Source of the DNA: Deltaproteobacteria bacterium GWB2_55_19
GTDB lineage: Bacteria > Desulfobacterota > GWC2-55-46
Length of the DNA: 64,000 bases
Assembly: GCA_001797465.1 (NCBI GenBank)
Contig: MGPQ01000010.1
Span: forward strand, 310,001 to 374,000
Reading direction: 5' to 3'
Part shown: piece after piece, positions 1-64,000 of the stretch
Layout: each line of letters begins with the position of its first letter
Numbering within the stretch: the first letter of the stretch is position 1
The notes under the pieces: model-generated
What the model saw: the letters and a program-made list of their open reading frames with translations, nothing else
Databases searched by the model: none
What the model was told of the DNA's origin: nothing
Position numbers and translations under genes: made by a program

Positions 1-252
1 ATTATGAAGGCCTCAGCAGAGCACGGGATCGATCTTAATTTTTCGTATGTCGTAGGCGACAAGGGGTCTGATATCGAGCTTGCGTTTAACGCCGGGGCAA
101 AAGGCGTCCTCGTCCTTACCGGCAAGGGGAAGGGCGAATTGCAGAAGCTTAAACGCCCCGCCGGGTTCGTAGCCGAAGACCTTACGGGCGCGGTCCTCTG
201 GATACTCGACGACCTTAAAAGGCGGGGCGCGTCCTTGCCGAACTCCGGATGA
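1..252 (+). CDS. gmhB: Heptose-1,7-bisphosphate 7-phosphatase (GmhB), C-terminal fragment
   Basis: The reading frame is open from the first base, so only the last 83 or so codons are present and the N-terminal catalytic aspartates lie outside the window. The fragment carries the HAD-superfamily motif IV region (VGDKGSDIELAFNAG, acidic Mg-binding residues) followed by a GKGKGE stretch typical of GmhB and histidinol-phosphatase-type HAD enzymes. GmhB removes the C7 phosphate from D-glycero-D-manno-heptose 1,7-bisphosphate in the ADP-heptose pathway. The next gene is a heptosyltransferase 9 nt downstream and a heptose-7-phosphate kinase lies at 13.2 kb, which fits this role. HisB-type phosphatase is the alternative, judged less likely from context. 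Confidence 0.75.
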   Translation: MMKASAEHGIDLNFSYVVGDKGSDIELAFNAGAKGVLVLTGKGKGELQKLKRPAGFVAEDLTGAVLWILDDLKRRGASLPNSG

Positions 253-261
253 GCCTTGAAT

Positions 262-1269
262 ATGAAGGTCCTTATCATAAAGCTCTCATCTATCGGCGAC
301 TGCGTCCAGACGCTTCCGGCGCTTTATTCCTTGAGAAAAGGGCTCGGGTCCAAGGGGGCGAAGGCGCGTGTAGACTGGCTTGTGGAGGAGGCGGCAAGCT
401 CGGTACTTAAGGACAACCCGCTCCTCGACAACCTCATTGTGGTAAAGCGGGGCTGGCTCAGGAATTTCAGGGAGAACCTCAAGGCCGCAAGACGCATCAA
501 AAAAGAGGGCTACGACATAGTCGTCGATTTTCAGGGGCTCCTTAAGAGCGGCGTATGGGTAATGCTCTCCGGCGGCAGGCGAAAGGTCGGCTTCAGGAAC
601 GGGAGGGAGTTGAGCCGCCTGTTCCTGAACGAAAAGCTCCCGCCGTTTGACATAGAGAGGCACGCGGTCGACAGGTACCTTGACCTCGCCCGTTATCTCG
701 GCGGGGAAAAAGGGGAGGCGGTCTTTCCGCTCGACGTGGAGCGAGAAAAGGCCGTTGTAAAAAGAAAGGTCGAAAAGTCGGGGATAAAAGGCCCGTTCTT
801 CGTCATCGTCCCCCGCGCCAGGTGGGAGACCAAACTATGGAAGGACGACAGGTTCATAGAGCTCTCGAAGAGGCTTATTGAAAAGACCGGCCTCTCGGTT
901 GTGATAGCCGGCGGCGCCGTGGATAAAAAGAGCCTCGGAGATATGGCCGGGGCCATAGGGGAAAAAGCGGCAAGCCTCGCCGGAGCGACGGACTTAAAGG
1001 AGCTCGCCGCGCTCTTCAGGCTCTCCAAGGGTGTCGTCACGGTGGACTCAGGCCCCATGCACCTCGCCTCCGCCTCCGGGGCGAAGGTAGTCGCCCTGTT
1101 CGGCCCAACGGCCCCGTGGCGGACCGGCCCCTTCGGGGCCGGTCACGTCGTCATAAGAAAGGGGATAGAGTGCAGTCCGTGTTTCAAGCGGGCTTGCAAT
1201 GACCCCAAGTGCATGACCGGGATAACGGTAGACGAGGCGCTCGAAGGGGCGCTTAAAATCCTTAAATAG
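262..1269 (+). CDS. waaC: LPS heptosyltransferase I-like (GT9)
   Basis: This is a GT9 family ADP-heptose:LPS heptosyltransferase of about 335 residues, the usual length. The N-terminus has the hallmark IIKLSSIGDCVQTLPAL, resembling WaaC. The C-terminal nucleotide-binding half has VDSGPMHLA and ALFGPT, followed by a cysteine cluster (ECSPC...C...C) seen in many GT9 enzymes. It would add the first heptose to Kdo-lipid A on the cytoplasmic face of the inner membrane. The ATG at 262 is preferred over a TTG two codons earlier. It lies directly behind gmhB and 6 nt before a PAP2 phosphatase gene, so the three are probably co-transcribed. Confidence 0.85.
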   Translation: MKVLIIKLSSIGDCVQTLPALYSLRKGLGSKGAKARVDWLVEEAASSVLKDNPLLDNLIVVKRGWLRNFRENLKAARRIKKEGYDIVVDFQGLLKSGVWVMLSGGRRKVGFRNGRELSRLFLNEKLPPFDIERHAVDRYLDLARYLGGEKGEAVFPLDVEREKAVVKRKVEKSGIKGPFFVIVPRARWETKLWKDDRFIELSKRLIEKTGLSVVIAGGAVDKKSLGDMAGAIGEKAASLAGATDLKELAALFRLSKGVVTVDSGPMHLASASGAKVVALFGPTAPWRTGPFGAGHVVIRKGIECSPCFKRACNDPKCMTGITVDEALEGALKILK

Positions 1270-1275
1270 GGCGAT

Positions 1276-1869
1276 ATGGAATTTTTTTCAAATATTGACA
1301 GGGAGGTCTTTCTCCTTGTAAACCACGGGTTCACATCAGGCGCCCTTGACTCGGTCATGGTCTATGTGACCGATAAGTTCAATTTTCTGGGTGCGATTAT
1401 CGTCGCGGCCATATTGATACTCGTCCTCGGGAAGAGAAAAGACAGGGTCGGCCTCATCCTCCTCGTAGTCCTCGTGCTTTTGAGCGACCTCGCCTCGAAC
1501 CTCTTGAAGCATGCCTTCATGAGGGTGCGGCCGTGCGACGCGATAGAGGGGGTGCGCCTCCTTGTCGGGTGCGGAGGCTCGTACTCGCTCCCTTCCGGGC
1601 ATGCCACCAACATATTCTCCGCGATGGTCTTTCTGACATTGAGGTACAAAAAATTCGCCCCTGCCTTCCTCGTTATGGCGGTGGTGGTATCGTATTCAAG
1701 GGTCTACGTCGGGGTCCATTATCCCTTTGATGTGTTTTCCGGCGCGCTCCTCGGCTCCCTCATGGCCTATGGGTTCACGATCGCGGAGAATAGGTTCATC
1801 ACAGGGAAGTTCAAGCCGCTTGAGGCCCCCAGGGACGAAGACAAGGAGAGGGGCCGGTTTGAGGCATAG
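1276..1869 (+). CDS. PAP2-family membrane phosphatase
   Basis: This 197-residue protein has four to six hydrophobic segments and the three PAP2/acid phosphatase motifs in order: K-x6-RP (KHAFMRVRP), PSGH, and SR-x5-H-x3-D (SRVYVGVHYPFD). Family members dephosphorylate undecaprenyl pyrophosphate, lipid A or phosphatidic acid at the periplasmic face. In an LPS-core cluster a lipid A 1- or 4'-phosphatase or undecaprenyl-PP phosphatase role is likely, but the substrate cannot be read from the sequence. The 3' end overlaps the start of the next gene by about 11 nt. Confidence 0.88.
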   Translation: MEFFSNIDREVFLLVNHGFTSGALDSVMVYVTDKFNFLGAIIVAAILILVLGKRKDRVGLILLVVLVLLSDLASNLLKHAFMRVRPCDAIEGVRLLVGCGGSYSLPSGHATNIFSAMVFLTLRYKKFAPAFLVMAVVVSYSRVYVGVHYPFDVFSGALLGSLMAYGFTIAENRFITGKFKPLEAPRDEDKERGRFEA

Positions 1870-3352
1870 GAACCTTACCCTCTGCCTCATCGCGGTCCTC
1901 GCGGTCTCAAGGGTCCTCTACATCGTCTACGGCCCCTTTGACGTCTCGCCTGACGAGGCGCACTACTGGGAGTGGTCGAGGAGGCTCGACCTCTCGTATT
2001 ACAGCAAAGGGCCGGGTGTCGCCTACGTCATAGCCTTCTTCACCTCCATCCTCGGCCCGACGGAGTTGGGCATTCGGCTCGGGGCCGTGGTATTCTCGTC
2101 CCTTACTACATACCTCATATACCTCATCGGCAGGGATGTTTTTAAGAGCGAGCCAGCCGGGTCCTGGGGCGCGCTACTCGTGAATGTTACGCCCATATTC
2201 TCCATAGGCGCGATACTCATGACGACCGACGTCCTCTTTATCTTCTTCTGGGTCCTCGCCGTCTACTGCCTCGCAAGGGCCCTTAACGGACGAACCTATT
2301 GGTGGTACTTGTCCGGCCTCGTCATAGGGCTCGGCTTCCTCTCCAAGTACACGATGGTCTTCATGTATTTCTCGCTCTTCCTCATCCTCGTCTCCTCGAA
2401 GCAGGAGAGGAGGTGGTTTTTAAGGCCCGAGCCGTACATCATGGGGCTCATAAGCCTCATAGCCGTAACCCCCGTTATATACTGGAATATTTCCCACGGA
2501 CAGGTTACAATCAGGCACACAATTGGGCAGGCCCATCTGGGTAGCGGTGGCCTTGCTCTCTCCTCGCTCGGAGATTTTTTCGGTTCTCAGGCGGCGCTTG
2601 CGACCCCGCTCATATTCATCGGGCTTATATACGGGCTTGCGAGGTGCGCGGTTAAGGGCTGGAGAGAGGCAAAAAGCGGCCTCCTCCTCGTCTTCTTCGC
2701 AGGCGCGCCTCTTTTTTTATTTTTCGCGATAAAGTCCCTCCACGCCAAGGTCCAGGCGAACTGGGCCGTCGCCGCGTACGCCGCGGCGTTCCCCGCGGCT
2801 CTATGGGCGATCGAGGGGTTCAGCAAGGGCCGGGTCAGGGCCTTGAAGGCGGCTACTATCGTCATGGCGGTCGCCGCCACTTTAATAGCATACTTTCCGT
2901 GGACGCTCGGTGCATTCGGGGCGAGCCTCCTAAGACGCCCCCCGTATAACAGGGTTACGGGCTGGGCCGAGCTCGGCGAGAACGTCTCGCGCCGAAGTGT
3001 CGAGATGGCGAAAGAAGGCCCTTTTTTCATAGCGAGCGACACCTATCAGATAACGAGCGAGCTCGCGCTTTATACGAAGGGCAACCCCGTCGTATACAAC
3101 GTAGTCACTGGCGGGAGACGCATGAACCAGTACGACCTCTGGCCAGGGTACTTCGATTTGAAAGGCTATAACGCGCTCTACGTGAAGGGCGGCAATGCGG
3201 ATGCCGGGGGAGAGTTCATGGTGGCGTTCGAAAGGTGCGGGAAAGAGGCTGTAACTCTCCACTGGGGGGGGGAGCCTCTAAAGGACTTCACCGTCTTCCG
3301 CTGTTACGGCTTCAAGGGCATGGAAAGGCCCAATGAGTACGAGACATACTGA
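1859..3352 (+). CDS. GT39/PMT_2 family glycosyltransferase, polytopic
   Basis: This protein of about 497 residues has many membrane helices and the N-terminal signature SPDEAHYWEW with the conserved acidic pair of the dolichyl-phosphate-mannosyltransferase/ArnT family, followed by SKGPG. Such enzymes use polyprenyl-phosphate sugars as donors on the periplasmic side. The open frame extends further upstream, but that part overlaps the PAP2 gene in another frame and is not protein-like. A TTG at 1859 with AAGGAGAGG just upstream is the best start. The next gene is a DPM1-like GT2 that could make the lipid-linked donor. Transfer to lipid A, core or protein is possible; the acceptor is unknown. 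Confidence 0.82.
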   Translation: MRHRNLTLCLIAVLAVSRVLYIVYGPFDVSPDEAHYWEWSRRLDLSYYSKGPGVAYVIAFFTSILGPTELGIRLGAVVFSSLTTYLIYLIGRDVFKSEPAGSWGALLVNVTPIFSIGAILMTTDVLFIFFWVLAVYCLARALNGRTYWWYLSGLVIGLGFLSKYTMVFMYFSLFLILVSSKQERRWFLRPEPYIMGLISLIAVTPVIYWNISHGQVTIRHTIGQAHLGSGGLALSSLGDFFGSQAALATPLIFIGLIYGLARCAVKGWREAKSGLLLVFFAGAPLFLFFAIKSLHAKVQANWAVAAYAAAFPAALWAIEGFSKGRVRALKAATIVMAVAATLIAYFPWTLGAFGASLLRRPPYNRVTGWAELGENVSRRSVEMAKEGPFFIASDTYQITSELALYTKGNPVVYNVVTGGRRMNQYDLWPGYFDLKGYNALYVKGGNADAGGEFMVAFERCGKEAVTLHWGGEPLKDFTVFRCYGFKGMERPNEYETY

Positions 3353-4316
3353 CACACGACGGAGGGTACGTTTGGAAGAGTCGGTTTCCATAGTCATACC
3401 GGTTTTTGAGGAAGAAGAGAGCCTGCCCCACCTCTACAAGGCTATAAAAGCAGTCACGGAAAAGCTCAAGAGGAAGTGCGAGATAGTCTTCGTGGACGAC
3501 GGCTCAAAGGACGGGACCTTCAGGATACTCGAATCCATCCAGAAGAAGGACCCCTCGGTCGTCGTCGTATCCTTCAGGCGCAACTTCGGCCAGACCGCGG
3601 CCATGGCCGCCGGGTTCGAGTATGCCTCAGGCGACATCATCGTCACGATGGACGCCGACCTCCAGAACGACCCGGACGACATACCGAAGCTCCTCGAAAA
3701 GATAAAGGACTGCGACGTCGTCAGCGGCTGGAGGAAGAACAGGCAGGACAAGTTCTTATCGAGAAGGCTCCCCTCGATGATGGCCAACGGGCTCATATCG
3801 AAGGTCACCGGGGTCGCGCTCCATGATTACGGTTGCACGTTGAAGGCCTACCGTAAAGAGGTCATAAAGAACGTCCGTCTCTACGGTGAGATGCACAGGT
3901 TCATACCGGCGATAGCGAGCTGGGTGGGTGCGACCATCACAGAGGTCGAGACAACCCACCACGCGAGGAAGTTCGGGAAATCCAAGTACGGGATATCGAG
4001 GACCATAAGGGTCATACTCGACCTCATAACGGTAAAGTTCCTGCAATCTTTCTCAACGCGGCCCATACACGCCTTCGGCCCCGGAGGGCTCGCCATGGGC
4101 GCGATCGGGTTTTTCATCGCGCTCTACCTGAGTTTTGAAAAGCTCTTCATGGGCAAGGCCATAGGCGGGAGGCCCCTCCTCATACTCGCCGTACTCCTCA
4201 TAATCTTAGGGGTCCAGCTCGTCATAATGGGGTTGCTCGGCGAGATGCTCGCGAGGATATACCACGAGTCCCAGGGCAAGCCCATATATACGGTCAAAAA
4301 GGTGTTAGGCAGATGA
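3333..4316 (+). CDS. Polyprenyl-phosphate glycosyltransferase (GT2, DPM1/ArnC-like)
   Basis: This 327-residue protein has an N-terminal GT-A domain with VSIVIPVFEEE, VDDGSKDGT and the metal-binding MDADLQNDP motif, followed by two C-terminal membrane helices (about residues 235-305). This architecture is shared by ArnC, DPM1 and GtrB enzymes, which load a sugar from a nucleotide donor onto undecaprenyl phosphate. The gene overlaps the GT39 gene by 20 nt and the following flippase-like gene by 4 nt. The simple reading is a donor-synthesis, translocation and transfer module. The sugar is not identifiable. Confidence 0.88.
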   Translation: MSTRHTDTRRRVRLEESVSIVIPVFEEEESLPHLYKAIKAVTEKLKRKCEIVFVDDGSKDGTFRILESIQKKDPSVVVVSFRRNFGQTAAMAAGFEYASGDIIVTMDADLQNDPDDIPKLLEKIKDCDVVSGWRKNRQDKFLSRRLPSMMANGLISKVTGVALHDYGCTLKAYRKEVIKNVRLYGEMHRFIPAIASWVGATITEVETTHHARKFGKSKYGISRTIRVILDLITVKFLQSFSTRPIHAFGPGGLAMGAIGFFIALYLSFEKLFMGKAIGGRPLLILAVLLIILGVQLVIMGLLGEMLARIYHESQGKPIYTVKKVLGR

Positions 4317-5281
4317 AGAACGTCATTTCGGTCATAGTAAAGATAGGCGTCTCCATCGCCATCCTGTATTTCCTCTTCAGGAACATCGACCTGGAGGCGT
4401 TTTTAAGGACCGTCCTCGCCGTCAACCCCTATGCGGTCGTCTTCGTCGCCCTCCTCTTCATAGCCTCTCAGGCGACCTCTGCCTTCCGCTGGTCGATAAT
4501 ACTCAGGAAGGACATGGACATATCGTATTTTAAGCTCCTCTCCATCTACTTCGTCGGGATGTTCTTCAACAACTTCCTCCCGACGATGGTCGGCGGGGAC
4601 CTCGTGAAGGGCTACTACCTCTACAAGCACACGAAGAAGGGCGACGTCTCGCTCGCCTCCATATTCATGGACAGGTACTCGGGTTTTTCCGCCCTCATGG
4701 TGATAACCTCCATCGCGCTCATCTTCGGATACCCGCTGATCGCAGGCACCGGGCTCCCGTTCTTTTTCGCGCTCCTCATAGGCGGGTTCACCCTTATGTC
4801 TCTCATCATCTGGGTGGGGCCCCTTCACAAGTGGGCGATGGACATACTCGCCAGGGTCCATTTCTACGGCATAAACAAGAAGATAGACACCTTTTACAGG
4901 GTGCTCATGGGGTACAAGAGCCACAAGGACATACTCTGGAAGATATTCGTCTGCTCGGTCTTTGTCCAGGTCGGCGTCATGGTCGGGTATTACTTTCTGG
5001 GGCGCGGCCTCGGCATGGACGTGCCGATAACGTACTTCTTCCTCTTTATCCCCCTGACGACGGCGGTATCGATGCTCCCCATATCGCTATCCGGCCTCGG
5101 CATAAGGGAGGGCGCGTTCGTGTTCCTCTTTACGCGCGTAGGAGCTACCACGGAGCAGGCGCTTACGCTCTCGCTCATGTGGTTCGTCATCCAGGCGCTG
5201 GTGTCCATCGCCGGCGGCATCGAGTACGTGAGGATGGGCGGGAAAAAAGCGGCGTTCGGCAAGGAGCCGCTGGACAGTTAA
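4313..5281 (+). CDS. Flippase-like membrane protein (LPG_synthase_TM/UPF0104)
   Basis: This 322-residue polytopic protein matches the lysylphosphatidylglycerol-synthase transmembrane (AglD/MprF N-terminal) family. It shows FFNNFLPTMVGGDLVKGYYLYK near residue 85 and LPISLSGLGIREGAF near residue 255, both hallmarks of the family. It has about eight hydrophobic segments and no aminoacyl-transfer domain. Family members are thought to move lipids or lipid-linked sugars across the inner membrane. The 4-nt overlap with the DPM1-like gene supports a role in handling a polyprenyl-linked sugar; that is inference. Confidence 0.83.
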   Translation: MKNVISVIVKIGVSIAILYFLFRNIDLEAFLRTVLAVNPYAVVFVALLFIASQATSAFRWSIILRKDMDISYFKLLSIYFVGMFFNNFLPTMVGGDLVKGYYLYKHTKKGDVSLASIFMDRYSGFSALMVITSIALIFGYPLIAGTGLPFFFALLIGGFTLMSLIIWVGPLHKWAMDILARVHFYGINKKIDTFYRVLMGYKSHKDILWKIFVCSVFVQVGVMVGYYFLGRGLGMDVPITYFFLFIPLTTAVSMLPISLSGLGIREGAFVFLFTRVGATTEQALTLSLMWFVIQALVSIAGGIEYVRMGGKKAAFGKEPLDS

Positions 5282-5351
5282 AGCCTTTTGCGACCCGTTT
5301 TTTTGTGTTATATTCCAAGTTCTTAGAATTTCTACGGAGGTAAATTCCCCA

Positions 5352-5522
5352 ATGCCGATAGACAAGGAGCTCCTCGATATCCTTGCATGCCCCAAGTGCA
5401 AGGGCAAGATAAGGCTGAGTGACAAGAAGGACGGGCTCATCTGCGAAAAATGCAGACTCGTCTACCCGATCAAGGACGACATCCCCATAATGCTCATCGA
5501 CGAGGCGGCCCCCCTGAAGTAG
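5352..5522 (+). CDS. Trm112-family small zinc-ribbon protein
   Basis: This 56-residue protein begins MPIDKELLDILACPKC and contains two CxxC pairs (CPKC and CEKC), ending with the YPIKDDIPIML signature of the Trm112/YcaR family. Bacterial YcaR-type proteins are often encoded within or beside LPS genes (next to lpxK and kdsB in E. coli), but their function is poorly defined; eukaryotic and archaeal Trm112 activates methyltransferases. GGAGG at 5336-5340 sits 11 nt before the ATG, which fixes the start. The next gene starts 6 nt after the stop. Confidence 0.85.
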   Translation: MPIDKELLDILACPKCKGKIRLSDKKDGLICEKCRLVYPIKDDIPIMLIDEAAPLK

Positions 5523-5528
5523 GCTCGC

Positions 5529-6278
5529 ATGGAGAAGGTCACCGTAACCATAGTCGCCCTGAACGAGGAGGACTACATCGGCGACTGCCTCGAGAGCGTC
5601 TCCTGGGCCGACGAGATCATCGTCTCGGACTCCGGCTCGACCGACAGGACGGTCGAGATATGCCGTTCCCACGGGGCGAAGGTCTTCTCGGACAAGTGGC
5701 TGGGCTTCGGGGGGCAGAAAAACCTATGCGCCGGGAGGGCCGCCCATGGATGGATACTTAACCTCGACGCCGACGAGAGGGTGACGCCGGAGCTTAAGTC
5801 CGAGATTAGAGATGTCCTGGAGGGGCCGGACAAGGACGGATATCATATTCCGAGGAAGAATTATCTCGGAAAGGTCTGGATAAGACACTGCTGGTATCCG
5901 GACTATACGCTCCGCCTTTACAGGAAGGAGAGAGGCGCTTACACGAATAAATGCCATGCCTCGGTAGTTGTCAAGGGGCCCGGCGGACGCCTCAAAAATC
6001 CTCTAGTCCACCTCTCATACAGGGACATTACGGATTACATGGAGCGGCTTCAGAAGTATTCCACCCTTGCCGCAAAGGATATGCTTGAGGAGGGGCGGGA
6101 GGCCGCGGTCGCGGACCTTGTTTTGAGGCCCCAGGCCGCCTTTTTGAAGATGTACGTAATGAAACGGGGTTTCCTTGACGGGACGCTCGGTTTTATCCTA
6201 TCCCTCCTTAACGCCTACTACACGCTGGCAAAGTACTCCAAACTCTGGGAAATGAAAAGGGGAAAGGCCGCGTCTTGA
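5529..6278 (+). CDS. GT2 glycosyltransferase, WaaE/KdtX-like
   Basis: This 249-residue single-domain GT-A enzyme has VTIVALNEEDYIG, SDSGSTDRT and the metal-binding LDADER motif. LSWADEII-like and WLGFGGQKN segments are characteristic of the WaaE/KdtX subfamily, which adds a beta-1,4-glucose to heptose I of the LPS core. No membrane segment precedes the catalytic domain, and a C-terminal amphipathic region may bind the membrane. It follows the Trm112-like gene by 6 nt. About 180 nt separate it from the next gene, with a hairpin between, so it may close the first transcription unit. Confidence 0.83.
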   Translation: MEKVTVTIVALNEEDYIGDCLESVSWADEIIVSDSGSTDRTVEICRSHGAKVFSDKWLGFGGQKNLCAGRAAHGWILNLDADERVTPELKSEIRDVLEGPDKDGYHIPRKNYLGKVWIRHCWYPDYTLRLYRKERGAYTNKCHASVVVKGPGGRLKNPLVHLSYRDITDYMERLQKYSTLAAKDMLEEGREAAVADLVLRPQAAFLKMYVMKRGFLDGTLGFILSLLNAYYTLAKYSKLWEMKRGKAAS

Positions 6279-6346
6279 AGAGAGGCTACCCCGGCCCTAA
6301 CGCTTTGATTTAACTATGAAATCCGCTGGCAAGGGGGCCGGCTACG

Positions 6347-6379
6347 GCGCCTTGCGCTTAAGGCGCTTCTCTTGCTTTT
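6347..6379 (+). terminator. Weak intrinsic terminator candidate
   Basis: A 7-bp GC-rich stem (GCGCCTT/AAGGCGC, loop of 6) at 6347-6366 is followed by the pyrimidine-rich TTCTCTTGCTTTT. It lies between the WaaE-like gene and the next heptosyltransferase gene. The U-tract is interrupted, so efficiency is doubtful. Confidence 0.4.
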
Positions 6380-6462
6380 AGGCCTTTGACAGAGTACAAT
6401 ATCCCGGATCGGATATTCGGCCTCAGGCGTATCGTTCAGAGGTCAATCGGAGAGGCGCGCGC

Positions 6463-7659
6463 GTGGAATTCAAGGGCGTAAACAAGATACTTATACTGAA
6501 GCTCCGGCTCATCGGAGACGTGCTCCTCACGGTCCCTGTCATAAAGGCCCTGAAGGGGGCGTTCCCGGGGGCGCGCATATCCGTGCTCGTAAACTCCGGC
6601 ACCGAGGAGATGCTCACAGAGAACCCTCTAATCGACGAGATAATCGTCTTTGAGAGGGGGCTTAAAAAGGCCGCGCTCGCCAAGAGGGTAAAAGGGGAAC
6701 TCCGGCTCGTAAAGGAGCTCCGCAGGCGCGGCTTTGACATGACCGTCGATCTTACGAGCGGAGACAGGCCCGCGCTCCTCGGTTTTATGACAGGCGCGAG
6801 GTACAGGCTCGGCTTCGACCCGGCAGGCAAGGGCTTTGCCGGGAAGAAATACCTCTATACGCATCTGGCGAAGAGGCCGAGGCTCAAGCACGTGGTCTTA
6901 CGCGATTTGACGCTCCTGGAGGCCTTCGGCATAGGCAGGAAGGGCCTCTCGATAGATATTTACACCTCGCCTTCGGATGAGGCCTTTATGGAGAGGCTCC
7001 TCAAGGAGGCGGTCTGCTCGAATTCCCGGTTCGTCCACGTCCACCCCACGGCCTCTGAGTTCTACAAGTGCTGGACGGACGAAGGCATGGCTCAGGTAAT
7101 GGACGCGATTGAGGGCGCGGGTTTGAGGGCTGTCGTCACCTCAGGCCCCGCCCAAAGGGAGCTTGATATGGTCGCCTCCATCTTAAGCCGCATGAAGACG
7201 AGGCCAGTCGACCTCTCCGGGAGGCTGGGGTTAAAGCACCTGGCTGTCCTCTCCAGGCGCGCTGTTCTTTTTTTCGGGGTGGACACCGCGCCCATGCACA
7301 TAGCCGCGGCGGTCGGCACCCCGGTAGTCGCGCTCTTCGGGCCGAGCGGCGCCTTTGACTGGGGGCCGTGGGACAACTCGGAGAACTCAAGGCCGGGCAA
7401 GGGCTTCGGCGGCGACGGGGAGGCCTCGATCCAGTCGCCTTATACGGAGTTAAGGGGCGTGCAGACCTCGGGCGCGCATACGATCATACAGAGGGGCTGG
7501 GAGTGCGTCCCGTGCGGGAAAAAGGGGTGCAAGGCCTCCGGCAAAAGCGACTGCCTCGCGGACTTGACGGCCGAAGAGGTGAGAGCCGTCATCATCGAAA
7601 GGCTTAAAGTACCGGCGTACAGGGGGGCTAAGGTAATACCGTTTCGCGGTACGCGTTGA
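6463..7659 (+). CDS. GT9 heptosyltransferase, WaaQ-like
   Basis: This is a 398-residue GT9 protein, longer than WaaC because of an insert of about 40 residues before the final cysteine cluster. The N-terminal ILILKLRLIGDVLLTVPVI most resembles WaaQ (heptosyltransferase III). The C-terminal half has VDTAPMHIA and ALFGPSG, then ECVPCGKKGC...C. The start is a GTG at 6463, with CGGAGAGG about 7 nt upstream. It probably transfers heptose or a related sugar to the inner core. It is the second of four GT9 genes in the cluster. Confidence 0.85.
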   Translation: MEFKGVNKILILKLRLIGDVLLTVPVIKALKGAFPGARISVLVNSGTEEMLTENPLIDEIIVFERGLKKAALAKRVKGELRLVKELRRRGFDMTVDLTSGDRPALLGFMTGARYRLGFDPAGKGFAGKKYLYTHLAKRPRLKHVVLRDLTLLEAFGIGRKGLSIDIYTSPSDEAFMERLLKEAVCSNSRFVHVHPTASEFYKCWTDEGMAQVMDAIEGAGLRAVVTSGPAQRELDMVASILSRMKTRPVDLSGRLGLKHLAVLSRRAVLFFGVDTAPMHIAAAVGTPVVALFGPSGAFDWGPWDNSENSRPGKGFGGDGEASIQSPYTELRGVQTSGAHTIIQRGWECVPCGKKGCKASGKSDCLADLTAEEVRAVIIERLKVPAYRGAKVIPFRGTR

Positions 7660-7738
7660 GCTTGCCGTCAAAAAGACCCTGTATCCGATAATCAGCCCCC
7701 CGGTCAACGGTTTTTCTTAATATCCTCTGTTGGGTGTA

Positions 7739-8851
7739 ATGGCAAAATTTCATCATAAGGCGCTGGAACTCATCTTCAGGGCGATAAGCAGGAACGATGC
7801 CGTTCCGCCGGCGTTTTCTCCCGGCAAGGTCAAAGGCATCCTCCTTGTGAATACCACCGCCATAGGGGATACCCTACTGTCAACTCCGGCGATACGGGCG
7901 GTGCGAAGCGGGTTTCCGGATGCCCGCATATCCGCGCTCGTGAGCAAAAGCGCGTTCCAGGTCTTAAAGGGGAGCCCGAGGATAGACGAGTTCATAATGC
8001 ATCCGGGGAAGCTTAACATGGGAAACATCCTGAGGCTTCCCGGGCTCGTCAAAAGCCTTAAAAGACGGGCCTTCGATCTTGTGATAGTCCTTCACGCGAA
8101 AGACCCCGACGCCGGGCCGCTCGCGTATCTTACGGGCGCCCCGTGGAGGCTGGGCTGGACGGAAAGCAGGTTTTCTTTTCTCTTCACGATGGCTGTGCCG
8201 ACCACGGCCATTGAGCACGGGGTCGATATAAAGCTTAAGCACCTGGAGAGGCTCGGGGTAAGGTCTAAAGAAAGGTCCCTTGAGATGTTCCTCTCAAGGG
8301 AGGATGAACTTGAGGCGGAAGCGGTATTAAAGGAGATCGAAAAAAGAAAAAGGCCTTTTGCCGTTATCCACCCCTTCGGGAGCAAGGAAGTGAAGTGGTG
8401 GCCCCTGGATAAGGTCGAAAGGTTTTCCGGGCTCCTTGCCGGGAGGTTTGACCTCACCCCGGTGATAATAGGAGACGCCTCGACGGCCTCTCTCGCCGAA
8501 AAGGCGGCAGAGAAGTGCAACGGCATATCGACGGCGGGGAAGCTTACGCTGCGCGGCGCGGCCGCGCTCATGGCCAGGGCGGCCTTTGTCCTCTCTACCG
8601 ACAGCGGACCGATGCACATGGCGCAGGCGCTTGGCGTCCCAACGATTGCGCTCTTCGGCCCCGACGACCCCAGGCTTACTGGCCCCTTGAACGGCAACAG
8701 CAACGTTGTGAGGGAATTGCTCCCGTGCGCGCCGTGCAGGAAAAAACAGTGCATCTATCCAGAGGTCAGGTGCATGACCGCGATCTCGCCTGAAAAGGTC
8801 TTAAGCCATGCGGAAAAGCTCGTCTTTCAGCGTATGCATACCCGCGCATAA
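7739..8851 (+). CDS. GT9 heptosyltransferase family protein
   Basis: This protein of about 370 residues has the GT9 N-terminal motif ILLVNTTAIGDTLLSTPAI near residue 35, behind a leader segment, and the C-terminal STDSGPMHMAQALG and ALFGPDDP motifs followed by a cysteine cluster (PCAPCRKKQC...C). The ATG at 7739 is used; a TTG three codons earlier is equally open. The acceptor is unknown, and a later heptose of the core is the natural guess. The 3' end overlaps the following GT2 gene by 44 nt. Confidence 0.83.
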   Translation: MAKFHHKALELIFRAISRNDAVPPAFSPGKVKGILLVNTTAIGDTLLSTPAIRAVRSGFPDARISALVSKSAFQVLKGSPRIDEFIMHPGKLNMGNILRLPGLVKSLKRRAFDLVIVLHAKDPDAGPLAYLTGAPWRLGWTESRFSFLFTMAVPTTAIEHGVDIKLKHLERLGVRSKERSLEMFLSREDELEAEAVLKEIEKRKRPFAVIHPFGSKEVKWWPLDKVERFSGLLAGRFDLTPVIIGDASTASLAEKAAEKCNGISTAGKLTLRGAAALMARAAFVLSTDSGPMHMAQALGVPTIALFGPDDPRLTGPLNGNSNVVRELLPCAPCRKKQCIYPEVRCMTAISPEKVLSHAEKLVFQRMHTRA

Positions 8852-9779
8852 CGAGGAAAATTGCATAACAAGGACCCTGGACTCCGTCCTTGATGCCTTG
8901 AAGGTGACAGAGGCGCGCTCCGGAGAGATTATTATTTGCGCCAACGCCTGTATTGACCAAACAATCGAGCGCGTGCGCCTCTGGGCCACAGGGCGCGGAC
9001 TGGGTTTCAGGCTACATGCCATCGAGGGGCCAGCGCCCGCAAAGGCCGACGGTTTCGTCACGGTCTTTGACACCAAAAAGCCCGGGAAGCCGAACGCGTG
9101 GAACGAGCTTAAGGACAGGGCAAATGGTGAGATACTCATATTCGCCGACGCCGACGTGCTTATCGAAAGAAATGCCTTTGCGCTTCTCTTGAAGGCGCTT
9201 GAGGAAAACCCCGGGGCCCTTGCGGCTGGCGCGGTGGTCTTCGCCCCGCCGGGGGTCGGCAACGCGCTTTACAGGAGAACGGCCATCAAAATGAAAGAGT
9301 TCGCAAGAAAGCCCGCGCCCTACATAAACGGCCCGCTTTACGCTATCAGGAGGGGGGCGGTGGAAAGCGTCCCTGTCGGGATAATCGGCGAGGACGCGTA
9401 TCTAAGCATGGTTGTAGGGCCAAAAAATACGCTTAAGGTGGATGGGGCCGTAGCCTGGCAGGTCCCTCCAAACACGTATGGGGATTATTTCAGGAGACGG
9501 ACAAGGGATAACCTTTCGGACATGCAGCTTAAGTCCCTTTACGGGGAGCGTTACCTGGCCTTCAGGGCGGCGACCAGCGATACAAGGAGCAAGTCGGAGA
9601 GGCTCTCCACGCTCACATGTTCTGAGCGCGTCTTCAAGAGGATAACGTTCCCGCAGATATGGTTGCTTAAGCTCCTCGATAAGATGGCTGAGAAGAAGGC
9701 CAGAGCCATGTTCAGGGCAGGGGATATAAGATGGTATACCATATCCTCCACCAAAACGGCCGCCAACGGCGATAAATAG
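8808..9779 (+). CDS. GT2 family glycosyltransferase
   Basis: This 323-residue protein opens with SVCIPAHNEENCI, has a GT-A core with the FADADVL metal-binding motif near residue 117, and a later GEDAYLS motif (the ED of the GT2 catalytic base region). No transmembrane helices are evident, so it is a soluble or peripheral enzyme of the inner membrane. It starts inside the preceding GT9 gene and ends shortly before the O-antigen ligase gene, so translational coupling is likely. Donor and acceptor sugars cannot be assigned. Confidence 0.8.
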   Translation: MRKSSSFSVCIPAHNEENCITRTLDSVLDALKVTEARSGEIIICANACIDQTIERVRLWATGRGLGFRLHAIEGPAPAKADGFVTVFDTKKPGKPNAWNELKDRANGEILIFADADVLIERNAFALLLKALEENPGALAAGAVVFAPPGVGNALYRRTAIKMKEFARKPAPYINGPLYAIRRGAVESVPVGIIGEDAYLSMVVGPKNTLKVDGAVAWQVPPNTYGDYFRRRTRDNLSDMQLKSLYGERYLAFRAATSDTRSKSERLSTLTCSERVFKRITFPQIWLLKLLDKMAEKKARAMFRAGDIRWYTISSTKTAANGDK

Positions 9780-9846
9780 AACGTAATCGATGCGCACATC
9801 CGGGGGGCGTATCCGGCGCGCGGGAAAAAGGCCGCAGAGGGCTGAG

Positions 9847-10998
9847 ATGAAGGGAACTGACAACATACTCAAATACGATATGACGTCGTTTGCGGAGAGG
9901 CTCGACCTCGCCGGGCTATTCATAATGGCCGTTGCGCTCCCGCTCTCCGAAGGCGCCAAGAACATCGGTTTCGCCGTAGCCGTGCTCGGCTTCCTACTGT
10001 CATTCCGGAGGAAGAGGGGGCTTATCATCACCGCCTTCGGGTTCGGACTCCTCGCGCTATTTCTCTCCGGCGCCCTCTCCACCATAACGGCCCTCGACCA
10101 GAGGGCGAGCGTGAAGGGGCTCTGGGACGTCTTCAGGTACGGCATGGTCTTCCTCGTGGCCGCGAACTCCGTTATCACCGAGGGCGAGGGGAGGGCGGTC
10201 ATATGGGGGCTTCTCGCCTCCCTTGCCATTGGCGGACTCTGGGGCGCGGCGGTTATGCAGTCGGCCGGGAAACCGCTTGAGATACTCTCGCTCGGCCATT
10301 CCAATCACACCGGCATATTCGTCTCTATGGCCGCGGCGGTCTCCCTCTGCCTCTTCCTCTTCGGCAGGGGCCGCTCCGAGCGTGCCCTCTTTGCGTTTGC
10401 CACGGCCTTCTTCATGATAATCCTCCTCTTTACGGCGTCGCGCGGGGCCTTCCTCGCCTTTATGGCCGCGGCCATAGCCATACTCGCCTTCAGGTACTCG
10501 TGCTCGAAGGTCAAGGCCGCGGCGCTCCTTGCCGTGCTCGTCATCTGCACGATAGGGTACTTTTATTCGCCGCTCAACGTTAAAAGCGGCGCCTATGACA
10601 GCGAGCGGTTTAAGATCTGGCGGATTTCGATGAGGTCCTTCGAGGCCCACCCTCTCTCAGGGATAGGGCTCAACAACTTTTATCTTTCCGGCAGCGAGAT
10701 GACCTTAAGCCATGCCCATAACCTCTATGTCAACACCCTCGTCCAGAACGGCGTAATCGGCGCCGCGGCGCTTGCCGCCGTGCTCGCGGGCGCCGCAACG
10801 CTCCTATGGAAGGCCCGGGGCTTAAGGTGCGCCGACCCCCTCTACGGCAGGACAGTCTGGTACGGCGCGCTCGGCGTCTACGTTATCGTCATCGTGGCCG
10901 GGCTGACGAACACCACGCTCCATCACGAACACGCGATATTCTTTACCCTCGCCATGGGGCTTCTTGCGGCCGCCAGCCGGACAAGGCGCTCCGATTGA
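9847..10998 (+). CDS. waaL: O-antigen ligase (WaaL-like)
   Basis: This polytopic protein of about 383 residues has 10-12 hydrophobic segments and a large periplasmic loop containing HPLSGIGLNNF and SHAHNLYVNTLVQNG. Together these form the Wzy_C/WaaL signature, with the conserved H...N region. WaaL moves undecaprenyl-PP-linked O-antigen onto lipid A-core at the periplasmic face. The open frame extends to an ATG at 9790, but the residues before 9847 are arginine-rich and not family-like, so the internal ATG is preferred. WaaL and Wzy polymerases are hard to tell apart by sequence; a core-gene setting favours ligase. Confidence 0.82.
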   Translation: MKGTDNILKYDMTSFAERLDLAGLFIMAVALPLSEGAKNIGFAVAVLGFLLSFRRKRGLIITAFGFGLLALFLSGALSTITALDQRASVKGLWDVFRYGMVFLVAANSVITEGEGRAVIWGLLASLAIGGLWGAAVMQSAGKPLEILSLGHSNHTGIFVSMAAAVSLCLFLFGRGRSERALFAFATAFFMIILLFTASRGAFLAFMAAAIAILAFRYSCSKVKAAALLAVLVICTIGYFYSPLNVKSGAYDSERFKIWRISMRSFEAHPLSGIGLNNFYLSGSEMTLSHAHNLYVNTLVQNGVIGAAALAAVLAGAATLLWKARGLRCADPLYGRTVWYGALGVYVIVIVAGLTNTTLHHEHAIFFTLAMGLLAAASRTRRSD

Positions 10999-11083
10999 CC
11001 AGGGGCGCCCTGATAGCGATATTCTGCGGCCCCGCTCTTCCTTCCATAAGGCGCGCCGGTGTCTTTCTTTGGACTGGCCGGAG

Positions 11084-12127
11084 ATGAAAAAGGCGCTCTT
11101 CATAAGGAGGGACAATATCGGGGACCTCGTATGCACTACCCCGGCGATAAGGGCTTTTAAGGTCGCCCACCCTGAGTGCGGCGTCTCTGTCCTCGTAAAC
11201 TCCTACAACGCCGAGGTCGTCGCCAACAACCCTGACGTGGACAAGGTATTCGTCTATGAGAAGGCGAAGCACTCGGGCGCGGCGCTATCCTCGCACTTGA
11301 AGAACCTCGCGCTCTTCATGCGCCTCCGGAGAGAGAGGTTCGATGTGGCCTTCGCTTGTAGCTATGACTATTCGCAGAGGGCGGCGAGGCTCGCCTTCCT
11401 CTCCGGCGCGCGCCTCAGGGTCGGCTACGCTACGGCAAAGGACGCCTCAGCCAGGATATTCCTCAATCGCCCGCTCCCGGCCCCGCCGGACGGCCTGCAC
11501 GAGGTCGAGGGGATAATCGGGCTCCTTGCCCCTTTCGGGGTCAAGTCCACTCCGCCGAAGATGGTATTGAACCCCCTCCCGTCCGAAAGGGAGAAGGCGC
11601 TCCTTTATCTAAAGCGGACAGGGCTTAAGAACCCCGAAGACGCCGTGATATTCCAGATAAGCTCGAGGAAGCCCGAGAACAGGTGGCCCGTCGAGAGGTA
11701 TAAAGAGCTCGCAGTCCTTATTGACGACCGCCTCAAACTCCCGGTCATACTCCTCTGGTCGCCGGGCGATTCCAGAAATAAGTTTCATCCCGGAGACGAC
11801 GAGGCGGCCGAGTGGCTCATCTCCAACATGAAGACGAGGCCTTATCCATACAGGACAGAGAGCCTCTCGGAACTTGTTGCGGTCATGAGCTTCGGGGCCG
11901 TAGCCGTCACCCCGGACGGGGGCGCTATGCACATGGCCGCGGCGCTCGGAAAGCCCATCGTCGCGGTCTGGGGCTCGACCGACCCGGCAAAGTGGGCGCC
12001 CTGGGGCGTTCGCCACCGCATACTCCAGAAGGGTTCGCTGAAGGCAAGCGACGTCACCGCGGAAGAGGCCTTCTCCGCCCTCATGTCGCTCTTGTCAGGC
12101 GCGGGGCAAAAAGGGGGATCGAAGTGA
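11084..12127 (+). CDS. GT9 heptosyltransferase family protein, cysteine cluster absent
   Basis: This 347-residue GT9 protein begins KKALFIRRDNIGDLVCTTPAI and has VTPDGGAMHMAAALG and AVWGSTDP in the C-terminal half. Unlike the other three GT9 proteins in this cluster it lacks the terminal cysteine cluster and ends shortly after HRILQKG. The upstream open frame (from 10964) overlaps the ligase gene and is not family-like, so ATG 11084 is chosen. It overlaps the next gene by 4 nt (GTGA). It is probably a core-sugar transferase with a different acceptor from its paralogues. Confidence 0.83.
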   Translation: MKKALFIRRDNIGDLVCTTPAIRAFKVAHPECGVSVLVNSYNAEVVANNPDVDKVFVYEKAKHSGAALSSHLKNLALFMRLRRERFDVAFACSYDYSQRAARLAFLSGARLRVGYATAKDASARIFLNRPLPAPPDGLHEVEGIIGLLAPFGVKSTPPKMVLNPLPSEREKALLYLKRTGLKNPEDAVIFQISSRKPENRWPVERYKELAVLIDDRLKLPVILLWSPGDSRNKFHPGDDEAAEWLISNMKTRPYPYRTESLSELVAVMSFGAVAVTPDGGAMHMAAALGKPIVAVWGSTDPAKWAPWGVRHRILQKGSLKASDVTAEEAFSALMSLLSGAGQKGGSK

Positions 12128-13248
12128 GGATCGGTCTCGTCAGGATGAGATACACGCCCTTTGGCGGGGCAGAGGTCTTCTTGAAGAGGTTCATCTCGAA
12201 GCTCCTCGATCGCGGGCATAAGATAGACGTTTTTTCGTCGTCATGGGAGGAGGAAAAGGGCGTTACGGTCCATAAGATCGACGCCGGCGGGCCCTCGTTC
12301 CTCCGTCCATTGAGGTTCGCTACGAACGTCGCGAGAGAGGTCGGAAGGGTGAGGCCGGATATCACTTTGAGCCTCGAGCGGACGTTCTCGCAGGAGATAT
12401 ACCGCGCCGGCGACGGTTGCCACAGGGAGTGGCTCATACAGAGGGGGAGGCGCTCCGGAGCGTTGAAGAGGGCGTCGCTCGCATTCAGCCCCAAGCACAA
12501 GGTCCTGCTCGCCCTCGAAGAGAGGCTTTTTAAAAGCCCTGGGCTTAAAGCCGTCGTTGCCAATTCGAACCGGGTAAAGGACGAGATTATAAGGCATTAT
12601 GGTTTGCCTGCCGAAAAGATATGTGTTATATACAACGGGATAGACGTCGCCTCCTTTGAGCCGGATGATGCCGAGAGGGTGCGTCTGCGCAAGTCATTCG
12701 GGGCCGACGAGGAGACGGTCGTCTGCCTCTTCACAGGCTCTGGTTTCGAGCGGAAGGGTCTCTCTGCGGCCATAAGGGCGCTCGCCCTCCTTAAGGACAA
12801 GGGGGACAGAAGGCTCGTCGTCATAGGAAAGGGGTCGGTCTCCCCTTATCTGGAAGAGGCCAAAAAACTCGGGGTCTCGGACAGGGTGGTGTTCATGGGG
12901 CCGGTAGAGGGGGCCTCCCGTTACTGCCTGGCAGGGGATATATTCGTCCTCCCGACGATCTACGAGCCATTCAGCAACGCGTGCCTGGAGGCCATGGCCG
13001 CGGGGCTCCCGGTAGTCACCACGCGCGCTAACGGGGCGTCCGAGATACTTATTGACGGAGAAAGCGGCGGCATAGTCGAAGACCCGGATAATCACGAAGA
13101 GGTCGCCGCCAAGATTGAGCCCTTCCTCGACAAGTCCTCAAGGCTTACAGCCGGGAGGCTCGCGAGGGCCGAGGCTCTAAAACACCCGATGGAGAGGACC
13201 GTCGGAGAATTCCTGGACCTTATCGAGGGGCTTAAGGACGCGAGATGA
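12124..13248 (+). CDS. GT4 glycosyltransferase, WaaG-like
   Basis: This 374-residue GT-B enzyme starts with IGLVRMRYTPFGGAEVF, close to the WaaG N-terminus (a YxPFGG pattern), and has the GT4 donor site in FVLPTIYEPFSNACLEAMAAG near residue 285. WaaG adds the first outer-core glucose to heptose II. The GTG at 12124 overlaps the previous stop by 4 nt, and the long open extension upstream is out-of-frame coding noise from the preceding gene. It overlaps the heptose kinase gene by 4 nt. Glucose specificity is inferred from family resemblance only. Confidence 0.84.
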   Translation: MRIGLVRMRYTPFGGAEVFLKRFISKLLDRGHKIDVFSSSWEEEKGVTVHKIDAGGPSFLRPLRFATNVAREVGRVRPDITLSLERTFSQEIYRAGDGCHREWLIQRGRRSGALKRASLAFSPKHKVLLALEERLFKSPGLKAVVANSNRVKDEIIRHYGLPAEKICVIYNGIDVASFEPDDAERVRLRKSFGADEETVVCLFTGSGFERKGLSAAIRALALLKDKGDRRLVVIGKGSVSPYLEEAKKLGVSDRVVFMGPVEGASRYCLAGDIFVLPTIYEPFSNACLEAMAAGLPVVTTRANGASEILIDGESGGIVEDPDNHEEVAAKIEPFLDKSSRLTAGRLARAEALKHPMERTVGEFLDLIEGLKDAR

Positions 13249-14249
13249 GACACCTGTTAAGTCTTAAGAGGGCGAGAACGATAATCGAGAGGTTCCGGGA
13301 GGCGCGCCTCCTCGTCATCGGCGACCTCATAATGGACCACTTTATCTGGGGCAAGGTGCGCCGGATTTCCCCGGAGGCCCCGGTCCCGGTTGTCGAGGTC
13401 ACATCCGAATCCCTCATGCTCGGCGGCTCTGCCAACGTCGTCAACAACATACACTCGCTCGGCGGGAAATCCCTTGTAACGGGCGTCGTCGGCAGGGACG
13501 ACGACGGCAGGAAGTTGATCGCCGCGCTCAAGGACAAGGGGATACCGACCGAGGGCATCATAGCCGACTCAAAGAGGCCGACGACCATAAAGACGAGGGT
13601 CATAGCCCACAACCAGCAGGTCGTCCGCTTCGACAGGGAGAAGAAGGACAGGATAGAGCCGGAATCCACCGCCAAGGTCTTCAATTACGTAAAAAAGGCG
13701 ATGAGAAACTCCGACCTCGTTATAATATCGGACTACGCCAAGGGGCTCATAACCGAGTCCCTCGTAGAGGATACGGTCGAGGCGGCAAGGAAGCTCGGCA
13801 GGCCCGTGGCAGTAGACCCGAAGGTCGAGCACTTCGATTATTACAGGGGCGTTTCCATCGTGACGCCGAATAACCTTGAGGCCTCTCTCGCCTCAGGCGT
13901 TGAGATAATTGACGACGCCTCGCTCCACAGGGCAGGAGAGGTCCTCTTCAACAAGATCGGGTGCGAAGCGCTCCTCATAACGCGCGGCGAGAACGGGATG
14001 AGCCTCTTTGAGCCCGACTCCGAGACCCACATACCTACGGTCGCGCAGGAGGTCTTTGACGTAAGCGGCGCCGGGGATACCGTCATAGGGGCGCTCGGCC
14101 TCGCGCTCGCCTCAGGGGCGTCCTATAAGGAGGCCTCGGTCATAGCGAACTTCGCGGCCGGGGTCGTCGTCGGCAAGGTCGGCACCGCGACGGTCGCGCC
14201 TGACGAGCTCGTCATGGCGATAGAGGCCGGGCTCAGGAAGTCGAGATGA
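13245..14249 (+). CDS. hldA: D-glycero-beta-D-manno-heptose-7-phosphate kinase
   Basis: This 334-residue PfkB-family kinase matches the N-terminal domain of HldE/RfaE. It has GDLIMDHFIWGKVRRISPEAPVPV, the LGGSANVVNNIHSLG substrate region and the PfkB signature DVSGAGDTVIGALGLAL with catalytic Asp near residue 272. It phosphorylates heptose-7-phosphate at C1, upstream of GmhB in ADP-heptose synthesis. The second HldE domain (adenylyltransferase) is absent, so that step must be encoded separately (hldC/rfaE2), not in this window. It overlaps the GT4 gene by 4 nt. Confidence 0.9.
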   Translation: MRHLLSLKRARTIIERFREARLLVIGDLIMDHFIWGKVRRISPEAPVPVVEVTSESLMLGGSANVVNNIHSLGGKSLVTGVVGRDDDGRKLIAALKDKGIPTEGIIADSKRPTTIKTRVIAHNQQVVRFDREKKDRIEPESTAKVFNYVKKAMRNSDLVIISDYAKGLITESLVEDTVEAARKLGRPVAVDPKVEHFDYYRGVSIVTPNNLEASLASGVEIIDDASLHRAGEVLFNKIGCEALLITRGENGMSLFEPDSETHIPTVAQEVFDVSGAGDTVIGALGLALASGASYKEASVIANFAAGVVVGKVGTATVAPDELVMAIEAGLRKSR

Positions 14250-14332
14250 TTGCGCGAGCGAGCTCGATGCCGTAAAGCCCGTAATATCCGTTTCGCGGCG
14301 GAAGCGCTTCTCTTCCAGGGGGTATTCAATAG

Positions 14333-15205
14333 ATGGCTAAATCAATGACCGGCTATGGCCGGGGGGATATCCTTATAGGCGCGGACGCCTTTGCCGTCGA
14401 GGCGAAGTCGCTGAACCACAGGTTCATCGACTTAAGCCTCCGCATGCCCGAGAGGTTCTACCAGTTCGAGGGAAAGATAAGGGACGAGGTAAAAAAGAGG
14501 TTCTCAAGGGGCGCGTTCTCGATATTTGTAAACGCGGTCTCTGCCGAGGCCCCGGCTTTGAAGCTCAACCTGCCGCTCGCGAGGGCCTATATGGACGCCG
14601 CGGAGGACGTGAAGAAGGAATTCAATCTCAAGGGCGCGCTCGATATCGAGACGCTCTTCAGGCTGAAGGACATATTCACGGTCGAGAAGAAGGATGCTGT
14701 CGCTGAAAAAGACTGGGAGAGCGTGCAGAAGGGTTTCGACGAGGCCTTTGATAAGCTCTCGGCGTGGAGGGTCGCCGAAGGCAGGGCTTTAAAGACCGAC
14801 CTCTTCGCGATGATAGACACGCTCGTTGGGCTCCTCTCCAGGATCGAGGCGCGGGCCCCGCAGGTGCTTGAGGCGTACAGGCAGAGGCTCAAGGATGAGA
14901 TGGAGAAGTTCCTGAAGGACAGGGTGGACGAGTCCCGCATACTCCTTGAAGCGGCAGTATTCGCGGACAGGACGGCCGTAAGCGAGGAGATAGTGAGGCT
15001 CAAAAGCCACCTCGATATGTTCAGGGAGTACCTGGGGGTGGTGGACGAGCCGGTCGGCAAAAGGCTCGACTTCCTCTGCCAGGAGATCGGCCGCGAGATA
15101 AACACCATCGGGTCGAAACCGAGCGACGTTCTTATTACCCAGATAGTGGTCGAGATGAAGGGCGAGGCGGAAAAGATAAGGGAGCAGGTGCAGAACATAG
15201 AGTAG
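14333..15205 (+). CDS. yicC: YicC-family endoribonuclease
   Basis: This 290-residue protein has the YicC N-terminal signature KSMTGYGRGD and EAKSLNHRFIDLSLRMP, and the C-terminal DUF1732 signature GKRLDFLCQEIGREINTIGSK followed by the VVEMKGEAEKIREQVQNIE end. YicC proteins have been reported as RNA endonucleases and stress-survival factors. The yicC-gmk-rpoZ order is widely conserved in Gram-negative bacteria. Length is normal and the start is clear. Confidence 0.93.
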   Translation: MAKSMTGYGRGDILIGADAFAVEAKSLNHRFIDLSLRMPERFYQFEGKIRDEVKKRFSRGAFSIFVNAVSAEAPALKLNLPLARAYMDAAEDVKKEFNLKGALDIETLFRLKDIFTVEKKDAVAEKDWESVQKGFDEAFDKLSAWRVAEGRALKTDLFAMIDTLVGLLSRIEARAPQVLEAYRQRLKDEMEKFLKDRVDESRILLEAAVFADRTAVSEEIVRLKSHLDMFREYLGVVDEPVGKRLDFLCQEIGREINTIGSKPSDVLITQIVVEMKGEAEKIREQVQNIE

Positions 15206-15265
15206 CGGGGCGGCGCAGGGCAGGGGCTTTCAGGTTTGATAAATCCATTACGATAACCGAAATAC

Positions 15266-15880
15266 ATGGGCGGCATACCATTCATAGTATCGGCCCCTTC
15301 CGGCGCGGGAAAGACCACCCTTTGTAAGAAGGCGGTTGATTTTTTTCCGGATCTGAGGCATTCTATCTCGTACACCACGCGCCTGCCCAGGGCCGGCGAG
15401 GTGAACGGCGTGGACTACTGGTTCATTGAGGACCGGGTCTTCGACGAGATGATAGCGAGGGGCGAGTTCCTTGAGTACGCAGGGGTCTACGGCAAGAGGT
15501 ACGGGACCTCGAAAAAAGACCTCGACCACCTCCTCTCCGAAGGCTTGAGTGTCATACTCGAGATCGACATCCAGGGTGCGGACCAGATAAGGGAGAAAAT
15601 TCCCGGCGCAGTAGGCGTATTCATACTGCCGCCTTCCATTGAGGCGTGCAGGGTGAGGCTAAGGCAACGCGGCAAGGACTCCACGGAAGAGATAGAGAAG
15701 AGGCTGAACATCGCCCTTGAAGAGGTAAAGAGGGCGCCCCTTTACGATTACATCATCATAAACGACGACCTCGAGGCGGCCTTTGAACGCTTCAAGTCAG
15801 TCGTCGCCGCGGAAAAGGCGCGGACCCCGAGGATGTTAGAGGCTGTCTCCGGCATATTCGGGGCCGCAACCGAAAAATAA
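15266..15880 (+). CDS. gmk: Guanylate kinase
   Basis: This 204-residue protein has the P-loop SAPSGAGKTTL near residue 8, the GMP-binding SYTTRLPRAGEVNGVDYWF segment, EYAGVYGKRYGTS, and ILEIDIQGADQIR. It converts GMP to GDP in purine nucleotide metabolism in the cytosol. It lies 60 nt after yicC and 28 nt before rpoZ, the conserved arrangement. Length is typical. Confidence 0.97.
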   Translation: MGGIPFIVSAPSGAGKTTLCKKAVDFFPDLRHSISYTTRLPRAGEVNGVDYWFIEDRVFDEMIARGEFLEYAGVYGKRYGTSKKDLDHLLSEGLSVILEIDIQGADQIREKIPGAVGVFILPPSIEACRVRLRQRGKDSTEEIEKRLNIALEEVKRAPLYDYIIINDDLEAAFERFKSVVAAEKARTPRMLEAVSGIFGAATEK

Positions 15881-15908
15881 GACAGGCTTAATAAAGAGGA
15901 GAATATAC

Positions 15909-16124
15909 ATGGCAAGGATAACCGTAGAGGACTGCCTTAAGAAGGTGCCGAGCCGTTTTACGCTCGTACACCTCGCCTCCCAGAGGGCGAGGACGCTCAT
16001 AAAGGGCGCGCCCTCGATAATCAAGACCGAGAACAAGTCGGTCGTTACCGCGCTTAGAGAGGTCGCGGCCGGGTTCATAACCGTTGCGGATACCGTAAAG
16101 AAAAAGGGCGACCTCTCCGAGTAG
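15909..16124 (+). CDS. rpoZ: RNA polymerase omega subunit
   Basis: This 71-residue protein has the RpoZ pattern: MARITVEDCL, then RFTLVHLASQRARTL, NKSVVTALREVAAGFI. Omega stabilises the beta' subunit of RNA polymerase. AAGAGGAG lies a few bases before the start codon. An intrinsic terminator follows the stop by about 13 nt, closing the yicC-gmk-rpoZ unit. Confidence 0.95.
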   Translation: MARITVEDCLKKVPSRFTLVHLASQRARTLIKGAPSIIKTENKSVVTALREVAAGFITVADTVKKKGDLSE

Positions 16125-16136
16125 GTCCTATGCGTA

Positions 16137-16166
16137 AATCCGCCCCTCGCGGGGCGGATTTTTTTT
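16137..16166 (+). terminator. Intrinsic terminator of yicC-gmk-rpoZ
   Basis: A 10-bp stem (AATCCGCCCC/GGGGCGGATT) with a TCGC loop at 16137-16160 runs directly into a T tract. It sits just downstream of rpoZ. Confidence 0.9.
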
Positions 16167-16212
16167 GCCCGCTACCAGCCGCTTCCCAAATCGAGAGCCG
16201 CGCCTCGGATAA

Positions 16213-17631
16213 ATGGTCTTCTCAAGTCTGATCTTCCTGTTCCTGTTCCTCCCCATGGCGCTTGTCTGCTATTACGCGGCGGGGCGTAGGCTCAGGAACG
16301 CCGTATTACTCGCCTTCAGCTGGGCCTTCTACTTCTGGGGGTCGGCCGAGGTCCTCGGCATACTCATCGTCTCCACCCTCACCGACTACCTCATAGGACT
16401 TGAGATCGACGGGGCAAAGGACAGGCGCGGCGCTAAAAGGTGGGCGGCGTTTTCCATCATTGTGAACCTCGCCTTCCTCGCGTATTTCAAGTACGCGAAC
16501 TTCTTTGTCGGAGAGCTCTCCGGCGTATTATCTTTATTCGGGGGGGGGCCGCTTCCCTGGGCAGAGGTGCTCCTGCCGACCGGCATATCCTTCTTCACCT
16601 TCCACAAGATAACCTACATCGTTGACATATACAGGGGGACGAAAAAGGCCTTCAGGTCCTTCGTCGACTTCGCCTTATACATCGCCTTTTTCCCACAGCT
16701 CATAGCAGGCCCCATCGTCCGCTTCCACGAGATAGCCGATCAGATAACCGGGAGAAGGGAGAATACCGGGGACTTCTACACCGGCGTGGTGCGGTTCCTA
16801 TGGGGGCTCGTTAAAAAGGTCCTTATAGCGGACGCCTGCGGGGAGATCGCCGACGCGGTATTCGCGCTCTCTCCCATGCACCTCGACACCAAGTCCGCGT
16901 GGCTCGGGGTATTCTCCTACGCCATGCAGATTTACTTCGACTTCTCGGCGTACGCGGACATGGCCGTCGGGCTCGGGCTCATGTTCGGGTTTAAACTCCC
17001 GGAGAACTTCAGGCGGCCTTATTCGGCCCTCTCCATTACGGACTTCTGGAGGAGGTGGCACATAACGCTCTCGAACTTCTTCCGCGACTACTTATATATT
17101 CCGCTCGGCGGGAATAAGGCGGGTACACAGAGGGCGTACTTCAACCTCCTCGTAGTCTTCACCCTCTGCGGCCTCTGGCACGGAGCGAACTGGACCTTTC
17201 TCGCGTGGGGGTTATATCACGGTGGGCTACTCATATTCGAGAGGGTGGCAGGCATAAGGAGGGTCGAGCCGGGGAGGGGTGAGGCAGTAAGGAGGGCCGC
17301 GACATTCGTCCTCGTCCTTATCGGCTGGGCACTTTTCCGCTCCGGGTCGATCGGGGAGGCGGCGCTGTTCATAAGGGCGATGTTCGTGCCCTCTAACCTG
17401 CCCGTGCCCATCGAGGTCTCGCTCGCCCTGAACGCGCGGAACGTCGTCTTACTCGCGCTCTCGTCTATCGTCCTCTTTTTGCCGAGAGAGTGGTCCGGTT
17501 ACAGGATCTTCGACGAGAGAAGACCTGCCGTTTCTCTTGCGCTTACCGTGGGGCTCTTCATACTCGCGCTCTATTCGTTCTCGTTCATCGCCGGAGGGTC
17601 TTTTAACCCGTTCATCTACTTCAGGTTCTGA
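16213..17631 (+). CDS. MBOAT O-acyltransferase, AlgI-like
   Basis: This 472-residue polytopic protein begins MVFSSLIFLFLFLPMAL, as AlgI/DltB-type proteins do. It has SFFTFHKITYIVDIYRG, IAGPIVRFHEI, the RRWHITLSNFFRDYLYIPLGGN block and LCGLWHGANWTFLAWGLYHG, which holds the catalytic His of the MBOAT family. AlgI-type proteins pass acetyl groups across the inner membrane for O-acetylation of exported polysaccharide. The next gene encodes an AlgX/AlgJ-like SGNH protein whose start overlaps this stop by 1 nt. The alginate genes proper are absent, so the target is probably another surface glycan. Confidence 0.9.
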   Translation: MVFSSLIFLFLFLPMALVCYYAAGRRLRNAVLLAFSWAFYFWGSAEVLGILIVSTLTDYLIGLEIDGAKDRRGAKRWAAFSIIVNLAFLAYFKYANFFVGELSGVLSLFGGGPLPWAEVLLPTGISFFTFHKITYIVDIYRGTKKAFRSFVDFALYIAFFPQLIAGPIVRFHEIADQITGRRENTGDFYTGVVRFLWGLVKKVLIADACGEIADAVFALSPMHLDTKSAWLGVFSYAMQIYFDFSAYADMAVGLGLMFGFKLPENFRRPYSALSITDFWRRWHITLSNFFRDYLYIPLGGNKAGTQRAYFNLLVVFTLCGLWHGANWTFLAWGLYHGGLLIFERVAGIRRVEPGRGEAVRRAATFVLVLIGWALFRSGSIGEAALFIRAMFVPSNLPVPIEVSLALNARNVVLLALSSIVLFLPREWSGYRIFDERRPAVSLALTVGLFILALYSFSFIAGGSFNPFIYFRF

Positions 17632-18758
17632 TGATGAGAAGAAAGGCATTCATAGCGGTCTTTCTGTTTTTAGTAGCCGCGCCGCTCGTAGCGTTCGTCT
17701 TCGGGTATGAGATGAAATCGACTGACAGGCGCTCGCTCGCCTCACGCCCCGCTCTCTCGATAGAGGGGCTTGAAGACAGGTCGTTCTTTTCCCTTTACGA
17801 AGGCTATTTCAACGACCACTTCCCTGTCCGCGCCGCGCTCATAAAGGCCAAGGCGATTATCGACTTCCGCGTCCTCGGTGTATCCCCGGCCCCTTCACTG
17901 CATATAGGGAAAGACGGCTGGCTGTATCTTAAAAAAGACCTCGTGGACTTTATGAAAAACTCCTGCGCGGACAAAGAGGCTATGACGAGGCTCGCGCAAG
18001 ACCTCAGAGCCCTGGAAGACGTTGTCGAGGCCTCTGGGAGGCGCTTCCTCTTTTTCGTAGCCCCGAACAAGATGACGATATACCCCGAGTACGCTGGGGT
18101 TGAGCCCTTCCCGACGTGCGGCAAATCCCGGCTCGACCTCCTCAAAGAGGCCTTCAGGGAGTTTCCGCTCAGGAATCAGATAATGGCGGACGAGCTCCTG
18201 CTTGACGCCAAAAAGTCGCGCCAGGTCTACAAGAAGAACGACTCCCACTGGTCGTACAACGGCTCGAAGCTTGTCTCCGACGAGACGCTCAAAAGGATAG
18301 CCCCTGGGCTGGTGTTGTTCCCGCCACGGATAGTCGACGGGGTTGTCGTCTACACAGGCGGAGACTTATCCGACATGACGATGACGAGGCTCACAGAGAC
18401 ATTGCAGGAGCTCAAGATCGACGGCTACCCGTACGGGACAAGGGTCGAAAAAATGCCGCCGCTCAAATACGCGGGCTGGGTGCCCTTGAAGATAACGGTT
18501 GAGGACGCTCCGCCCGAGGCGGTCCTTGTCCCGCGCGCGATATTCTTCGCGGACTCGTTCATGTACCTGCCCTTGAAGTTCATGCAGGGGGCGTTCGAGC
18601 GCATCGACGTCGTATGGTCCAAGACCATCCCGGTCCCTGAGAGGGCCGAGGAGTTGAAGGCCGCTCGCATTGTCGTCGTTGAGGCGGTTGAGCGGGATCT
18701 GGGCGAGCTTAAGATAGACGTGGAGGCTGTAAAGGAGATGCTTTCTTCCCCTCAGTGA
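17631..18758 (+). CDS. AlgX/AlgJ-like SGNH-type acetyltransferase
   Basis: This 375-residue protein has an N-terminal signal-anchor (about residues 4-24) and a periplasmic SGNH-like domain. The candidate triad is D204 and H206 in NDSHWSYNG and S309 in FADSFMY, in the order seen in AlgJ/AlgX. HIGKDGWLYLKKD near residue 88 is also typical. It would complete acetyl transfer to a glycan in the periplasm using acetyl groups delivered by the AlgI-like partner. Adjacent ATG codons at 17631 and 17634 could both serve as start. Its 3' end overlaps the convergent ABC ATPase gene by 7 nt, with no terminator between. Confidence 0.82.
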   Translation: MMRRKAFIAVFLFLVAAPLVAFVFGYEMKSTDRRSLASRPALSIEGLEDRSFFSLYEGYFNDHFPVRAALIKAKAIIDFRVLGVSPAPSLHIGKDGWLYLKKDLVDFMKNSCADKEAMTRLAQDLRALEDVVEASGRRFLFFVAPNKMTIYPEYAGVEPFPTCGKSRLDLLKEAFREFPLRNQIMADELLLDAKKSRQVYKKNDSHWSYNGSKLVSDETLKRIAPGLVLFPPRIVDGVVVYTGGDLSDMTMTRLTETLQELKIDGYPYGTRVEKMPPLKYAGWVPLKITVEDAPPEAVLVPRAIFFADSFMYLPLKFMQGAFERIDVVWSKTIPVPERAEELKAARIVVVEAVERDLGELKIDVEAVKEMLSSPQ

Positions 18759-20629
18759 TCGCCGGGCAGTCTCCAGGCCGAAAGAAGCGAGGCGTCTATC
18801 TTCGGCACTGCCTCAAGCAGGCGCTTGGTGTATGCGTCTTTCGGGTTCGAGAAGATCTCCTCGGTCGGCCCTTGCTCGACGATACGCCCCTCGTACATGA
18901 CCGCGACCTCGTCCGCTATGTACTCGACGACGCCAAGGTCGTGCGTTATGAAGAGGAAAGATAGGCCGAAGTCCCTCTGTATGGATTTCAGGAGGTTAAG
19001 TATCTGCGCTTGAACGGATACGTCGAGGGCGCTCACGGCCTCGTCGCATACGATGAACTCCGGGTCCACGGCAAGCGCCCGCGCTATCCCTACCCTCTGT
19101 CTCTGCCCGCCCGAGAACTCGTGAGGGTATCGTAACATCGCCTCAGGGCCCAAGCCTACTCTATCGAGCGTCCGGGCTATCTTTTCTTCACGCGCCTTTT
19201 TAGCGAGCCCAGGGTTCAAGGCCTTTATCCCTTCCTCTATGGTCTCTTTTACCGTAAGCCTCGGGTTGAGGGAGGAGTACGGGTCCTGGAATATTATCTG
19301 CATCCGGGACCTGAAGGGCTTGAGTCCCTTTTCCGAGAGTGTTGTCAGGTCGGCGCCCTTGAATATAATACGCCCCTCTGTCGGCCTTATGAGCTGGATG
19401 ATGGATTTGCCCGCCGTCGTCTTGCCGCACCCGGACTCGCCGACGAGGGCGAGTGTCGAGCCCTTTTTAACGGTAAGGTCTATGCCGTCCACGGCCTTGA
19501 GATGGCCCGCGACCCTCTTAAACAACCCCTTCCTTATCGGGTAATGGGTCTTGAGGCCCTTTACCTCAAGGAGCGCCTCCCTCTCCCCATGAGGGACGAT
19601 CAGAGGCGGCAATGCGTCAGGCTCATGTCTTAGAGGCCTTGAATACGGCCCTGACATGAACTCCGCGTCATGGAGGTGGCAGGCGACAGAATGACCGCCC
19701 ACCCGTTCGACGAGAGGCGGCTCAATTACAGCGCACCCTTCCATCTCCCGCGGGCATCTCCCTGAAAAACGGCAACCAACGGGGTAAGAGGTCGCCGAAG
19801 GCACAACGCCGGGGATGGTGTCGAGCTTAAGCCCTCTTTTTTCCTGCCCCGGTATGGAGCGGAGCAACTTAACCGTGTACGGGTGCATGGGATTTCTAAA
19901 GAGCGTCTTCGCGGGTGCGAGCTCGACGATCTTACCCGCGTACATGACGCCTACGGTCTCGGCGTGGGTGTAGACGAGCGCCATGTTGTGGGTAATGAGC
20001 AGGACCGCCGTAGACGTCTCGCGTTTTAGCTCGTCGATAAGGTCTATTATCTGCGCCTGAATAGTGACGTCGAGCGCGGTCGTAGGCTCGTCCGCGATCA
20101 AGAGATCCGGCCTGCATGACAGGGCTATGGCTATCATCACCCTCTGCCTCATGCCGCCGGACAACGAGTGCGGGTATGCAAAAAGGAGGGCGGCCGGGTC
20201 AGGGAGCCTTACCCTTCCGAGCATCTCGATTGCGGCCTCTCTCGCCTCTTTTCGCGTCTTGCCCTGATGGAGCGTTATAGCCTCTATTATCTGCTCGCCA
20301 ATCGTCAGGACCGGGTTTAAAGAGGTCATCGGCTCCTGGAATATCATCGAGATATTGTTGCCGCGTATCCCCCTCTTTTCGCGCTCCGTAAGGCCCGTTA
20401 TGTCACGCCCGTTAAGGAGCACTCTTCCGCCGGCGATGTAGCCGGCGGGCTCAGGCACGAGCTGGATGACGGAGAGCGCTGTCATGGATTTTCCGCACCC
20501 GGACTCTCCTACAAGCGCGAAGGTCCCGCCTTTGGGGATGGAGAAAGAGACCCCGTCAACGGCCTTTGCGACCCCGCGCGGGGTCTTGAAGTAGGTCTTC
20601 AGGTCTTTTATTTCAAGGACTGGGGTCAA
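18752..20629 (-). CDS. Fused double-ATPase of a peptide/nickel-type ABC importer
   Basis: About 625 residues contain two complete Opp/Dpp-type ATPase domains in tandem (YejF/GsiA architecture). Walker A motifs are GESGCGKS near residue 41 and GESGCGKT near residue 395. ABC signatures are LSGGMRQR and FSGGQRQR, and Walker B segments are LLIADEPTTALDV and FIVCDEAVSALDV. The first half ends in the Opp-type cysteine region (GCRFSGRCP...C). A TTG at 20629 preceded by AGAGAG is preferred; the longer open frame to 20728 reads through an inverted repeat. It powers the permeases encoded upstream on the same strand. Confidence 0.92.
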   Translation of the reverse strand: MTPVLEIKDLKTYFKTPRGVAKAVDGVSFSIPKGGTFALVGESGCGKSMTALSVIQLVPEPAGYIAGGRVLLNGRDITGLTEREKRGIRGNNISMIFQEPMTSLNPVLTIGEQIIEAITLHQGKTRKEAREAAIEMLGRVRLPDPAALLFAYPHSLSGGMRQRVMIAIALSCRPDLLIADEPTTALDVTIQAQIIDLIDELKRETSTAVLLITHNMALVYTHAETVGVMYAGKIVELAPAKTLFRNPMHPYTVKLLRSIPGQEKRGLKLDTIPGVVPSATSYPVGCRFSGRCPREMEGCAVIEPPLVERVGGHSVACHLHDAEFMSGPYSRPLRHEPDALPPLIVPHGEREALLEVKGLKTHYPIRKGLFKRVAGHLKAVDGIDLTVKKGSTLALVGESGCGKTTAGKSIIQLIRPTEGRIIFKGADLTTLSEKGLKPFRSRMQIIFQDPYSSLNPRLTVKETIEEGIKALNPGLAKKAREEKIARTLDRVGLGPEAMLRYPHEFSGGQRQRVGIARALAVDPEFIVCDEAVSALDVSVQAQILNLLKSIQRDFGLSFLFITHDLGVVEYIADEVAVMYEGRIVEQGPTEEIFSNPKDAYTKRLLEAVPKIDASLLSAWRLPGDH

Positions 20630-20695
20630 TTTATTCTCTCTTAGGGTCTGATAATTCGCGGCTTGTCGCGTCTTTAATCCCTGCCGGCGAGGGCT

Positions 20696-20726
20696 GTCAT
20701 TCCCGCTTAAAGACATCGGGAATGAC
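20696..20726. repeat. Short perfect inverted repeat (GTCATTCCCG type)
   Basis: GTCATTCCCG at 20696-20705 is mirrored by CGGGAATGAC at 20717-20726 with an 11-nt loop. It lies in the gap between the permease stop and the ATPase start, inside the operon. This sequence type is common as a dispersed bacterial palindrome. It could form an mRNA hairpin that tunes expression between permease and ATPase; that is inference. Confidence 0.6.
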
Positions 20727-20764
20727 AAATATTCTCTCTTTGCCCTGTAAAAGAAGGGAGATGA

Positions 20765-21937
20765 CTATTTATACCTGAGCCTCGGGTCGAGCGCGTCCCG
20801 AACAGCGTCGCCGAAAATATTCGCCGGGAGGACAAGCGCGAACATGGCGGCAAAGGCGGCCAAAAGGTTCCACCAGACGACGGGCTCCCTGGACAACTCA
20901 AGCCGGGCCGTGTTTATCATGTTCCCCCAGCTACCCGTCTCCGGGCCGACGCCTATGCCTATGTAGCTCAATATCGCCTCCGCCAGCACAAGCCCGCTGA
21001 ACTGCAGGACGAACGTTATAAGGACGAGATGCATGACGTTCGGCACGATGTGCCTGTATATGATGCCGAGTTTCCCTGCCCCGAAGGCCTTTGAGGCCTG
21101 CACGTACTCAAGTTCTCTCAGTTTTAGCGTCTCGCCCCTGATGAGCCTGCAGAGGTCTGTCCACGACGTTATGCCGAGTATGAGGCAGAGCCAGAATAAT
21201 CTATCGTTCAAGACAAAGGCCCGCCAGACGACGTGGACCTCTGAGACGAGCCCGCCCTGGTAGCCGCTCGAACCGAAGAGCAACATGAAGGCTACGATGA
21301 GCAATACGCCGGGGATGGACGATAGAGTCGTATATATGTACTGGACGATATCGTCGATCGCCCCGCCGTAGAACCCGGCTATGACGCCGAAGAATATGGC
21401 GAATGGGATGATGACGAGTGTCGTGCCGGCGCCGATGACGACGCCTGTCCGGACTCCTTTCAACGCGATAAACAGGACGTCGTTACCCACCCTGTCGGTC
21501 CCGAGCCAGTGGGTACGCGGGTATTTAAGGGGCGGGTAGCCGCGGACGATCCCCCCGGAGGCCCCCTCCATCGATTCCTTCGCGTATGAATGAGAGGCAA
21601 AAGGCGCGGAATAGGTCTTTTCTGTACGGGTCCTTATGCCGGATAAAGCCCTGTCAAGGAGGCTCAACGCCTCGGGGCTGTATATGACGGAGCCGCCCTC
21701 GGAGAGCGCCTCTTTTCCGTCGTCGCCAACGACGGCGTCCCTGTAACGGACGCTGTCAAGGAGGGCGACGGCCACGTAGAATGCGAGGAACGCCATGCAG
21801 ACCATGGCGAGCCTGTTCTTGACGAGCTCCCGCCTTACGGCTTGTAAGGAGCCGTCCTTCTGTGAGGCGATTATGAAATAAACTATCGCCCCGACGAGGA
21901 AAAAGATTATGAGGTCAGTTGCAAGAATTACGGGCAT
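20765..21937 (-). CDS. ABC importer permease, DppC/YejE type
   Basis: This 390-residue protein has an N-terminal membrane helix, a segment of about 110 residues that is likely periplasmic, then the binding-protein-dependent permease core. The core includes LGTDRVGNDVLF near residue 145 and the EAA-type loop LRELEYVQASKAFGAGKLGIIYRHIVPN near residue 270. The C-terminus NIFGDAVRDALDPRLR is typical of DppC/OppC. It pairs with the DppB-type permease encoded upstream. Confidence 0.9.
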   Translation of the reverse strand: MPVILATDLIIFFLVGAIVYFIIASQKDGSLQAVRRELVKNRLAMVCMAFLAFYVAVALLDSVRYRDAVVGDDGKEALSEGGSVIYSPEALSLLDRALSGIRTRTEKTYSAPFASHSYAKESMEGASGGIVRGYPPLKYPRTHWLGTDRVGNDVLFIALKGVRTGVVIGAGTTLVIIPFAIFFGVIAGFYGGAIDDIVQYIYTTLSSIPGVLLIVAFMLLFGSSGYQGGLVSEVHVVWRAFVLNDRLFWLCLILGITSWTDLCRLIRGETLKLRELEYVQASKAFGAGKLGIIYRHIVPNVMHLVLITFVLQFSGLVLAEAILSYIGIGVGPETGSWGNMINTARLELSREPVVWWNLLAAFAAMFALVLPANIFGDAVRDALDPRLRYK

Positions 21938-21975
21938 TGTTTTGTCTTGTTCGTACCTTCCGGGGCTCGCTCATA

Positions 21976-22028
21976 GGACTTCCTCCATTAAGGTCGCTTC
22001 ACCCTATGCCGTGGAATTTTTTAAAAAC
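21976..22028. repeat. Dispersed repeat, copy A
   Basis: This stretch of about 53 nt matches 29090-29139 over its whole length at roughly 80-85%. Shared blocks include CTTCCTCC, TTAAGGTCG, TTCACCC and ATGCC, then ATTTTT and AAAAAC. It fills the gap between the two permease genes. No function is known. Confidence 0.55.
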
Positions 22029-22030
22029 GC

Positions 22031-23011
22031 CTACTCAAACCTTACCCTTGGGTCCACGAGCGTGTAGCTGATGTCCGTCAGTATCAGTCCGATTATGTAG
22101 AGTATCGACCCCAGGTATACCATCGACCTTACTATGGCGAAGTCCTGGGCCTGTATCGCGTCTATCGTGAAGCTCCCGAGGCCGGGTATGGCGAAGAACC
22201 TCTCCATTATTAGCGAGCCGTAGAAGAGGAACGGTATCGAGACGACGACGTTCGTGAGTATCGGTATCATCGCGTTCTTAAGCGCGTGTTTGAAGAGGAC
22301 CGCGCCTTCGCCGAGGCCCTTTGCGCGGGCGGTCCGCACGTAGTCCCTGTTTATCTCCTCAAGGAAGACGGTCCGGTAGAAGCGGACGCCGACGCCCAAA
22401 GAGCTCAAGACGCCGATGACGACCGGGAGGACGAGAAATTTTATCGAGTCTATCCCGGTATCGAAGCCGGAGATGGGAAAGAGCTTCAGGACCTTTCCGA
22501 GGAGGTACTGCCCGCCTATGATGTAGAAGAGCGTGGAGACCGACATAAGGACGACGGCGAGCACCACGCCCCAGATGTCGAGGTACGTGCCCCTGTAGTA
22601 CGCGAGCATCATCGCGAGGAAGAGGTCGAGTACGAGAGCGCAGGTGAAGATCGGGAGGCTTATGGCGAGCGAGGGGAACATGCGCGTTTTAATCTCTCCC
22701 CCTATGTCGATGTTGTTCCTGTCGGACCTGCCGAAATCCAACCAGAGGAGCGGCAGCGACTTCCTGAAGAAGATCGTCTCCGATATCTTTGCCGCGCCTT
22801 CTTCGGCGCCGTTAAAGAATACGGGGAGGTTGTATCCGTGGTCCCGTTTCCAGTTCTCGACCTGCGTCGCGGTGACGTTCTTCTCGCCGAGTATCTTCCT
22901 CGCCATGTCGTCGGGCGTGTTCACGTAGAAGAAGAGCACGGCGGTCAGGAGGTTCACGCCTATGACTATCGGTATGGCGTAGAGTATGCGCCTTATTATG
23001 TAAGTGAGCAT
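22031..23011 (-). CDS. ABC importer permease, DppB type
   Basis: This 326-residue permease begins MLTYIIRRILYAIPIVIGVNLLTAVLFF, the DppB/OppB N-terminal helix, and has the EAA loop INRDYVRTARAKGLGEGAVLFKHALKNAMIPI near residue 215. It ends in LTDISYTLVDPRVRF. It forms the channel with the DppC-type partner. The start follows the substrate-binding-protein stop by 4 nt, so translational coupling is likely. Confidence 0.93.
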   Translation of the reverse strand: MLTYIIRRILYAIPIVIGVNLLTAVLFFYVNTPDDMARKILGEKNVTATQVENWKRDHGYNLPVFFNGAEEGAAKISETIFFRKSLPLLWLDFGRSDRNNIDIGGEIKTRMFPSLAISLPIFTCALVLDLFLAMMLAYYRGTYLDIWGVVLAVVLMSVSTLFYIIGGQYLLGKVLKLFPISGFDTGIDSIKFLVLPVVIGVLSSLGVGVRFYRTVFLEEINRDYVRTARAKGLGEGAVLFKHALKNAMIPILTNVVVSIPFLFYGSLIMERFFAIPGLGSFTIDAIQAQDFAIVRSMVYLGSILYIIGLILTDISYTLVDPRVRFE

Positions 23012-23015
23012 ATTA

Positions 23016-25268
23016 TTATCTCTTGGCGCGCCCGAGTTTTTTCCGGACGCTTATGACGGCCGGTATGGAGCCGAGGATGAGGAGCGCGGCTATTATGGCC
23101 AGAGGCCACAGATTAGGCGAGTTCCACTCGCCACGGAGTTTTCTTCTGATTTCCGGATCGATTCTAACGTACTTGATCGTATTGTTCGCCATCGAGTTCG
23201 GCTTTACGTTCGACATCCATCTGTGGTAGAGCCCGAAGGCGACGGGGTGGTGGCCCCATACCCAGGGGGAGTCCTTTTGGGCGATTGCGAGCATCTCGTT
23301 TATGACTTTCTCTCTCGCCGGAGAGCTGTCCATGTTCTCCATGACCTTAAAGAGCCTGTCGAACTCCGGGTTCGAGTAGTTCGAGACGTTCTCGCCCTGG
23401 TGCCTCACCTTGCTGTTCGAGCCGATGAGGAGAAAGAGGAAGTTCTCGGGGTCCGGGTAGTCGGCGTTCCAGCCCCAGGAGAATATCTGGAAGTTCCCCT
23501 TGAGCATCTTCTCCTGGAACCTGTTGTAGTCGGTCGTCCTGTTCTCGAGCTGTATGCCTAAGAGCCTCATGCGCTTGATGTACCAGTTTATCATGGGTGT
23601 GGAGTCCGCGCCTGTCCACGGGTTGTCGAAGGTGACGACGAGCGGGCGTCCGTTTTTATCTCTCCCGTTCGGGTACCCGGCCTCTGCCATGAGTTTCCGC
23701 GCGTACTCGAGGGACTTTCTAACGGGCCTGTTTTTGGAAGAGTCCCAGTCGTAGACATAGGGGTTTATCCCGTCCCTGCCCTCTGAGTGGCCGAATATGC
23801 CGGGCGGTATCGGCGACATCGCGGGGACGCCCCTGCCGTTATTGAATATCTCTATGTACTCCTCGAAATCAAGGGCTATGGAGACCGCTTGCCTGAGTTT
23901 CTGCCTTTCAGGCGAGTACCCGCCGATCGCGTCGTCGTCCATGTTGAAGCCGGTGTAATATATGGAGGGCCTGACGGATGTCTGGAGCGTTATGCCTCTT
24001 TCCTTCATGGCGTCCGTTAGCTCGGCCTCCCCGGCTGAGGAGAAGGATACCGCCTGGTCGAAGCTGTCGGATGTTATCCCGGAGTTGTCGTAATAGCCCT
24101 GAAGGAACTTGTTCCAGCGCGGGATTACCTCCTGTTCGAGCTTGAATACGAGTTTCTCCGCAAAGGGCAGGCGGCCTCCGCCGTCTTTGAGGAGCCCCTT
24201 ATCCGCGTCGCCGTCCTCGCCCGCCTTTGGGTACTCCTCGTAATGGAAGTTGGGGTTCCGGGAGAGGATTATCTCCATGTTCGGGTTGAAGGTCTCCATC
24301 ATGTAGGGGCCGGTCCCCACCGGGAAACGGTCGATAGTGATATTCTTTTTCGCAAGCAGGCCCTGTTTGTAGAATAGGCGGGCCTCCTCGGGCACAGGAG
24401 AGAAGAACGGCATGGCGAGCCAGTAGACGAACTGCGGGTATTTTGTCTTCAGTATGATCCTGAAGGTGTGATCGTCGACGCGCTCGACCCCGGGTAGAGT
24501 GTGCTTTTGATAGTCGAGTATGATAGGGTTTTCTTTTTCGTCCGCCTCCTGGTTGTAGGAGACCCCGGCCTTTGCCCTCCGCTCCTTTCTTATCCCATCG
24601 AGATCGCCTCTCAATGCCTCCGAATATTCCCTGAGGCCGAGTATGTACTTTTCGAATATCGGCAGGACCGGGCTTTCTATCTCCGGGTCGGCAAGGCGCA
24701 TTATTTCAAGTATGTAGTCGTCGGACTTAAGCTCCCGAGTCCCCTTGACCTTGAAGCCGTTCACTCCATCAATGCCTTTAAGGTCCGTTGGCGTGAGGTT
24801 CATGTAGAGCGGAGAGCCATCCGGCCCTTTGGCAAAGGCCGGGTGGTCCTGGTAAAGGACGCCCTTCCTGACCTTTATTTCGTATACGGCCTTGGCGACT
24901 TTCCCCGGCGCAGAGTCAGGGGTGAGCCTTTTGCCGTTTTTGTCGTAGTAAATAGGCGAGGGGACCTCCTCGATGGTCGTGGGGATGAGCTCGTAGGGGC
25001 GCTTGAGGTAATGGTATTGCAGAGGGGGTTCGTAGATCTGAGCGAGGAAGTCGTATTCTTCGGAGGAGTACGCGCGCGCCGGGTCGAGGTGCTTGGGAGG
25101 CTCAAAAAAAGTGGAATAAAACGTGTTAGCGCCCGCCTCTGAGGCCCTGTACGGGTCGTTGGGCGTACAACCGCCTGAAAAAAGGACCAGGAAGATACCA
25201 AGTAAGACCCCTCCCAAAGGCACCGACGGGCTCTTTATTATCGTCCCTCCTCCAGCGTATTTCCTCAA
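23016..25268 (-). CDS. Peptide/nickel-type ABC substrate-binding protein, membrane-tethered
   Basis: About 750 residues of the SBP_bac_5 family, longer than the usual 500-600. It has an N-terminal signal ending in the lipobox-like LFSGGC, family blocks FFEPPKHLDPARAY, VGTGPYMMETFNPN, LRQAVSIALDFEEYI and WGWNADYPDPENFLFL, and a C-terminal hydrophobic helix (LWPLAIIAALLILGSIPAV) with a basic tail. It captures a peptide-like ligand outside the inner membrane for the permeases encoded downstream. The start is uncertain: the frame is open to a TTG at 25316, I list TTG 25268, and a GGAGGAGGG at 25245-25253 points instead to non-standard ATA codons near 25238. Confidence 0.85.
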   Translation of the reverse strand: MRKYAGGGTIIKSPSVPLGGVLLGIFLVLFSGGCTPNDPYRASEAGANTFYSTFFEPPKHLDPARAYSSEEYDFLAQIYEPPLQYHYLKRPYELIPTTIEEVPSPIYYDKNGKRLTPDSAPGKVAKAVYEIKVRKGVLYQDHPAFAKGPDGSPLYMNLTPTDLKGIDGVNGFKVKGTRELKSDDYILEIMRLADPEIESPVLPIFEKYILGLREYSEALRGDLDGIRKERRAKAGVSYNQEADEKENPIILDYQKHTLPGVERVDDHTFRIILKTKYPQFVYWLAMPFFSPVPEEARLFYKQGLLAKKNITIDRFPVGTGPYMMETFNPNMEIILSRNPNFHYEEYPKAGEDGDADKGLLKDGGGRLPFAEKLVFKLEQEVIPRWNKFLQGYYDNSGITSDSFDQAVSFSSAGEAELTDAMKERGITLQTSVRPSIYYTGFNMDDDAIGGYSPERQKLRQAVSIALDFEEYIEIFNNGRGVPAMSPIPPGIFGHSEGRDGINPYVYDWDSSKNRPVRKSLEYARKLMAEAGYPNGRDKNGRPLVVTFDNPWTGADSTPMINWYIKRMRLLGIQLENRTTDYNRFQEKMLKGNFQIFSWGWNADYPDPENFLFLLIGSNSKVRHQGENVSNYSNPEFDRLFKVMENMDSSPAREKVINEMLAIAQKDSPWVWGHHPVAFGLYHRWMSNVKPNSMANNTIKYVRIDPEIRRKLRGEWNSPNLWPLAIIAALLILGSIPAVISVRKKLGRAKR

Positions 25269-25414
25269 GGAATTCAGCAAGGTGACTAAGATTACAGAGC
25301 GGTAATTATATATCAAATATATTCTGATTAAAAGGTTTAAATCGGCGTCTGCCCTTCGAGGCCCCTTTGCCCGAAGAAGCCGTTATTAAACCGGCATTTG
25401 ACGGTGCTTGACTT

Positions 25415-25442
25415 TTGATGTAGAGTTATGTTAGGCTATAAT
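25415..25442 (+). promoter_or_regulatory. Sigma-70 promoter candidate for rpoD
   Basis: TTGATG at 25415-25420 and a consensus TATAAT at 25437-25442 are separated by 16 nt. The predicted transcript start near 25449 lies downstream of the first in-frame ATG (25428), which supports ATG 25488 as the true rpoD start. Confidence 0.6.
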
Positions 25443-25487
25443 GCTTTACTGTCCTTGATAAGCCAATCCTATTCCCCGAGGCGGGCC

Positions 25488-27014
<1,527 letters not shown>

Positions 27015-27101
27015 GGGCGTGTTTCGGGGTCTGTCTGATGCGGGCCGTCAGACGCCGCAAAGAGACGCAAGTCAGGGTTCGACAATCAGATATACATCGG
27101 G

Positions 27102-27139
27102 AAAGGGACACCTTGGGGCATAAGGTGTCCCTTTTTTTT
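27102..27139 (+). terminator. Intrinsic terminator of rpoD
   Basis: A 13-bp stem (AAAGGGACACCTT at 27102-27114 with its complement at 27122-27134) and 7-nt loop end in an uninterrupted run of eight T. It lies about 90 nt after the rpoD stop. Confidence 0.9.
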
Positions 27140-27245
27140 GTTTTAAGATAGAATGGTTATTGGAATCCATTATCCCGTATAGCGATGGGCGTCCGTTGGA
27201 ACCGCGGGCGAAATTAACGCCGGAGACGATTGAAGGGGCGGAAAG

Positions 27246-28907
27246 ATGATATCTTTTAAAAAAAGCCTCAGGGCGAAGTTCACCCTGATACTCTTCGTGG
27301 TCGGGATGGTCCCTCTTGCCGCCACATCGATATTCTTCTATTACACCGCCAAGGACGCGCTCTTTAAGAATGTCTTCAAGGAGCTCAAGTGGAACGCCGA
27401 CGAGATATCCCACGTCGTCGAGTCCCACTTTTCGGATACCGGCAAGGACCTCCTTATAGCCTCCCAGAACACCGCGTTCAACATGTACTTCCTGGACCCC
27501 GCGAACAGAATGAAGTGGGTAAAGGAACAGCAGAACACGCTAAAGTACCTCCGTACCGTCTATCCGGACGTCCTCGACGAGGCCTGTTTCATAGACGCGG
27601 CAGGACAGGAGGTCTCAAGGATAGTCTTTGACGAGCTCGCCCACGAGCACGAGCTTTCCTCGGAGGAGGGCCGCTCGGAGTTCTTCAAGGGAGCGTTCCT
27701 CCTTGAAAAGGGAGAGGTCTTCCAGGGCCGCCCCATGATATCCGAGGACACGAAGAGGTGGGTCCTCCCGAACGCGACACCCATCGTGGCGAACGGGAAA
27801 AAGGCCGCGATCCTCCACTTCGAGGTCACGATGACCTACTTCCAGCGCCTCCTCAAAAGCCTCATAAACCCCGACCGCGGCTACGGCTTCATACTTAACG
27901 ACGAGGGCGCGTTCATGGCGCACACACGCCTTGATATAAGCGAGAAAGACCCGTTTCCCGCCGCGATAACCCCTGGGGTGCCGCCCGCGCTCGAATCCAT
28001 ATACAGGAGGATGATGAACGCCGAGAGCGGCATAGAGGAGTTCGCGGAAGGCGGCGAGAGCTATTACATGATCTTCAGGCCCATAAACATCTCTTACCAA
28101 AAGGGCAGGAACGAAAACATCTGGTCGCTCGCCTACGTCATCCCGAGCGAGAGGGTCTACGTCGAGCTCGCGATACTAAAGTACAACGCGATAGTGCTCG
28201 CCTCTACCGTCCTCTTCATAATTGTCCTCGCCTACGCGGTCGGCAACTACGTGACGAAGCCGATAAGGGAGCTTGCCGGGGCGACGAAGAGGGTCGCCGG
28301 AGGAGAGATGCCCAAGGTGGACGTGAAGCGGGATGACGAGATAGGCCAGCTCTCGGACTCTTTCAACATCATGGTCGATGCGGTAAAGAGGAGGGACGAG
28401 GCGTTGAATGCCCTGGCCATAACCGACGGCCTGACGGGCCTCTATAACCACAGGTATTTTAAATCCGAGCTTGACAGGCACGTCAAAGCGGCACAGAGGT
28501 TCTCGCGCCCGCTCTCGCTCATTATCGCGGATATCGATTACTTCAAGCACTACAACGACAGGAACGGGCACGCGCAGGGCGACGTGGCGCTGAAGGCCGT
28601 CGCCTCCGTATTCATGAAGAGCGTGCGCGAGGTGGACATGGCCGCGAGGTACGGAGGGGAGGAGTTCGTGGTGATACTCCCGGAGACGCCTGTGGAAGGC
28701 GCGCTTATCGCCGCCGAGCGCATAAGGAAGAAGGTCGAGGAGGAGCCTGTCTTGAACGAGGAGACACAGCCTAACAACAGGCTTACGGTCTCGATAGGTG
28801 TCGCCACCCTGAAAGATGGCGACGATATGCTTAAGCTCATCGAGGCCGCTGACCAGGCCCTTTACAGGGCCAAGGATGAGGGGAGGAACAGGGTGGAGGG
28901 GGCGTAG
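27246..28907 (+). CDS. Diguanylate cyclase with periplasmic Cache sensor and HAMP (GGDEF)
   Basis: This 553-residue inner-membrane protein has a TM helix at about 12-32, a periplasmic double-Cache-like sensor to about residue 310, a second TM near 315-337, a HAMP domain (VTKPIRELAGATKRVAGGEMP), and a C-terminal GGDEF domain with intact GGEEF at 470-474. An RxxD I-site (REVD) ends exactly five residues before it, so product inhibition by c-di-GMP is expected. It makes c-di-GMP from two GTP in response to an unknown extracytoplasmic ligand. Upstream it is isolated from rpoD by a terminator, and a palindromic hairpin follows its stop. Confidence 0.92.
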   Translation: MISFKKSLRAKFTLILFVVGMVPLAATSIFFYYTAKDALFKNVFKELKWNADEISHVVESHFSDTGKDLLIASQNTAFNMYFLDPANRMKWVKEQQNTLKYLRTVYPDVLDEACFIDAAGQEVSRIVFDELAHEHELSSEEGRSEFFKGAFLLEKGEVFQGRPMISEDTKRWVLPNATPIVANGKKAAILHFEVTMTYFQRLLKSLINPDRGYGFILNDEGAFMAHTRLDISEKDPFPAAITPGVPPALESIYRRMMNAESGIEEFAEGGESYYMIFRPINISYQKGRNENIWSLAYVIPSERVYVELAILKYNAIVLASTVLFIIVLAYAVGNYVTKPIRELAGATKRVAGGEMPKVDVKRDDEIGQLSDSFNIMVDAVKRRDEALNALAITDGLTGLYNHRYFKSELDRHVKAAQRFSRPLSLIIADIDYFKHYNDRNGHAQGDVALKAVASVFMKSVREVDMAARYGGEEFVVILPETPVEGALIAAERIRKKVEEEPVLNEETQPNNRLTVSIGVATLKDGDDMLKLIEAADQALYRAKDEGRNRVEGA

Positions 28908-28911
28908 TGAT

Positions 28912-28940
28912 GCCTGTTCAGGTTTGCAACCTGAACAGGC
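28912..28940. repeat. Perfect 13-bp hairpin, family shared with 57928-57960
   Basis: GCCTGTTCAGGTT and AACCTGAACAGGC flank a TGC loop. The inner 19 nt, TTCAGGTTTGCAACCTGAA, recur identically at 57.9 kb while the outer stem differs but stays paired. A T-rich run follows at 28947-28953, so it may also end transcription of the diguanylate cyclase gene. Confidence 0.75.
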
Positions 28941-28950
28941 GAAGAGTTTT

Positions 28951-29437
28951 TTTCGGAAAGTCCGTTTTGCGCGCTCCGCGCGTTCATTCGCATGGCTCCG
29001 AGCGCTTTCATCCTCCCCGTCCCGCTAGCGCACCCCTTAGGGTGCTGCCGCGCTTTTTTACTTTCCCGGACGCTCACGCTTCGCGATAAGGCTTCCTCCC
29101 TTAAGGTCGTTCACCCCATGCCTGGGATTTTTGAAAAACAAAAAAGCCGCAAGAAGTTCTCCCTCTCCCCTTGTGGGAGAGGGTCGGGGTGAGGGGGGGC
29201 ACCCTCCCCTCAAGGGAGGGGAAGTTAATAGAGCGAGTTTTCGTTCTGTCTTTACAAACATACGGGCGCATGGCGGAGAGCGCATAAGGGAGGAAGAGGC
29301 GAGCGCGCCGGGGTGGATTAGACGCTTGCGCTCGGGGCGCAAACAACTGGGAAATGAAAGCCGTGGACGGGGAGGAAGGAAGCGTTAGGAGCCCCTGCGC
29401 GAAAGCGCGCAGAGCGCACAAAACGGACTTTCCGAAA
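28951..29437. repeat. 487-bp non-coding element with 32-bp terminal inverted repeats (MITE-like)
   Basis: The left end 28951-28982 matches the reverse complement of the right end 29406-29437 at 30 of 32 positions (both begin TTTCGGAAAGTCCGTTTTG). An inner pair (29004-29022 and 29365-29383) also pairs at about 16 of 19. Inside lie a second repeat copy (29090-29139) and a CCTCTCCC/GGGAGAGG palindrome near 29160-29180. No convincing coding frame is present: open frames here have no family resemblance. It fills most of the gap between the cyclase and DUF167 genes. Confidence 0.7.
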
Positions 29438-29445
29438 GAGTAAAG

Positions 29446-29787
29446 TCAATCCAAGTTAAGAGCCACAGACAGTCTCTGAGCGATATCCTTAACCCCGAGG
29501 CCTTCGACCTTTACCCTCTTCTCCCTCGACTTTGTCCCTGAGTCTATCGACAAGGCGGTCTTCCGGATGCCTAAAATATCGGAGAGAAATTCGATCAGCG
29601 CGCGGTTTGCCTCGCCCTCTACTGGCGGGGCTGTGAGTTTGATCTTAAGGGAGTTTTCCTGTACGCCCTCGACGGCGTTTTTTGACGAGCGGGGTTGCAG
29701 CCTTACGCGGATAAAGACCCCCTTCGGGGTCTCCTCGATAAAAGGCAGGGGATTATTTTGGGAAGAACTTGAGCTTTTCCGATTCAC
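29446..29787 (-). CDS. DUF167/YggU-family protein
   Basis: This 113-residue protein contains the DUF167 signature: VRLQPRSSKNAVEG, LKIKLTAPPVEGEANRALIEFL, then SIDSGTKSREKRVKVEG. Function is unknown. Its gene is a standard downstream member of the yggS-proC-yggT-divIVA neighbourhood. The first residues overlap the divIVA-like gene by 35 nt; a start nearer the conserved domain is possible. Confidence 0.88.
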   Translation of the reverse strand: MNRKSSSSSQNNPLPFIEETPKGVFIRVRLQPRSSKNAVEGVQENSLKIKLTAPPVEGEANRALIEFLSDILGIRKTALSIDSGTKSREKRVKVEGLGVKDIAQRLSVALNLD

Positions 29788-30250
29788 TGTCGGCCCTGCG
29801 GGACTCGTCCTCTTCCATGACGAGCTTGCTTGAGTGGTAGCTGATGACGGCCTTTATGGAGGACTCTATCTCAAGCCTCTGTTGTCTCAACCTGAATATC
29901 TCGTCCCTTATCTCCTGGGCCCTTCCCTGCGCCTGTCTTACGATATCCTCGGCCTGCATCCTTGCTTCGGCTATAAGGAGCTCGGACTCCTTCCGGGCGT
30001 TGAATTTGAGGTCCTCTACCATCCTCTGCGCGGTCGTGAGCGTCTCTTTAAGGACTCGCTCATTCGAGATATGCTCGTTCAATCTCTCGTGCGCGTCTCT
30101 AAGGCGCTCAGTGAGCGTGATTATCTCCTTCGCGGACTCTTCGAGGGCGTCAGCCGCCTGCTCTCTAAGGTCGTCGACCTCCCTCGCGTCATAGCCGCGG
30201 AGCGACTTTTTGAGCTGGTTCCCCCTTACTTCAAGCGGAGTTATTTTCAT
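29753..30250 (-). CDS. DivIVA-domain coiled-coil protein
   Basis: This 165-residue protein starts MKITPLEVRGNQLKKSLRGYDAREVDDL, the DivIVA/GpsB N-terminal membrane-curvature-binding signature, followed by one long coiled coil rich in Glu, Arg and Ala to about residue 150. DivIVA-type proteins mark poles and division sites in many bacteria, and homologues in this gene neighbourhood occur in Gram-negatives as well. It overlaps the YggT-like gene upstream by 4 nt. A role in envelope or division organisation is inferred. Confidence 0.88.
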   Translation of the reverse strand: MKITPLEVRGNQLKKSLRGYDAREVDDLREQAADALEESAKEIITLTERLRDAHERLNEHISNERVLKETLTTAQRMVEDLKFNARKESELLIAEARMQAEDIVRQAQGRAQEIRDEIFRLRQQRLEIESSIKAVISYHSSKLVMEEDESRRADSESEKLKFFPK

Positions 30251-30561
30251 ATCGTTCCTCCCCCGGCCTTAAGCCTTACCGCGAGTTCTATCAGTGAGAC
30301 AACCGCGAACTTCTTTATGAAATAGATGGCGAGTATGACTATCATCGGCGAGAGGTCTATCCCCCCGAGGAACGGGATCACGCGCCGTACCCTGTAAAGG
30401 ACCGGCTCTGTAACCTGGTAAAGGAAGCGGACTATCGGGTTATACGGGTCCGGGTTTACCCATGATATGATCGCCCTTGCTATTATTATCCAAAGGTATG
30501 CGCTGAGCGCTATGTCGAGTATCTGGGCGAGTGCGTTAATAAGGTTTGCAAGAGCGAACAT
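30247..30561 (-). CDS. YggT-family membrane protein
   Basis: This 104-residue protein has two to three hydrophobic segments and the YggT signature SWVNPDPYNPIVRFLYQVTEPVL followed by RRVIPFLGGIDLSPM. Family members are small inner-membrane proteins of unclear function, linked to osmotic stress and division. Placement between proC and divIVA genes is conserved widely. Confidence 0.9.
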   Translation of the reverse strand: MFALANLINALAQILDIALSAYLWIIIARAIISWVNPDPYNPIVRFLYQVTEPVLYRVRRVIPFLGGIDLSPMIVILAIYFIKKFAVVSLIELAVRLKAGGGTI

Positions 30562-30626
30562 CCCTTTACTGTCTCCTTTTATCTCAATTCCGTCAGAACG
30601 GTCTGTGACATCGGTCAGTGAATGAT

Positions 30627-30709
30627 CCCCTCCTTATCAAGGAGGGGAAAGGGGAGGTCGTCTTTACTTTAACCCCCCCTCCCAACCTCCCCTTGTTAAG
30701 GAGGGGAGG
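30627..30709. repeat. G/C-strand palindromic repeats, two units
   Basis: CCCCTCCTT-ATC-AAGGAGGGG at 30627-30647, followed by AAAGGGGAGGTCG, is nearly identical to 38146-38180. A related unit CCTCCCCTTGTTAAGGAGGGGAGG lies at 30686-30709. These occupy the gap between the proC and yggT genes. Such units are common dispersed bacterial intergenic repeats. Confidence 0.65.
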
Positions 30710-30710
30710 T

Positions 30711-30742
30711 AAATCGCAAAATCCCCCGTAACTTTGGGGGAT
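30711..30742 (-). terminator. Terminator after proC
   Basis: ATCCCCC/GGGGGAT form a 7-bp stem with an 8-nt loop at 30721-30742. Read on the minus strand it is followed by TTTTGCGATTT. It sits 10 nt beyond the proC stop, suggesting that proC and yggT are at least partly uncoupled. Confidence 0.6.
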
Positions 30743-30751
30743 GGGTGGCGC

Positions 30752-31588
30752 CTACTTCCCCATTGAGAGCTCCTTCGCCCTTTTTGTGGCCGCCTTTACG
30801 GCCTTAACTACGGCGTCTTTGAATCCCGCCTCTTCGAGCTTGGCTATCCCCTGCATGGTGGTGCCGCCGGGGGAGGTGACCATCTTCCTTAATTCCGGGA
30901 GGTCCTTGTCGCTCTCTATGGCCAGTAAGGCCGCGCCGAGTGTCGTCTGCATGGCGAGGAGCCTGGAATCGGCTTCTGTTAGACCGAGCTCCCTGCCCGC
31001 CTCTACGAGCGCCTCCATGAAATAGAATACATACGCAGGGCCGCTGCCGGAGAGGCCCGTTACTGCGTCGAGCAGGTGTTCGTCTTCGACTACGATGACT
31101 TTGCCGACCGACTCGAATACGGCTCTGGCGAGTTTCAAGTCGTTTTTACCGGCCCCCATGCCGGCTACAAGCCCGGTCATGCCTTCCCTTACAATGGCCG
31201 GGGTGTTGGGCATAGCCCTGACGACCGGGATGAAGGCCTTTACCCCGCCGTGCTTTAGTGTCTCGAGGATCGCGGTAGTGGTGAGCCCGGCTACGGCCGA
31301 GATGATGAGCTTCGCGCCGAGGAGGTCCGGGGCAATTTCGGCGAGCGCTTCCCGCGCGTCCTGCGGCTTTACCGTAAGGAATATTATATCAGCATTTCTA
31401 ATGACTTCATGGTTTTTGTTGTAGACCTTTATCTCGTAGGTCTCGGCGAGGTGTACGAGGCGGGAGGATGCCCTGTCGCTTGCGATTATCTGGTTTGCGC
31501 CGACGCTCCTGGAGGCGAGCAACCCCTTTATGAGCGCCTCTGCGAGGTTGCCGGCGCCTAAAAAGCCTATGGTTTTTTTTGTGAGCAT
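30752..31588 (-). CDS. proC: Pyrroline-5-carboxylate reductase
   Basis: This 278-residue Rossmann-fold protein begins IGFLGAGNLAEALIKGLL, has IIFLTVKPQD near residue 72 and ISAVAG, MPNTPAIVREGMTG and the C-terminal family signature LSGSGPAYVFYFMEALVEAG. It performs the last step of proline synthesis, using NAD(P)H. It lies 33 nt after the yggS-like gene, the conserved order. Length is normal. Confidence 0.96.
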   Translation of the reverse strand: MLTKKTIGFLGAGNLAEALIKGLLASRSVGANQIIASDRASSRLVHLAETYEIKVYNKNHEVIRNADIIFLTVKPQDAREALAEIAPDLLGAKLIISAVAGLTTTAILETLKHGGVKAFIPVVRAMPNTPAIVREGMTGLVAGMGAGKNDLKLARAVFESVGKVIVVEDEHLLDAVTGLSGSGPAYVFYFMEALVEAGRELGLTEADSRLLAMQTTLGAALLAIESDKDLPELRKMVTSPGGTTMQGIAKLEEAGFKDAVVKAVKAATKRAKELSMGK

Positions 31589-31621
31589 TTTTCTGTCTGC
31601 CGAAAGGCGGGGGTCTGTTGG

Positions 31622-32332
31622 CTAAAGCGCCTTCGACCCCTTTTTCTCGGGCCGGGGCCCGAATATCGCGGTCCCAACCCGGACGATAGTAGCGCCCTCC
31701 TCGACCGCCATCTCAAAGTCGCCAGACATCCCCATGGATAGCTCCTTTAAGAAGACGCCCGGGATCCGCTCCTTGTTGATCCGTTCGGCGAGCCTTCTGA
31801 GCGCTACGAAGTAGGGCCTTGAGAACTCGGGGGAGTCGCATTGCGGGGGTATGGTCAGGAGTCCCTTAAGCCTTATATTCGGGAGCGTCGAGGCCGCCCT
31901 TGCGAGCTTTACCGCACCCTCCGCGTCGACCCCGGTCTTTGTCTTCTCCCGTGCGATGTTTACCTCTATGAAGCAGTCGATCGGCTCCTTCGCCCTCTTG
32001 TTTATCTCCTGCGCGAGCTCGATGGAGTCTACCGTCTCTATGCAGTCGAACATCTCGACCGCGAGCTTGACCTTGTTCTTCTGGAGGTGGCCGATAAAGT
32101 GCCATCTGACGGCCTTGTCCTTTATCTTTTCCATCTTCTCCCCGGCCTCCTGCACATAGTTCTCGCCGAGGGTCTTTGCGCCGATCGAGACGGCCTCTTT
32201 CACCCTTTTTATCTCGACCGTCTTCGTAACGGCGAGGAGCGTGATCTCAGCTGGGTCGCGCCCGACCTTCCTCGCCGCCTTTCCGATCCTTTCAAGAACG
32301 CCTGCCAGATTCTCTGATATTGTCCCAGTCAT
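31622..32332 (-). CDS. YggS/PLPBP-family pyridoxal-phosphate homeostasis protein
   Basis: This 236-residue single-domain PLP-binding protein has LLAVTKTVEIKRV (Schiff-base Lys), LGENYVQEA, WHFIGHLQKNKV and the C-terminal LSMGMSGDFEMAVEEGATIVRVGTAIFG. It buffers PLP and affects amino-acid pools rather than catalysing a known reaction. It is the first gene of the yggS-proC-yggT-divIVA-DUF167 group. Confidence 0.94.
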   Translation of the reverse strand: MTGTISENLAGVLERIGKAARKVGRDPAEITLLAVTKTVEIKRVKEAVSIGAKTLGENYVQEAGEKMEKIKDKAVRWHFIGHLQKNKVKLAVEMFDCIETVDSIELAQEINKRAKEPIDCFIEVNIAREKTKTGVDAEGAVKLARAASTLPNIRLKGLLTIPPQCDSPEFSRPYFVALRRLAERINKERIPGVFLKELSMGMSGDFEMAVEEGATIVRVGTAIFGPRPEKKGSKAL

Positions 32333-32547
32333 TCGAGGACCGCCAGAAGTTTTTTAAACCGCCTCGCGAGGCGGATGGAACAGGACAAGTGCCCATAAAA
32401 TAAGGGGAATTAACACGCAAAAGGGGTTTCAAATCCACCCATTGTTTCAATTTATAGCACAAGTGGGGCCATGCTCCAAGCAAAATTTTCAAGGATTTAC
32501 GACTTTTCAGTGCATGTTGATTAAAAAGGAGGCACAATAACGGCGCG
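32333..32547. other. Intergenic stretch with a 16-nt palindrome
   Basis: CCGCCTCGCGAGGCGG at 32359-32374 is a perfect palindrome next to an A/T run. The rest (32400-32540) is noticeably AT-richer than its surroundings. No gene is supported; the minus-strand frame over 32292-32537 has no recognisable features. Confidence 0.4.
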
Positions 32548-33213
32548 TCATTGGCCAGGGGTGGGGAGTTTAATCGGCCCGAGGTAATGTATCCACGACA
32601 TCTCCCAGACAGCCGCCAGAAAAAGTATAATGATTACAAGTACATATAGTTTCAAGGCGTCCTGTGCGGCGATACGCACCGCTTCTTTCCTCAAACCCGT
32701 CTTCTTCCTCATCGGCCAGAGGAGCGAAAGGCCTATATCCATGCCCGCGGCTGAAGAGATGCTATAAGCCCCGAACTCCAACAAAAAGGTGCCGTAGAAG
32801 ACAACGAGCGTTTCAACCCCGGAGTCCATGCCGAATATGAGGATACCGATAATAAAGCCCCTGAATACCGCGATGATGTACGGGATGAAGAAGACGGCCC
32901 CGGTTAAGGTGGTCGAGAAGAACGCGCCGAGCAACAGGTTGAAGAAGAAGGTATAGAATATCTTTGCCAAGAGACTCTCGGCGAGGAGTCCGGTGAGGGG
33001 TTTCAGGTACGAGAGGTTCTGTATCTCCTTCAACTGCTGGGCCCGGAGGTCGAGTACGAACGGTATCTTTTCCGAGACCGCCCACTGCCCGAAGACGAGA
33101 AAGACTATGTGCGCCGCCGCGAAGAAGACGACGAGGTTCCGCCTCCTCTTGAGCACTTCGAAAGATTCTTTAATCAAGTTGTTCATAGGCTCCTGAAAGG
33201 CTTTAAAAGGCAT
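32548..33213 (-). CDS. SpoIIM (DUF95)-family membrane protein
   Basis: This 221-residue protein has five or so hydrophobic segments and the SpoIIM-family arrangement. An N-terminal RRRNLVVFFAAAHIVF helix is followed by a loop, then NLLLGAFFSTTLTGAVFFIPYIIAVFRGFIIG and LEFGAYSISSAAGMDIG. Non-sporulating bacteria carry such homologues, often beside RDD or MoxR-type genes, and the function there is unknown. Met10 (33186) has AGGAG close upstream and is an alternative start. Confidence 0.8.
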   Translation of the reverse strand: MPFKAFQEPMNNLIKESFEVLKRRRNLVVFFAAAHIVFLVFGQWAVSEKIPFVLDLRAQQLKEIQNLSYLKPLTGLLAESLLAKIFYTFFFNLLLGAFFSTTLTGAVFFIPYIIAVFRGFIIGILIFGMDSGVETLVVFYGTFLLEFGAYSISSAAGMDIGLSLLWPMRKKTGLRKEAVRIAAQDALKLYVLVIIILFLAAVWEMSWIHYLGPIKLPTPGQ

Positions 33214-33539
33214 AAATCATATAATAATAGCTGAGATATTGAAAGGGGCTTTTTAGGCCTCGTTCAGGCAGGCCCATTCCGAGGGGCTGGACAATCCATC
33301 AAAGCCTCGTAATCGATTGAATCCCGGAGTTTTATCAGAATACCCGCATGAACCCATTCTGGCCCGGTTACTTGATTATCGCCCCGCCCCCTGCTACTAT
33401 TAACCTGTCTGATTTATCTTTTTCCTCTTTAACGCCGCGCATGGGGTGTGACCCGAGGCCGTAAGGCTCCCGAAGTACGCCGGTTATTCGATGCACAACG
33501 AGTAGTTCCCGGCAAACGCCGCAAAGGTATATACAGAGC
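33214..33539. other. Divergent intergenic region with a long ABC-exporter leader
   Basis: This 326-bp gap separates the SpoIIM-like gene (-) from the ABC exporter (+). It holds one good plus-strand promoter (33372-33400), leaving a leader of about 130-150 nt. I see no open reading frame of note and no recognised riboswitch core in it. Confidence 0.5.
33372..33400 (+). promoter_or_regulatory. Sigma-70 promoter candidate for the ABC-2 exporter
   Basis: TTGATT at 33372-33377 and TACTAT at 33395-33400 are spaced by exactly 17 nt, giving a start near 33407. Confidence 0.55.
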
Positions 33540-34283
33540 TTGAACAGGTTATCCGAGGAGATGGATGCGATAGTCGAGGTGAGGGGGCTCACGAAGCTCT
33601 TCAACGGCTTCAGGGCTGTCGAAGACATATCCTTCGACTGCCGCAAGGGGGAGATACTCGGCCTCATCGGCCCGAACGGGGCCGGAAAGACGACGACACT
33701 GCAGATGCTCCTCGGGCTTACGACCCCCACCTCCGGAGTGATAAGGATATTCGGCCTCGACATGGACGCGCACAGGCAGCAGATACTCTCAAGGGTAAAC
33801 TTTTCCTCTTCCTACATTTCGCTCCCCTTCTCCTTGACCGTCCGGGAGAACCTCATGGTCTTCGCTCGCCTCTACGGTGTCGCGGCGCCGAAAAAAAGGA
33901 TAGAGGAGCTACTCGCAATATTCGAGATAGGCGCGCTCAAAGACACGCCCGTCAGAAGGCTCTCCTCGGGGCAGGTTACGAGGGTCTGCTTGTGTAAGGC
34001 GTTGCTGAACGCGCCTGAGGTGCTCTTTCTGGACGAGCCTACGGCCTCGCTCGACCCGGACATAGCGGATAAGACCCGTAAGCTCCTTAAAAAGATAAAG
34101 GACGAGCAGTCCATCTCCATCCTGTATACCTCCCACAACATGAAGGAGATGGAAGAGATGTGCGACAGGGTGATTTTCATGGACAAGGGCAGGGTCATAG
34201 AGACGGGGAGCCCGGATGAGATAAAAAGGAAGTACGGGGGAGCGGACCTGGAAGACGTCTTCATCATGCTCGCCAGATCATGA
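33540..34283 (+). CDS. ABC-2 type exporter, ATP-binding subunit
   Basis: This protein of about 247 residues is a single ATPase with Walker A GPNGAGKTTT near residue 48, Q-loop region, ABC signature RLSSGQVTRV, Walker B VLFLDEPTASLDPD and the H-loop YTSHNM. The D-loop-proximal sequence and DLEDVFIMLAR end resemble CcmA/NatA-type exporters. It overlaps the permease gene by 4 nt. The TTG at 33540 is listed; an ATG at 33561 is family-plausible, but GAGGAG abuts it directly. The substrate is unknown. Confidence 0.9.
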   Translation: MNRLSEEMDAIVEVRGLTKLFNGFRAVEDISFDCRKGEILGLIGPNGAGKTTTLQMLLGLTTPTSGVIRIFGLDMDAHRQQILSRVNFSSSYISLPFSLTVRENLMVFARLYGVAAPKKRIEELLAIFEIGALKDTPVRRLSSGQVTRVCLCKALLNAPEVLFLDEPTASLDPDIADKTRKLLKKIKDEQSISILYTSHNMKEMEEMCDRVIFMDKGRVIETGSPDEIKRKYGGADLEDVFIMLARS

Positions 34284-35083
34284 TGGCGTCAAAGGGAGCG
34301 CGCATATTAGCCTACACGGTGCGCCACCTCTACCTCTACAAGAGGAGCCTCCCGCGCCTCATGGAGGTCTTCTACTGGCCAATACTCGATCTCGTTGTCT
34401 GGGGTTTCGTCTCCATCTATCTCTCAAGACAGGAGGGCTCTCTCCCGGACTTCATTACTTTCTTTTTGGGCGCGCTTATACTCTGGGACATACTCTTTAG
34501 ATCCCAGCAGGGTATATCGGTATCGTTCCTCGAAGACGTCTGGTCGAGGAACCTCCTGAACATCTTCGTAAGCCCTCTATCCCCGGCAGAGTACATAACG
34601 TCGCTCCTCTTCCTCTCCATCGTAAAACTCCTCTTGACCTCCGCGGTCATGGTCACGCTCGCGTGGCTACTCTATTCCTTCAACATCTTCATCCTCGGGT
34701 TCGCGCTCATACCGCTCGTAGTGAACCTCATCGTCATGGGCTGGTCCATAGGCATAATCACGACCGCGCTCATCATGAGGTACGGGCAGGAGGCCGAGGT
34801 GCTGGCCTGGGGCATAGCGCTCCTTTTTCAGCCCGTCTCCGCGGTCTTCTACCCGGTCGAGGTACTCCCGGGATGGGTGCGGTCGATAGCCCTCTTCGTG
34901 CCGTCCTCCCATGTGTTTGAGGGGATGAGGGAGGTGGTCGCCGGAGGGGGCGGCGTGCCGATATCGAATATCGTCTGGGCCGCGTCGCTTAATTGCGCCT
35001 ACATCACGGTTTCGATAATATTTTTCTGGTGGAACTTCAAGGTGGTCAAAAGGAAGGGTCTGCTCGCAAAGGTTGGGGAATAA
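34280..35083 (+). CDS. ABC-2 type exporter, permease subunit
   Basis: This 267-residue protein has six hydrophobic segments and an ABC-2 membrane domain (NIFVSPLSPAEYITSLLFLSIVKL, then ALLFQPVSAVFYPVEVLPGWVRSIALFVPSSHVFEGMR, a typical family end). It pairs with the ATPase encoded immediately upstream. Such pairs export lipids, polysaccharides or drugs; nothing nearby specifies which. Confidence 0.88.
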   Translation: MMASKGARILAYTVRHLYLYKRSLPRLMEVFYWPILDLVVWGFVSIYLSRQEGSLPDFITFFLGALILWDILFRSQQGISVSFLEDVWSRNLLNIFVSPLSPAEYITSLLFLSIVKLLLTSAVMVTLAWLLYSFNIFILGFALIPLVVNLIVMGWSIGIITTALIMRYGQEAEVLAWGIALLFQPVSAVFYPVEVLPGWVRSIALFVPSSHVFEGMREVVAGGGGVPISNIVWAASLNCAYITVSIIFFWWNFKVVKRKGLLAKVGE

Positions 35084-35146
35084 ACCGCGCTCAGAGACGC
35101 TGGACTTCGTCCCTCCAATCCCTTGACGGGAGGGTGAATATTTTCT

Positions 35147-35623
35147 TTACCCTTGCCCCGCCTGCGCCTCCTTCGGGATGGACCTGCCCTCGACGCAGTA
35201 CCCGGCCTTTTTCCAGTCTTCGAGCCCGCCCTGGTATCTGAGCGTCTTCCTGTACGCGAGGGTATAGAGCTTATCCACCGCGACCGCGCTCGCCAGGGAC
35301 CTTGAGTCCCTGTCATATATGATGATCAGGTCTTCCTTGCCGAGGAGCCTTATCGAGTCTCGCTCTATCGCCGGGAGCGGGATATTAATAGAGCCGCGGA
35401 TGTGTTCTTTCTCGAACTCGTCGGGCGGCAGAACGCCTAAGAGCGTGATGCGCTCTCCCCGGTCGATGAGGGCCTTTATATCTTCTCTTGAGATAGCCGC
35501 GTACATGGATTCGAGCCTTCCCGCGAATATGCCCACCTCGTTATCCCTGTTAAAGTCCTCCATGGGCCTTACGGCCCTGTCCTTATACCACCTGTAGTCT
35601 TCACCTCTGTATTCCAGTCCCAT
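35147..35623 (-). CDS. Rhodanese-like domain protein lacking the catalytic cysteine
   Basis: This 158-residue protein has a single rhodanese fold: ISREDIKALIDRGERITLLGVLPPDEFEKEHIRGSINIPL, then the active-loop position IIYDRDSRS and a C-terminal LRYQGGLEDWKKAGY. Active rhodaneses have Cys where this protein has Asp, and the loop looks one residue short, so sulfur transfer is unlikely. A regulatory or binding role is possible. It lies 30 nt downstream of the macrodomain gene on the same strand. Confidence 0.8.
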   Translation of the reverse strand: MGLEYRGEDYRWYKDRAVRPMEDFNRDNEVGIFAGRLESMYAAISREDIKALIDRGERITLLGVLPPDEFEKEHIRGSINIPLPAIERDSIRLLGKEDLIIIYDRDSRSLASAVAVDKLYTLAYRKTLRYQGGLEDWKKAGYCVEGRSIPKEAQAGQG

Positions 35624-35653
35624 AGCCCGCCTCCGGCATTATGACCGCGTGTG

Positions 35654-36187
35654 TCAGCTCGTGAGTTTTCTTAAGGCCTCCGCGTAAGTCTTGAGGTCCG
35701 CGTCCGAAAACAAAACGAACCTTACAAGGTCTATGCCCTTATTGGCTGACAGGAATGAGATTATCGTCCTTAAGGCCGCTTCAGCGGCCTCCTCCACCGG
35801 ATACCCGTACGCCCCTGTGCTGATGGACGGAAACGAGAGGCTTTTAAGGCCGTGTTCCAGGGCGAGATTGAGGCACGACGAGTAGGAGGAGGCGAGCAGT
35901 TCCGCCTCTTGATGTCTTCCGTCCTTATAGATGGGGCCGACCGTGTGTATGACCTTCCGGGCCTTTAGCCTTCCGGCGGTAGTTATTACGGCGCCGCCGG
36001 TGGGGCATCCCCCTATCTTCCTGCACTCGGCCATTATCTCGGTCCCGCCTGCCCTGTGGATGGCGCCGTCCACGCCGCCGCCCCCAATTAGACGCGAGTT
36101 GGCCGCGTTCACGATGGCGTCCGTCGCCTCAAGCGTGATGTCGCCCCTTATGAGCGAGATTGTGGAGTCGTTGACCTTCGCTTCCAT
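35654..36187 (-). CDS. Macrodomain protein (ADP-ribose hydrolase/deacetylase type)
   Basis: This 177-residue single macrodomain has VNAANSRLIGGGGVDGAIHRAGG near residue 28 and the phosphate-binding SISTGAYGYPVEEAA near residue 120, both hallmarks of MacroD/YmdB-type enzymes. Such proteins remove ADP-ribose from modified substrates or hydrolyse O-acetyl-ADP-ribose. No ADP-ribosyltransferase is recognisable nearby. It sits in a run of minus-strand genes from the CopD-like gene to the rhodanese-like gene. Confidence 0.92.
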   Translation of the reverse strand: MEAKVNDSTISLIRGDITLEATDAIVNAANSRLIGGGGVDGAIHRAGGTEIMAECRKIGGCPTGGAVITTAGRLKARKVIHTVGPIYKDGRHQEAELLASSYSSCLNLALEHGLKSLSFPSISTGAYGYPVEEAAEAALRTIISFLSANKGIDLVRFVLFSDADLKTYAEALRKLTS

Positions 36188-36231
36188 GCGGGACCTCTTG
36201 TTGGATTATACCTCAGACTGAACGTCCGCGC

Positions 36232-36801
36232 TTACCTTGAGGGTTTCAGTCCTTTGACCCTGTAGTGGGAGTCGTTAAGCGCAGAGGCCTTGAGGGATAC
36301 GAAGCCCGCTTTTCTCAAAAGTCCCTCGACCGTTTTTATGGAGAGACGTTCTTCGCAAGGAGGGCCGTGTCCTTCTTTTTTCTTCTTCCAGTCGATGACG
36401 AGGAGGCGCGCCCCGGGCTTCATTATCCGCTTTATCTCTTTAAGGAACCGCGCCTTGTTATCGGTTTCGTGGAGTACATAGGCCGAGAGCGCGAAATCGA
36501 CGGTAGACCCCTCAAGCGGTATCGAGTTCTCGCCTGAGAGGATTGGGATGATATTGGGGGGAGGGGAGAGTTTTTTAAGCCCTTCGAGCATCTCCTTCTG
36601 CGTGTCTATGGCGTAGACAATACCGTCCTTGCCGACTATGCGGGAAGCCGGGACAGAGAAGAACCCCGGGCCTGAGCCGGCGTCGGCGATGGAGTCGCCC
36701 TTTTTAAGCCCGGCGTCCTTGAGGACCGCAAACGGCTTTATCTCGCGTACGCGGGCGGGCCGGAGGAGCCTTTCGATCTTCTCAGGGCTGTACTTGTGCA
36801 T
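36232..36801 (-). CDS. SAM-dependent methyltransferase (class I)
   Basis: This 189-residue protein has motif I IADAGSGPGFFSVPAS near residue 38, an acidic motif II (VYAIDTQKEML), and FALSAYVLHETDNKARFLKEIKRIMKPGARLLVIDW, typical of Methyltransf_11/UbiE-like enzymes. The substrate is unknown. The start is 1 nt after the CopD-like stop, so the two are almost certainly co-expressed. Confidence 0.88.
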   Translation of the reverse strand: MHKYSPEKIERLLRPARVREIKPFAVLKDAGLKKGDSIADAGSGPGFFSVPASRIVGKDGIVYAIDTQKEMLEGLKKLSPPPNIIPILSGENSIPLEGSTVDFALSAYVLHETDNKARFLKEIKRIMKPGARLLVIDWKKKKEGHGPPCEERLSIKTVEGLLRKAGFVSLKASALNDSHYRVKGLKPSR

Positions 36802-36802
36802 G

Positions 36803-37279
36803 TCATATCCCCCCGGCCCTCAATAGGACGGCGAAAATCACGATAAGGAGCGCGATTAAGAGGTTCACCCTGCCGAAGAGCCTCGCGATCTTTGAAAAAC
36901 CAGGCGAGTTCCTCGCCTGCGGGCCGATCCAGAAGTCATGGACAAGGGCGCTTATTACGATTATGACGACGAGCGCGAGCTTTATAACGAGCGTGGTTCC
37001 CCAGGGAGATGAGTGGAGCGCGGGGTCGGCTATGGCCGAGGGCGGCAGTCCGTAGAGCGTATAGAGGATGACAGGGCCGGTTACGAGGAGCGTTATTATC
37101 GCTACCCACCCCCACTTCCTGAACTGGGTCCCGACGATCTGGAATATCTTTGATTTTTCCTTCGGGTCCGTGAGGGTTTTGAGGTACGGCGCGACGACGG
37201 CGACGAGGAAGAGCATCCCCCCTATCCAGAATATGGCTGAAATGATGTGCAGAAATAGCGCGGCCTTTAAAAGCATCAA
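36803..37279 (-). CDS. CopD-family membrane protein
   Basis: This 158-residue protein has four hydrophobic helices with LFLHIISAIFWIGGMLFLVAVVAP at the N-terminus, a central KWGWVAIITLLVTGPVIL, and a C-terminal LVHDFWIGPQA. Histidines at helix ends (HII, LVHDF) match the CopD/heme-copper-like DUF family. Function is uncertain: copper import and heme-related roles have been proposed for relatives. A TATAAT with a centred FNR/CRP-type palindrome lies upstream. Confidence 0.78.
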   Translation of the reverse strand: MMLLKAALFLHIISAIFWIGGMLFLVAVVAPYLKTLTDPKEKSKIFQIVGTQFRKWGWVAIITLLVTGPVILYTLYGLPPSAIADPALHSSPWGTTLVIKLALVVIIVISALVHDFWIGPQARNSPGFSKIARLFGRVNLLIALLIVIFAVLLRAGGI

Positions 37280-37316
37280 TTACCTCCTTTAACGGGCTTT
37301 CCCGCCCAATAGACGT

Positions 37317-37358
37317 ATTATACCGCAGGGGGCTATCGCCCAAATATGACCTAAATCA
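37317..37358 (-). promoter_or_regulatory. Class II-type promoter with FNR/CRP-family site for the CopD operon
   Basis: On the minus strand a consensus TATAAT occupies 37322-37317, predicting a start at about 37310. The near-palindrome ATGACCTAAATCAT (37345-37358) is centred at about -41.5, the spacing of class II FNR/CRP activators. Its half sites resemble TTGAT-N4-ATCAA with the outermost base changed on each side. Binding by an FNR/Dnr-type regulator is inference. Confidence 0.5.
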
Positions 37359-37438
37359 TGCTTGAGCACACGGATTATATGACAATTCGCGTCTTTTTAA
37401 AAGAGGGAACCCGCGGGCACGCTGACGGGCCTGGGCCG

Positions 37439-38041
37439 TCACATGATGAAGCTCTGGATGCCTCGCCTTATCATCATGACGGCTATGGCGGCAAGGAGGA
37501 GCGAGATGACCTTTGATATGCCGAGCGCGCCGCGCTCCCCTATCGAATTGATTATCCTGTCCGAAGACTGGAACGCGAACCAGACGATGAAGAGGTTCGC
37601 GATGAGCGCCGAGAAGGTCACGGCGAACCCGTAGAGGTCGCTTAACATGAGGAGTGTCGTAAGCGCGGCCGGGCCCGCGATGAGAGGGGTGCCCAAGGGG
37701 ACGATGCCCACGCCAGCGGTGTGTTTTACCTCCGGGACCACGCGCGCGGCCACGACGACGTCGGTTATGGCGATTGAGAGGAGTATGAGCCCGCCCGCTA
37801 TCTGGAAGTCGGCGACGGTTATGCCGAGGACGAGGAAGAGGAGTCTGCCGGCCGCGAGGAACGCGACGGTTATAGCCGTAGCCGTCAGCATCGAGTAGAA
37901 GAGGACGACCCTTTTTTCCTTCGCCTCCATCCTCCTCGTCATCGAGAGATAGATGGGGAAGACCCCTATCGGCTCCATCGCCACAAAGAGCGGGAGAAAT
38001 GCGAGGGAAAAGGGGATAAAATTATCAAATATGGCATCCAT
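37439..38041 (-). CDS. MarC-family membrane protein
   Basis: This 200-residue protein has six helices with the MarC signature FVAMEPIGVFPIYLSMT at the N-terminus, FQIAGGLILLSIA near residue 80 and VGIVPLGTPLIAGPAALTTLLML near residue 112. The family was named after a multiple-antibiotic-resistance locus, but its activity is unknown. The gene appears to stand alone, with repeats on its upstream side. Confidence 0.92.
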   Translation of the reverse strand: MDAIFDNFIPFSLAFLPLFVAMEPIGVFPIYLSMTRRMEAKEKRVVLFYSMLTATAITVAFLAAGRLLFLVLGITVADFQIAGGLILLSIAITDVVVAARVVPEVKHTAGVGIVPLGTPLIAGPAALTTLLMLSDLYGFAVTFSALIANLFIVWFAFQSSDRIINSIGERGALGISKVISLLLAAIAVMMIRRGIQSFIM

Positions 38042-38327
38042 GTATTGAGTGTGCCTTTTTAGGAAGGCTGAGTCAATAGGATCGGGTAAAGGACATGGTC
38101 CTTCCAGCCTTCACCTGTCAATGAGAGGAGTTTTTGCGTCTTTCTCCCCTCCCTGCCAAGGAGGGGACAGGGGGAGGTCGCCTTAAGCGGCGCCTTGTTT
38201 GCTATTGCGAGGGGCTGGCTTATGCGGCGATGCAGTCTCAGGGGGTATTTCATTGCGTCAGGTGTCAGTTCTTTATTTTTTTGCCGGGCCTTTTCGAAAC
38301 ACTTTCGAGTTTTCGGACGCCTTTCTT
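38042..38327. repeat. Intergenic region carrying a palindromic repeat unit (38146-38180)
   Basis: CCCCTCCCTGCCAAGGAGGGG followed by ACAGGGGGAGGTCG at 38146-38180 matches the 30627-30660 unit almost base for base. The rest of the gap between the MarC and AmrS genes has no gene I can support. Confidence 0.6.
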
Positions 38328-39338
38328 CTAAAGGTCGACGCCGTCTATAAAAGAGGCGCAGTAAGGACAGGCGGAATCCCTTATGTCGTTCTTTTTTACG
38401 GCAAACCCGTATCTCTCGATGAGGAGCTTCCCGCATTTATAGCAGAAGGTCGACTCCCCTTTCTCACCCGGGATGTTGCCGGTATAGACGTATCTTAAGC
38501 CCTCGGCAAGGCCGATTTCCCTCGCGCGCTCGATTGTCTCCCTCGGGGTCGGCGGCACGTCATGGAGCTTGTACGCGGGGTGGAAGGCGCTTATGTGCCA
38601 GGGCATCGCCCTGTCTGTTGCGGCTATCCACTTTGCTATTGCCTTAAGCTCATCATCCTTGTCGTTCATGCCGGGTATGACGAGCGTCGTTATCTCGACC
38701 CATATGCCGAGCGAGCGCATCCGCTCGACGGACTTAAGGACCGGCGCGAGTGTCGCGCCGCAGACCTTCTTGTAGAACGTCTCCGAGAACGATTTTATGT
38801 CCACGTTCGCCGCGTCGAGCAACCCCCGCATCTCGTCGAGGCACTCGGGCGTCATGTACCCGTTGGTGACGAAGACGTTTTTAAGCCCCTTTTCGCGCGC
38901 GAGCAGGGCCGTGTCATATGCGAACTCGAAGAATATCGTCGGCTCGGTGTAGGTGTAGGAGATGGAAGAGCACCCGGTCTCAACCGCCTCGGAGACGACA
39001 TCCTCCGCCGAGACCTCCTCTCCGAGTATGCGTTTCTGGTCGCGGGGCATCTGGGATATCTCGGAGTTCTGGCAATGGAGGCACCTGAAGTTGCAGCCTA
39101 CGGTCGCTATGGAATAAGAGCTTGAGCCGGGCTGGAAGTGGAAGAGCGGTTTTTTTTCGATGGGGTCTGCGTGCTCGGCTATGAGCCTTCCGTATACGAG
39201 CGTAAAGAGGGTGCCGCCCATGTTCTCGCGCACCCCGCAGACCCCGCGCTTGCCGTCGGCTATGCGGCACCTGAACTCGCAGAGGAAGCAGTCGATGTGC
39301 CCGGATGCGGAGGTCTTGTAGAGCCGCGCTTCCTTCAT
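38328..39338 (-). CDS. amrS: AmmeMemoRadiSam system radical SAM enzyme
   Basis: This 336-residue protein has an N-terminal CFLCEFRCRI and GVCGVRENMGG, a radical SAM cluster motif C-x3-C-x2-C in VGCNFRCLHCQNSEIS, the YTYTEPTIFFEFA and NVDIKSF segments, and a C-terminal zinc-like CYKCG...CPYC. This is the AmrS architecture. The family is usually encoded with AmmeMemoRadiSam A (AMMECR1) and B (Memo) genes, but neither is adjacent here. The reaction is not established. It lies 43 nt downstream of the BCAM0308-like gene. Confidence 0.92.
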   Translation of the reverse strand: MKEARLYKTSASGHIDCFLCEFRCRIADGKRGVCGVRENMGGTLFTLVYGRLIAEHADPIEKKPLFHFQPGSSSYSIATVGCNFRCLHCQNSEISQMPRDQKRILGEEVSAEDVVSEAVETGCSSISYTYTEPTIFFEFAYDTALLAREKGLKNVFVTNGYMTPECLDEMRGLLDAANVDIKSFSETFYKKVCGATLAPVLKSVERMRSLGIWVEITTLVIPGMNDKDDELKAIAKWIAATDRAMPWHISAFHPAYKLHDVPPTPRETIERAREIGLAEGLRYVYTGNIPGEKGESTFCYKCGKLLIERYGFAVKKNDIRDSACPYCASFIDGVDL

Positions 39339-39381
39339 GCGCCGCCCTTTCCTTCCCGGTCATTGCCCGTCGGAAAACTAA

Positions 39382-39924
39382 TCAACGCGCCCATACGACC
39401 CTTGCGAGCTTCGTGTCAGAGCTCCATTTGTAGTCGACAGAACCGCGATACGCTTTATTCAGTATCTGGCCTATGCGCTCGGCGAGCTTCTCGGTAGTCG
39501 TGGTTATCTCAATAGTCCCTTTTTTAGTCTTTATGTCTATGACCCTCTCAAGCGGGTTCAAGCGGGAGGCGATGTCTTCCTTGTTCCGGATGAGGCTTAT
39601 TATCTCGTCCTTGTGTTCAACGAGGAATTCGCCCTGGAGGGTCACGAACCCTTCGGCGTACTTTTCCTTTATCTTAAGGCACGCGGGGCAGAGGACCTTC
39701 TTTTTTTCGAGCGCCTCCGCTCCCTTCGGGGCGTTATCGGCGTGTATCCACTTCTTTTTGTGGAAGACCGCCCGGCATTTTTTGCACTCAGATGGGTCCG
39801 GGTACGCCTCTTTCAAGAGGTAGGGGTCGGTCGCCGTGTTTATCCTCTTTCTCATCCCGATACGTCCGCCTGCCGCCTTCGTTTTTTCGGTCCCGGCCTT
39901 TAATTTGAGCGCCTTTTTTGTCAT
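39382..39924 (-). CDS. BCAM0308-family zinc-ribbon protein
   Basis: This 180-residue protein has two CxxC pairs (CKKC near residue 49 and CPAC near residue 78) around AVFHKKKWIHAD, then a basic domain ending SVDYKWSSDTKLARVVWAR. This matches the BCAM0308 family, which resembles the N-terminal zinc region of NMD3-type ribosome-export factors. Function in bacteria is unknown; RNA binding is plausible. The basic N-terminus may be longer than in relatives. It overlaps the FBP aldolase/phosphatase gene by 4 nt. Confidence 0.78.
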   Translation of the reverse strand: MTKKALKLKAGTEKTKAAGGRIGMRKRINTATDPYLLKEAYPDPSECKKCRAVFHKKKWIHADNAPKGAEALEKKKVLCPACLKIKEKYAEGFVTLQGEFLVEHKDEIISLIRNKEDIASRLNPLERVIDIKTKKGTIEITTTTEKLAERIGQILNKAYRGSVDYKWSSDTKLARVVWAR

Positions 39925-41024
39925 ATCTTTTTGAACCTCTCCTTTAGTTTGTCCATGATGAACGGGACGGCGGAATAATCCGGCGTGGAGCTCAAGTGCG
40001 GCTGGAACGGGCCGTGCCTTCTCAAGTATTCCGTCACCTCCCCCGCGAGCCTTCTCGCGCCGTCAAAGGCCGGGTCGTCGAACATGTCGTGCGGGCCTAT
40101 GAGCCTGCCGTTAGTTATCTGGAAACCAGCGGCTATGACCCTCGGGGGGCCGTCGAAACGGGTCGGGTTCGCCTCGTAGAAAGGCACAGGCATGAGCGGC
40201 CCGTTATGCGAGTTCCTCATCCAGCCCTCGACGAGGTGCGGGAACGAGAGCGCCTCCATCACCTCCCCGGTAGCCGGGAAACCGGCCTGGCACCTGAATA
40301 TCGCGGCAGGGGTAGCCTCCTCCCTCGCGCTCCCGCCGTTTATCCTGAGCTTTGGAGATGAGACGACGGCCGCGGTATCGCCGTCCGTGTTCCTGCATAC
40401 CGAGGTTACGACGTACTTGCCGGTCAGGCCTATGAGGGCAAGGAGGTAGTGGGCTTCCTTCGGGGCAGAGAGCGTTATCGTACTCCCTTCGGAGCGTGAG
40501 CGTACCTTGAAGGAGAAGCCTTCGAGCATAGAGGGGTCGAGTACGAGCCCGGAGGTGTTGAACGGGTCGGCGAATATTTTGTAAAGAGGCAGGTTCCAAG
40601 AGCCTGTGGCGGCCTTGTTCGACATGAGGACGACTACCGGCTCGCTCGTCCGCTCGATGAACTCCATCTCCGCGACACCCGGGCCCATGCCCCGCAAAGA
40701 CCCCGTGAATGCCTCCCTTGAGAGCCCTTGCTCCGAGGCGTGGAGCTTCAAGCCCGCTGACTCCTCCCTGCAGTCCGCAAGCGTGTTCCAGACGAGTTCG
40801 TGCGTCCCCCTGTCGTTTACGCCGTTCCTGTGCGTTACGATTAATTCGACGTCGTCGCCGCACCGGAGCACGTGAAAGTCCTCTATGCGCCCCTTTTCCC
40901 GCGAGGTGTAGAGACGCTCCTTCGCCGTATCCAGCACGCCCGGGTGCGAGCTTATGTGTCCGACGAACCCGCCTATGTCCGCGGTGAATACGCTTAATGT
41001 CAGTTTTGATGGGCCTGCAATCAT
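39921..41024 (-). CDS. Fructose-1,6-bisphosphate aldolase/phosphatase (class V FBPase, archaeal type)
   Basis: This 367-residue protein matches the bifunctional FBPA/P family: LTLSVFTADIGGFVGHISSHP at the N-terminus (metal-binding Asp), CGDDVELIVTHRNG, DPFNTSGLVLDPSMLEGF and C-terminal PFYEANPTRFDGPPRVIAAGFQ. The enzyme condenses triose phosphates and dephosphorylates the product to fructose-6-phosphate in one protein, a one-way gluconeogenic step. It is common in archaea and deep-branching or autotrophic bacteria. A strong AAGGAG lies upstream of the ATG at 41024. Confidence 0.92.
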   Translation of the reverse strand: MIAGPSKLTLSVFTADIGGFVGHISSHPGVLDTAKERLYTSREKGRIEDFHVLRCGDDVELIVTHRNGVNDRGTHELVWNTLADCREESAGLKLHASEQGLSREAFTGSLRGMGPGVAEMEFIERTSEPVVVLMSNKAATGSWNLPLYKIFADPFNTSGLVLDPSMLEGFSFKVRSRSEGSTITLSAPKEAHYLLALIGLTGKYVVTSVCRNTDGDTAAVVSSPKLRINGGSAREEATPAAIFRCQAGFPATGEVMEALSFPHLVEGWMRNSHNGPLMPVPFYEANPTRFDGPPRVIAAGFQITNGRLIGPHDMFDDPAFDGARRLAGEVTEYLRRHGPFQPHLSSTPDYSAVPFIMDKLKERFKKI

Positions 41025-41183
41025 GGAGGTCTCCTTGCCGCCCGGACCAGAGGGTTCTCAGGTGGGGTCATGCGCGGGTGCGCAAAACGCAAAGACTTGG
41101 ATACATCTGTCTGATACGGGAATATTCTCTTCGAAAGGGTTTGGGCGGGACGCCTGAATTGCTTACGGCCGGCCCAGGATAGC

Positions 41184-41214
41184 AAAAGTGCGGCTTGAAT
41201 GTTTAAAGCCGCAC
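41184..41214 (-). terminator. Terminator after the DUF948-YtxH pair
   Basis: GTGCGGCTT at 41188-41196 pairs with AAGCCGCAC at 41206-41214. On the minus strand a short TTTT follows. It separates the YtxH gene from the FBP aldolase/phosphatase gene. Confidence 0.65.
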
Positions 41215-41239
41215 CCGTCGGGTATTGAAGCGAAAAGGC

Positions 41240-41548
41240 TTACGCCCCGGTCTCTCTTGTAAGCCGCTCCTTGCCCTTGTAATAGGCCTCCTTGCCGGCG
41301 TCAAGCGCCGCCTGGAGGTCTTCCTTCCTGTCGTTGACCATCTGCCTGACCTTGCCGGTGGAATCCGTTACCTTGTCTCTGGCGTCCTGATACCTGTCCT
41401 TTGCCCAGTCCCCGGTGCACTCCGCGCCTTCCCTTATCCGCTTCCTGGTGTCAGCCCCTGACGCAGGCGCGTATAGAAGGGCTATGCCGGCACCGACGGC
41501 CCCGCCAAGCAAAAACGCTAAGAGAGAGCTCCCTTTATTGGTCCCCAT
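41240..41548 (-). CDS. YtxH-domain protein
   Basis: This protein of about 102 residues has a glycine-rich hydrophobic N-terminal segment, LLAFLLGGAVGAGIALLYAPASGADTRKRI, which is the YtxH signature, followed by a charged helical tail. Such proteins are small membrane-anchored stress-linked proteins of unknown role. ATG 41548 is placed 8 nt after GGAGG; the GTG at 41557 overlaps that ribosome site. It overlaps the DUF948 gene by 14 nt. Confidence 0.83.
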   Translation of the reverse strand: MGTNKGSSLLAFLLGGAVGAGIALLYAPASGADTRKRIREGAECTGDWAKDRYQDARDKVTDSTGKVRQMVNDRKEDLQAALDAGKEAYYKGKERLTRETGA

Positions 41549-41921
41549 CGTCGCCACCTCCTTTTTTACCTCTCTTGAAAAACCGTTTGAACCCCTCTTC
41601 GGCCCCGAAAAAGAAACTGATTATTCCGATGAGCGGGCTCCGTACGTTATCGACGACCATCTCAGCGAGCCCGGTGACCTTCAGCCCAACGTCCTTTACC
41701 TTTGTTACGAGCTCTTCGACGTCGGAAAGTTGGTCTCCGGCCTTTTGCACTATCACGTTGACCGATTCTATCGTCCTCCTGCCCTCGGCCGTAAGCTCCT
41801 CGAGGGCCTGGAAGGTCCTCTTAAGCTGTAAGAGCGCCGGCACTGCCGCAAGCACGAATATGAGAAAGGCAAGCGCGATTATAAGGATCGCAATGTCGGA
41901 CAAGTCCGCGGTAAATGTCAT
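41535..41921 (-). CDS. DUF948-family membrane protein
   Basis: This protein of about 128 residues has an N-terminal helix, IAILIIALAFLIFVLAAVPALLQLKRT, followed by an amphipathic coiled region (EGRRTIESVNVIVQKAGDQLSDVEELVTKV) and a Gly/Asp-rich tail. DUF948 and YtxH genes are commonly adjacent. The start at 41921 follows GGAGGG; the longer frame to 41963 is less likely. Confidence 0.8.
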   Translation of the reverse strand: MTFTADLSDIAILIIALAFLIFVLAAVPALLQLKRTFQALEELTAEGRRTIESVNVIVQKAGDQLSDVEELVTKVKDVGLKVTGLAEMVVDNVRSPLIGIISFFFGAEEGFKRFFKRGKKGGGDDGDQ

Positions 41922-42317
41922 CTTCCCTCCATTTGAGTATAGCTTGTTATGTGTGTCTGTCAAGGCTCGTAAAGACAGGCCGCGTCTGAAAATATTTTAA
42001 ATCCACCTGGTTAAAAGGGACCGGCCCGCTGTCCCTCCGCCCTGAATAAGTATATGCCTATACTTCGGAATTTCAAGGGATATAATTGAAAGGTTTTTTG
42101 ATTTTAGCCGCCTTGATGATAAAAACCCACCAATCTTCTCAACTTTTTCAGTTGACATTTCTCATGTACTTCGGTTACAATTGTTGTGCGGTCGCAATTG
42201 GGCTTGGCTGTAAGCTGGCCGGGTCTGATAGAGGGTCAATCTAACCTTTTCTTAATCCGTCTTATCTTATAATTACAGGGCGTACACGACGAGCGCCATA
42301 AAGAAGGGGGCCGGGAA
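41922..42317. other. AT-rich divergent promoter region
   Basis: This gap of about 396 bp separates the DUF948 gene (-) from the glycine-zipper protein gene (+). It contains one strong plus-strand promoter (42151-42180) and an isolated TATAAT at 42268-42273 with a poor -35. No open frame is convincing. Confidence 0.5.
42151..42180 (+). promoter_or_regulatory. Sigma-70 promoter for the glycine-zipper protein gene
   Basis: Consensus TTGACA at 42151-42156 and TACAAT at 42175-42180 are separated by 18 nt. The predicted start near 42187 leaves a leader of about 130 nt before the gene. A second -10 (TATAAT, 42268-42273) lies closer to it. Confidence 0.65.
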
Positions 42318-42713
42318 ATGCAAAAAATCAAGAGGATCTCAGCGCTTGCCCTGATATTCACCCTCCTTACCTTCTCTGTGGTCAGGGCCGAGGACGTTAT
42401 GCAACAGACGATGAGGGACGCGATCTACGGCGGCGTAGTCGGGGCCCTTGTCGGCGCGGCGGTGCTCCTTCTTACCGACAATCCGGACGATCACCTGGGC
42501 TACATCCCGACCGGGGCGGGCGTAGGCGTACTCGCTGGCGTAGCCTACGGGGTAGCGACATCAGGCATGATGATCACATCTTCAGCCGCCGAGGTCGAGG
42601 ACGGCAAGATTACCTTCAATATGCCGACGATAAAGAAGGAAAAGGTATACGACGAGATAGCTAACAGGTACGAGGAAATCGAGCAGGTCGACCTCATAAG
42701 GGTCAAGTTCTGA
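42318..42713 (+). CDS. Secreted small protein with glycine-zipper segment
   Basis: This 131-residue protein has a signal peptide (MQKIKRISALALIFTLLTF...RA, cleavage near residue 24), a hydrophobic glycine-zipper-like GGVVGALVGAAVLLL, a second Gly/Ala-rich segment AGVGVLAGVAYGVATSG, and a short polar C-terminal domain. No family name is certain. It is likely periplasmic or outer-membrane associated. It is flanked by its own promoter and a strong terminator, so it is a single-gene unit. Confidence 0.8.
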   Translation: MQKIKRISALALIFTLLTFSVVRAEDVMQQTMRDAIYGGVVGALVGAAVLLLTDNPDDHLGYIPTGAGVGVLAGVAYGVATSGMMITSSAAEVEDGKITFNMPTIKKEKVYDEIANRYEEIEQVDLIRVKF

Positions 42714-42754
42714 GGATTTTAAAAGGATAGTACTACCGAGAATTTATAGTTTGT

Positions 42755-42789
42755 AAAAGGCCCCGCTCTAAAAGCGGGGCCTTTTTTTT
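42755..42789 (+). terminator. Intrinsic terminator of the glycine-zipper protein gene
   Basis: A 9-bp GC stem (GGCCCCGCT/AGCGGGGCC), extended by A/T pairs, is followed by a run of eight T. Confidence 0.92.
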
Positions 42790-42839
42790 GCGGAGGCCGG
42801 CGTATGGCGTTGAGGCGCGGGAAGAGGGCTAAGGCCGTC

Positions 42840-42871
42840 AAAAAAAACGGCGCGGCCCCAAGGGGCCGCGC
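42840..42871 (-). terminator. Intrinsic terminator of argC
   Basis: GGCGCGGCCCC and GGGGCCGCGCC form an 11-bp stem with an AA loop at 42848-42871. On the minus strand it runs into seven U (42846-42840). It lies 24 nt beyond the argC stop. Confidence 0.92.
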
Positions 42872-42894
42872 CAATGATTGCGGTCTTTTCGCGA

Positions 42895-43929
42895 TCAGAT
42901 AGAGACGGGCGGGGCGATGAGCCCTGTCGTCTCCGGGAAGCCTGCCATTATGTTCATGTTCTGTACGGCCTGGCCAGAGGCGCCTTTTACAAGGTTGTCG
43001 ATGGCGGATACTATTATCGCCTTTCCCTTCTTTTCATCGACGAATACGCCGAGGTCGCAGAAGTTCGAGGCCCGTACTTGGCTTATGTCCGGGAACCTCC
43101 CCTCGTCCATCACGCGTACAAAGGGCTCTTTTTCATAAAAGGCCCGGTACAGAGAAAGTACCTCTTTCATCGATACGCCCTTTGCGAGGTCTACGTAGAC
43201 CGTTGAGAGTATGCCCCTTGAGACTGGCAGGAGGTGAGGGGTGAAGGTGATGGATACTTCCGCCCCGGCTATCGCGCCGAGCTCCTGCTCTATTTCAGGC
43301 GTGTGCCTGTGGGAGCCTATCTTGTAGGCCTTGAACCCATGGGATACCTCTACGAACGAGGTATCAAGCGCCGCAGACCTCCCCGCGCCGGATACGCCGC
43401 TTTTGGAGTCCACGATTATGGATGAGGCGTCCGCGAGCTTCTCTTTAAGGAGCGGGACGAGCGCGAGTATGGCGGAGGTGGGATAACACCCTGGGTTGGC
43501 TACGAGCCGCGCGCCCTTAATCTCTTTTCTTTTTAGCTCCGGCAGTCCGTAGACGGCCTCTTTTAAGAGCTCCGCGCTCGCGTGGTCTCCGTACCATGCC
43601 CTGTAAACGGAGAGGTCGCGGATGCGGAAGTCCGCGCTCAAGTCTATTACGCGGGACGATTTGAGGAGCTCTGTCACGGCCCCCTGGGAAACGCCGTGGG
43701 GGAGCGCGCTGAAGGCGATGTCGGCTCCGAGGCCCTTCAAGTCCTCAGGCTCGCTGAACCTGAGCCTGTCGTAGAAGCCCGAAAGCGACGGGAAGACCTC
43801 TGCTACGGCCTTTCCCTTGTACTGGCGCGAGGTGGCTTCAGTTACCTGCGCGTTCGGGTGCAGAGCGAGTATCCGGAGGAGCTCGAACCCGGTGTAGCCG
43901 CTCCCGCCCACTATGGCGACTTTAAGCAT
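42895..43929 (-). CDS. argC: N-acetyl-gamma-glutamyl-phosphate reductase
   Basis: This 344-residue protein has the Rossmann motif VAIVGGSGYTGFELLRIL at the N-terminus, FSALPHGVS near residue 95, and the catalytic-Cys signature LVANPGCYPTSAILAL near residue 143, with HRHTPEIEQEL later. It catalyses the NADPH-dependent third step of arginine synthesis. GGAGG lies 8 nt upstream of the ATG. The other arginine genes are not in this window. A leader with two stable hairpins separates it from rpsI. Confidence 0.96.
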   Translation of the reverse strand: MLKVAIVGGSGYTGFELLRILALHPNAQVTEATSRQYKGKAVAEVFPSLSGFYDRLRFSEPEDLKGLGADIAFSALPHGVSQGAVTELLKSSRVIDLSADFRIRDLSVYRAWYGDHASAELLKEAVYGLPELKRKEIKGARLVANPGCYPTSAILALVPLLKEKLADASSIIVDSKSGVSGAGRSAALDTSFVEVSHGFKAYKIGSHRHTPEIEQELGAIAGAEVSITFTPHLLPVSRGILSTVYVDLAKGVSMKEVLSLYRAFYEKEPFVRVMDEGRFPDISQVRASNFCDLGVFVDEKKGKAIIVSAIDNLVKGASGQAVQNMNIMAGFPETTGLIAPPVSI

Positions 43930-44002
43930 TTTGAGCCCTCCTTAAAAGGGGGAGAAAAGTGAATCTCCGCCGAAGAAGTTCGGAAGTCTCTTCGGTTGCA
44001 AG

Positions 44003-44034
44003 CCTTCGCGCCAGACAGTGGCCTGGCGCGAAGG
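44003..44034 (-). other. Stable 12-bp hairpin in the argC leader
   Basis: CCTTCGCGCCAG at 44003-44014 pairs with CTGGCGCGAAGG at 44023-44034 around an 8-nt loop. On the minus strand it lies about 75 nt before the argC start and just after the rpsI terminator. Confidence 0.6.
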
Positions 44035-44040
44035 CGGGTA

Positions 44041-44073
44041 AATAAAAAGGGGGAGACCTCGCGGTCTCCCCCT
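44041..44073 (-). terminator. Intrinsic terminator after rplM-rpsI
   Basis: AGGGGGAGACC and GGTCTCCCCCT form an 11-bp stem with a TCGC loop at 44048-44073. On the minus strand it is followed by TTTTTATT. It lies 150 nt after rpsI and upstream of argC. Confidence 0.85.
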
Positions 44074-44080
44074 GGTTTTT

Positions 44081-44116
44081 CTATTTTTCGTACGGCCTGG
44101 AGATCCTGTTACGCAT
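44081..44116 (-). CDS. Possible 11-residue leader peptide (MRNRISRPYEK), very tentative
   Basis: A minus-strand ATG at 44116 opens a 12-codon frame ending 7 nt before the 44048-44073 terminator stem. Three of its eleven residues are arginine and the downstream gene is argC. The ribosome site is weak (GGGCCGG), and the gap may equally be non-coding. This is listed only as a hypothesis. Confidence 0.15.
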   Translation of the reverse strand: MRNRISRPYEK

Positions 44117-44224
44117 CCGGCCCGCGCACACTCAGCCAATCGGGCAGTCGGATATCCTGCCCCCAAGCGTTCAACCAACCCCTGCAATAGTGTAGCCCCC
44201 AGCCTGACCGCCGCCGGCGGGAGA

Positions 44225-44614
44225 TTATCTCTTGGAGAACTGGAACCTCTTCCTTGCGCCCTTCTGTCCGTACTTCTTTCTTTCCTTCATCCTCGGGTCC
44301 CTTGTCAGCAGGCCGGCCTTCTTAAGGACCGCCCTCAAGGAGGCGTCAGAGACGAGGAGGGCTCTGGCGATCCCGTGCCTTACCGCGCCTGCCTGGCCGG
44401 ATTCTCCGCCGCCGTCGACGTTCGCCACGACGTTGAACTTGCCGACGTTGTTGGTGAGTTCGAGAGGCTGTCTTACTATGCCCCTCAAGGTCTCGCGGCT
44501 GAAGAAGGCCGCGTAAGCCTTGTCGTTAACGGTTATCTCGCCCGCGCCGGGCAGAAGCCTCACCCTCGCGACCGATGTCTTGCGTCTGCCTACTGCGCTG
44601 AATACGTCTGCCAT
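44225..44614 (-). CDS. rpsI: 30S ribosomal protein S9
   Basis: This 129-residue protein shows [23 protein letters not shown] at the N-terminus, [23 protein letters not shown] centrally, and the [25 protein letters not shown] tail that reaches the P-site tRNA. It follows rplM by 36 nt, the universal order. Confidence 0.97.
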
Positions 44615-44650
44615 TTCTATGATACCCCCGGTAATGTTCGTGAAATCGGA

Positions 44651-45079
44651 TTATAGTGAGAGCGATTCGGGTGACTGCGCCTGGTGCGGGTGCGCGGCGC
44701 CGGAGTAGACCTTGAGCTTCTTGTACATGTCCCTGCCGAGCCTGCCCTTGGGGAGCATGCCCCAGACAGCCTTTTTGAGGGCGTCTTCCGGCTTTTCCTC
44801 GAGGACCTTTCCGAGCGATTTGGCCTTGAGCCCGTTCGGGTACATGGTGTGGTGGTAGTATATCTTGTCAGTGGATTTGTTCCCGGTAAACCCTACTTTT
44901 TCCGCGTTGACTACGACGACGAAGTCGCCGGTGTCGATGTGGGGGGTGAAGATCGGCTTGTGCTTGCCGCGCAGTATCGCGGCGATGCTGGAGGCCATCC
45001 TCCCGAGGGTCTTGCCGTTTGCGTCCACTAAGAACCACTTTTTTGAATGCACGTCTGTTTTCGGTATAAATGTCTTCAT
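44651..45079 (-). CDS. rplM: 50S ribosomal protein L13
   Basis: This 142-residue protein has [49 protein letters not shown] and the family pattern [39 protein letters not shown]. It is the first gene of the rplM-rpsI operon. Confidence 0.97.
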
Positions 45080-45112
45080 CTCTTAAGTCCCCGTCTTTAT
45101 TTTGAATATACA

Positions 45113-45141
45113 AAAATAAATGATTTTCTGGAGTTTGTCAA
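45113..45141 (-). promoter_or_regulatory. Sigma-70 promoter of rplM-rpsI
   Basis: On the minus strand TTGACA (45141-45136) and TATTTT (45118-45113) are spaced by 17 nt. The predicted start lies about 27 nt before the rplM ATG. Confidence 0.6.
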
Positions 45142-45181
45142 GGTATTTCTGGGAGGATATCTCCGGGCAAGGGGAGGCGGG

Positions 45182-46171
45182 TTATTTCTGGTGGCATGTC
45201 CGGCAGACGCCTGAGCCGGTGTTGCCGCCGACCCTGCGCAGGAACTGACCGTCAGAGCAGTTCTCGCCCGAGCACCAGGTCCACGGTACCCCCTGCTCGA
45301 CGTACATGGTGTAGGTCCCTTCGACTTCGTCCCAGCTAAGGTTCTTGAAGTGCGGGTCGTGGCACGACGAGCACTCGACCCTGCCGTCCCGGAGGAGGTC
45401 GGCTATCGTCGCCGTGTCGGATATGAAGCCCTTAACGGCCCAGCGGTTCTGGGCGATATTGCCGGAGGCGTAGGCTGTTGCGGACGAGGCGAGCTCGCTC
45501 GTCAAGTCGATCGCGTTGATGGTCGTATTCGTGGGCCGGAGGCCCGCCCTGTCCGCGCTGTAAGCGACCGATACCGGGTGATCGTCCGAGAGGTTCATCC
45601 CGAGCGAGAGCCTCGCCGCGGGGTTGTCAAGGTAGTGGCAGAGGTTGCACGTAAATGCGCCTGTATCGAATTTATGTAAATAGGTGCCCATGGGGACGAA
45701 TTCGCTGACGAGAGGCATGGCGAAGGTCCAGCCCCTGTCAGAGCCGCCGTTTACTACCCCGCCTTTGCCCGGCGCGTTCACTATGTTGTCGAAGGTCATT
45801 ACGCCGTCGTGACAGCTTAAGCACGCGAGCGAGGTCGAGCCGATGTCTGTGTTGTTGACCGTAGAGCCGCCTATGGTCGCGCCGTAGGCGGTGTACGAGG
45901 TCGGGGCGGAAGTGCCCCTGTTCCACATGGGTTTAAGGCCGTTAGTCGTGTTCGTATGATGAGGCGTATGGCAGAATACGCAGATCTCGGTCGTGGCGGT
46001 CGTTCTTAAGACTTTACCCATGGAGCCCATGTTGTGCCTGGACCCGGCTATCCCGCTCGCCGCGACACCAGCCGGGTAGTCGTTTACGCCTGCCGCAAAG
46101 GCCGGGGAGGCGAGGAGCGCTATTGTGAGAAAAGGCAGGGTCCGCTTCATGATCTGTATAATTCCACGCAT
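45182..46171 (-). CDS. Periplasmic pentaheme c-type cytochrome
   Basis: This 329-residue secreted protein has a signal peptide (MKRTLPFLTIALLASPAFA from Met8) and five CxxCH heme sites: C64-H68, C117-H121, C175-H179, C267-H271 and C323-H327. Two lie in CHTPHH and CHDPHF contexts typical of doubled-CxxCH electron-transfer cytochromes. It would carry electrons in the periplasm or at the outer membrane; the partner is unknown. It is a single-gene unit with a consensus promoter and a strong terminator hairpin inside its leader. The ATG at 46150 (Met8) is an alternative start. Confidence 0.9.
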   Translation of the reverse strand: MRGIIQIMKRTLPFLTIALLASPAFAAGVNDYPAGVAASGIAGSRHNMGSMGKVLRTTATTEICVFCHTPHHTNTTNGLKPMWNRGTSAPTSYTAYGATIGGSTVNNTDIGSTSLACLSCHDGVMTFDNIVNAPGKGGVVNGGSDRGWTFAMPLVSEFVPMGTYLHKFDTGAFTCNLCHYLDNPAARLSLGMNLSDDHPVSVAYSADRAGLRPTNTTINAIDLTSELASSATAYASGNIAQNRWAVKGFISDTATIADLLRDGRVECSSCHDPHFKNLSWDEVEGTYTMYVEQGVPWTWCSGENCSDGQFLRRVGGNTGSGVCRTCHQK

Positions 46172-46195
46172 ATTAAATCCCCAGAGGTATTTTAC

Positions 46196-46238
46196 AAAAA
46201 AAATGCCGAAGAGGCCGTCCTTTCGGACGCCTTTCGGC
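46196..46238 (-). promoter_or_regulatory. Terminator hairpin inside the cytochrome leader (attenuator/riboswitch candidate)
   Basis: On the minus strand GCCGAAAGG-CGTCC, a GAAA tetraloop and GGACG-G-CCT-C-TTCGGC (46238-46205) form a long stem followed by eight U (46203-46196). It lies between the promoter at 46297-46325 and the gene start at 46171. No other minus-strand gene lies upstream, so it can act only on the cytochrome transcript. An upstream stem AACCTTAA/TTAAGGTT also forms in the leader. Confidence 0.7.
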
Positions 46239-46296
46239 GATCAACGCCTTCCAAAACCTTAATACCGCCCTCAGTCTTAAGGTTAATTTCGCCCCC

Positions 46297-46325
46297 ATTA
46301 TAGTGCCAGTATTAAAAAAAGTCAA
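46297..46325 (-). promoter_or_regulatory. Sigma-70 promoter of the cytochrome gene
   Basis: On the minus strand TTGACT (46325-46320) and a perfect TATAAT (46302-46297) are spaced by 17 nt. The predicted start near 46290 gives a leader of about 120 nt. Confidence 0.78.
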
Positions 46326-46356
46326 CATTTCCTTAATTAATCATTGAGAAAATATA

Positions 46357-46374
46357 CCTGTACGGAAGTACAGG
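46357..46374. promoter_or_regulatory. LexA-type operator candidate (CTGT-N8-ACAG)
   Basis: CCTGTAC-GGAA-GTACAGG is a perfect 7-4-7 palindrome and contains CTGT-N8-ACAG, the LexA box spacing of many proteobacteria. It ends 6 bp before TTGACA at 46381-46386, the likely -35 of ligA (its -10 near 46404-46410 is poor). The cytochrome promoter lies about 30 bp away on the other side. Identity of the binding protein is inference. Confidence 0.5.
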
Positions 46375-46424
46375 GGTAAGTTGACAAGCCTGAAACAGTT
46401 TTTGTAAACGGATTAGGAACATAA

Positions 46425-48497
<2,073 letters not shown>

Positions 48498-48777
48498 AAA
48501 GGGTAAATGAGTGCTGGGCTCGTTAGCCCCGCCTATCGGTTTATAAGAAGGCGGTTTTTTTTAAACCCTAATCGATAGGTCGCGGCTTGGACAACAGCAA
48601 TCTTCTCATCATTTACCGAACGATTGCATAGAGATTGCTTCGTCGCTTGCGCTCGGAGCGCGGCCAAAGCCGAATCGGGCGCGTGTAAACTTTTTAGGGC
48701 TGAGGCGCTTGATACGGATTTGCCGGTCCGGCGAGGACGCGCTCCTCGCAATGACAGAAAAACCCTGACCTGTTGTT
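48498..48777. repeat. Intergenic repeat-derived region after ligA
   Basis: CCGCCT/AGGCGG (48529-48554) followed by eight T is a weak ligA terminator, nested between CCTATCG and CGATAGG. Further on, GAGATTGCTTCGTCGCTTGCGCTC (split here: GAGATTGCTTCG near 48632) and GCGCTCCTCGCAATGAC (near 48740) are the two ends of a very common bacterial intergenic repeat. The minus-strand frame crossing it (48533-48820) is a typical repeat-derived false gene. Confidence 0.5.
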
Positions 48778-49164
48778 TTACCCCGGATACGGCGAGAACT
48801 GGTCGGCGACGGCCCACCACCTGCCGGCCTCTTTTACAAAGACGAACATGTCCCGTCCGCCCATATCCATGGTACGGCCGTTTGATTCAAAGGCTATGTC
48901 GAAATAATATGTGACCACGGCGGTCTCTCCGTACATGTCTATCCTCGGGTCAATCTCCTTCCATCTCGTTATCTTGACCGAGTTGGCAAAGGCCGCCCAT
49001 GATGTTATACAGGCGTCCCTGCCTTCGAGCCGCTTCTTTTCGGTCGCGGTTATCGCCACCATGTCCTCGTGAAAATAATTTAAGAGGTCCTGTGGCCTGC
49101 CCTCTGTCCATGCCCGGTTCAGGGCCTTCAGGGTCTCCCATACCTCTTTTGCTTTGTCGGTCAT
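48778..49164 (-). CDS. SnoaL-like/NTF2-fold protein (DUF4440 type)
   Basis: This 128-residue protein has the fold pattern of small NTF2-like proteins: ALNRAWTEGRPQDLLNYFHEDMVAI, a middle GRDACITSWAAF, and two C-terminal strands (AVVTYYFDIAF, GGRDMFVFVKEAGRWWAVADQFSPYPG). Such proteins act as small enzymes or ligand binders. No specific role can be assigned. It lies 12 nt downstream of the flavin reductase-like gene and is likely co-transcribed with it. Confidence 0.8.
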   Translation of the reverse strand: MTDKAKEVWETLKALNRAWTEGRPQDLLNYFHEDMVAITATEKKRLEGRDACITSWAAFANSVKITRWKEIDPRIDMYGETAVVTYYFDIAFESNGRTMDMGGRDMFVFVKEAGRWWAVADQFSPYPG

Positions 49165-49176
49165 ATCGGCCTCCGT

Positions 49177-49653
49177 TTATTTATAAAATCCTTCCTTATC
49201 ATATATAAGCGGCCTTGCCTCGGGTCTTGATACATCCCCGTCCACGACCTCACCTATGATAAGCGTATGGTCTCCGGCGTCATGGTGGGAGCGGACACGG
49301 CAGTCCATCCACGCGATGCAGTCTTTCAATATCGGAGAGCCCGTTGCCTTGACGTCGTACTCTACCCCTTCGAACTTGTCCGTCTTCCGCCCGGTCTTAA
49401 GGCCGAAGTGCTTGCCTGCCGCCTTTCCGTCCTCGCCGAGGACATTTACGGCGAAGACGCCGGACTCCAGTATCATGTCGTGCGTGAATCTCGACTTCCC
49501 CACGGCGACTGTTATCAAGGGCGGGTCGAAGGAGGCCCGCTGGACCCATGCGGCGGTCATTGCGTTTATTTTATCCCCGAGCCGCGTGCTTATGACGAAT
49601 ACGCCGTTCAGTATCCTGTTCTCGGCGGATGATATCTCGTGTCTTACCGTCAT
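49177..49653 (-). CDS. Flavin reductase-like (FMN-binding split-barrel) protein
   Basis: This 158-residue protein has GVFVISTRLGDKINAMTAAWVQRASFDPPLITVAVGKSRFTHDMI and FAVNVLGED, the flavin-reductase-like FMN-binding pattern, with HTLIIGEVVDG and a C-terminal PLIYDKEGFYK. Family members reduce or bind flavin and often serve two-component oxygenases or anaerobic electron transfer. The partner is not evident nearby. It follows the DUF3047 gene by about 10 nt. Confidence 0.88.
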   Translation of the reverse strand: MTVRHEISSAENRILNGVFVISTRLGDKINAMTAAWVQRASFDPPLITVAVGKSRFTHDMILESGVFAVNVLGEDGKAAGKHFGLKTGRKTDKFEGVEYDVKATGSPILKDCIAWMDCRVRSHHDAGDHTLIIGEVVDGDVSRPEARPLIYDKEGFYK

Positions 49654-49663
49654 GGGCGGCTCC

Positions 49664-50440
49664 TTAAGGCTTCTTTTTAAGGGCTATGTCGTCGTAATAC
49701 CCGGTCGCGTTCTCGTTCGTGTTGTCGGTGTCGGTCATGATGACGACGCCTGTTATCCTCGGCGGCGTGTCTTTGAAGAATTTTTTATAGTCCTCGTATA
49801 TGTTCCGCTCTTCGTTCAGCCATTGCCCGGTAAGCTCCGCTCCGCTCTCAACGGCGACCATGACCACGCGGTCGGTGAAGGGGTTTTTAACCGCCTCGCC
49901 TTTTTTAAGCTTGTTAGCCCAGATGTAATTTACGGCGTTACCCGGGGCCTTTATCCCATAGAACGCGTCCAGGAGCTTGAACTTGAATTTATCGAAAGAG
50001 GATGTCTTTTCCGGCTCGTACTCGAATGTCACATATATGCGCGCGGAGTAGTCGTCGCCGTCTTTCCGCGTCTCGTCGCCTTTCTTCAGTATCCCTTCGA
50101 CCTTCCACCTCCACGAGAGTATCTCGAAGTCCCTTATCTCGTCGCCCTTGAACTCCTTATATACCGCGGAGGCGGACGAAGAGCTCTCGGCCTTAAGTAT
50201 TTTGTTCTCGCCGTCCTTTACGACCGTATAGCGGGTTTCTTTTTTCTTCCTCGGCAACAGGAGCTTATTCCAGCCAGCGGGCGGGGCCTCAGGCGTCTCG
50301 GCGGAAAAATCGTCTATGAGGAGGAGGCCGTTGCCCGGAGGCGCGGAAAAGGCAAGGGCGCCGGATGCGATTAGAACGATGGCAGAGAGGAGCGAAGCGT
50401 AACGCAGCTTCGGGCGTCTGGAAGATGGTTTGTCGGTCAT
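49664..50440 (-). CDS. DUF3047-family secreted protein
   Basis: This 258-residue protein has a signal peptide (LRYASLLSAIVLIASGALAFSAP) and a jelly-roll-like domain with LLIDDFSAETPEAPPAGW, LSWRWKVEG, DDYSARIYVTFEYEP, NYIWANKLKKGEAVKNPFTDRVVMVAVESG and a C-terminal GVVIMTDTDNTNENATGYYDDIALKK. This is the DUF3047 pattern. Function is unknown; the C-terminal DxDNT region suggests calcium or sugar binding. Confidence 0.85.
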   Translation of the reverse strand: MTDKPSSRRPKLRYASLLSAIVLIASGALAFSAPPGNGLLLIDDFSAETPEAPPAGWNKLLLPRKKKETRYTVVKDGENKILKAESSSSASAVYKEFKGDEIRDFEILSWRWKVEGILKKGDETRKDGDDYSARIYVTFEYEPEKTSSFDKFKFKLLDAFYGIKAPGNAVNYIWANKLKKGEAVKNPFTDRVVMVAVESGAELTGQWLNEERNIYEDYKKFFKDTPPRITGVVIMTDTDNTNENATGYYDDIALKKKP

Positions 50441-50567
50441 TTCCCTGTCTTTGAATGAGGTCTGGTCAGGTTGATAAACGAGAGGCCTTAAGACGGGTAG
50501 ATTTTATATCGAGGCGCCGGTCCAGTCAACCCAATTACGCGGGGGAACGGGTCTTATAAGCAAAGGG

Positions 50568-51062
50568 TCACTTGGAGTGCCTGTCGGCGACCTTTGACGC
50601 GCCGTAGGAGTCCGGCTTGGTGACGGCCGCGTATCCAGAGCCGGTGACCATGCCGACGACCTCCTTGACTATCTCCCGGGTATCGCCGTTCATGCCGACG
50701 TCGAGGTGTATCTCGACCCCGAGTTTTTTATATCCGTTCTCGTTCAGGCGCTCTCTTATGACCGAGGCGAGCTCTATGGACATGGTCGTCTCGTAGAATA
50801 TCCGCTGGCGGAGGTTGTCCATCTTCCTCCGTTTAAGCTTCTTGTAGAAGTACCTGCCGCCGTGGCCTACCTTATGGACGATTATCGCGCTTACGAAGAG
50901 GGTGTCTGTATTGAGGAAAGAGTCTGTGCCGATGATGAGGTTGTACGCTTGCCCGGGGGATTCGCCGATGTAACGTATGATCGACGAGAACATCTCGTCG
51001 AAACTCACGGGGCCCTTTGTAGGGCTCAAGAAACCCTCGGCTATATCCGCTGAAGGAGACAT
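50568..51062 (-). CDS. YkuK/DUF458-family (RNase H-like) protein
   Basis: This 164-residue protein has SPTKGPVSFDEMFSSIIRYIGE, LIIGTDSFLNTDTLFVSAIIVHKVGHGGRYFYKKLKRRK and IHLDVGMNGDTREIVKEVVGMVTGSGYAAVTKPDSYGASKVADRHSK, matching the DUF458 (YkuK) family with its GTDS and LDVG acidic motifs of an RNase H-like fold. Relatives are found in spore-formers and various other bacteria. The upstream open frame to 51356 is not family-like, so ATG 51062 is chosen. Confidence 0.83.
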   Translation of the reverse strand: MSPSADIAEGFLSPTKGPVSFDEMFSSIIRYIGESPGQAYNLIIGTDSFLNTDTLFVSAIIVHKVGHGGRYFYKKLKRRKMDNLRQRIFYETTMSIELASVIRERLNENGYKKLGVEIHLDVGMNGDTREIVKEVVGMVTGSGYAAVTKPDSYGASKVADRHSK

Positions 51063-51225
51063 CCGTACATTGTAATACCAATATCCTTTAAAAACAAGCC
51101 GTTTTGCAAGGCATGAGCGCTCGGGCAGGTTAAATTTAGTTGCATTGAACGGTCTTTGGGGATAGAATGTCATCGTCAGACAACCCCTTAAAAATAAATC
51201 AGCCGTTTTACGGAAGGCCGGCCAA

Positions 51226-52743
51226 ATGAAGAGAATACATTTGCTATTTACAGGTCTTTTCGTAATGCTGTTGTTCGTCCTCGCTGCCCCTTCCGTTGCC
51301 GTCCAGAAAAATCCTTTGGACCTCACGCCCGGGATCGTTGACCTCAAGGATGGCAATTACGAGGAGGCTACGGAGTTCTTCAAGTCAATAAGGGAGAAAG
51401 ACCCGGAATCGTCTCTGGCCGCCTACTACCTCGGCCTCGCTTATGTGAAGGGCGAGGACTATCTGTCGGCGAAGCCGCACCTTAAGGACGCTATAACCCT
51501 TTCGCCGCGCGTCAGAGAGGCGGTATTTGAGTTTGCGGAGGTCTTATACCAGCTCGGCGAGCATGGCGAGGCGCTCTCGGTGATAGGTGTCGCCGAGAGC
51601 GAGGGGATCGAGTCTGCCCGCGCGTCGTTCCTTAAAGGGCTCACCCTTATAAAGTTAAAAAGGCCCGATGAGGCGATAGAGGCATTCAGGAAGGCGAAGT
51701 CGCTCGACGGGTCGCTTGCAAGCTCTGCCGACTACCAGACGGCGATAGCCTCCGTGCAGGCCGGGAGGCTCGGGGAGGCGAAGGAGATGTTCAAGGACCT
51801 CGCCGCAAAGGACCCGAACGCCGACGTCGCCGAGTCCGCCCGGGAGTACATAAACGCGATCTCGAAGAGGCAGAAGGATGAGCGGCCGTTGAAGCTCAGG
51901 GCTGGTGTCGAGTACCAGTTCGACGACAACGTCCTCCTTAAGCCCGCGGACGCGTCGGTCGCCGGGGACATAACAAACGAGTCCGACAGCGTCTTTGTCG
52001 CGTCTTTCAGCGCCGACTATGACTTCAAGCTCCAGCTCCCGTACAGCCTTAAGGCCGGGTACTCGTTCTACGCCAACACCCACGCCTCATTGGAGACGCA
52101 CGACATCCAGAGCCATTCGTTTTCAGCGACCCCGGGGATGAGCTTCAGGAGCGGCCAGGCGAACCTCTACGCCGGGTACACATACACCCTTGTCGACGGG
52201 GACAAGTACCTCCAAGCCCTCACACTGTCCCCGGCCTACACCTTCCCGATAAACGAAAGGCAGTTCGCCCAGGCGTCCGTCAGGTGGCAGGTGAAGGACT
52301 ACCTCGATTACACGGCTGGCGTAGGCGCGGACGAGGACAGGGATTCATGGGACTACGGCGCGGGTGCGTCCTGGTTCTATCTGCTATTGGGCGGCAAGGG
52401 GTTCGTTAACGGACGCTACGACTTCAACTATGAGGCGACAGACGGCGCCAACTGGGCGTACTATGGCAACAGGTTCGGGGCTAGCGTCTATTATCCCGTC
52501 ACCGAAAAGCTCGGGCTGAACGTCAGCGTGGAGGAGTACCTCCAGTCCTTCACGGATACGCACACGGTCTTCGGCGTTGAACGGGAGGACACGACACTCA
52601 CCTTTTATACGCTCCTCACGTACCCCCTCTACGACAGCCTGGACCTGAAGGCCCAGTACCTCTACATCCGGGGGGATTCAAACATCTCGATATACGATTA
52701 TTCGAAGAACGTCTACGGGGTCGGGGTGGATTTCAGGTTCTAA
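51226..52743 (+). CDS. TPR protein with C-terminal outer-membrane beta-barrel
   Basis: This 505-residue protein has a signal peptide (about 1-25), four or five tetratricopeptide repeats (GNYEEATEFFKSIREKDPESSLAAYYLGLAYV onward, to about residue 205), then a barrel-like C-terminal 290 residues of alternating aromatic/polar strands, ending in VGVDFRF with the terminal Phe favoured by BAM substrates. It is likely an outer-membrane pore or scaffold with periplasmic TPRs. It is first in a three-gene run with a FecR-domain protein (25 nt gap) and a CHASE2 cyclase (92 nt gap). Confidence 0.83.
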   Translation: MKRIHLLFTGLFVMLLFVLAAPSVAVQKNPLDLTPGIVDLKDGNYEEATEFFKSIREKDPESSLAAYYLGLAYVKGEDYLSAKPHLKDAITLSPRVREAVFEFAEVLYQLGEHGEALSVIGVAESEGIESARASFLKGLTLIKLKRPDEAIEAFRKAKSLDGSLASSADYQTAIASVQAGRLGEAKEMFKDLAAKDPNADVAESAREYINAISKRQKDERPLKLRAGVEYQFDDNVLLKPADASVAGDITNESDSVFVASFSADYDFKLQLPYSLKAGYSFYANTHASLETHDIQSHSFSATPGMSFRSGQANLYAGYTYTLVDGDKYLQALTLSPAYTFPINERQFAQASVRWQVKDYLDYTAGVGADEDRDSWDYGAGASWFYLLLGGKGFVNGRYDFNYEATDGANWAYYGNRFGASVYYPVTEKLGLNVSVEEYLQSFTDTHTVFGVEREDTTLTFYTLLTYPLYDSLDLKAQYLYIRGDSNISIYDYSKNVYGVGVDFRF

Positions 52744-52768
52744 GGTCTTTTAATAAAGAGGTCCCGCC

Positions 52769-55465
52769 ATGTTTATGAAAAAGACTTTTACTGGTTCGTT
52801 CAGAAAGGCATACGGGCTGGCCGCCGTCATCGGGGCCGTATTCCTTTTTATGCTGTGTTCGGCCCTCACTCACGCCGCGCTCGCCGCGGAGGCGGGTCCG
52901 GCGGATGTAGGTTATATCTCGAAGATAGAGGGCAAGGCGGATATAACGAGGGCCGGGTCGGCACAAGCCGTCCCGGCGCGCCAGGGCGACAAGGTCTTTG
53001 TAGGGGACGTCGTCCGCACAAAGCCCGGGTCCAAGGCCGAGCTGACCTTTAACGATAAGACGGTAGTAAGGCTCGCGCCGGAGACCAGAATAAAGGTGGA
53101 CGAGTACCTCTTCAACCCCGAAGGCGGCAGGAAGAAGGCGTCTTTATACCTCTTCAGGGGCAAGGTCCGCGGGGTCGTCTCCACCTTCAAGAAGAAGGTC
53201 ATACCGGTCTCCATAAGCGAATCGACCTTCAACATTCAGACGCCAACGGCTATCGCCGGCGTCCGCGGCACCGACCTCTTCGTATTTTACCTGAGGGGGA
53301 CTACGGGTGTCGTGTTCAACGACGGGCTCGGTTTCGTGTATAACCCGAGGCTCCCCGGTCAGGTGGTGGACATAAGGGCCGGGCAGTCGACCTTTATCCT
53401 CCATCCCGAGGCCCCGCCACTGCCCCCGAAGCGCTCGCTCAATATCGAGTTCCTGAAACATTCCTCCGACACCGCGATTGAGAACGGCGGTGAGAACGGC
53501 ACAAACGGTGAGACTGAAGGCGGGGAAGAGCCCGCCTCCGGCGATGAGGGGACGGTTGTGACCGCTGAGGCGGACTCCGGCGAAGGCGAGGCGGACGATA
53601 ACGGCATAGCGTCGCTCGACGAGACCGGGTCTGAGTCCTTCGATGACGACGAGGGCGAGTTCGACTCATCCTCCTCCCGCTCTCTCTCGGCCCTGACAGA
53701 AACCGGGGGGACGATTGACGACGCTACTGAATACACTGACTTGCAACCCATAAGCGAGACGAGCGAAGTGGCGCTCGAGACCACCGAGGCGCCAACGGTT
53801 ACTGTCTTATCTTCGAGCCTCGGTGGTTTCATTAGGAGCCCTGATGCCGATCTTGACGTTCAGGGGGCCGTAGCGTTCAGTTCCGGCGAGACCGCCGGGG
53901 AGTGGTACTACGATATCGCCGGCTGGGCCGGCTCCCCGCCTGACAATGGGACGATCACGATGGGCGGCTCGGGGCAGGCCGACTCATCGTCAAGCACAAC
54001 GACAGGCTATTGGATATCCTTCATGGACGGGAGTTACTCCAACGGCATAATGTCCGGGGCCGGCGCTTTCTATTACCTGACGGGGACATCGTTCATTTCG
54101 GGTGATGGGACGGTGAACGGTACTTATGATTCGACGGGCTCGTTCAGCGGCTCTGCCGCAGGTACGGCGACCGAGGACGACCTTGCGTTCGTCACCGTCT
54201 TATACAGCCCGGGGCTTTTGAGCGGTTTCATGGGAGGGACCTCTTCCATCTGGGGTACAAGCCGGTCTTCACCGGCCTACATGGTCATGATAGGCAGATA
54301 CTTGGGCGGCATAACGCCGAGGCTCTGGCTGAACCAGAACGCCTTCAGCCTTAACTTCGGCAACAGCACTTACACGACCTACGACGGAGGGGCGTTCTTC
54401 GGGTACTCGGGGATGCTCGCCGCCGAGGGGTCCGCGAACTCCAGCCTTTACGCCCTGTATATAGACCCGTCCGGGAATGCAGGCGTAGCTGTGGGCAGTC
54501 TCTCCGGCTTGTTCCATTACGAGAGCGGCATGATGAAGATGGAAGGGTCCGTATTCCCGGCGCTGATAAGGGCGGACGCCTTTATCCCTTACACCGCGTC
54601 AAACCTCTTGAGCAACATCTCCAGCGCGAGTTATCAGAGCTCGGTTGCCCCTGCGTATCCGGCGATATACGGCGCCGCGTCCAGCTTCACCGGTAGTTCG
54701 TCCTGGGACATCTCCACGAGCTCCATAGCCGGGCAGGACTGGGGCATACTGGAATCGATCGGCAACGGGACTTATACAAGCTCAGCCCCGGTTTCAGGGG
54801 CCCTGACGCTGGACTTCTACAACGACGGCTTTAATTCTTCGACGATGATAGCCGGGGCGAGGGGAGACCTCACTGTCGGCGTGGGCAACACCATCACCGG
54901 GGGCTTCGTCGGCTATGGGGCCGGGCAGGATTCCGCCGCCTCGTGGATAAGCGCGGGCAGTTTCCTCGGGACGTTCTCGCCCGCGTCTTATACCTGGCAG
55001 TCGATACAGACGGGCGCGTGGATAGAGACGAGCCTCTTTATCGCCATGACGCAGACAGCCGCGGGGCAGGCCTCTTTGCAGGCCCTTGACATCCCGTACG
55101 CCGAGGTTGGAAGGGCAAACCTCACAGGCACCGACGGGAACCTCACGGTCAACATGAACGACGTCACCTTCTTCGCCTATTCGAGCGGCGCGGCCGCAAA
55201 GATATGGGCTACGAATAACATCTCGGGCTCTTATGTGACCGACCCGCTCGCCGGCGCCTCTGTGGCCCTATCCGGCAACGGGCTTTCGTCGAGCTTCAAT
55301 GTGAAACAGTGGTCAACTAACACCTGGCTCTCGTCGGTATCCGGCGCCGGGACTTACTCCGGGACCGGCACGCTCAACGGCTCCTCGGTCAACATGGTAG
55401 GCGCCGCGGCCGGGACCTACTCCGGGGGAACGTTCTCCGGCACCGGGGCCGGGGCGGCCTACTGA
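52769..55465 (+). CDS. Secreted FecR-domain protein with long Gly/Ser/Thr-rich C-terminus
   Basis: This 898-residue protein has a long signal peptide (about 1-40), a FecR domain at about 50-215 (VGYISKIEGKADI, GDVVRTKPGSKAELTF, NDKTVVRLAPETRIKV, TPTAIAGVRGTD), an acidic Ser/Glu/Gly linker at about 235-320, and some 560 residues of repeated short strands rich in GS/GT/SG steps that look like a beta-solenoid or adhesin-type region. No membrane helix follows the signal. FecR domains in such proteins are periplasmic or surface modules linked to signalling. It sits between the barrel and cyclase genes. Confidence 0.85.
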   Translation: MFMKKTFTGSFRKAYGLAAVIGAVFLFMLCSALTHAALAAEAGPADVGYISKIEGKADITRAGSAQAVPARQGDKVFVGDVVRTKPGSKAELTFNDKTVVRLAPETRIKVDEYLFNPEGGRKKASLYLFRGKVRGVVSTFKKKVIPVSISESTFNIQTPTAIAGVRGTDLFVFYLRGTTGVVFNDGLGFVYNPRLPGQVVDIRAGQSTFILHPEAPPLPPKRSLNIEFLKHSSDTAIENGGENGTNGETEGGEEPASGDEGTVVTAEADSGEGEADDNGIASLDETGSESFDDDEGEFDSSSSRSLSALTETGGTIDDATEYTDLQPISETSEVALETTEAPTVTVLSSSLGGFIRSPDADLDVQGAVAFSSGETAGEWYYDIAGWAGSPPDNGTITMGGSGQADSSSSTTTGYWISFMDGSYSNGIMSGAGAFYYLTGTSFISGDGTVNGTYDSTGSFSGSAAGTATEDDLAFVTVLYSPGLLSGFMGGTSSIWGTSRSSPAYMVMIGRYLGGITPRLWLNQNAFSLNFGNSTYTTYDGGAFFGYSGMLAAEGSANSSLYALYIDPSGNAGVAVGSLSGLFHYESGMMKMEGSVFPALIRADAFIPYTASNLLSNISSASYQSSVAPAYPAIYGAASSFTGSSSWDISTSSIAGQDWGILESIGNGTYTSSAPVSGALTLDFYNDGFNSSTMIAGARGDLTVGVGNTITGGFVGYGAGQDSAASWISAGSFLGTFSPASYTWQSIQTGAWIETSLFIAMTQTAAGQASLQALDIPYAEVGRANLTGTDGNLTVNMNDVTFFAYSSGAAAKIWATNNISGSYVTDPLAGASVALSGNGLSSSFNVKQWSTNTWLSSVSGAGTYSGTGTLNGSSVNMVGAAAGTYSGGTFSGTGAGAAY

Positions 55466-55557
55466 TAATAATAAGCGCGCTTCTTTAAGGCGGGCGGCCC
55501 CGGCGGCCTCCCTGCCTTCGGGGAGCCCTTTCTTAAAGGCCCCGCCCTCAAGGTCCT

Positions 55558-57783
55558 ATGAACCGCCTGAAAACCATCTTCTACACGATAACCGGCCTTA
55601 AGGTCGGCCTCCTCGCCACAGCCGTCTCCGTCCTCATATACATCATCCAGGTGCCGTTCTTTCAGGAAATAGACCTCAAGGCCTTTGACTTTCACTTCAA
55701 ATCCAGGGGCAGGGTCGAGCCGACCGGAGAGGTCGCTATCGTCGCCATCGACGAGAAGAGTCTGGACGCGTTCGGCAGGTGGCCCTGGCCGAGGACCAGG
55801 ATGGCCGAACTCGTAAGGAAGCTGAATGCCATGTCCCCCGCGGTCATAGCCTTTGACGTCGTCTTCTCGGAGCCTGACGAGAGCTCCGGGGCCGCGGTAT
55901 TCAGGAAGCTCCGCCGGGATTTGAGCGGGGCCGACCCGCGCCTCGCCTCTATCCTTAAAAAGGCCGAGGCAGACGCTGACAACGACAGGGCGCTCGCCTC
56001 CGCCCTTGAAGGCACTCCGGCGGTCCTCGGTTACTTCTTCTTTACAGGGGACGAGGTCTCCGGGCCGGTTCAAAAAGACAAGGCATACCTGATACCGTCC
56101 CGCTTCGCGTCCATCAGGCAGATAGGCGCGGAGGAGCCGAGGTTCCAGGTGCTCGGCGCAAGCGGCGTGACTGAAAACATCCCGGTCATCGCCGGGTCCG
56201 CGGAGAACTTCGGTTACTTCAACATAGTCCCGGACAAGGACGGGACCGTCAGGTGGGCGAACCTCGTCATAAGGTACGGAGAGGAGTTCTATCCGCATAT
56301 ATCCATAGAGGCGATAAGGCGTTACGCGGACTCCCCGCCCCTCCTCCTGAACGTCGCCGAATACGGGGTGGACTCTATTAACATTGGGGGCGTGATAGTC
56401 CCGACCGACGAGAACGGGCGCCTCCTCATCAACTACCGCGGCGGCCCGTTCACGTTCCCGCACTACTCCGCCGCCGATATCATGGCTGGCGGCGTGCCGG
56501 CTGAGGCGATAGAGGGGAAGATCATCATAATCGGCGCGACCGCCACGGGCATCTACGACATGAGGGTCACGCCTTTCGCCGGGACCTTCCCGGGGGTCGA
56601 GGTCCTCGCCAACGCCATCGATACAGTCATAAGCGGGGACTTCATTTACAGGCCGGACTGGATACTCATCTTCGACCTCCTCTCGATAATAATACCCGGC
56701 GCCCTGCTCGCAACCGTAATACCGAGGGTCTCCGCGCTTTTTACGGCGCTCTTCGCCATGGTGATGGTGGCCGCCTACATCTTCGCCAACCACTACGTCT
56801 TCACGCACCTGAAACTCTGGCTGACGGACATATATCCGGTCTTTACCATAGTCTTCGTCGCGTCATCCACCACGATATTCCAGTTCGTCTCTGAGGAGCG
56901 GAAGAAAAAGGAGATAAGGGAGGCATTCTCGCGCTACGTCGACCGCTCGGTCGTAAACGAGATAATAAAGAACCCGGGGCTCTTAAGCCTCGGGGGCGAG
57001 GAAAAGACATTGACCGTGCTCTTCTCCGACATCCGGGGCTTCACGAACATCACGGAAAAGCTCAAGCCCAATGTCCTCGTAAAGCTCATGAACGACTACC
57101 TGACCCCCATGACCGACGTGATCTTAAGGAACTGCGGCACCGTGGACAAATACATGGGGGACGCCATAATGGCCTTCTGGGGGGCGCCTCTGCCGCAGGC
57201 GGACCACGCCGTAAGGGCGTGCAGGACGGCGCTCGAGATGGAGCGGACCCTCACGGAGACGCAGAAGACCTGGGACAAGCCCGGCATACCGAGGCTCGTC
57301 TCCGGCATAGGCCTGTCCACCGGAAAGGCGGTCGTCGGCAACATGGGGTCTTCCACGCGCTTCGACTATACAGTCATAGGCGACGCCGTCAACCTCGGTT
57401 CGCGCCTCGAAGGGCTGAACAAGGAGTATGGGACGAACATAATAGTCCCCAAATACACCTATCTTGCGGCCCAGGAAGAGTTTGCCTTCAGGGAGCTCGA
57501 CATCGTAAAGGTCAAGGGCAAGGACCTCCCGATAAAGATTTACGAGCTCATGGGGGACAAGAAGGCCGCCGTGGAGCTTAAGGAGTTAATAGACCTCTTT
57601 GAAACAGGGCTTAAGGCTTACAGGGCCAAGGCATGGGCCATGGCTGAAGAGTATTTCGGGCATGTCCTTGAGCTGAGGCCCGAGGACGGGCCATCCAAGG
57701 TCTATCTTTCGAGGATAAAGGTGTTGAGAGACTCCGAACTCCCGGACTACTGGGACGGCGTCTTTGTAATGAAGACAAAGTAA
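55558..57783 (+). CDS. CHASE2-domain class III adenylate/guanylate cyclase
   Basis: This 741-residue inner-membrane protein has TM1 near 16-32, a periplasmic CHASE2 sensor at about 35-370 (VAIVAIDEKSLDAFGRWPWPR, IAFDVVFSEPD, NYRGGPFTF, IIIIGATATGIYD), three further TMs at about 375-450, then a class III cyclase domain. Catalytic residues are all visible: metal-binding D491 (LFSDIRGF) and D535 (MGDAIMAF), base-selecting K531 and D603, and transition-state N612/R616. The K/D pair favours ATP, giving cAMP. A short helical tail (TPR-like) follows. It is the third gene of the barrel-FecR-cyclase group. Confidence 0.93.
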   Translation: MNRLKTIFYTITGLKVGLLATAVSVLIYIIQVPFFQEIDLKAFDFHFKSRGRVEPTGEVAIVAIDEKSLDAFGRWPWPRTRMAELVRKLNAMSPAVIAFDVVFSEPDESSGAAVFRKLRRDLSGADPRLASILKKAEADADNDRALASALEGTPAVLGYFFFTGDEVSGPVQKDKAYLIPSRFASIRQIGAEEPRFQVLGASGVTENIPVIAGSAENFGYFNIVPDKDGTVRWANLVIRYGEEFYPHISIEAIRRYADSPPLLLNVAEYGVDSINIGGVIVPTDENGRLLINYRGGPFTFPHYSAADIMAGGVPAEAIEGKIIIIGATATGIYDMRVTPFAGTFPGVEVLANAIDTVISGDFIYRPDWILIFDLLSIIIPGALLATVIPRVSALFTALFAMVMVAAYIFANHYVFTHLKLWLTDIYPVFTIVFVASSTTIFQFVSEERKKKEIREAFSRYVDRSVVNEIIKNPGLLSLGGEEKTLTVLFSDIRGFTNITEKLKPNVLVKLMNDYLTPMTDVILRNCGTVDKYMGDAIMAFWGAPLPQADHAVRACRTALEMERTLTETQKTWDKPGIPRLVSGIGLSTGKAVVGNMGSSTRFDYTVIGDAVNLGSRLEGLNKEYGTNIIVPKYTYLAAQEEFAFRELDIVKVKGKDLPIKIYELMGDKKAAVELKELIDLFETGLKAYRAKAWAMAEEYFGHVLELRPEDGPSKVYLSRIKVLRDSELPDYWDGVFVMKTK

Positions 57784-57814
57784 GGCCGCCTCCTATGGCG
57801 CCAGCCTGATTTTA

Positions 57815-57854
57815 AGACAAAGGGCCGGTCTCGTACGAGACCGGCCCTTTGTCT
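57815..57854. terminator. Perfect 40-nt palindrome, bidirectional terminator
   Basis: The sequence from 57815 to 57854 is a perfect 20+20 inverted repeat centred on GTAC (core GGCCGGTCTCGTAC). It lies 30 nt after the CHASE2 cyclase stop and reads as an AAAGGGCC/GGCCCTTT stem with T-rich flanks on both strands. It likely ends the cyclase transcript, and possibly read-through from the convergent radical SAM gene. Confidence 0.8.
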
Positions 57855-57927
57855 GTTTATAGCCCCCTCTCCCCTTGTGGGAGGGTGCGGAGTGTTAGGG
57901 AATTTTTTTTAGGTCTGATATCCCGTT

Positions 57928-57960
57928 ACGCGGGTTCAGGTTTGCAACCTGAACCCGCGT
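57928..57960. repeat. Perfect 15-bp hairpin, family shared with 28912-28940
   Basis: ACGCGGGTTCAGGTT and AACCTGAACCCGCGT flank a TGC loop. The central TTCAGGTTTGCAACCTGAA is identical to the 28.9-kb copy, and the outer stem differs by paired changes. Confidence 0.75.
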
Positions 57961-57977
57961 AAGACACAGCGTTGATA

Positions 57978-58100
57978 TACGGAGCGTCAGAACAAAGCAG
58001 ACCAAGGCGCGACAAAGGCGAGGAGGGAGGCGTACGCCGTTGTACGCCGCAGTGACGAGCCGAGGAGCAACGCAGGTATGCGAAGTTATGACGCTCCGTA
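57978..58100. repeat. 123-bp element bounded by 12-bp inverted repeats with internal hairpin
   Basis: TACGGAGCGTCA (57978-57989) and TGACGCTCCGTA (58089-58100) are perfect inverted ends. Inside, GGCGTAC-GCCGTT-GTACGCC (58029-58048) forms a further hairpin, and GAGGAGGGAGGCGTACGCC and GACGAGCCGAGGAGCAACGC stretches look like REP-type intergenic elements. It abuts the stop codon of the radical SAM gene (58102). Confidence 0.65.
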
Positions 58101-58101
58101 C

Positions 58102-59799
58102 TTATAACCCCATCTTCTTCGCTATTATCTCAAGCTCTTTGGGCCTTCCCTCGGCTATGATCTTATCCCTCAACTCCTCGGGAGAGTGCTTGAACCTGCT
58201 CTCGACCTGTTTTCTGTAAAAAGTCCCGTTGTAGGCGCAGAACGGATAAAGGCGGCCCTTGGGGTCCGGGTAGTGGATGACGCACCTCATGACGCGCTCC
58301 ACGCTGAAATTGTATCCGTCCATGAAGTGCATCCCGGCTATGAAGAAGTTCGAATGGAAACGGTCCTTTGACGCGGCGCCGCTCGACTGGGTCTTTCTCA
58401 AGCTCCTGTCCTGGTAGCCTTCGAGGCTTTTCAAAAACTTTTCGAAGGTCAGCCCCTTTGGGGCCTTCTCCTCGTTGAAGTGCTTTTTGAGTTTGTAGAG
58501 TATCTTTACCTTCGAGAGGAGGTCGAACCTCGACGGCTTCACTGTCCTGGAGAGCTCGATCAAGTCCTTCAGGAACGGGAGCATGTCGAGGAATTCGCTT
58601 ATGGGTTTTACGGAGCCGTCCTCGCCTATGTAGAAGTAGGTCCCCTGCGAGCAGTGCGGATGGAGCGAGAGGGTGAAGGCCGGCTTGCCGCTCAGGGACG
58701 CCGCGAGTTTCGATATCGCCGAGGTGACGCCTATGGGGAACCAGTCCCGCATGACGTCTATGTAGCCGGTCTGATTCTCGATGTCGTGCGCGAGGTCGGC
58801 GAGCGTATATCTCCTCTCCAGCCTGTGGCTCTGGCTGAACCTGCCGACGAATGAGACAGGCTGAAAGGCGATGCCGCTTATGACGTCGTTGTTTTTCGCC
58901 GCGAACCTTACGATGTCGCCGACCTGGTGGTCGTTGAAGCCCTTTACGAGGGTGGCTACGAGCACTATGCCTATCTTCAATTTCCTGCAGTTCTCGATGG
59001 CGGCCATCTTGACGTCGACCAGGGCCCTCGCGCGCGTCTTTTTGTAGACGTCGTCGGTAAGGCCGTCGAACTGGAGGTAGAGGTTGTCGACCCCGGCCTC
59101 TTGCGCGGCCTCGGCAAACGCAAACTCCGCCATCTTTATGCCGTTGGTGTTGACCTGGATGTAGTCGAACTCCTTCTGCCGGGCTCTCCTTACTATCTCG
59201 AGGAAGTCGGGCCTGACCGTCGGCTCCCCGCCTGAAAACTGGACGCGGTTGGCTCGGACAGGCTTCTGGCTGGCGAGCATGTCGAGCATCCGCATGACGT
59301 CCTCAAAGGACGGCTCGTAGAGGTAGCCTGAGGCGTTGGCGTTGGCGAAGCAGACTGGGCAGGTCATGTTGCACCTGTTGGTGAGGTCAATGATGGGCAG
59401 GGCGCTGTGGCTCATGTGCATGTTGCAGAGGCCGCACTGCTTGGGGCAGACCGTCGCCTTTTTTATCGCCGGGTCTTCGATCCCCTTGCCGTCGCCGAAC
59501 CAGAGCTCCTCGCACCTGTTGTAGAGGTTCACGTCGCCGTAGAAGATGTCCTTGAAGTCCCCGTGGTCCCTGCAGGTCTTGGATATCCAGACCTTGCCTC
59601 CGTCCTCGTAGAGAGTCGCCTTTATTATCTCCATGCACTCCGGGCAGATGGAGTCTATCTCCTTCGGGAGCCCGAACTTTATCGGTTCTATCCTGGTCCC
59701 TGAGTAGGTCTCTCCGGGCTGGTCGACGAGATACGGGAGGTCTCGGCCCGTATCCGGCGTTGCCCCTGATTTGAAAAAACGCTGGAAGATCGATTCCAT
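58102..59799 (-). CDS. Tes-like radical SAM enzyme (COG1964, tetraether/membrane-spanning lipid synthase family)
   Basis: This 565-residue protein has an N-terminal rubredoxin-like pair CPEC (52/55) with C76 and C96, an extra cluster motif C118-x3-C122-x2-C125 (CPKQCGLC), the radical SAM motif C143-x3-C147-x2-C150 (TNRCNMTCPVCFANA), VQFSGGEPTVR, NTNGI and the family block LQFDGLTDDVYKKTR. More Cys lie near the C-terminus. Order and spacing match COG1964, which includes archaeal tetraether synthase Tes joining lipid tails; bacterial members may make membrane-spanning lipids. ATG 59799 follows GGAGG; the longer frame to 59940 is rejected. Confidence 0.85.
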   Translation of the reverse strand: MESIFQRFFKSGATPDTGRDLPYLVDQPGETYSGTRIEPIKFGLPKEIDSICPECMEIIKATLYEDGGKVWISKTCRDHGDFKDIFYGDVNLYNRCEELWFGDGKGIEDPAIKKATVCPKQCGLCNMHMSHSALPIIDLTNRCNMTCPVCFANANASGYLYEPSFEDVMRMLDMLASQKPVRANRVQFSGGEPTVRPDFLEIVRRARQKEFDYIQVNTNGIKMAEFAFAEAAQEAGVDNLYLQFDGLTDDVYKKTRARALVDVKMAAIENCRKLKIGIVLVATLVKGFNDHQVGDIVRFAAKNNDVISGIAFQPVSFVGRFSQSHRLERRYTLADLAHDIENQTGYIDVMRDWFPIGVTSAISKLAASLSGKPAFTLSLHPHCSQGTYFYIGEDGSVKPISEFLDMLPFLKDLIELSRTVKPSRFDLLSKVKILYKLKKHFNEEKAPKGLTFEKFLKSLEGYQDRSLRKTQSSGAASKDRFHSNFFIAGMHFMDGYNFSVERVMRCVIHYPDPKGRLYPFCAYNGTFYRKQVESRFKHSPEELRDKIIAEGRPKELEIIAKKMGL

Positions 59800-60259
59800 G
59801 AGGAAGCCTCCTTCACATTTTTCGACCGGGATTGAGAGAGGACGAGCCTGTCCCGGGTGGAAGGGCGCGTTTCTCTGCGTCTTATTGTCGGTGCGTGGAG
59901 CGAGCATGGAGAAAGAAAACAGGTTGAGACGGGGCGGCAAGCCCCTGCCGACAAGGCGGCTGATGCGCGCAACAAGATTAAAACCTATATGTCAATTCAA
60001 GCACGCTTGAAAGAAGATAAGTTTTTAAAATTGTCAAGGCCGAAAGAGGTGATGTTCTGATTTTATAGAATTTTTTTTAGTATTTCAAAGGTTTTTTTAA
60101 GCCGTCTTGAAGACCTGCCGTAGACGGCCCTCTTTTTACTCGCGTCCTCTCTAAGTCCGTGCTTGAAAGCATTGGTTTATTAGGGCTTTCTTAAGCTTTG
60201 GGCCTTAATGCCCGATATGAATGGCATGGCAAGGGGGCAGTGTGCCTTGAGTTATTGTA
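59800..60259. other. AT-rich intergenic region upstream of the Tes-like gene
   Basis: This is a gap of about 460 bp between divergent genes. GCCGTCT/AGACGGC at 60101-60128, followed by CCTCTTTTT, is a plus-strand terminator-like hairpin with no known gene before it. TTGACA-like words occur at about 60030 and 59990 on the minus strand without a good -10. No protein is supported; a short unannotated transcript is possible. Confidence 0.4.
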
Positions 60260-60287
60260 TTGACAGCGTTTCCCGGAATTGTATAGA
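60260..60287 (+). promoter_or_regulatory. Sigma-70 promoter of the PAS-GGDEF gene
   Basis: Consensus TTGACA (60260-60265) and TATAGA (60282-60287) are 16 nt apart. The predicted start near 60294 is downstream of the first in-frame ATG (60208), which supports the GTG start at 60325. Confidence 0.65.
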
Positions 60288-60324
60288 TTGTTTCCGCGTC
60301 AGGCAGAATCGAAGGCAGGTCAAG

Positions 60325-61578
60325 GTGTCCCTGAAACATAAGAAGATAGCCCATCCTTTTTTGCTTGTCCTCATCACAGCCGCCTCCATCTTCATCGCCG
60401 AGGCGTTGGTGATGATGGCCCTGCCTTTCATAAGGGGGATATCCCCGGTATACGAAGGCACAATAGACGCGCTCCTCCTTACCATGCTCGTATTCCCTGT
60501 GCTCTATCTCTTTCTCTTTCGCCCGATGATAAGCGTCATAAGGAGCCTTAGCGAGGCGGAAGACGAGCTCCAGCAGGCGAACGAGGAACTTGAGGCGCGC
60601 GTGGCGATAAGGACCTCCGAGCTCGCGTGGGCTAACGATTCCCTGAAAAAAGAGATGGAAGAGAGGGTGAAGATAGAGGGGGACCTGCGCGATTCGGAGA
60701 AGAGGTACAGGTGCCTCTGGGAGGACATGAACGACGCGGCCTTCCTCGCCGACGCCGAGACCGGCAGGATAACGGACGCCAACAGGAGCGCCGAAGCGCT
60801 CCTCATGAGGACGCGCGAAGAAATAATCGGCATGCACCAGAGCGGCCTCCACCCCGAAGGCAAGTCCATGGAGTACAGGAGGGTCTTCCGGGAGTATAAA
60901 GAGATCCCGCGGGGGAATATCGATGACATGGAGGTCGTAAGGAAGGACGGCAGGGTCGTGCCGGTGACCATAAGCTCCGCCCCGGTGACGATAGCCGGCA
61001 GGCAGTTCCTCATCGGCCTTTTCAGGGACATGACCGAGCGCAAGAGGCTCGAGGAGGAGCTCCGTAGGTCCGCCATGACCGACAGGCTCACCGGCGCATT
61101 CAACAGGCTTAAGTTCGACGAGGTAATGACGATCGAGCTGAACAGGGCCAGGAGGTACAGGAGGCCCCTTTCGCTCTCCATCTTCGACATAGACGACTTC
61201 AAGAGGGTAAACGACACCTTTGGCCACGCCGTAGGAGACAACGTTCTTGTAGAGCTTACGAAGATAGTCAAAAGCATGGTCAGGGAGTCGAGCTACCTCT
61301 TCCGCTGGGGCGGCGAGGAGTTCGTGATACTCCTGCCAGAGGTCGGCCTTGACGGGGCCACCGTTCAGGCCGAGCGGATAAGGAAGGAGATAGAGGTACA
61401 TGACTTTGAAGGGATAGGGCGCGTGACCGTGAGTTTCGGCATAGCCGTGTTCAGGCACGACGACACCGACGATTCCCTTGTGAAAAGGGCCGACGAGGCG
61501 CTCTACAGGGCCAAAGAGATGGGGAAGAACAGGGTGGAGGGGGAGGCGCTCAAGAAGGCCATGCCCGAGGGGGCGTAG
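60325..61578 (+). CDS. Diguanylate cyclase with PAS domain (GGDEF)
   Basis: This protein of about 417 residues has two TM helices (about 10-32 and 48-70) with almost no periplasmic loop, a coiled coil (EAEDELQQANEELEARV), a PAS domain at about 120-245 (SEKRYRCLWEDMNDAAFLADAETG; ITERKRLEEEL-like exit) and a C-terminal GGDEF domain with GGEEF at 329-333. The I-site position reads RESS rather than RxxD, so feedback inhibition is probably absent. It would make c-di-GMP. GTG 60325 follows AAGGCAGG; residues from the longer frame (ATG 60208) are Cys-rich and precede the promoter. Confidence 0.88.
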   Translation: MSLKHKKIAHPFLLVLITAASIFIAEALVMMALPFIRGISPVYEGTIDALLLTMLVFPVLYLFLFRPMISVIRSLSEAEDELQQANEELEARVAIRTSELAWANDSLKKEMEERVKIEGDLRDSEKRYRCLWEDMNDAAFLADAETGRITDANRSAEALLMRTREEIIGMHQSGLHPEGKSMEYRRVFREYKEIPRGNIDDMEVVRKDGRVVPVTISSAPVTIAGRQFLIGLFRDMTERKRLEEELRRSAMTDRLTGAFNRLKFDEVMTIELNRARRYRRPLSLSIFDIDDFKRVNDTFGHAVGDNVLVELTKIVKSMVRESSYLFRWGGEEFVILLPEVGLDGATVQAERIRKEIEVHDFEGIGRVTVSFGIAVFRHDDTDDSLVKRADEALYRAKEMGKNRVEGEALKKAMPEGA

Positions 61579-61587
61579 GGACTGTAT

Positions 61588-62823
61588 CTACACGGCCGTT
61601 GCTTCTCCGGCGCAATAACCGGTACTCCAGCAAACCTGCAAATTATACCCGCCGGTAGGACCGTCGAGGTCCAGGACCTCGCCCGCGAAATACAGGTTAT
61701 CGATCAGCTTTGACCTCATGGTCTTCGAGTCGACTTCGCTTAGTTCTATGCCGCCCGCCGTAATGACAGCCTTTTCAAAACCCGGAAGCCCGGCCACATG
61801 GACCCCGAATTCCTTCATAAGGCGCACCAGCGTCTTTCTTTCTTCCTTTGTGACGCAATGGGCTTTTTTCTCGGGATCGATGCCTGCGATCTTTGTGATG
61901 ACAGGGACGAGTTTCTGCGGCAAAAGCATGTCAAGGCAGTTTTTGATATGCTTATTTGGGCATTCCTCAAAATCCTTCCGGATCCTCGCGTCGAGTTCCG
62001 TAAAATCAAGGGCAGGCACAAGGTCGATCTTCAGCGCGACTTCCCCGGGAAGTTCCTTGCCGATCCTCTTGCTCATGTTGATGATCAACGGCCCGCTTAT
62101 CCCTTTGGCCGTAAATATGGCGTCGCCGACGTTGGAATCGAACTTTTTATTGTCCTTATACGCGGCGATTCGGACGTCCCTCAAGCTCAACCCTTCAAGC
62201 TCTTTTACGAACGCGTCCTTTAGGATAACAGGCGTAAGCGACGGCGAGGGGCGTATGACTTTATGCCCCAGGGCCCTTGCCCAATCGAATCCGTCGCCGG
62301 TGGAGCCGGTTGCCGGATACGATTTGCCGCCGGTACATATGACGAACCTGTCGGCAAGGACCTCTTCGTCGGTAGAGAGCACGACCTTCTCGATCCTTTC
62401 GCCTGATCTCTCTATCGACCTTACTTCCGCGCTTGATCTTACTTCGACTTTTGATTTCTCCATGTAATCGATGAGGGCGTCCAGCACATCCTCCGCCCTG
62501 TCGCTTTCGGTTATGACCCTGTTGTTCTTCTCGACCTTTGTCTTTACGCCGCGGGATTCGAAAAAGCCTATGACCTCTTTGACCCCGAACCTTGAGAACG
62601 CGGAGATAAGAAACTTGCCGTTCCTGCCGAACTTTTCCGCCATCTCGCGCGGTGAGCCGGTCTTGTTGGTGATGTTGCACCGCCCGTGCCCGGTTATGAG
62701 AAGCTTGACCCCGAGCCTGTTGTTCTTTTCGAGCAGAAGCACGCGAGCGCCGCACTCGCCAGCCCTTCCGGCGGCGATCATCCCTGCCGGACCTCCGCCG
62801 ATTATGACAACGTCGTATTTCAT
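61588..62823 (-). CDS. HI0933/BaiN-family FAD-dependent oxidoreductase
   Basis: This 411-residue flavoprotein has the FAD motif DVVIIGGGPAGMIAAGRAGECG at the N-terminus, LLITGHGRCNITN near residue 47, VICTGGKSYPATGSTGDG near residue 155 and the C-terminal LYFAGEVLDLDGPTGGYNLQVCWSTGYCAGEAT. This is the HI0933/YhiN group, which includes BaiN, an enzyme described in bile-acid dehydroxylation; most members have no proven reaction. It stands alone, convergent with the PAS-GGDEF gene (9 nt apart). Confidence 0.92.
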   Translation of the reverse strand: MKYDVVIIGGGPAGMIAAGRAGECGARVLLLEKNNRLGVKLLITGHGRCNITNKTGSPREMAEKFGRNGKFLISAFSRFGVKEVIGFFESRGVKTKVEKNNRVITESDRAEDVLDALIDYMEKSKVEVRSSAEVRSIERSGERIEKVVLSTDEEVLADRFVICTGGKSYPATGSTGDGFDWARALGHKVIRPSPSLTPVILKDAFVKELEGLSLRDVRIAAYKDNKKFDSNVGDAIFTAKGISGPLIINMSKRIGKELPGEVALKIDLVPALDFTELDARIRKDFEECPNKHIKNCLDMLLPQKLVPVITKIAGIDPEKKAHCVTKEERKTLVRLMKEFGVHVAGLPGFEKAVITAGGIELSEVDSKTMRSKLIDNLYFAGEVLDLDGPTGGYNLQVCWSTGYCAGEATAV

Positions 62824-62873
62824 GGCGCTGTTATATCATAATATTCATATTGGGGGTAGATGGGCGGAAGAGG

Positions 62874-63089
62874 GTAGGTTGGGTTAGCGAAGCGTAACCC
62901 AACGCAAACATAAGATATGTGATACCGCAAGTCACCGAAAAAGCGGCCTTGCTCAAGCGTTCGCCGATAGGTAGACTGGGCATATATGACAAAGGGACTG
63001 GGGCGCGCAGCGCGAAATAGTATTTGAGGAGAGCGTGGGGCTTGAATAAAAGCGGATTTGTTGGGTTACGCTACGCTAACCCAACCTAC
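62874..63089. repeat. 216-bp element with 30-bp terminal inverted repeats (MITE-like)
   Basis: The left end (62874-62903, GTAGGTTGGGTTAGCG...) and the reverse complement of the right end (63060-63089) differ at only one of 30 bases. Each end is itself near-palindromic (TTGGGTTA...TAACCCAA). The interior of about 155 bp has no open frame of note. No clear target-site duplication is visible. This accounts for most of the gap between the BaiN-like gene and the last gene. Confidence 0.75.
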
Positions 63090-63108
63090 GAGACCACAAG
63101 ACTCGTTA

Positions 63109-64000
63109 TCACCAGACCTTTCCCAGATTGAAGCAGTCAAGGGTTGAGTCACCAGAAAAGCTTACGACAAAACAATTGCCCTGCGGTATTGAGCTGTATG
63201 AATGAAATCTCAGTCTGTCTTCGGCAGTACTATCGTCTCCGTTTTGGCTGATCCTCAAAAGCTGTTTTGTGAGGATACGGCTCAGATTGTCTGAACGGTG
63301 AGTTTTAGCCCGCTCGTCAAAAAAGATTGCGGCGGGATTTGATACCCCATATGTGAAAAGGTATCTAGAAAACGAGACCATGGGTTCCGCGTCAGAGTAG
63401 GTATGGCTATCAAAAATAACAGGGACTGCGGGGTTTTCCTTTAAAGCGGTGATTACTCTGACCGCGTTTTGTGTGAACTGGCTCGTTTTTTTCAGATTGT
63501 CTACGGATGTGCCCTGAATAAAGATGAAGCCCTTTAATGCATAAATATGAAAGATGTAAGCTGCAAATCCCGTCAGGACGATCCCTCTTAGAACCCTGTT
63601 TGTCCCGATTATCTTAAAAGGGACGTAAAGCAGAAAGAACATTGAAAGGTTGTAAATGAAAATCCCAGGGAAATCGTACCTTGTATTTAAGGGTAGTTCC
63701 CCGTAATAAAAGAAAAACTGGGTAGTCCATACGGCAAAAAGTAATAGCTGTATCAGCAGGAGGTTTTTATATTTTAAAGATGAAGAAGGTGAGAATCCCG
63801 GGCATTGGTTTTCAGGGGCGCGCTTGGACGCCGTGTACAAAATGGCGCTCACGAAAAGCGGCACAAACGCATTTACATTCTGATACTCAAGTAATCTATA
63901 AAAGAAGCGATTCATAGGGTTTACTGAATTACCGTAAATATCAGCCCCTGTTTTGCTGAGCAAATAAACGATTATTCCGGTTATAGCAAATCCACTTAGA
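63109..64000 (-). CDS. Polytopic membrane protein, N-terminal part outside the window
   Basis: At least 297 residues are encoded. The frame stays open to the window edge (LSGFAITGIIVYLL precedes residue 63963), so the start is missing. Visible are about four hydrophobic helices (AFVPLFVSAILY, LLLIQLLLFAVWTTQFFFYYGELPLNTRYDFPGIFIYNLSMFFLLY, GIVLTGFAAYIFHIY) and a soluble C-terminal domain of about 140 residues with PVIFDSHTYSDAEPMVSFSRYLF. The layout is that of a large glycosyltransferase- or ligase-type membrane protein, but I recognise no family. Base composition is clearly more AT-rich than the rest of the window. Confidence 0.6.
   Translation of the reverse strand, partial: LSGFAITGIIVYLLSKTGADIYGNSVNPMNRFFYRLLEYQNVNAFVPLFVSAILYTASKRAPENQCPGFSPSSSLKYKNLLLIQLLLFAVWTTQFFFYYGELPLNTRYDFPGIFIYNLSMFFLLYVPFKIIGTNRVLRGIVLTGFAAYIFHIYALKGFIFIQGTSVDNLKKTSQFTQNAVRVITALKENPAVPVIFDSHTYSDAEPMVSFSRYLFTYGVSNPAAIFFDERAKTHRSDNLSRILTKQLLRISQNGDDSTAEDRLRFHSYSSIPQGNCFVVSFSGDSTLDCFNLGKVW

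Follow-up and report, generated by a model that had tools for sequence, protein, structure and literature searches.

A TPR-barrel, FecR-domain and CHASE2 cyclase gene unit in a deltaproteobacterium, a likely split form of NsrA-CyaK-type trans-envelope signalling

The window analysed here is a 64,000-nt stretch of DNA from the 2.6 Mb genome (G000) of Deltaproteobacteria bacterium GWB2_55_19, which is related to groundwater 'Deltaproteobacteria' MAGs. It carries a unit of three ORFs, for proteins of 505, 898 and 741 aa, read in the same direction (genes 1 to 3; Table 1). Genes 1 and 2 are spaced by 25 nt and genes 2 and 3 by 92 nt. This layout, together with a 40-nt palindrome behind the unit, had been described in an earlier note on the same DNA and is found exactly in place. 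Purifying selection acts on all three genes within the host genus (dN/dS 0.09-0.31). The region 5′ of gene 1 has a candidate promoter that is recognisable in five of the five species of the genus: the TAGAAT element is invariant, TTG[CA]A is kept and the spacing is identical. The 92-nt gap can be folded, yet its predicted structure is as stable as those of shuffled controls (z = 0 for the window sequence), and its counterparts in some sister species form strong hairpins without conserved sequence. No conserved promoter was seen within this gap when the sister species were compared. A riboswitch or other conserved intergenic RNA was also considered and rejected, there being no Rfam match in the window and no conserved fold in the gap. 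The palindrome forms a perfect 18-bp stem (z = -8.7) followed by a poor U-tract; it is a probable bidirectional terminator.

Table 1. Features of the three-gene unit and its flanking regulatory DNA (window coordinates).
Feature	Position	Strand	Basis
Gene 1: signal peptide, TPR domain (aa 34-218), 14-strand outer-membrane barrel (aa 222-504)	51226..52743	+	Pfam, AlphaFold2
Gene 2: N-terminal hydrophobic export signal, periplasmic FecR domain, low-complexity linker, large surface-protein-like tail	52769..55465	+	Pfam, models, dN/dS
FecR domain of gene 2, Pfam aa 80-183	53006..53317	+	PF04773 1.3e-12; dN/dS ~0.1; Foldseek
Variable G/S-rich tail of gene 2, aa 371-898, probably extracellular	53879..55462	+	dN/dS 0.23-0.36
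Gene 3: CHASE2 (periplasmic, aa 25-374), hydrophobic membrane stretch (~aa 366-415), class III cyclase domain (aa 483-664)	55558..57783	+	Pfam, alignment
Candidate sigma-70-type promoter, TTGCAT - 17 nt - TAGAAT, 5′ of gene 1, conserved in genus	51140..51168	+	
Intergenic stretch, 92 nt, hairpins possible	55466..55557	+	folding prediction
Palindrome of 40 nt, flanked by convergent genes; probable terminator for both directions	57815..57854	.	

The AlphaFold2 model of the gene 1 product (pLDDT 88.5) consists of TPR helices followed by the 14 strands of the barrel. The Pfam matches are TPR_2 (3e-14) and BBP2_2 (6e-5, slightly under the cut-off); the latter profile matches 17 of 20 family members. 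Within the genus, dN/dS of the gene is 0.14-0.19. The best Foldseek matches, BcsC and PelBC, are both TPR-barrel exporters, and the C-terminal part of the protein resembles EpsL (8e-7). These similarities are consistent with a barrel that exports a polysaccharide in the manner of EpsL, BcsC or PelB, in which case the FecR protein would be an accessory matrix protein and cAMP would only co-regulate the process. However, no polysaccharide synthase gene is found among the genes flanking the unit, and the BcsC match is low (TM 0.33) and of a sort that would suit any TPR-barrel, so that we hold polysaccharide export to be unlikely. Membership of the unit in the Slam (surface lipoprotein assembly modifier) group was considered separately. 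The Slam barrel has 14 strands, and gene 1 has the same combination of TPRs and a 14-strand barrel. The assignment failed on the barrel, TPR and lipobox tests: the SlipAM barrel domain is absent among the matches listed for gene 1 and its relatives, TPR_Slam scores 19.9 bits on gene 1 against a cut-off of 35.2, and the partner protein is no lipoprotein, the sole Cys of gene 2 (Cys30) being part of the hydrophobic core of its export signal, with no lipobox around it.

Gene 3 encodes a protein with strong matches to CHASE2 (2e-66) and Guanylate_cyc (8e-22). Class III cyclases rely on two metal-binding aspartates, a lysine/threonine pair that recognises adenine, and an asparagine and an arginine that act on the transition state. 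Alignment with solved class III cyclases (CyaC, CyaB and others) places D491, K531, D535, T605, N612 and R616 at these positions; the catalytic set is thus complete, as claimed previously from the sequence alone. The host genome has six cNMP-binding matches, none of them at the locus.

The hydrophobic export signal of gene 2 spans aa 11-42 and the FecR domain comes after it. The latter is strongly conserved (dN/dS ~0.1), while dN/dS of the linker and tail is ~2-6 times higher. The tail had been noted as repetitive and 560 residues long: it is indeed long (528 aa), but it is rich in G and S rather than built from a clean repeat array. In relatives, Ig-like, PKD, collagen and propeller repeats (Big_13, HYR, PKD, collagen, YVTN) make up the tails instead, and the tail of a Paracoccus FecR protein matches TbpB_B_D (2e-4). 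The tail is probably displayed extracellularly. The AlphaFold2 model of the full-length protein is poor (pLDDT 50) and only its FecR-domain part was used for structural comparison.

FecR domains are best known from FecI-FecR-FecA, and classical signalling of this type would make gene 2 an anti-sigma factor working with a TonB receptor and an ECF sigma factor. The domain name is shared and the fold resembles the signalling domain of the PupR cell-surface signalling protein (6ovk; Foldseek E 4e-5). The window unit, though, has neither sigma factor nor TonB receptor nor cytoplasmic anti-sigma domain. The Plug domain of TonB receptors is absent from the entire host genome, which excludes FecA-type signalling; the window's contig has no match to the ECF-type sigma profile Sigma70_r4_2; and the export signal of gene 2 begins too close to the N-terminus for a cytoplasmic anti-sigma segment to precede it. 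Classical FecR signalling was accordingly rejected, its probability being close to nil, and the statement in the earlier note that no TonB receptor or ECF sigma factor lies nearby is extended to the whole genome for the former and to the contig for the latter.

A second group of similarities leads elsewhere. The FecR-domain model superposes on 5ix9, the cell-surface anchoring domain of an RTX adhesin (MpIBP), with TMt 0.76 and rmsd 1.2 over 64 columns (Foldseek). The corresponding sequence similarity is weak (E 0.008 in a profile search and 0.04 with a single sequence), and the match to the LapA retention module NF033682 (9e-4, 19.4 bits) falls below the cut-off of 50. In common with LapA and the RTX adhesins, gene 2 has a periplasmic N-terminal domain, weakly similar in sequence and fold, and a variable, probably extracellular tail. 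It differs from them in that no type I secretion genes are present among the scanned flanking genes of the unit. We suggest that gene 2 encodes a surface protein or a surface-protein anchor, not an anti-sigma factor or an iron regulator. This reading of the FecR protein is an addition of the present analysis and the part of it worth following.

FecR profiles built from few close sequences recovered only 12 loci, and still few with a broader seed; for this reason the neighbour counts rest on Pfam searches of the whole genomes of 59 relatives. The FecR gene lies directly downstream from the barrel gene in 18 of 19 barrel homologues, its place being taken by a CRP-type regulator in the nineteenth (G048). 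A same-strand FecR gene is found within 6 kb of 24 of the 51 CHASE2 genes when 0.16 would be expected, and 19 of these 24 pairs are outside the genus. The barrel is present in all 12 genomes that encode a window-type cyclase (Fisher 4.5e-8, without correction for phylogeny, a value that overstates the co-occurrence because the genomes are related). These counts bear on the question, raised in the earlier note, of whether the three genes rarely occur together, and show recurrent adjacency instead.

The CHASE2-FecR pairs belong to at least two gene families. One is the barrel-FecR-cyclase unit, present in five species of the genus and in G006, G008 and G033. The other has the order purF, FGE-sulfatase, small protein, FecR (~360 aa), CHASE2 cyclase, transglutaminase, ribosomal gene (we take the first and last of these to be purF and a ribosomal gene from their recognisable sequence). 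The triad is also found in a member of the Nitrospirota (L019) and in other deltaproteobacteria (L050, L063), as well as in L051, whose barrel ORF was matched to that of L050 through their near-identical ends. Plasmid pAMI5 of Paracoccus carries it in the same order with gaps of 9 and 12 nt. In Shinella, Ensifer and Paracoccus, genes for cNMP-binding effectors adjoin the unit.

The linkage of the three genes thus recurs across lineages, but in several genera the cyclase lies apart from the barrel-FecR pair. The orthologous cyclase of G007, G014 and G021 is found behind a gene for a small periplasmic protein, unlinked to that pair, and many of the closest cyclase relatives (40-48% identical, in Syntrophaceae and other deltaproteobacteria) stand alone, beside an unrelated conserved gene and without a FecR neighbour. 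The cyclase could accordingly be an independent neighbour, the real pair being barrel and FecR protein and the CHASE2 linkage incidental in the genus. The barrel-FecR linkage is far more constant than that of either gene with the cyclase, CHASE2 being near 8 of the 19 barrels only. Against this, FecR and CHASE2 genes became neighbours in several distinct gene families and in more than one phylum, with the excess over expectation and the predominance outside the genus given above, which makes an incidental linkage improbable.

FecR and CHASE2 genes occur in several other settings. FecR-CHASE2 pairs lie beside two-partner secretion (TPS) genes in L072 and L089, and beside NHLP-type ABC exporters with a cNMP-binding protein in L175 and L177. 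In L088 the FecR domain is fused to NIDO/cadherin/RTX, and in L091 a CHASE2 cyclase is located 3′ of an RTX-ABC-HlyD set. Our literature search on CHASE2 together with secretion systems found no paper describing a link between the two.

The earlier note considered that no signalling system made of all three protein kinds had been described. This is incorrect. Clusters of Campylobacterota combine a CHASE2 cyclase, a phosphodiesterase, a FecR outer-membrane protein and a TPR protein (PMC9239204), and that work cites a model in which modules of this sort exert inhibition on a transmembrane cAMP enzyme. The same three kinds of protein and the same proposed pathway are thus found together there, while the window unit differs by having no phosphodiesterase gene alongside. 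In Sinorhizobium meliloti, the outer-membrane barrel protein NsrA triggers signal-dependent cAMP production via CHASE2 cyclases and is needed for the CyaK-dependent response; its barrel, at aa 600-1200, is described as a surface receptor (PMC7529298). CyaK is SMb20776. A point against the signalling reading is that another FecR gene of this organism, smc02177, located beside cyaD1, is dispensable for signal perception (PMC5498481). We found a single CHASE2-cyclase place on pSymB, which fits CyaK being SMb20776. Directly before it lies an ORF of 1219 aa in which a Pfam scan finds a FecR domain, TPRs and a C-terminus of barrel size. We infer that this ORF is NsrA from its position before CyaK and the fit in size, because the plasmid record carries no annotation.

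The system of S. meliloti (NsrA-CyaK, with CyaD1 and CyaD2; PMC7529298, PMC13001267), in which cAMP acts through a CRP-type regulator, would then place a FecR/TPR/outer-membrane barrel protein immediately upstream of a class III cyclase with CHASE2. The window unit carries the hallmarks of this arrangement: a CHASE2-class III cyclase, an adjoining TPR-barrel and a FecR domain on the periplasmic side. The presumed NsrA ORF before CyaK therefore indicates that the window probably holds a split unit of the NsrA-CyaK kind. What appears to be one protein without a passenger tail in S. meliloti is two proteins in the window, with a 528-aa tail on the FecR one. The likeness seen between the two barrels is one of TPR plus barrel architecture, and no true relative of the window barrel came up in a BLAST search of plasmids. 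A more distant resemblance is seen with the BiofilmReg operon of Burkholderia, where a FecR-domain periplasmic protein also adjoins a CHASE2 sensor; there, however, the sensor is a histidine kinase, the FecR protein has LysM and there is no barrel gene (PMC5192318). The arrangement in the window is already in the literature and adds one more example to a known class of systems that is poorly characterised.

On balance, we favour the reading that genes 1 to 3 work together as an NsrA-CyaK-like signalling unit spanning the envelope, in which an outer-membrane complex sets cAMP levels through CHASE2. The 14-strand barrel with its TPRs would reside in the outer membrane and hold the FecR-domain protein, whose conserved FecR domain would lie in the periplasm beside the TPRs while its variable tail is probably at the surface. 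Binding at, or occupancy of, the surface part may alter the contact of the FecR/TPR part with CHASE2, the periplasmic domain of the cyclase in the inner membrane. The altered contact would switch cAMP synthesis, and cAMP would act on CRP-like proteins. Of this reading, the genes, their domains, their conservation and their recurrent adjacency are established here from sequence, whereas we infer the signal, the direction in which control runs, the physical contacts and the surface position of the tail; that an outer-membrane barrel protein is needed for a CHASE2-cyclase cAMP response has been shown by others in S. meliloti. The proposal of the earlier note that cAMP is under the control of the barrel/FecR pair through CHASE2 finds good support in the conserved adjacency and in the fused ORF, presumably NsrA, before the CHASE2 cyclase. 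It is possible that the barrel exports the FecR protein.

A more specific version of this explanation makes the barrel an exporter or anchor, the FecR protein an adhesin-like protein with its FecR domain as periplasmic plug, and the cyclase a reporter of the adhesin's assembly or engagement. It draws on the resemblance of the FecR domain to the LapA retention module and to the RTX-adhesin anchoring domain, on the tail repeats and TbpB_B_D match of the relatives, and on the loci next to TPS genes, with the NIDO/cadherin/RTX fusion or behind the RTX-ABC-HlyD set. Yet every retention-module match is weak or below the curated cut-offs and, since NsrA has no passenger tail, such a barrel can act as a receptor only. 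We regard export or anchoring as a possibility to be held tentatively.

The NsrA-CyaK-like reading has consequences for the sensor family, as the ligand of CHASE2 is undefined in nearly all bacteria and a recurrent outer-membrane partner is a concrete candidate for its input. The split form would allow the barrel, FecR and cyclase genes to be removed singly, which the fused form of S. meliloti does not permit. FecR-domain proteins of this type also call for caution against reading them as iron regulators. A wider and more doubtful generalisation is that FecR domains encoded next to CHASE2 cyclases serve surface proteins as periplasmic plugs and are related to the retention modules of RTX adhesins. 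CHASE2 cyclases in general would then sense whether the protein held there is assembled or has bound its ligand, be it exported through a TPR-barrel, by two-partner secretion or by a type I system. If this were true, cAMP would be a signal of adhesion or surface contact across many phyla.

The cyclase of the three-gene unit is the sole CHASE2 protein of the genome carrying the window. The second FecR locus of this genome (L143) has the gene order purF, FGE-sulfatase, a 209 aa ORF, FecR, transglutaminase and ribosomal genes; no CHASE2 cyclase is found between FecR and transglutaminase, the place it occupies in relatives.

Each of the genus's five species largely retains the inverted repeat found 5′ of the candidate promoter; this repeat is possibly an operator or an element of the divergent promoter. 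The longer dispersed repeat has ~8 copies in the genome (73-91% identity) and the inverted-repeat unit more than 20 short matches. The radical SAM protein scores 550.7 bits for tetraether lipid synthase Tes, against a curated cut-off of 450, and is encoded by a bacterial genome.

Features of the window and of the second FecR locus
Feature	Position	Strand	Remark
Inverted repeat AAAAC-N5-GTTTT	51091-51105		5′ of the candidate promoter of the three-gene unit
Dispersed repeat, inverted-repeat unit	57926-57962		short matches in genome
Dispersed repeat, longer	57978-58098		copies in genome
Radical SAM protein gene	58102-59940	minus	profile score for Tes
Second FecR locus L143	G000:C12:104000-116000		FecR ORF 6134-7186 within L143

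Downstream of the FecR-CHASE2 unit, a DUF3307 gene is present in both alphaproteobacterial plasmids (L174, L175). Several betaproteobacterial loci have a ~255-aa gene directly 3′ of the CHASE2 cyclase (L073, L077, L079, L082, L085 and L086). These genes share the conserved start GCSGGIGG and apparently form one family. In Ensifer (L177), the gene behind the cyclase is annotated as an MBL-fold hydrolase. The genes directly following the cyclase in these seven loci are candidate cAMP phosphodiesterases.
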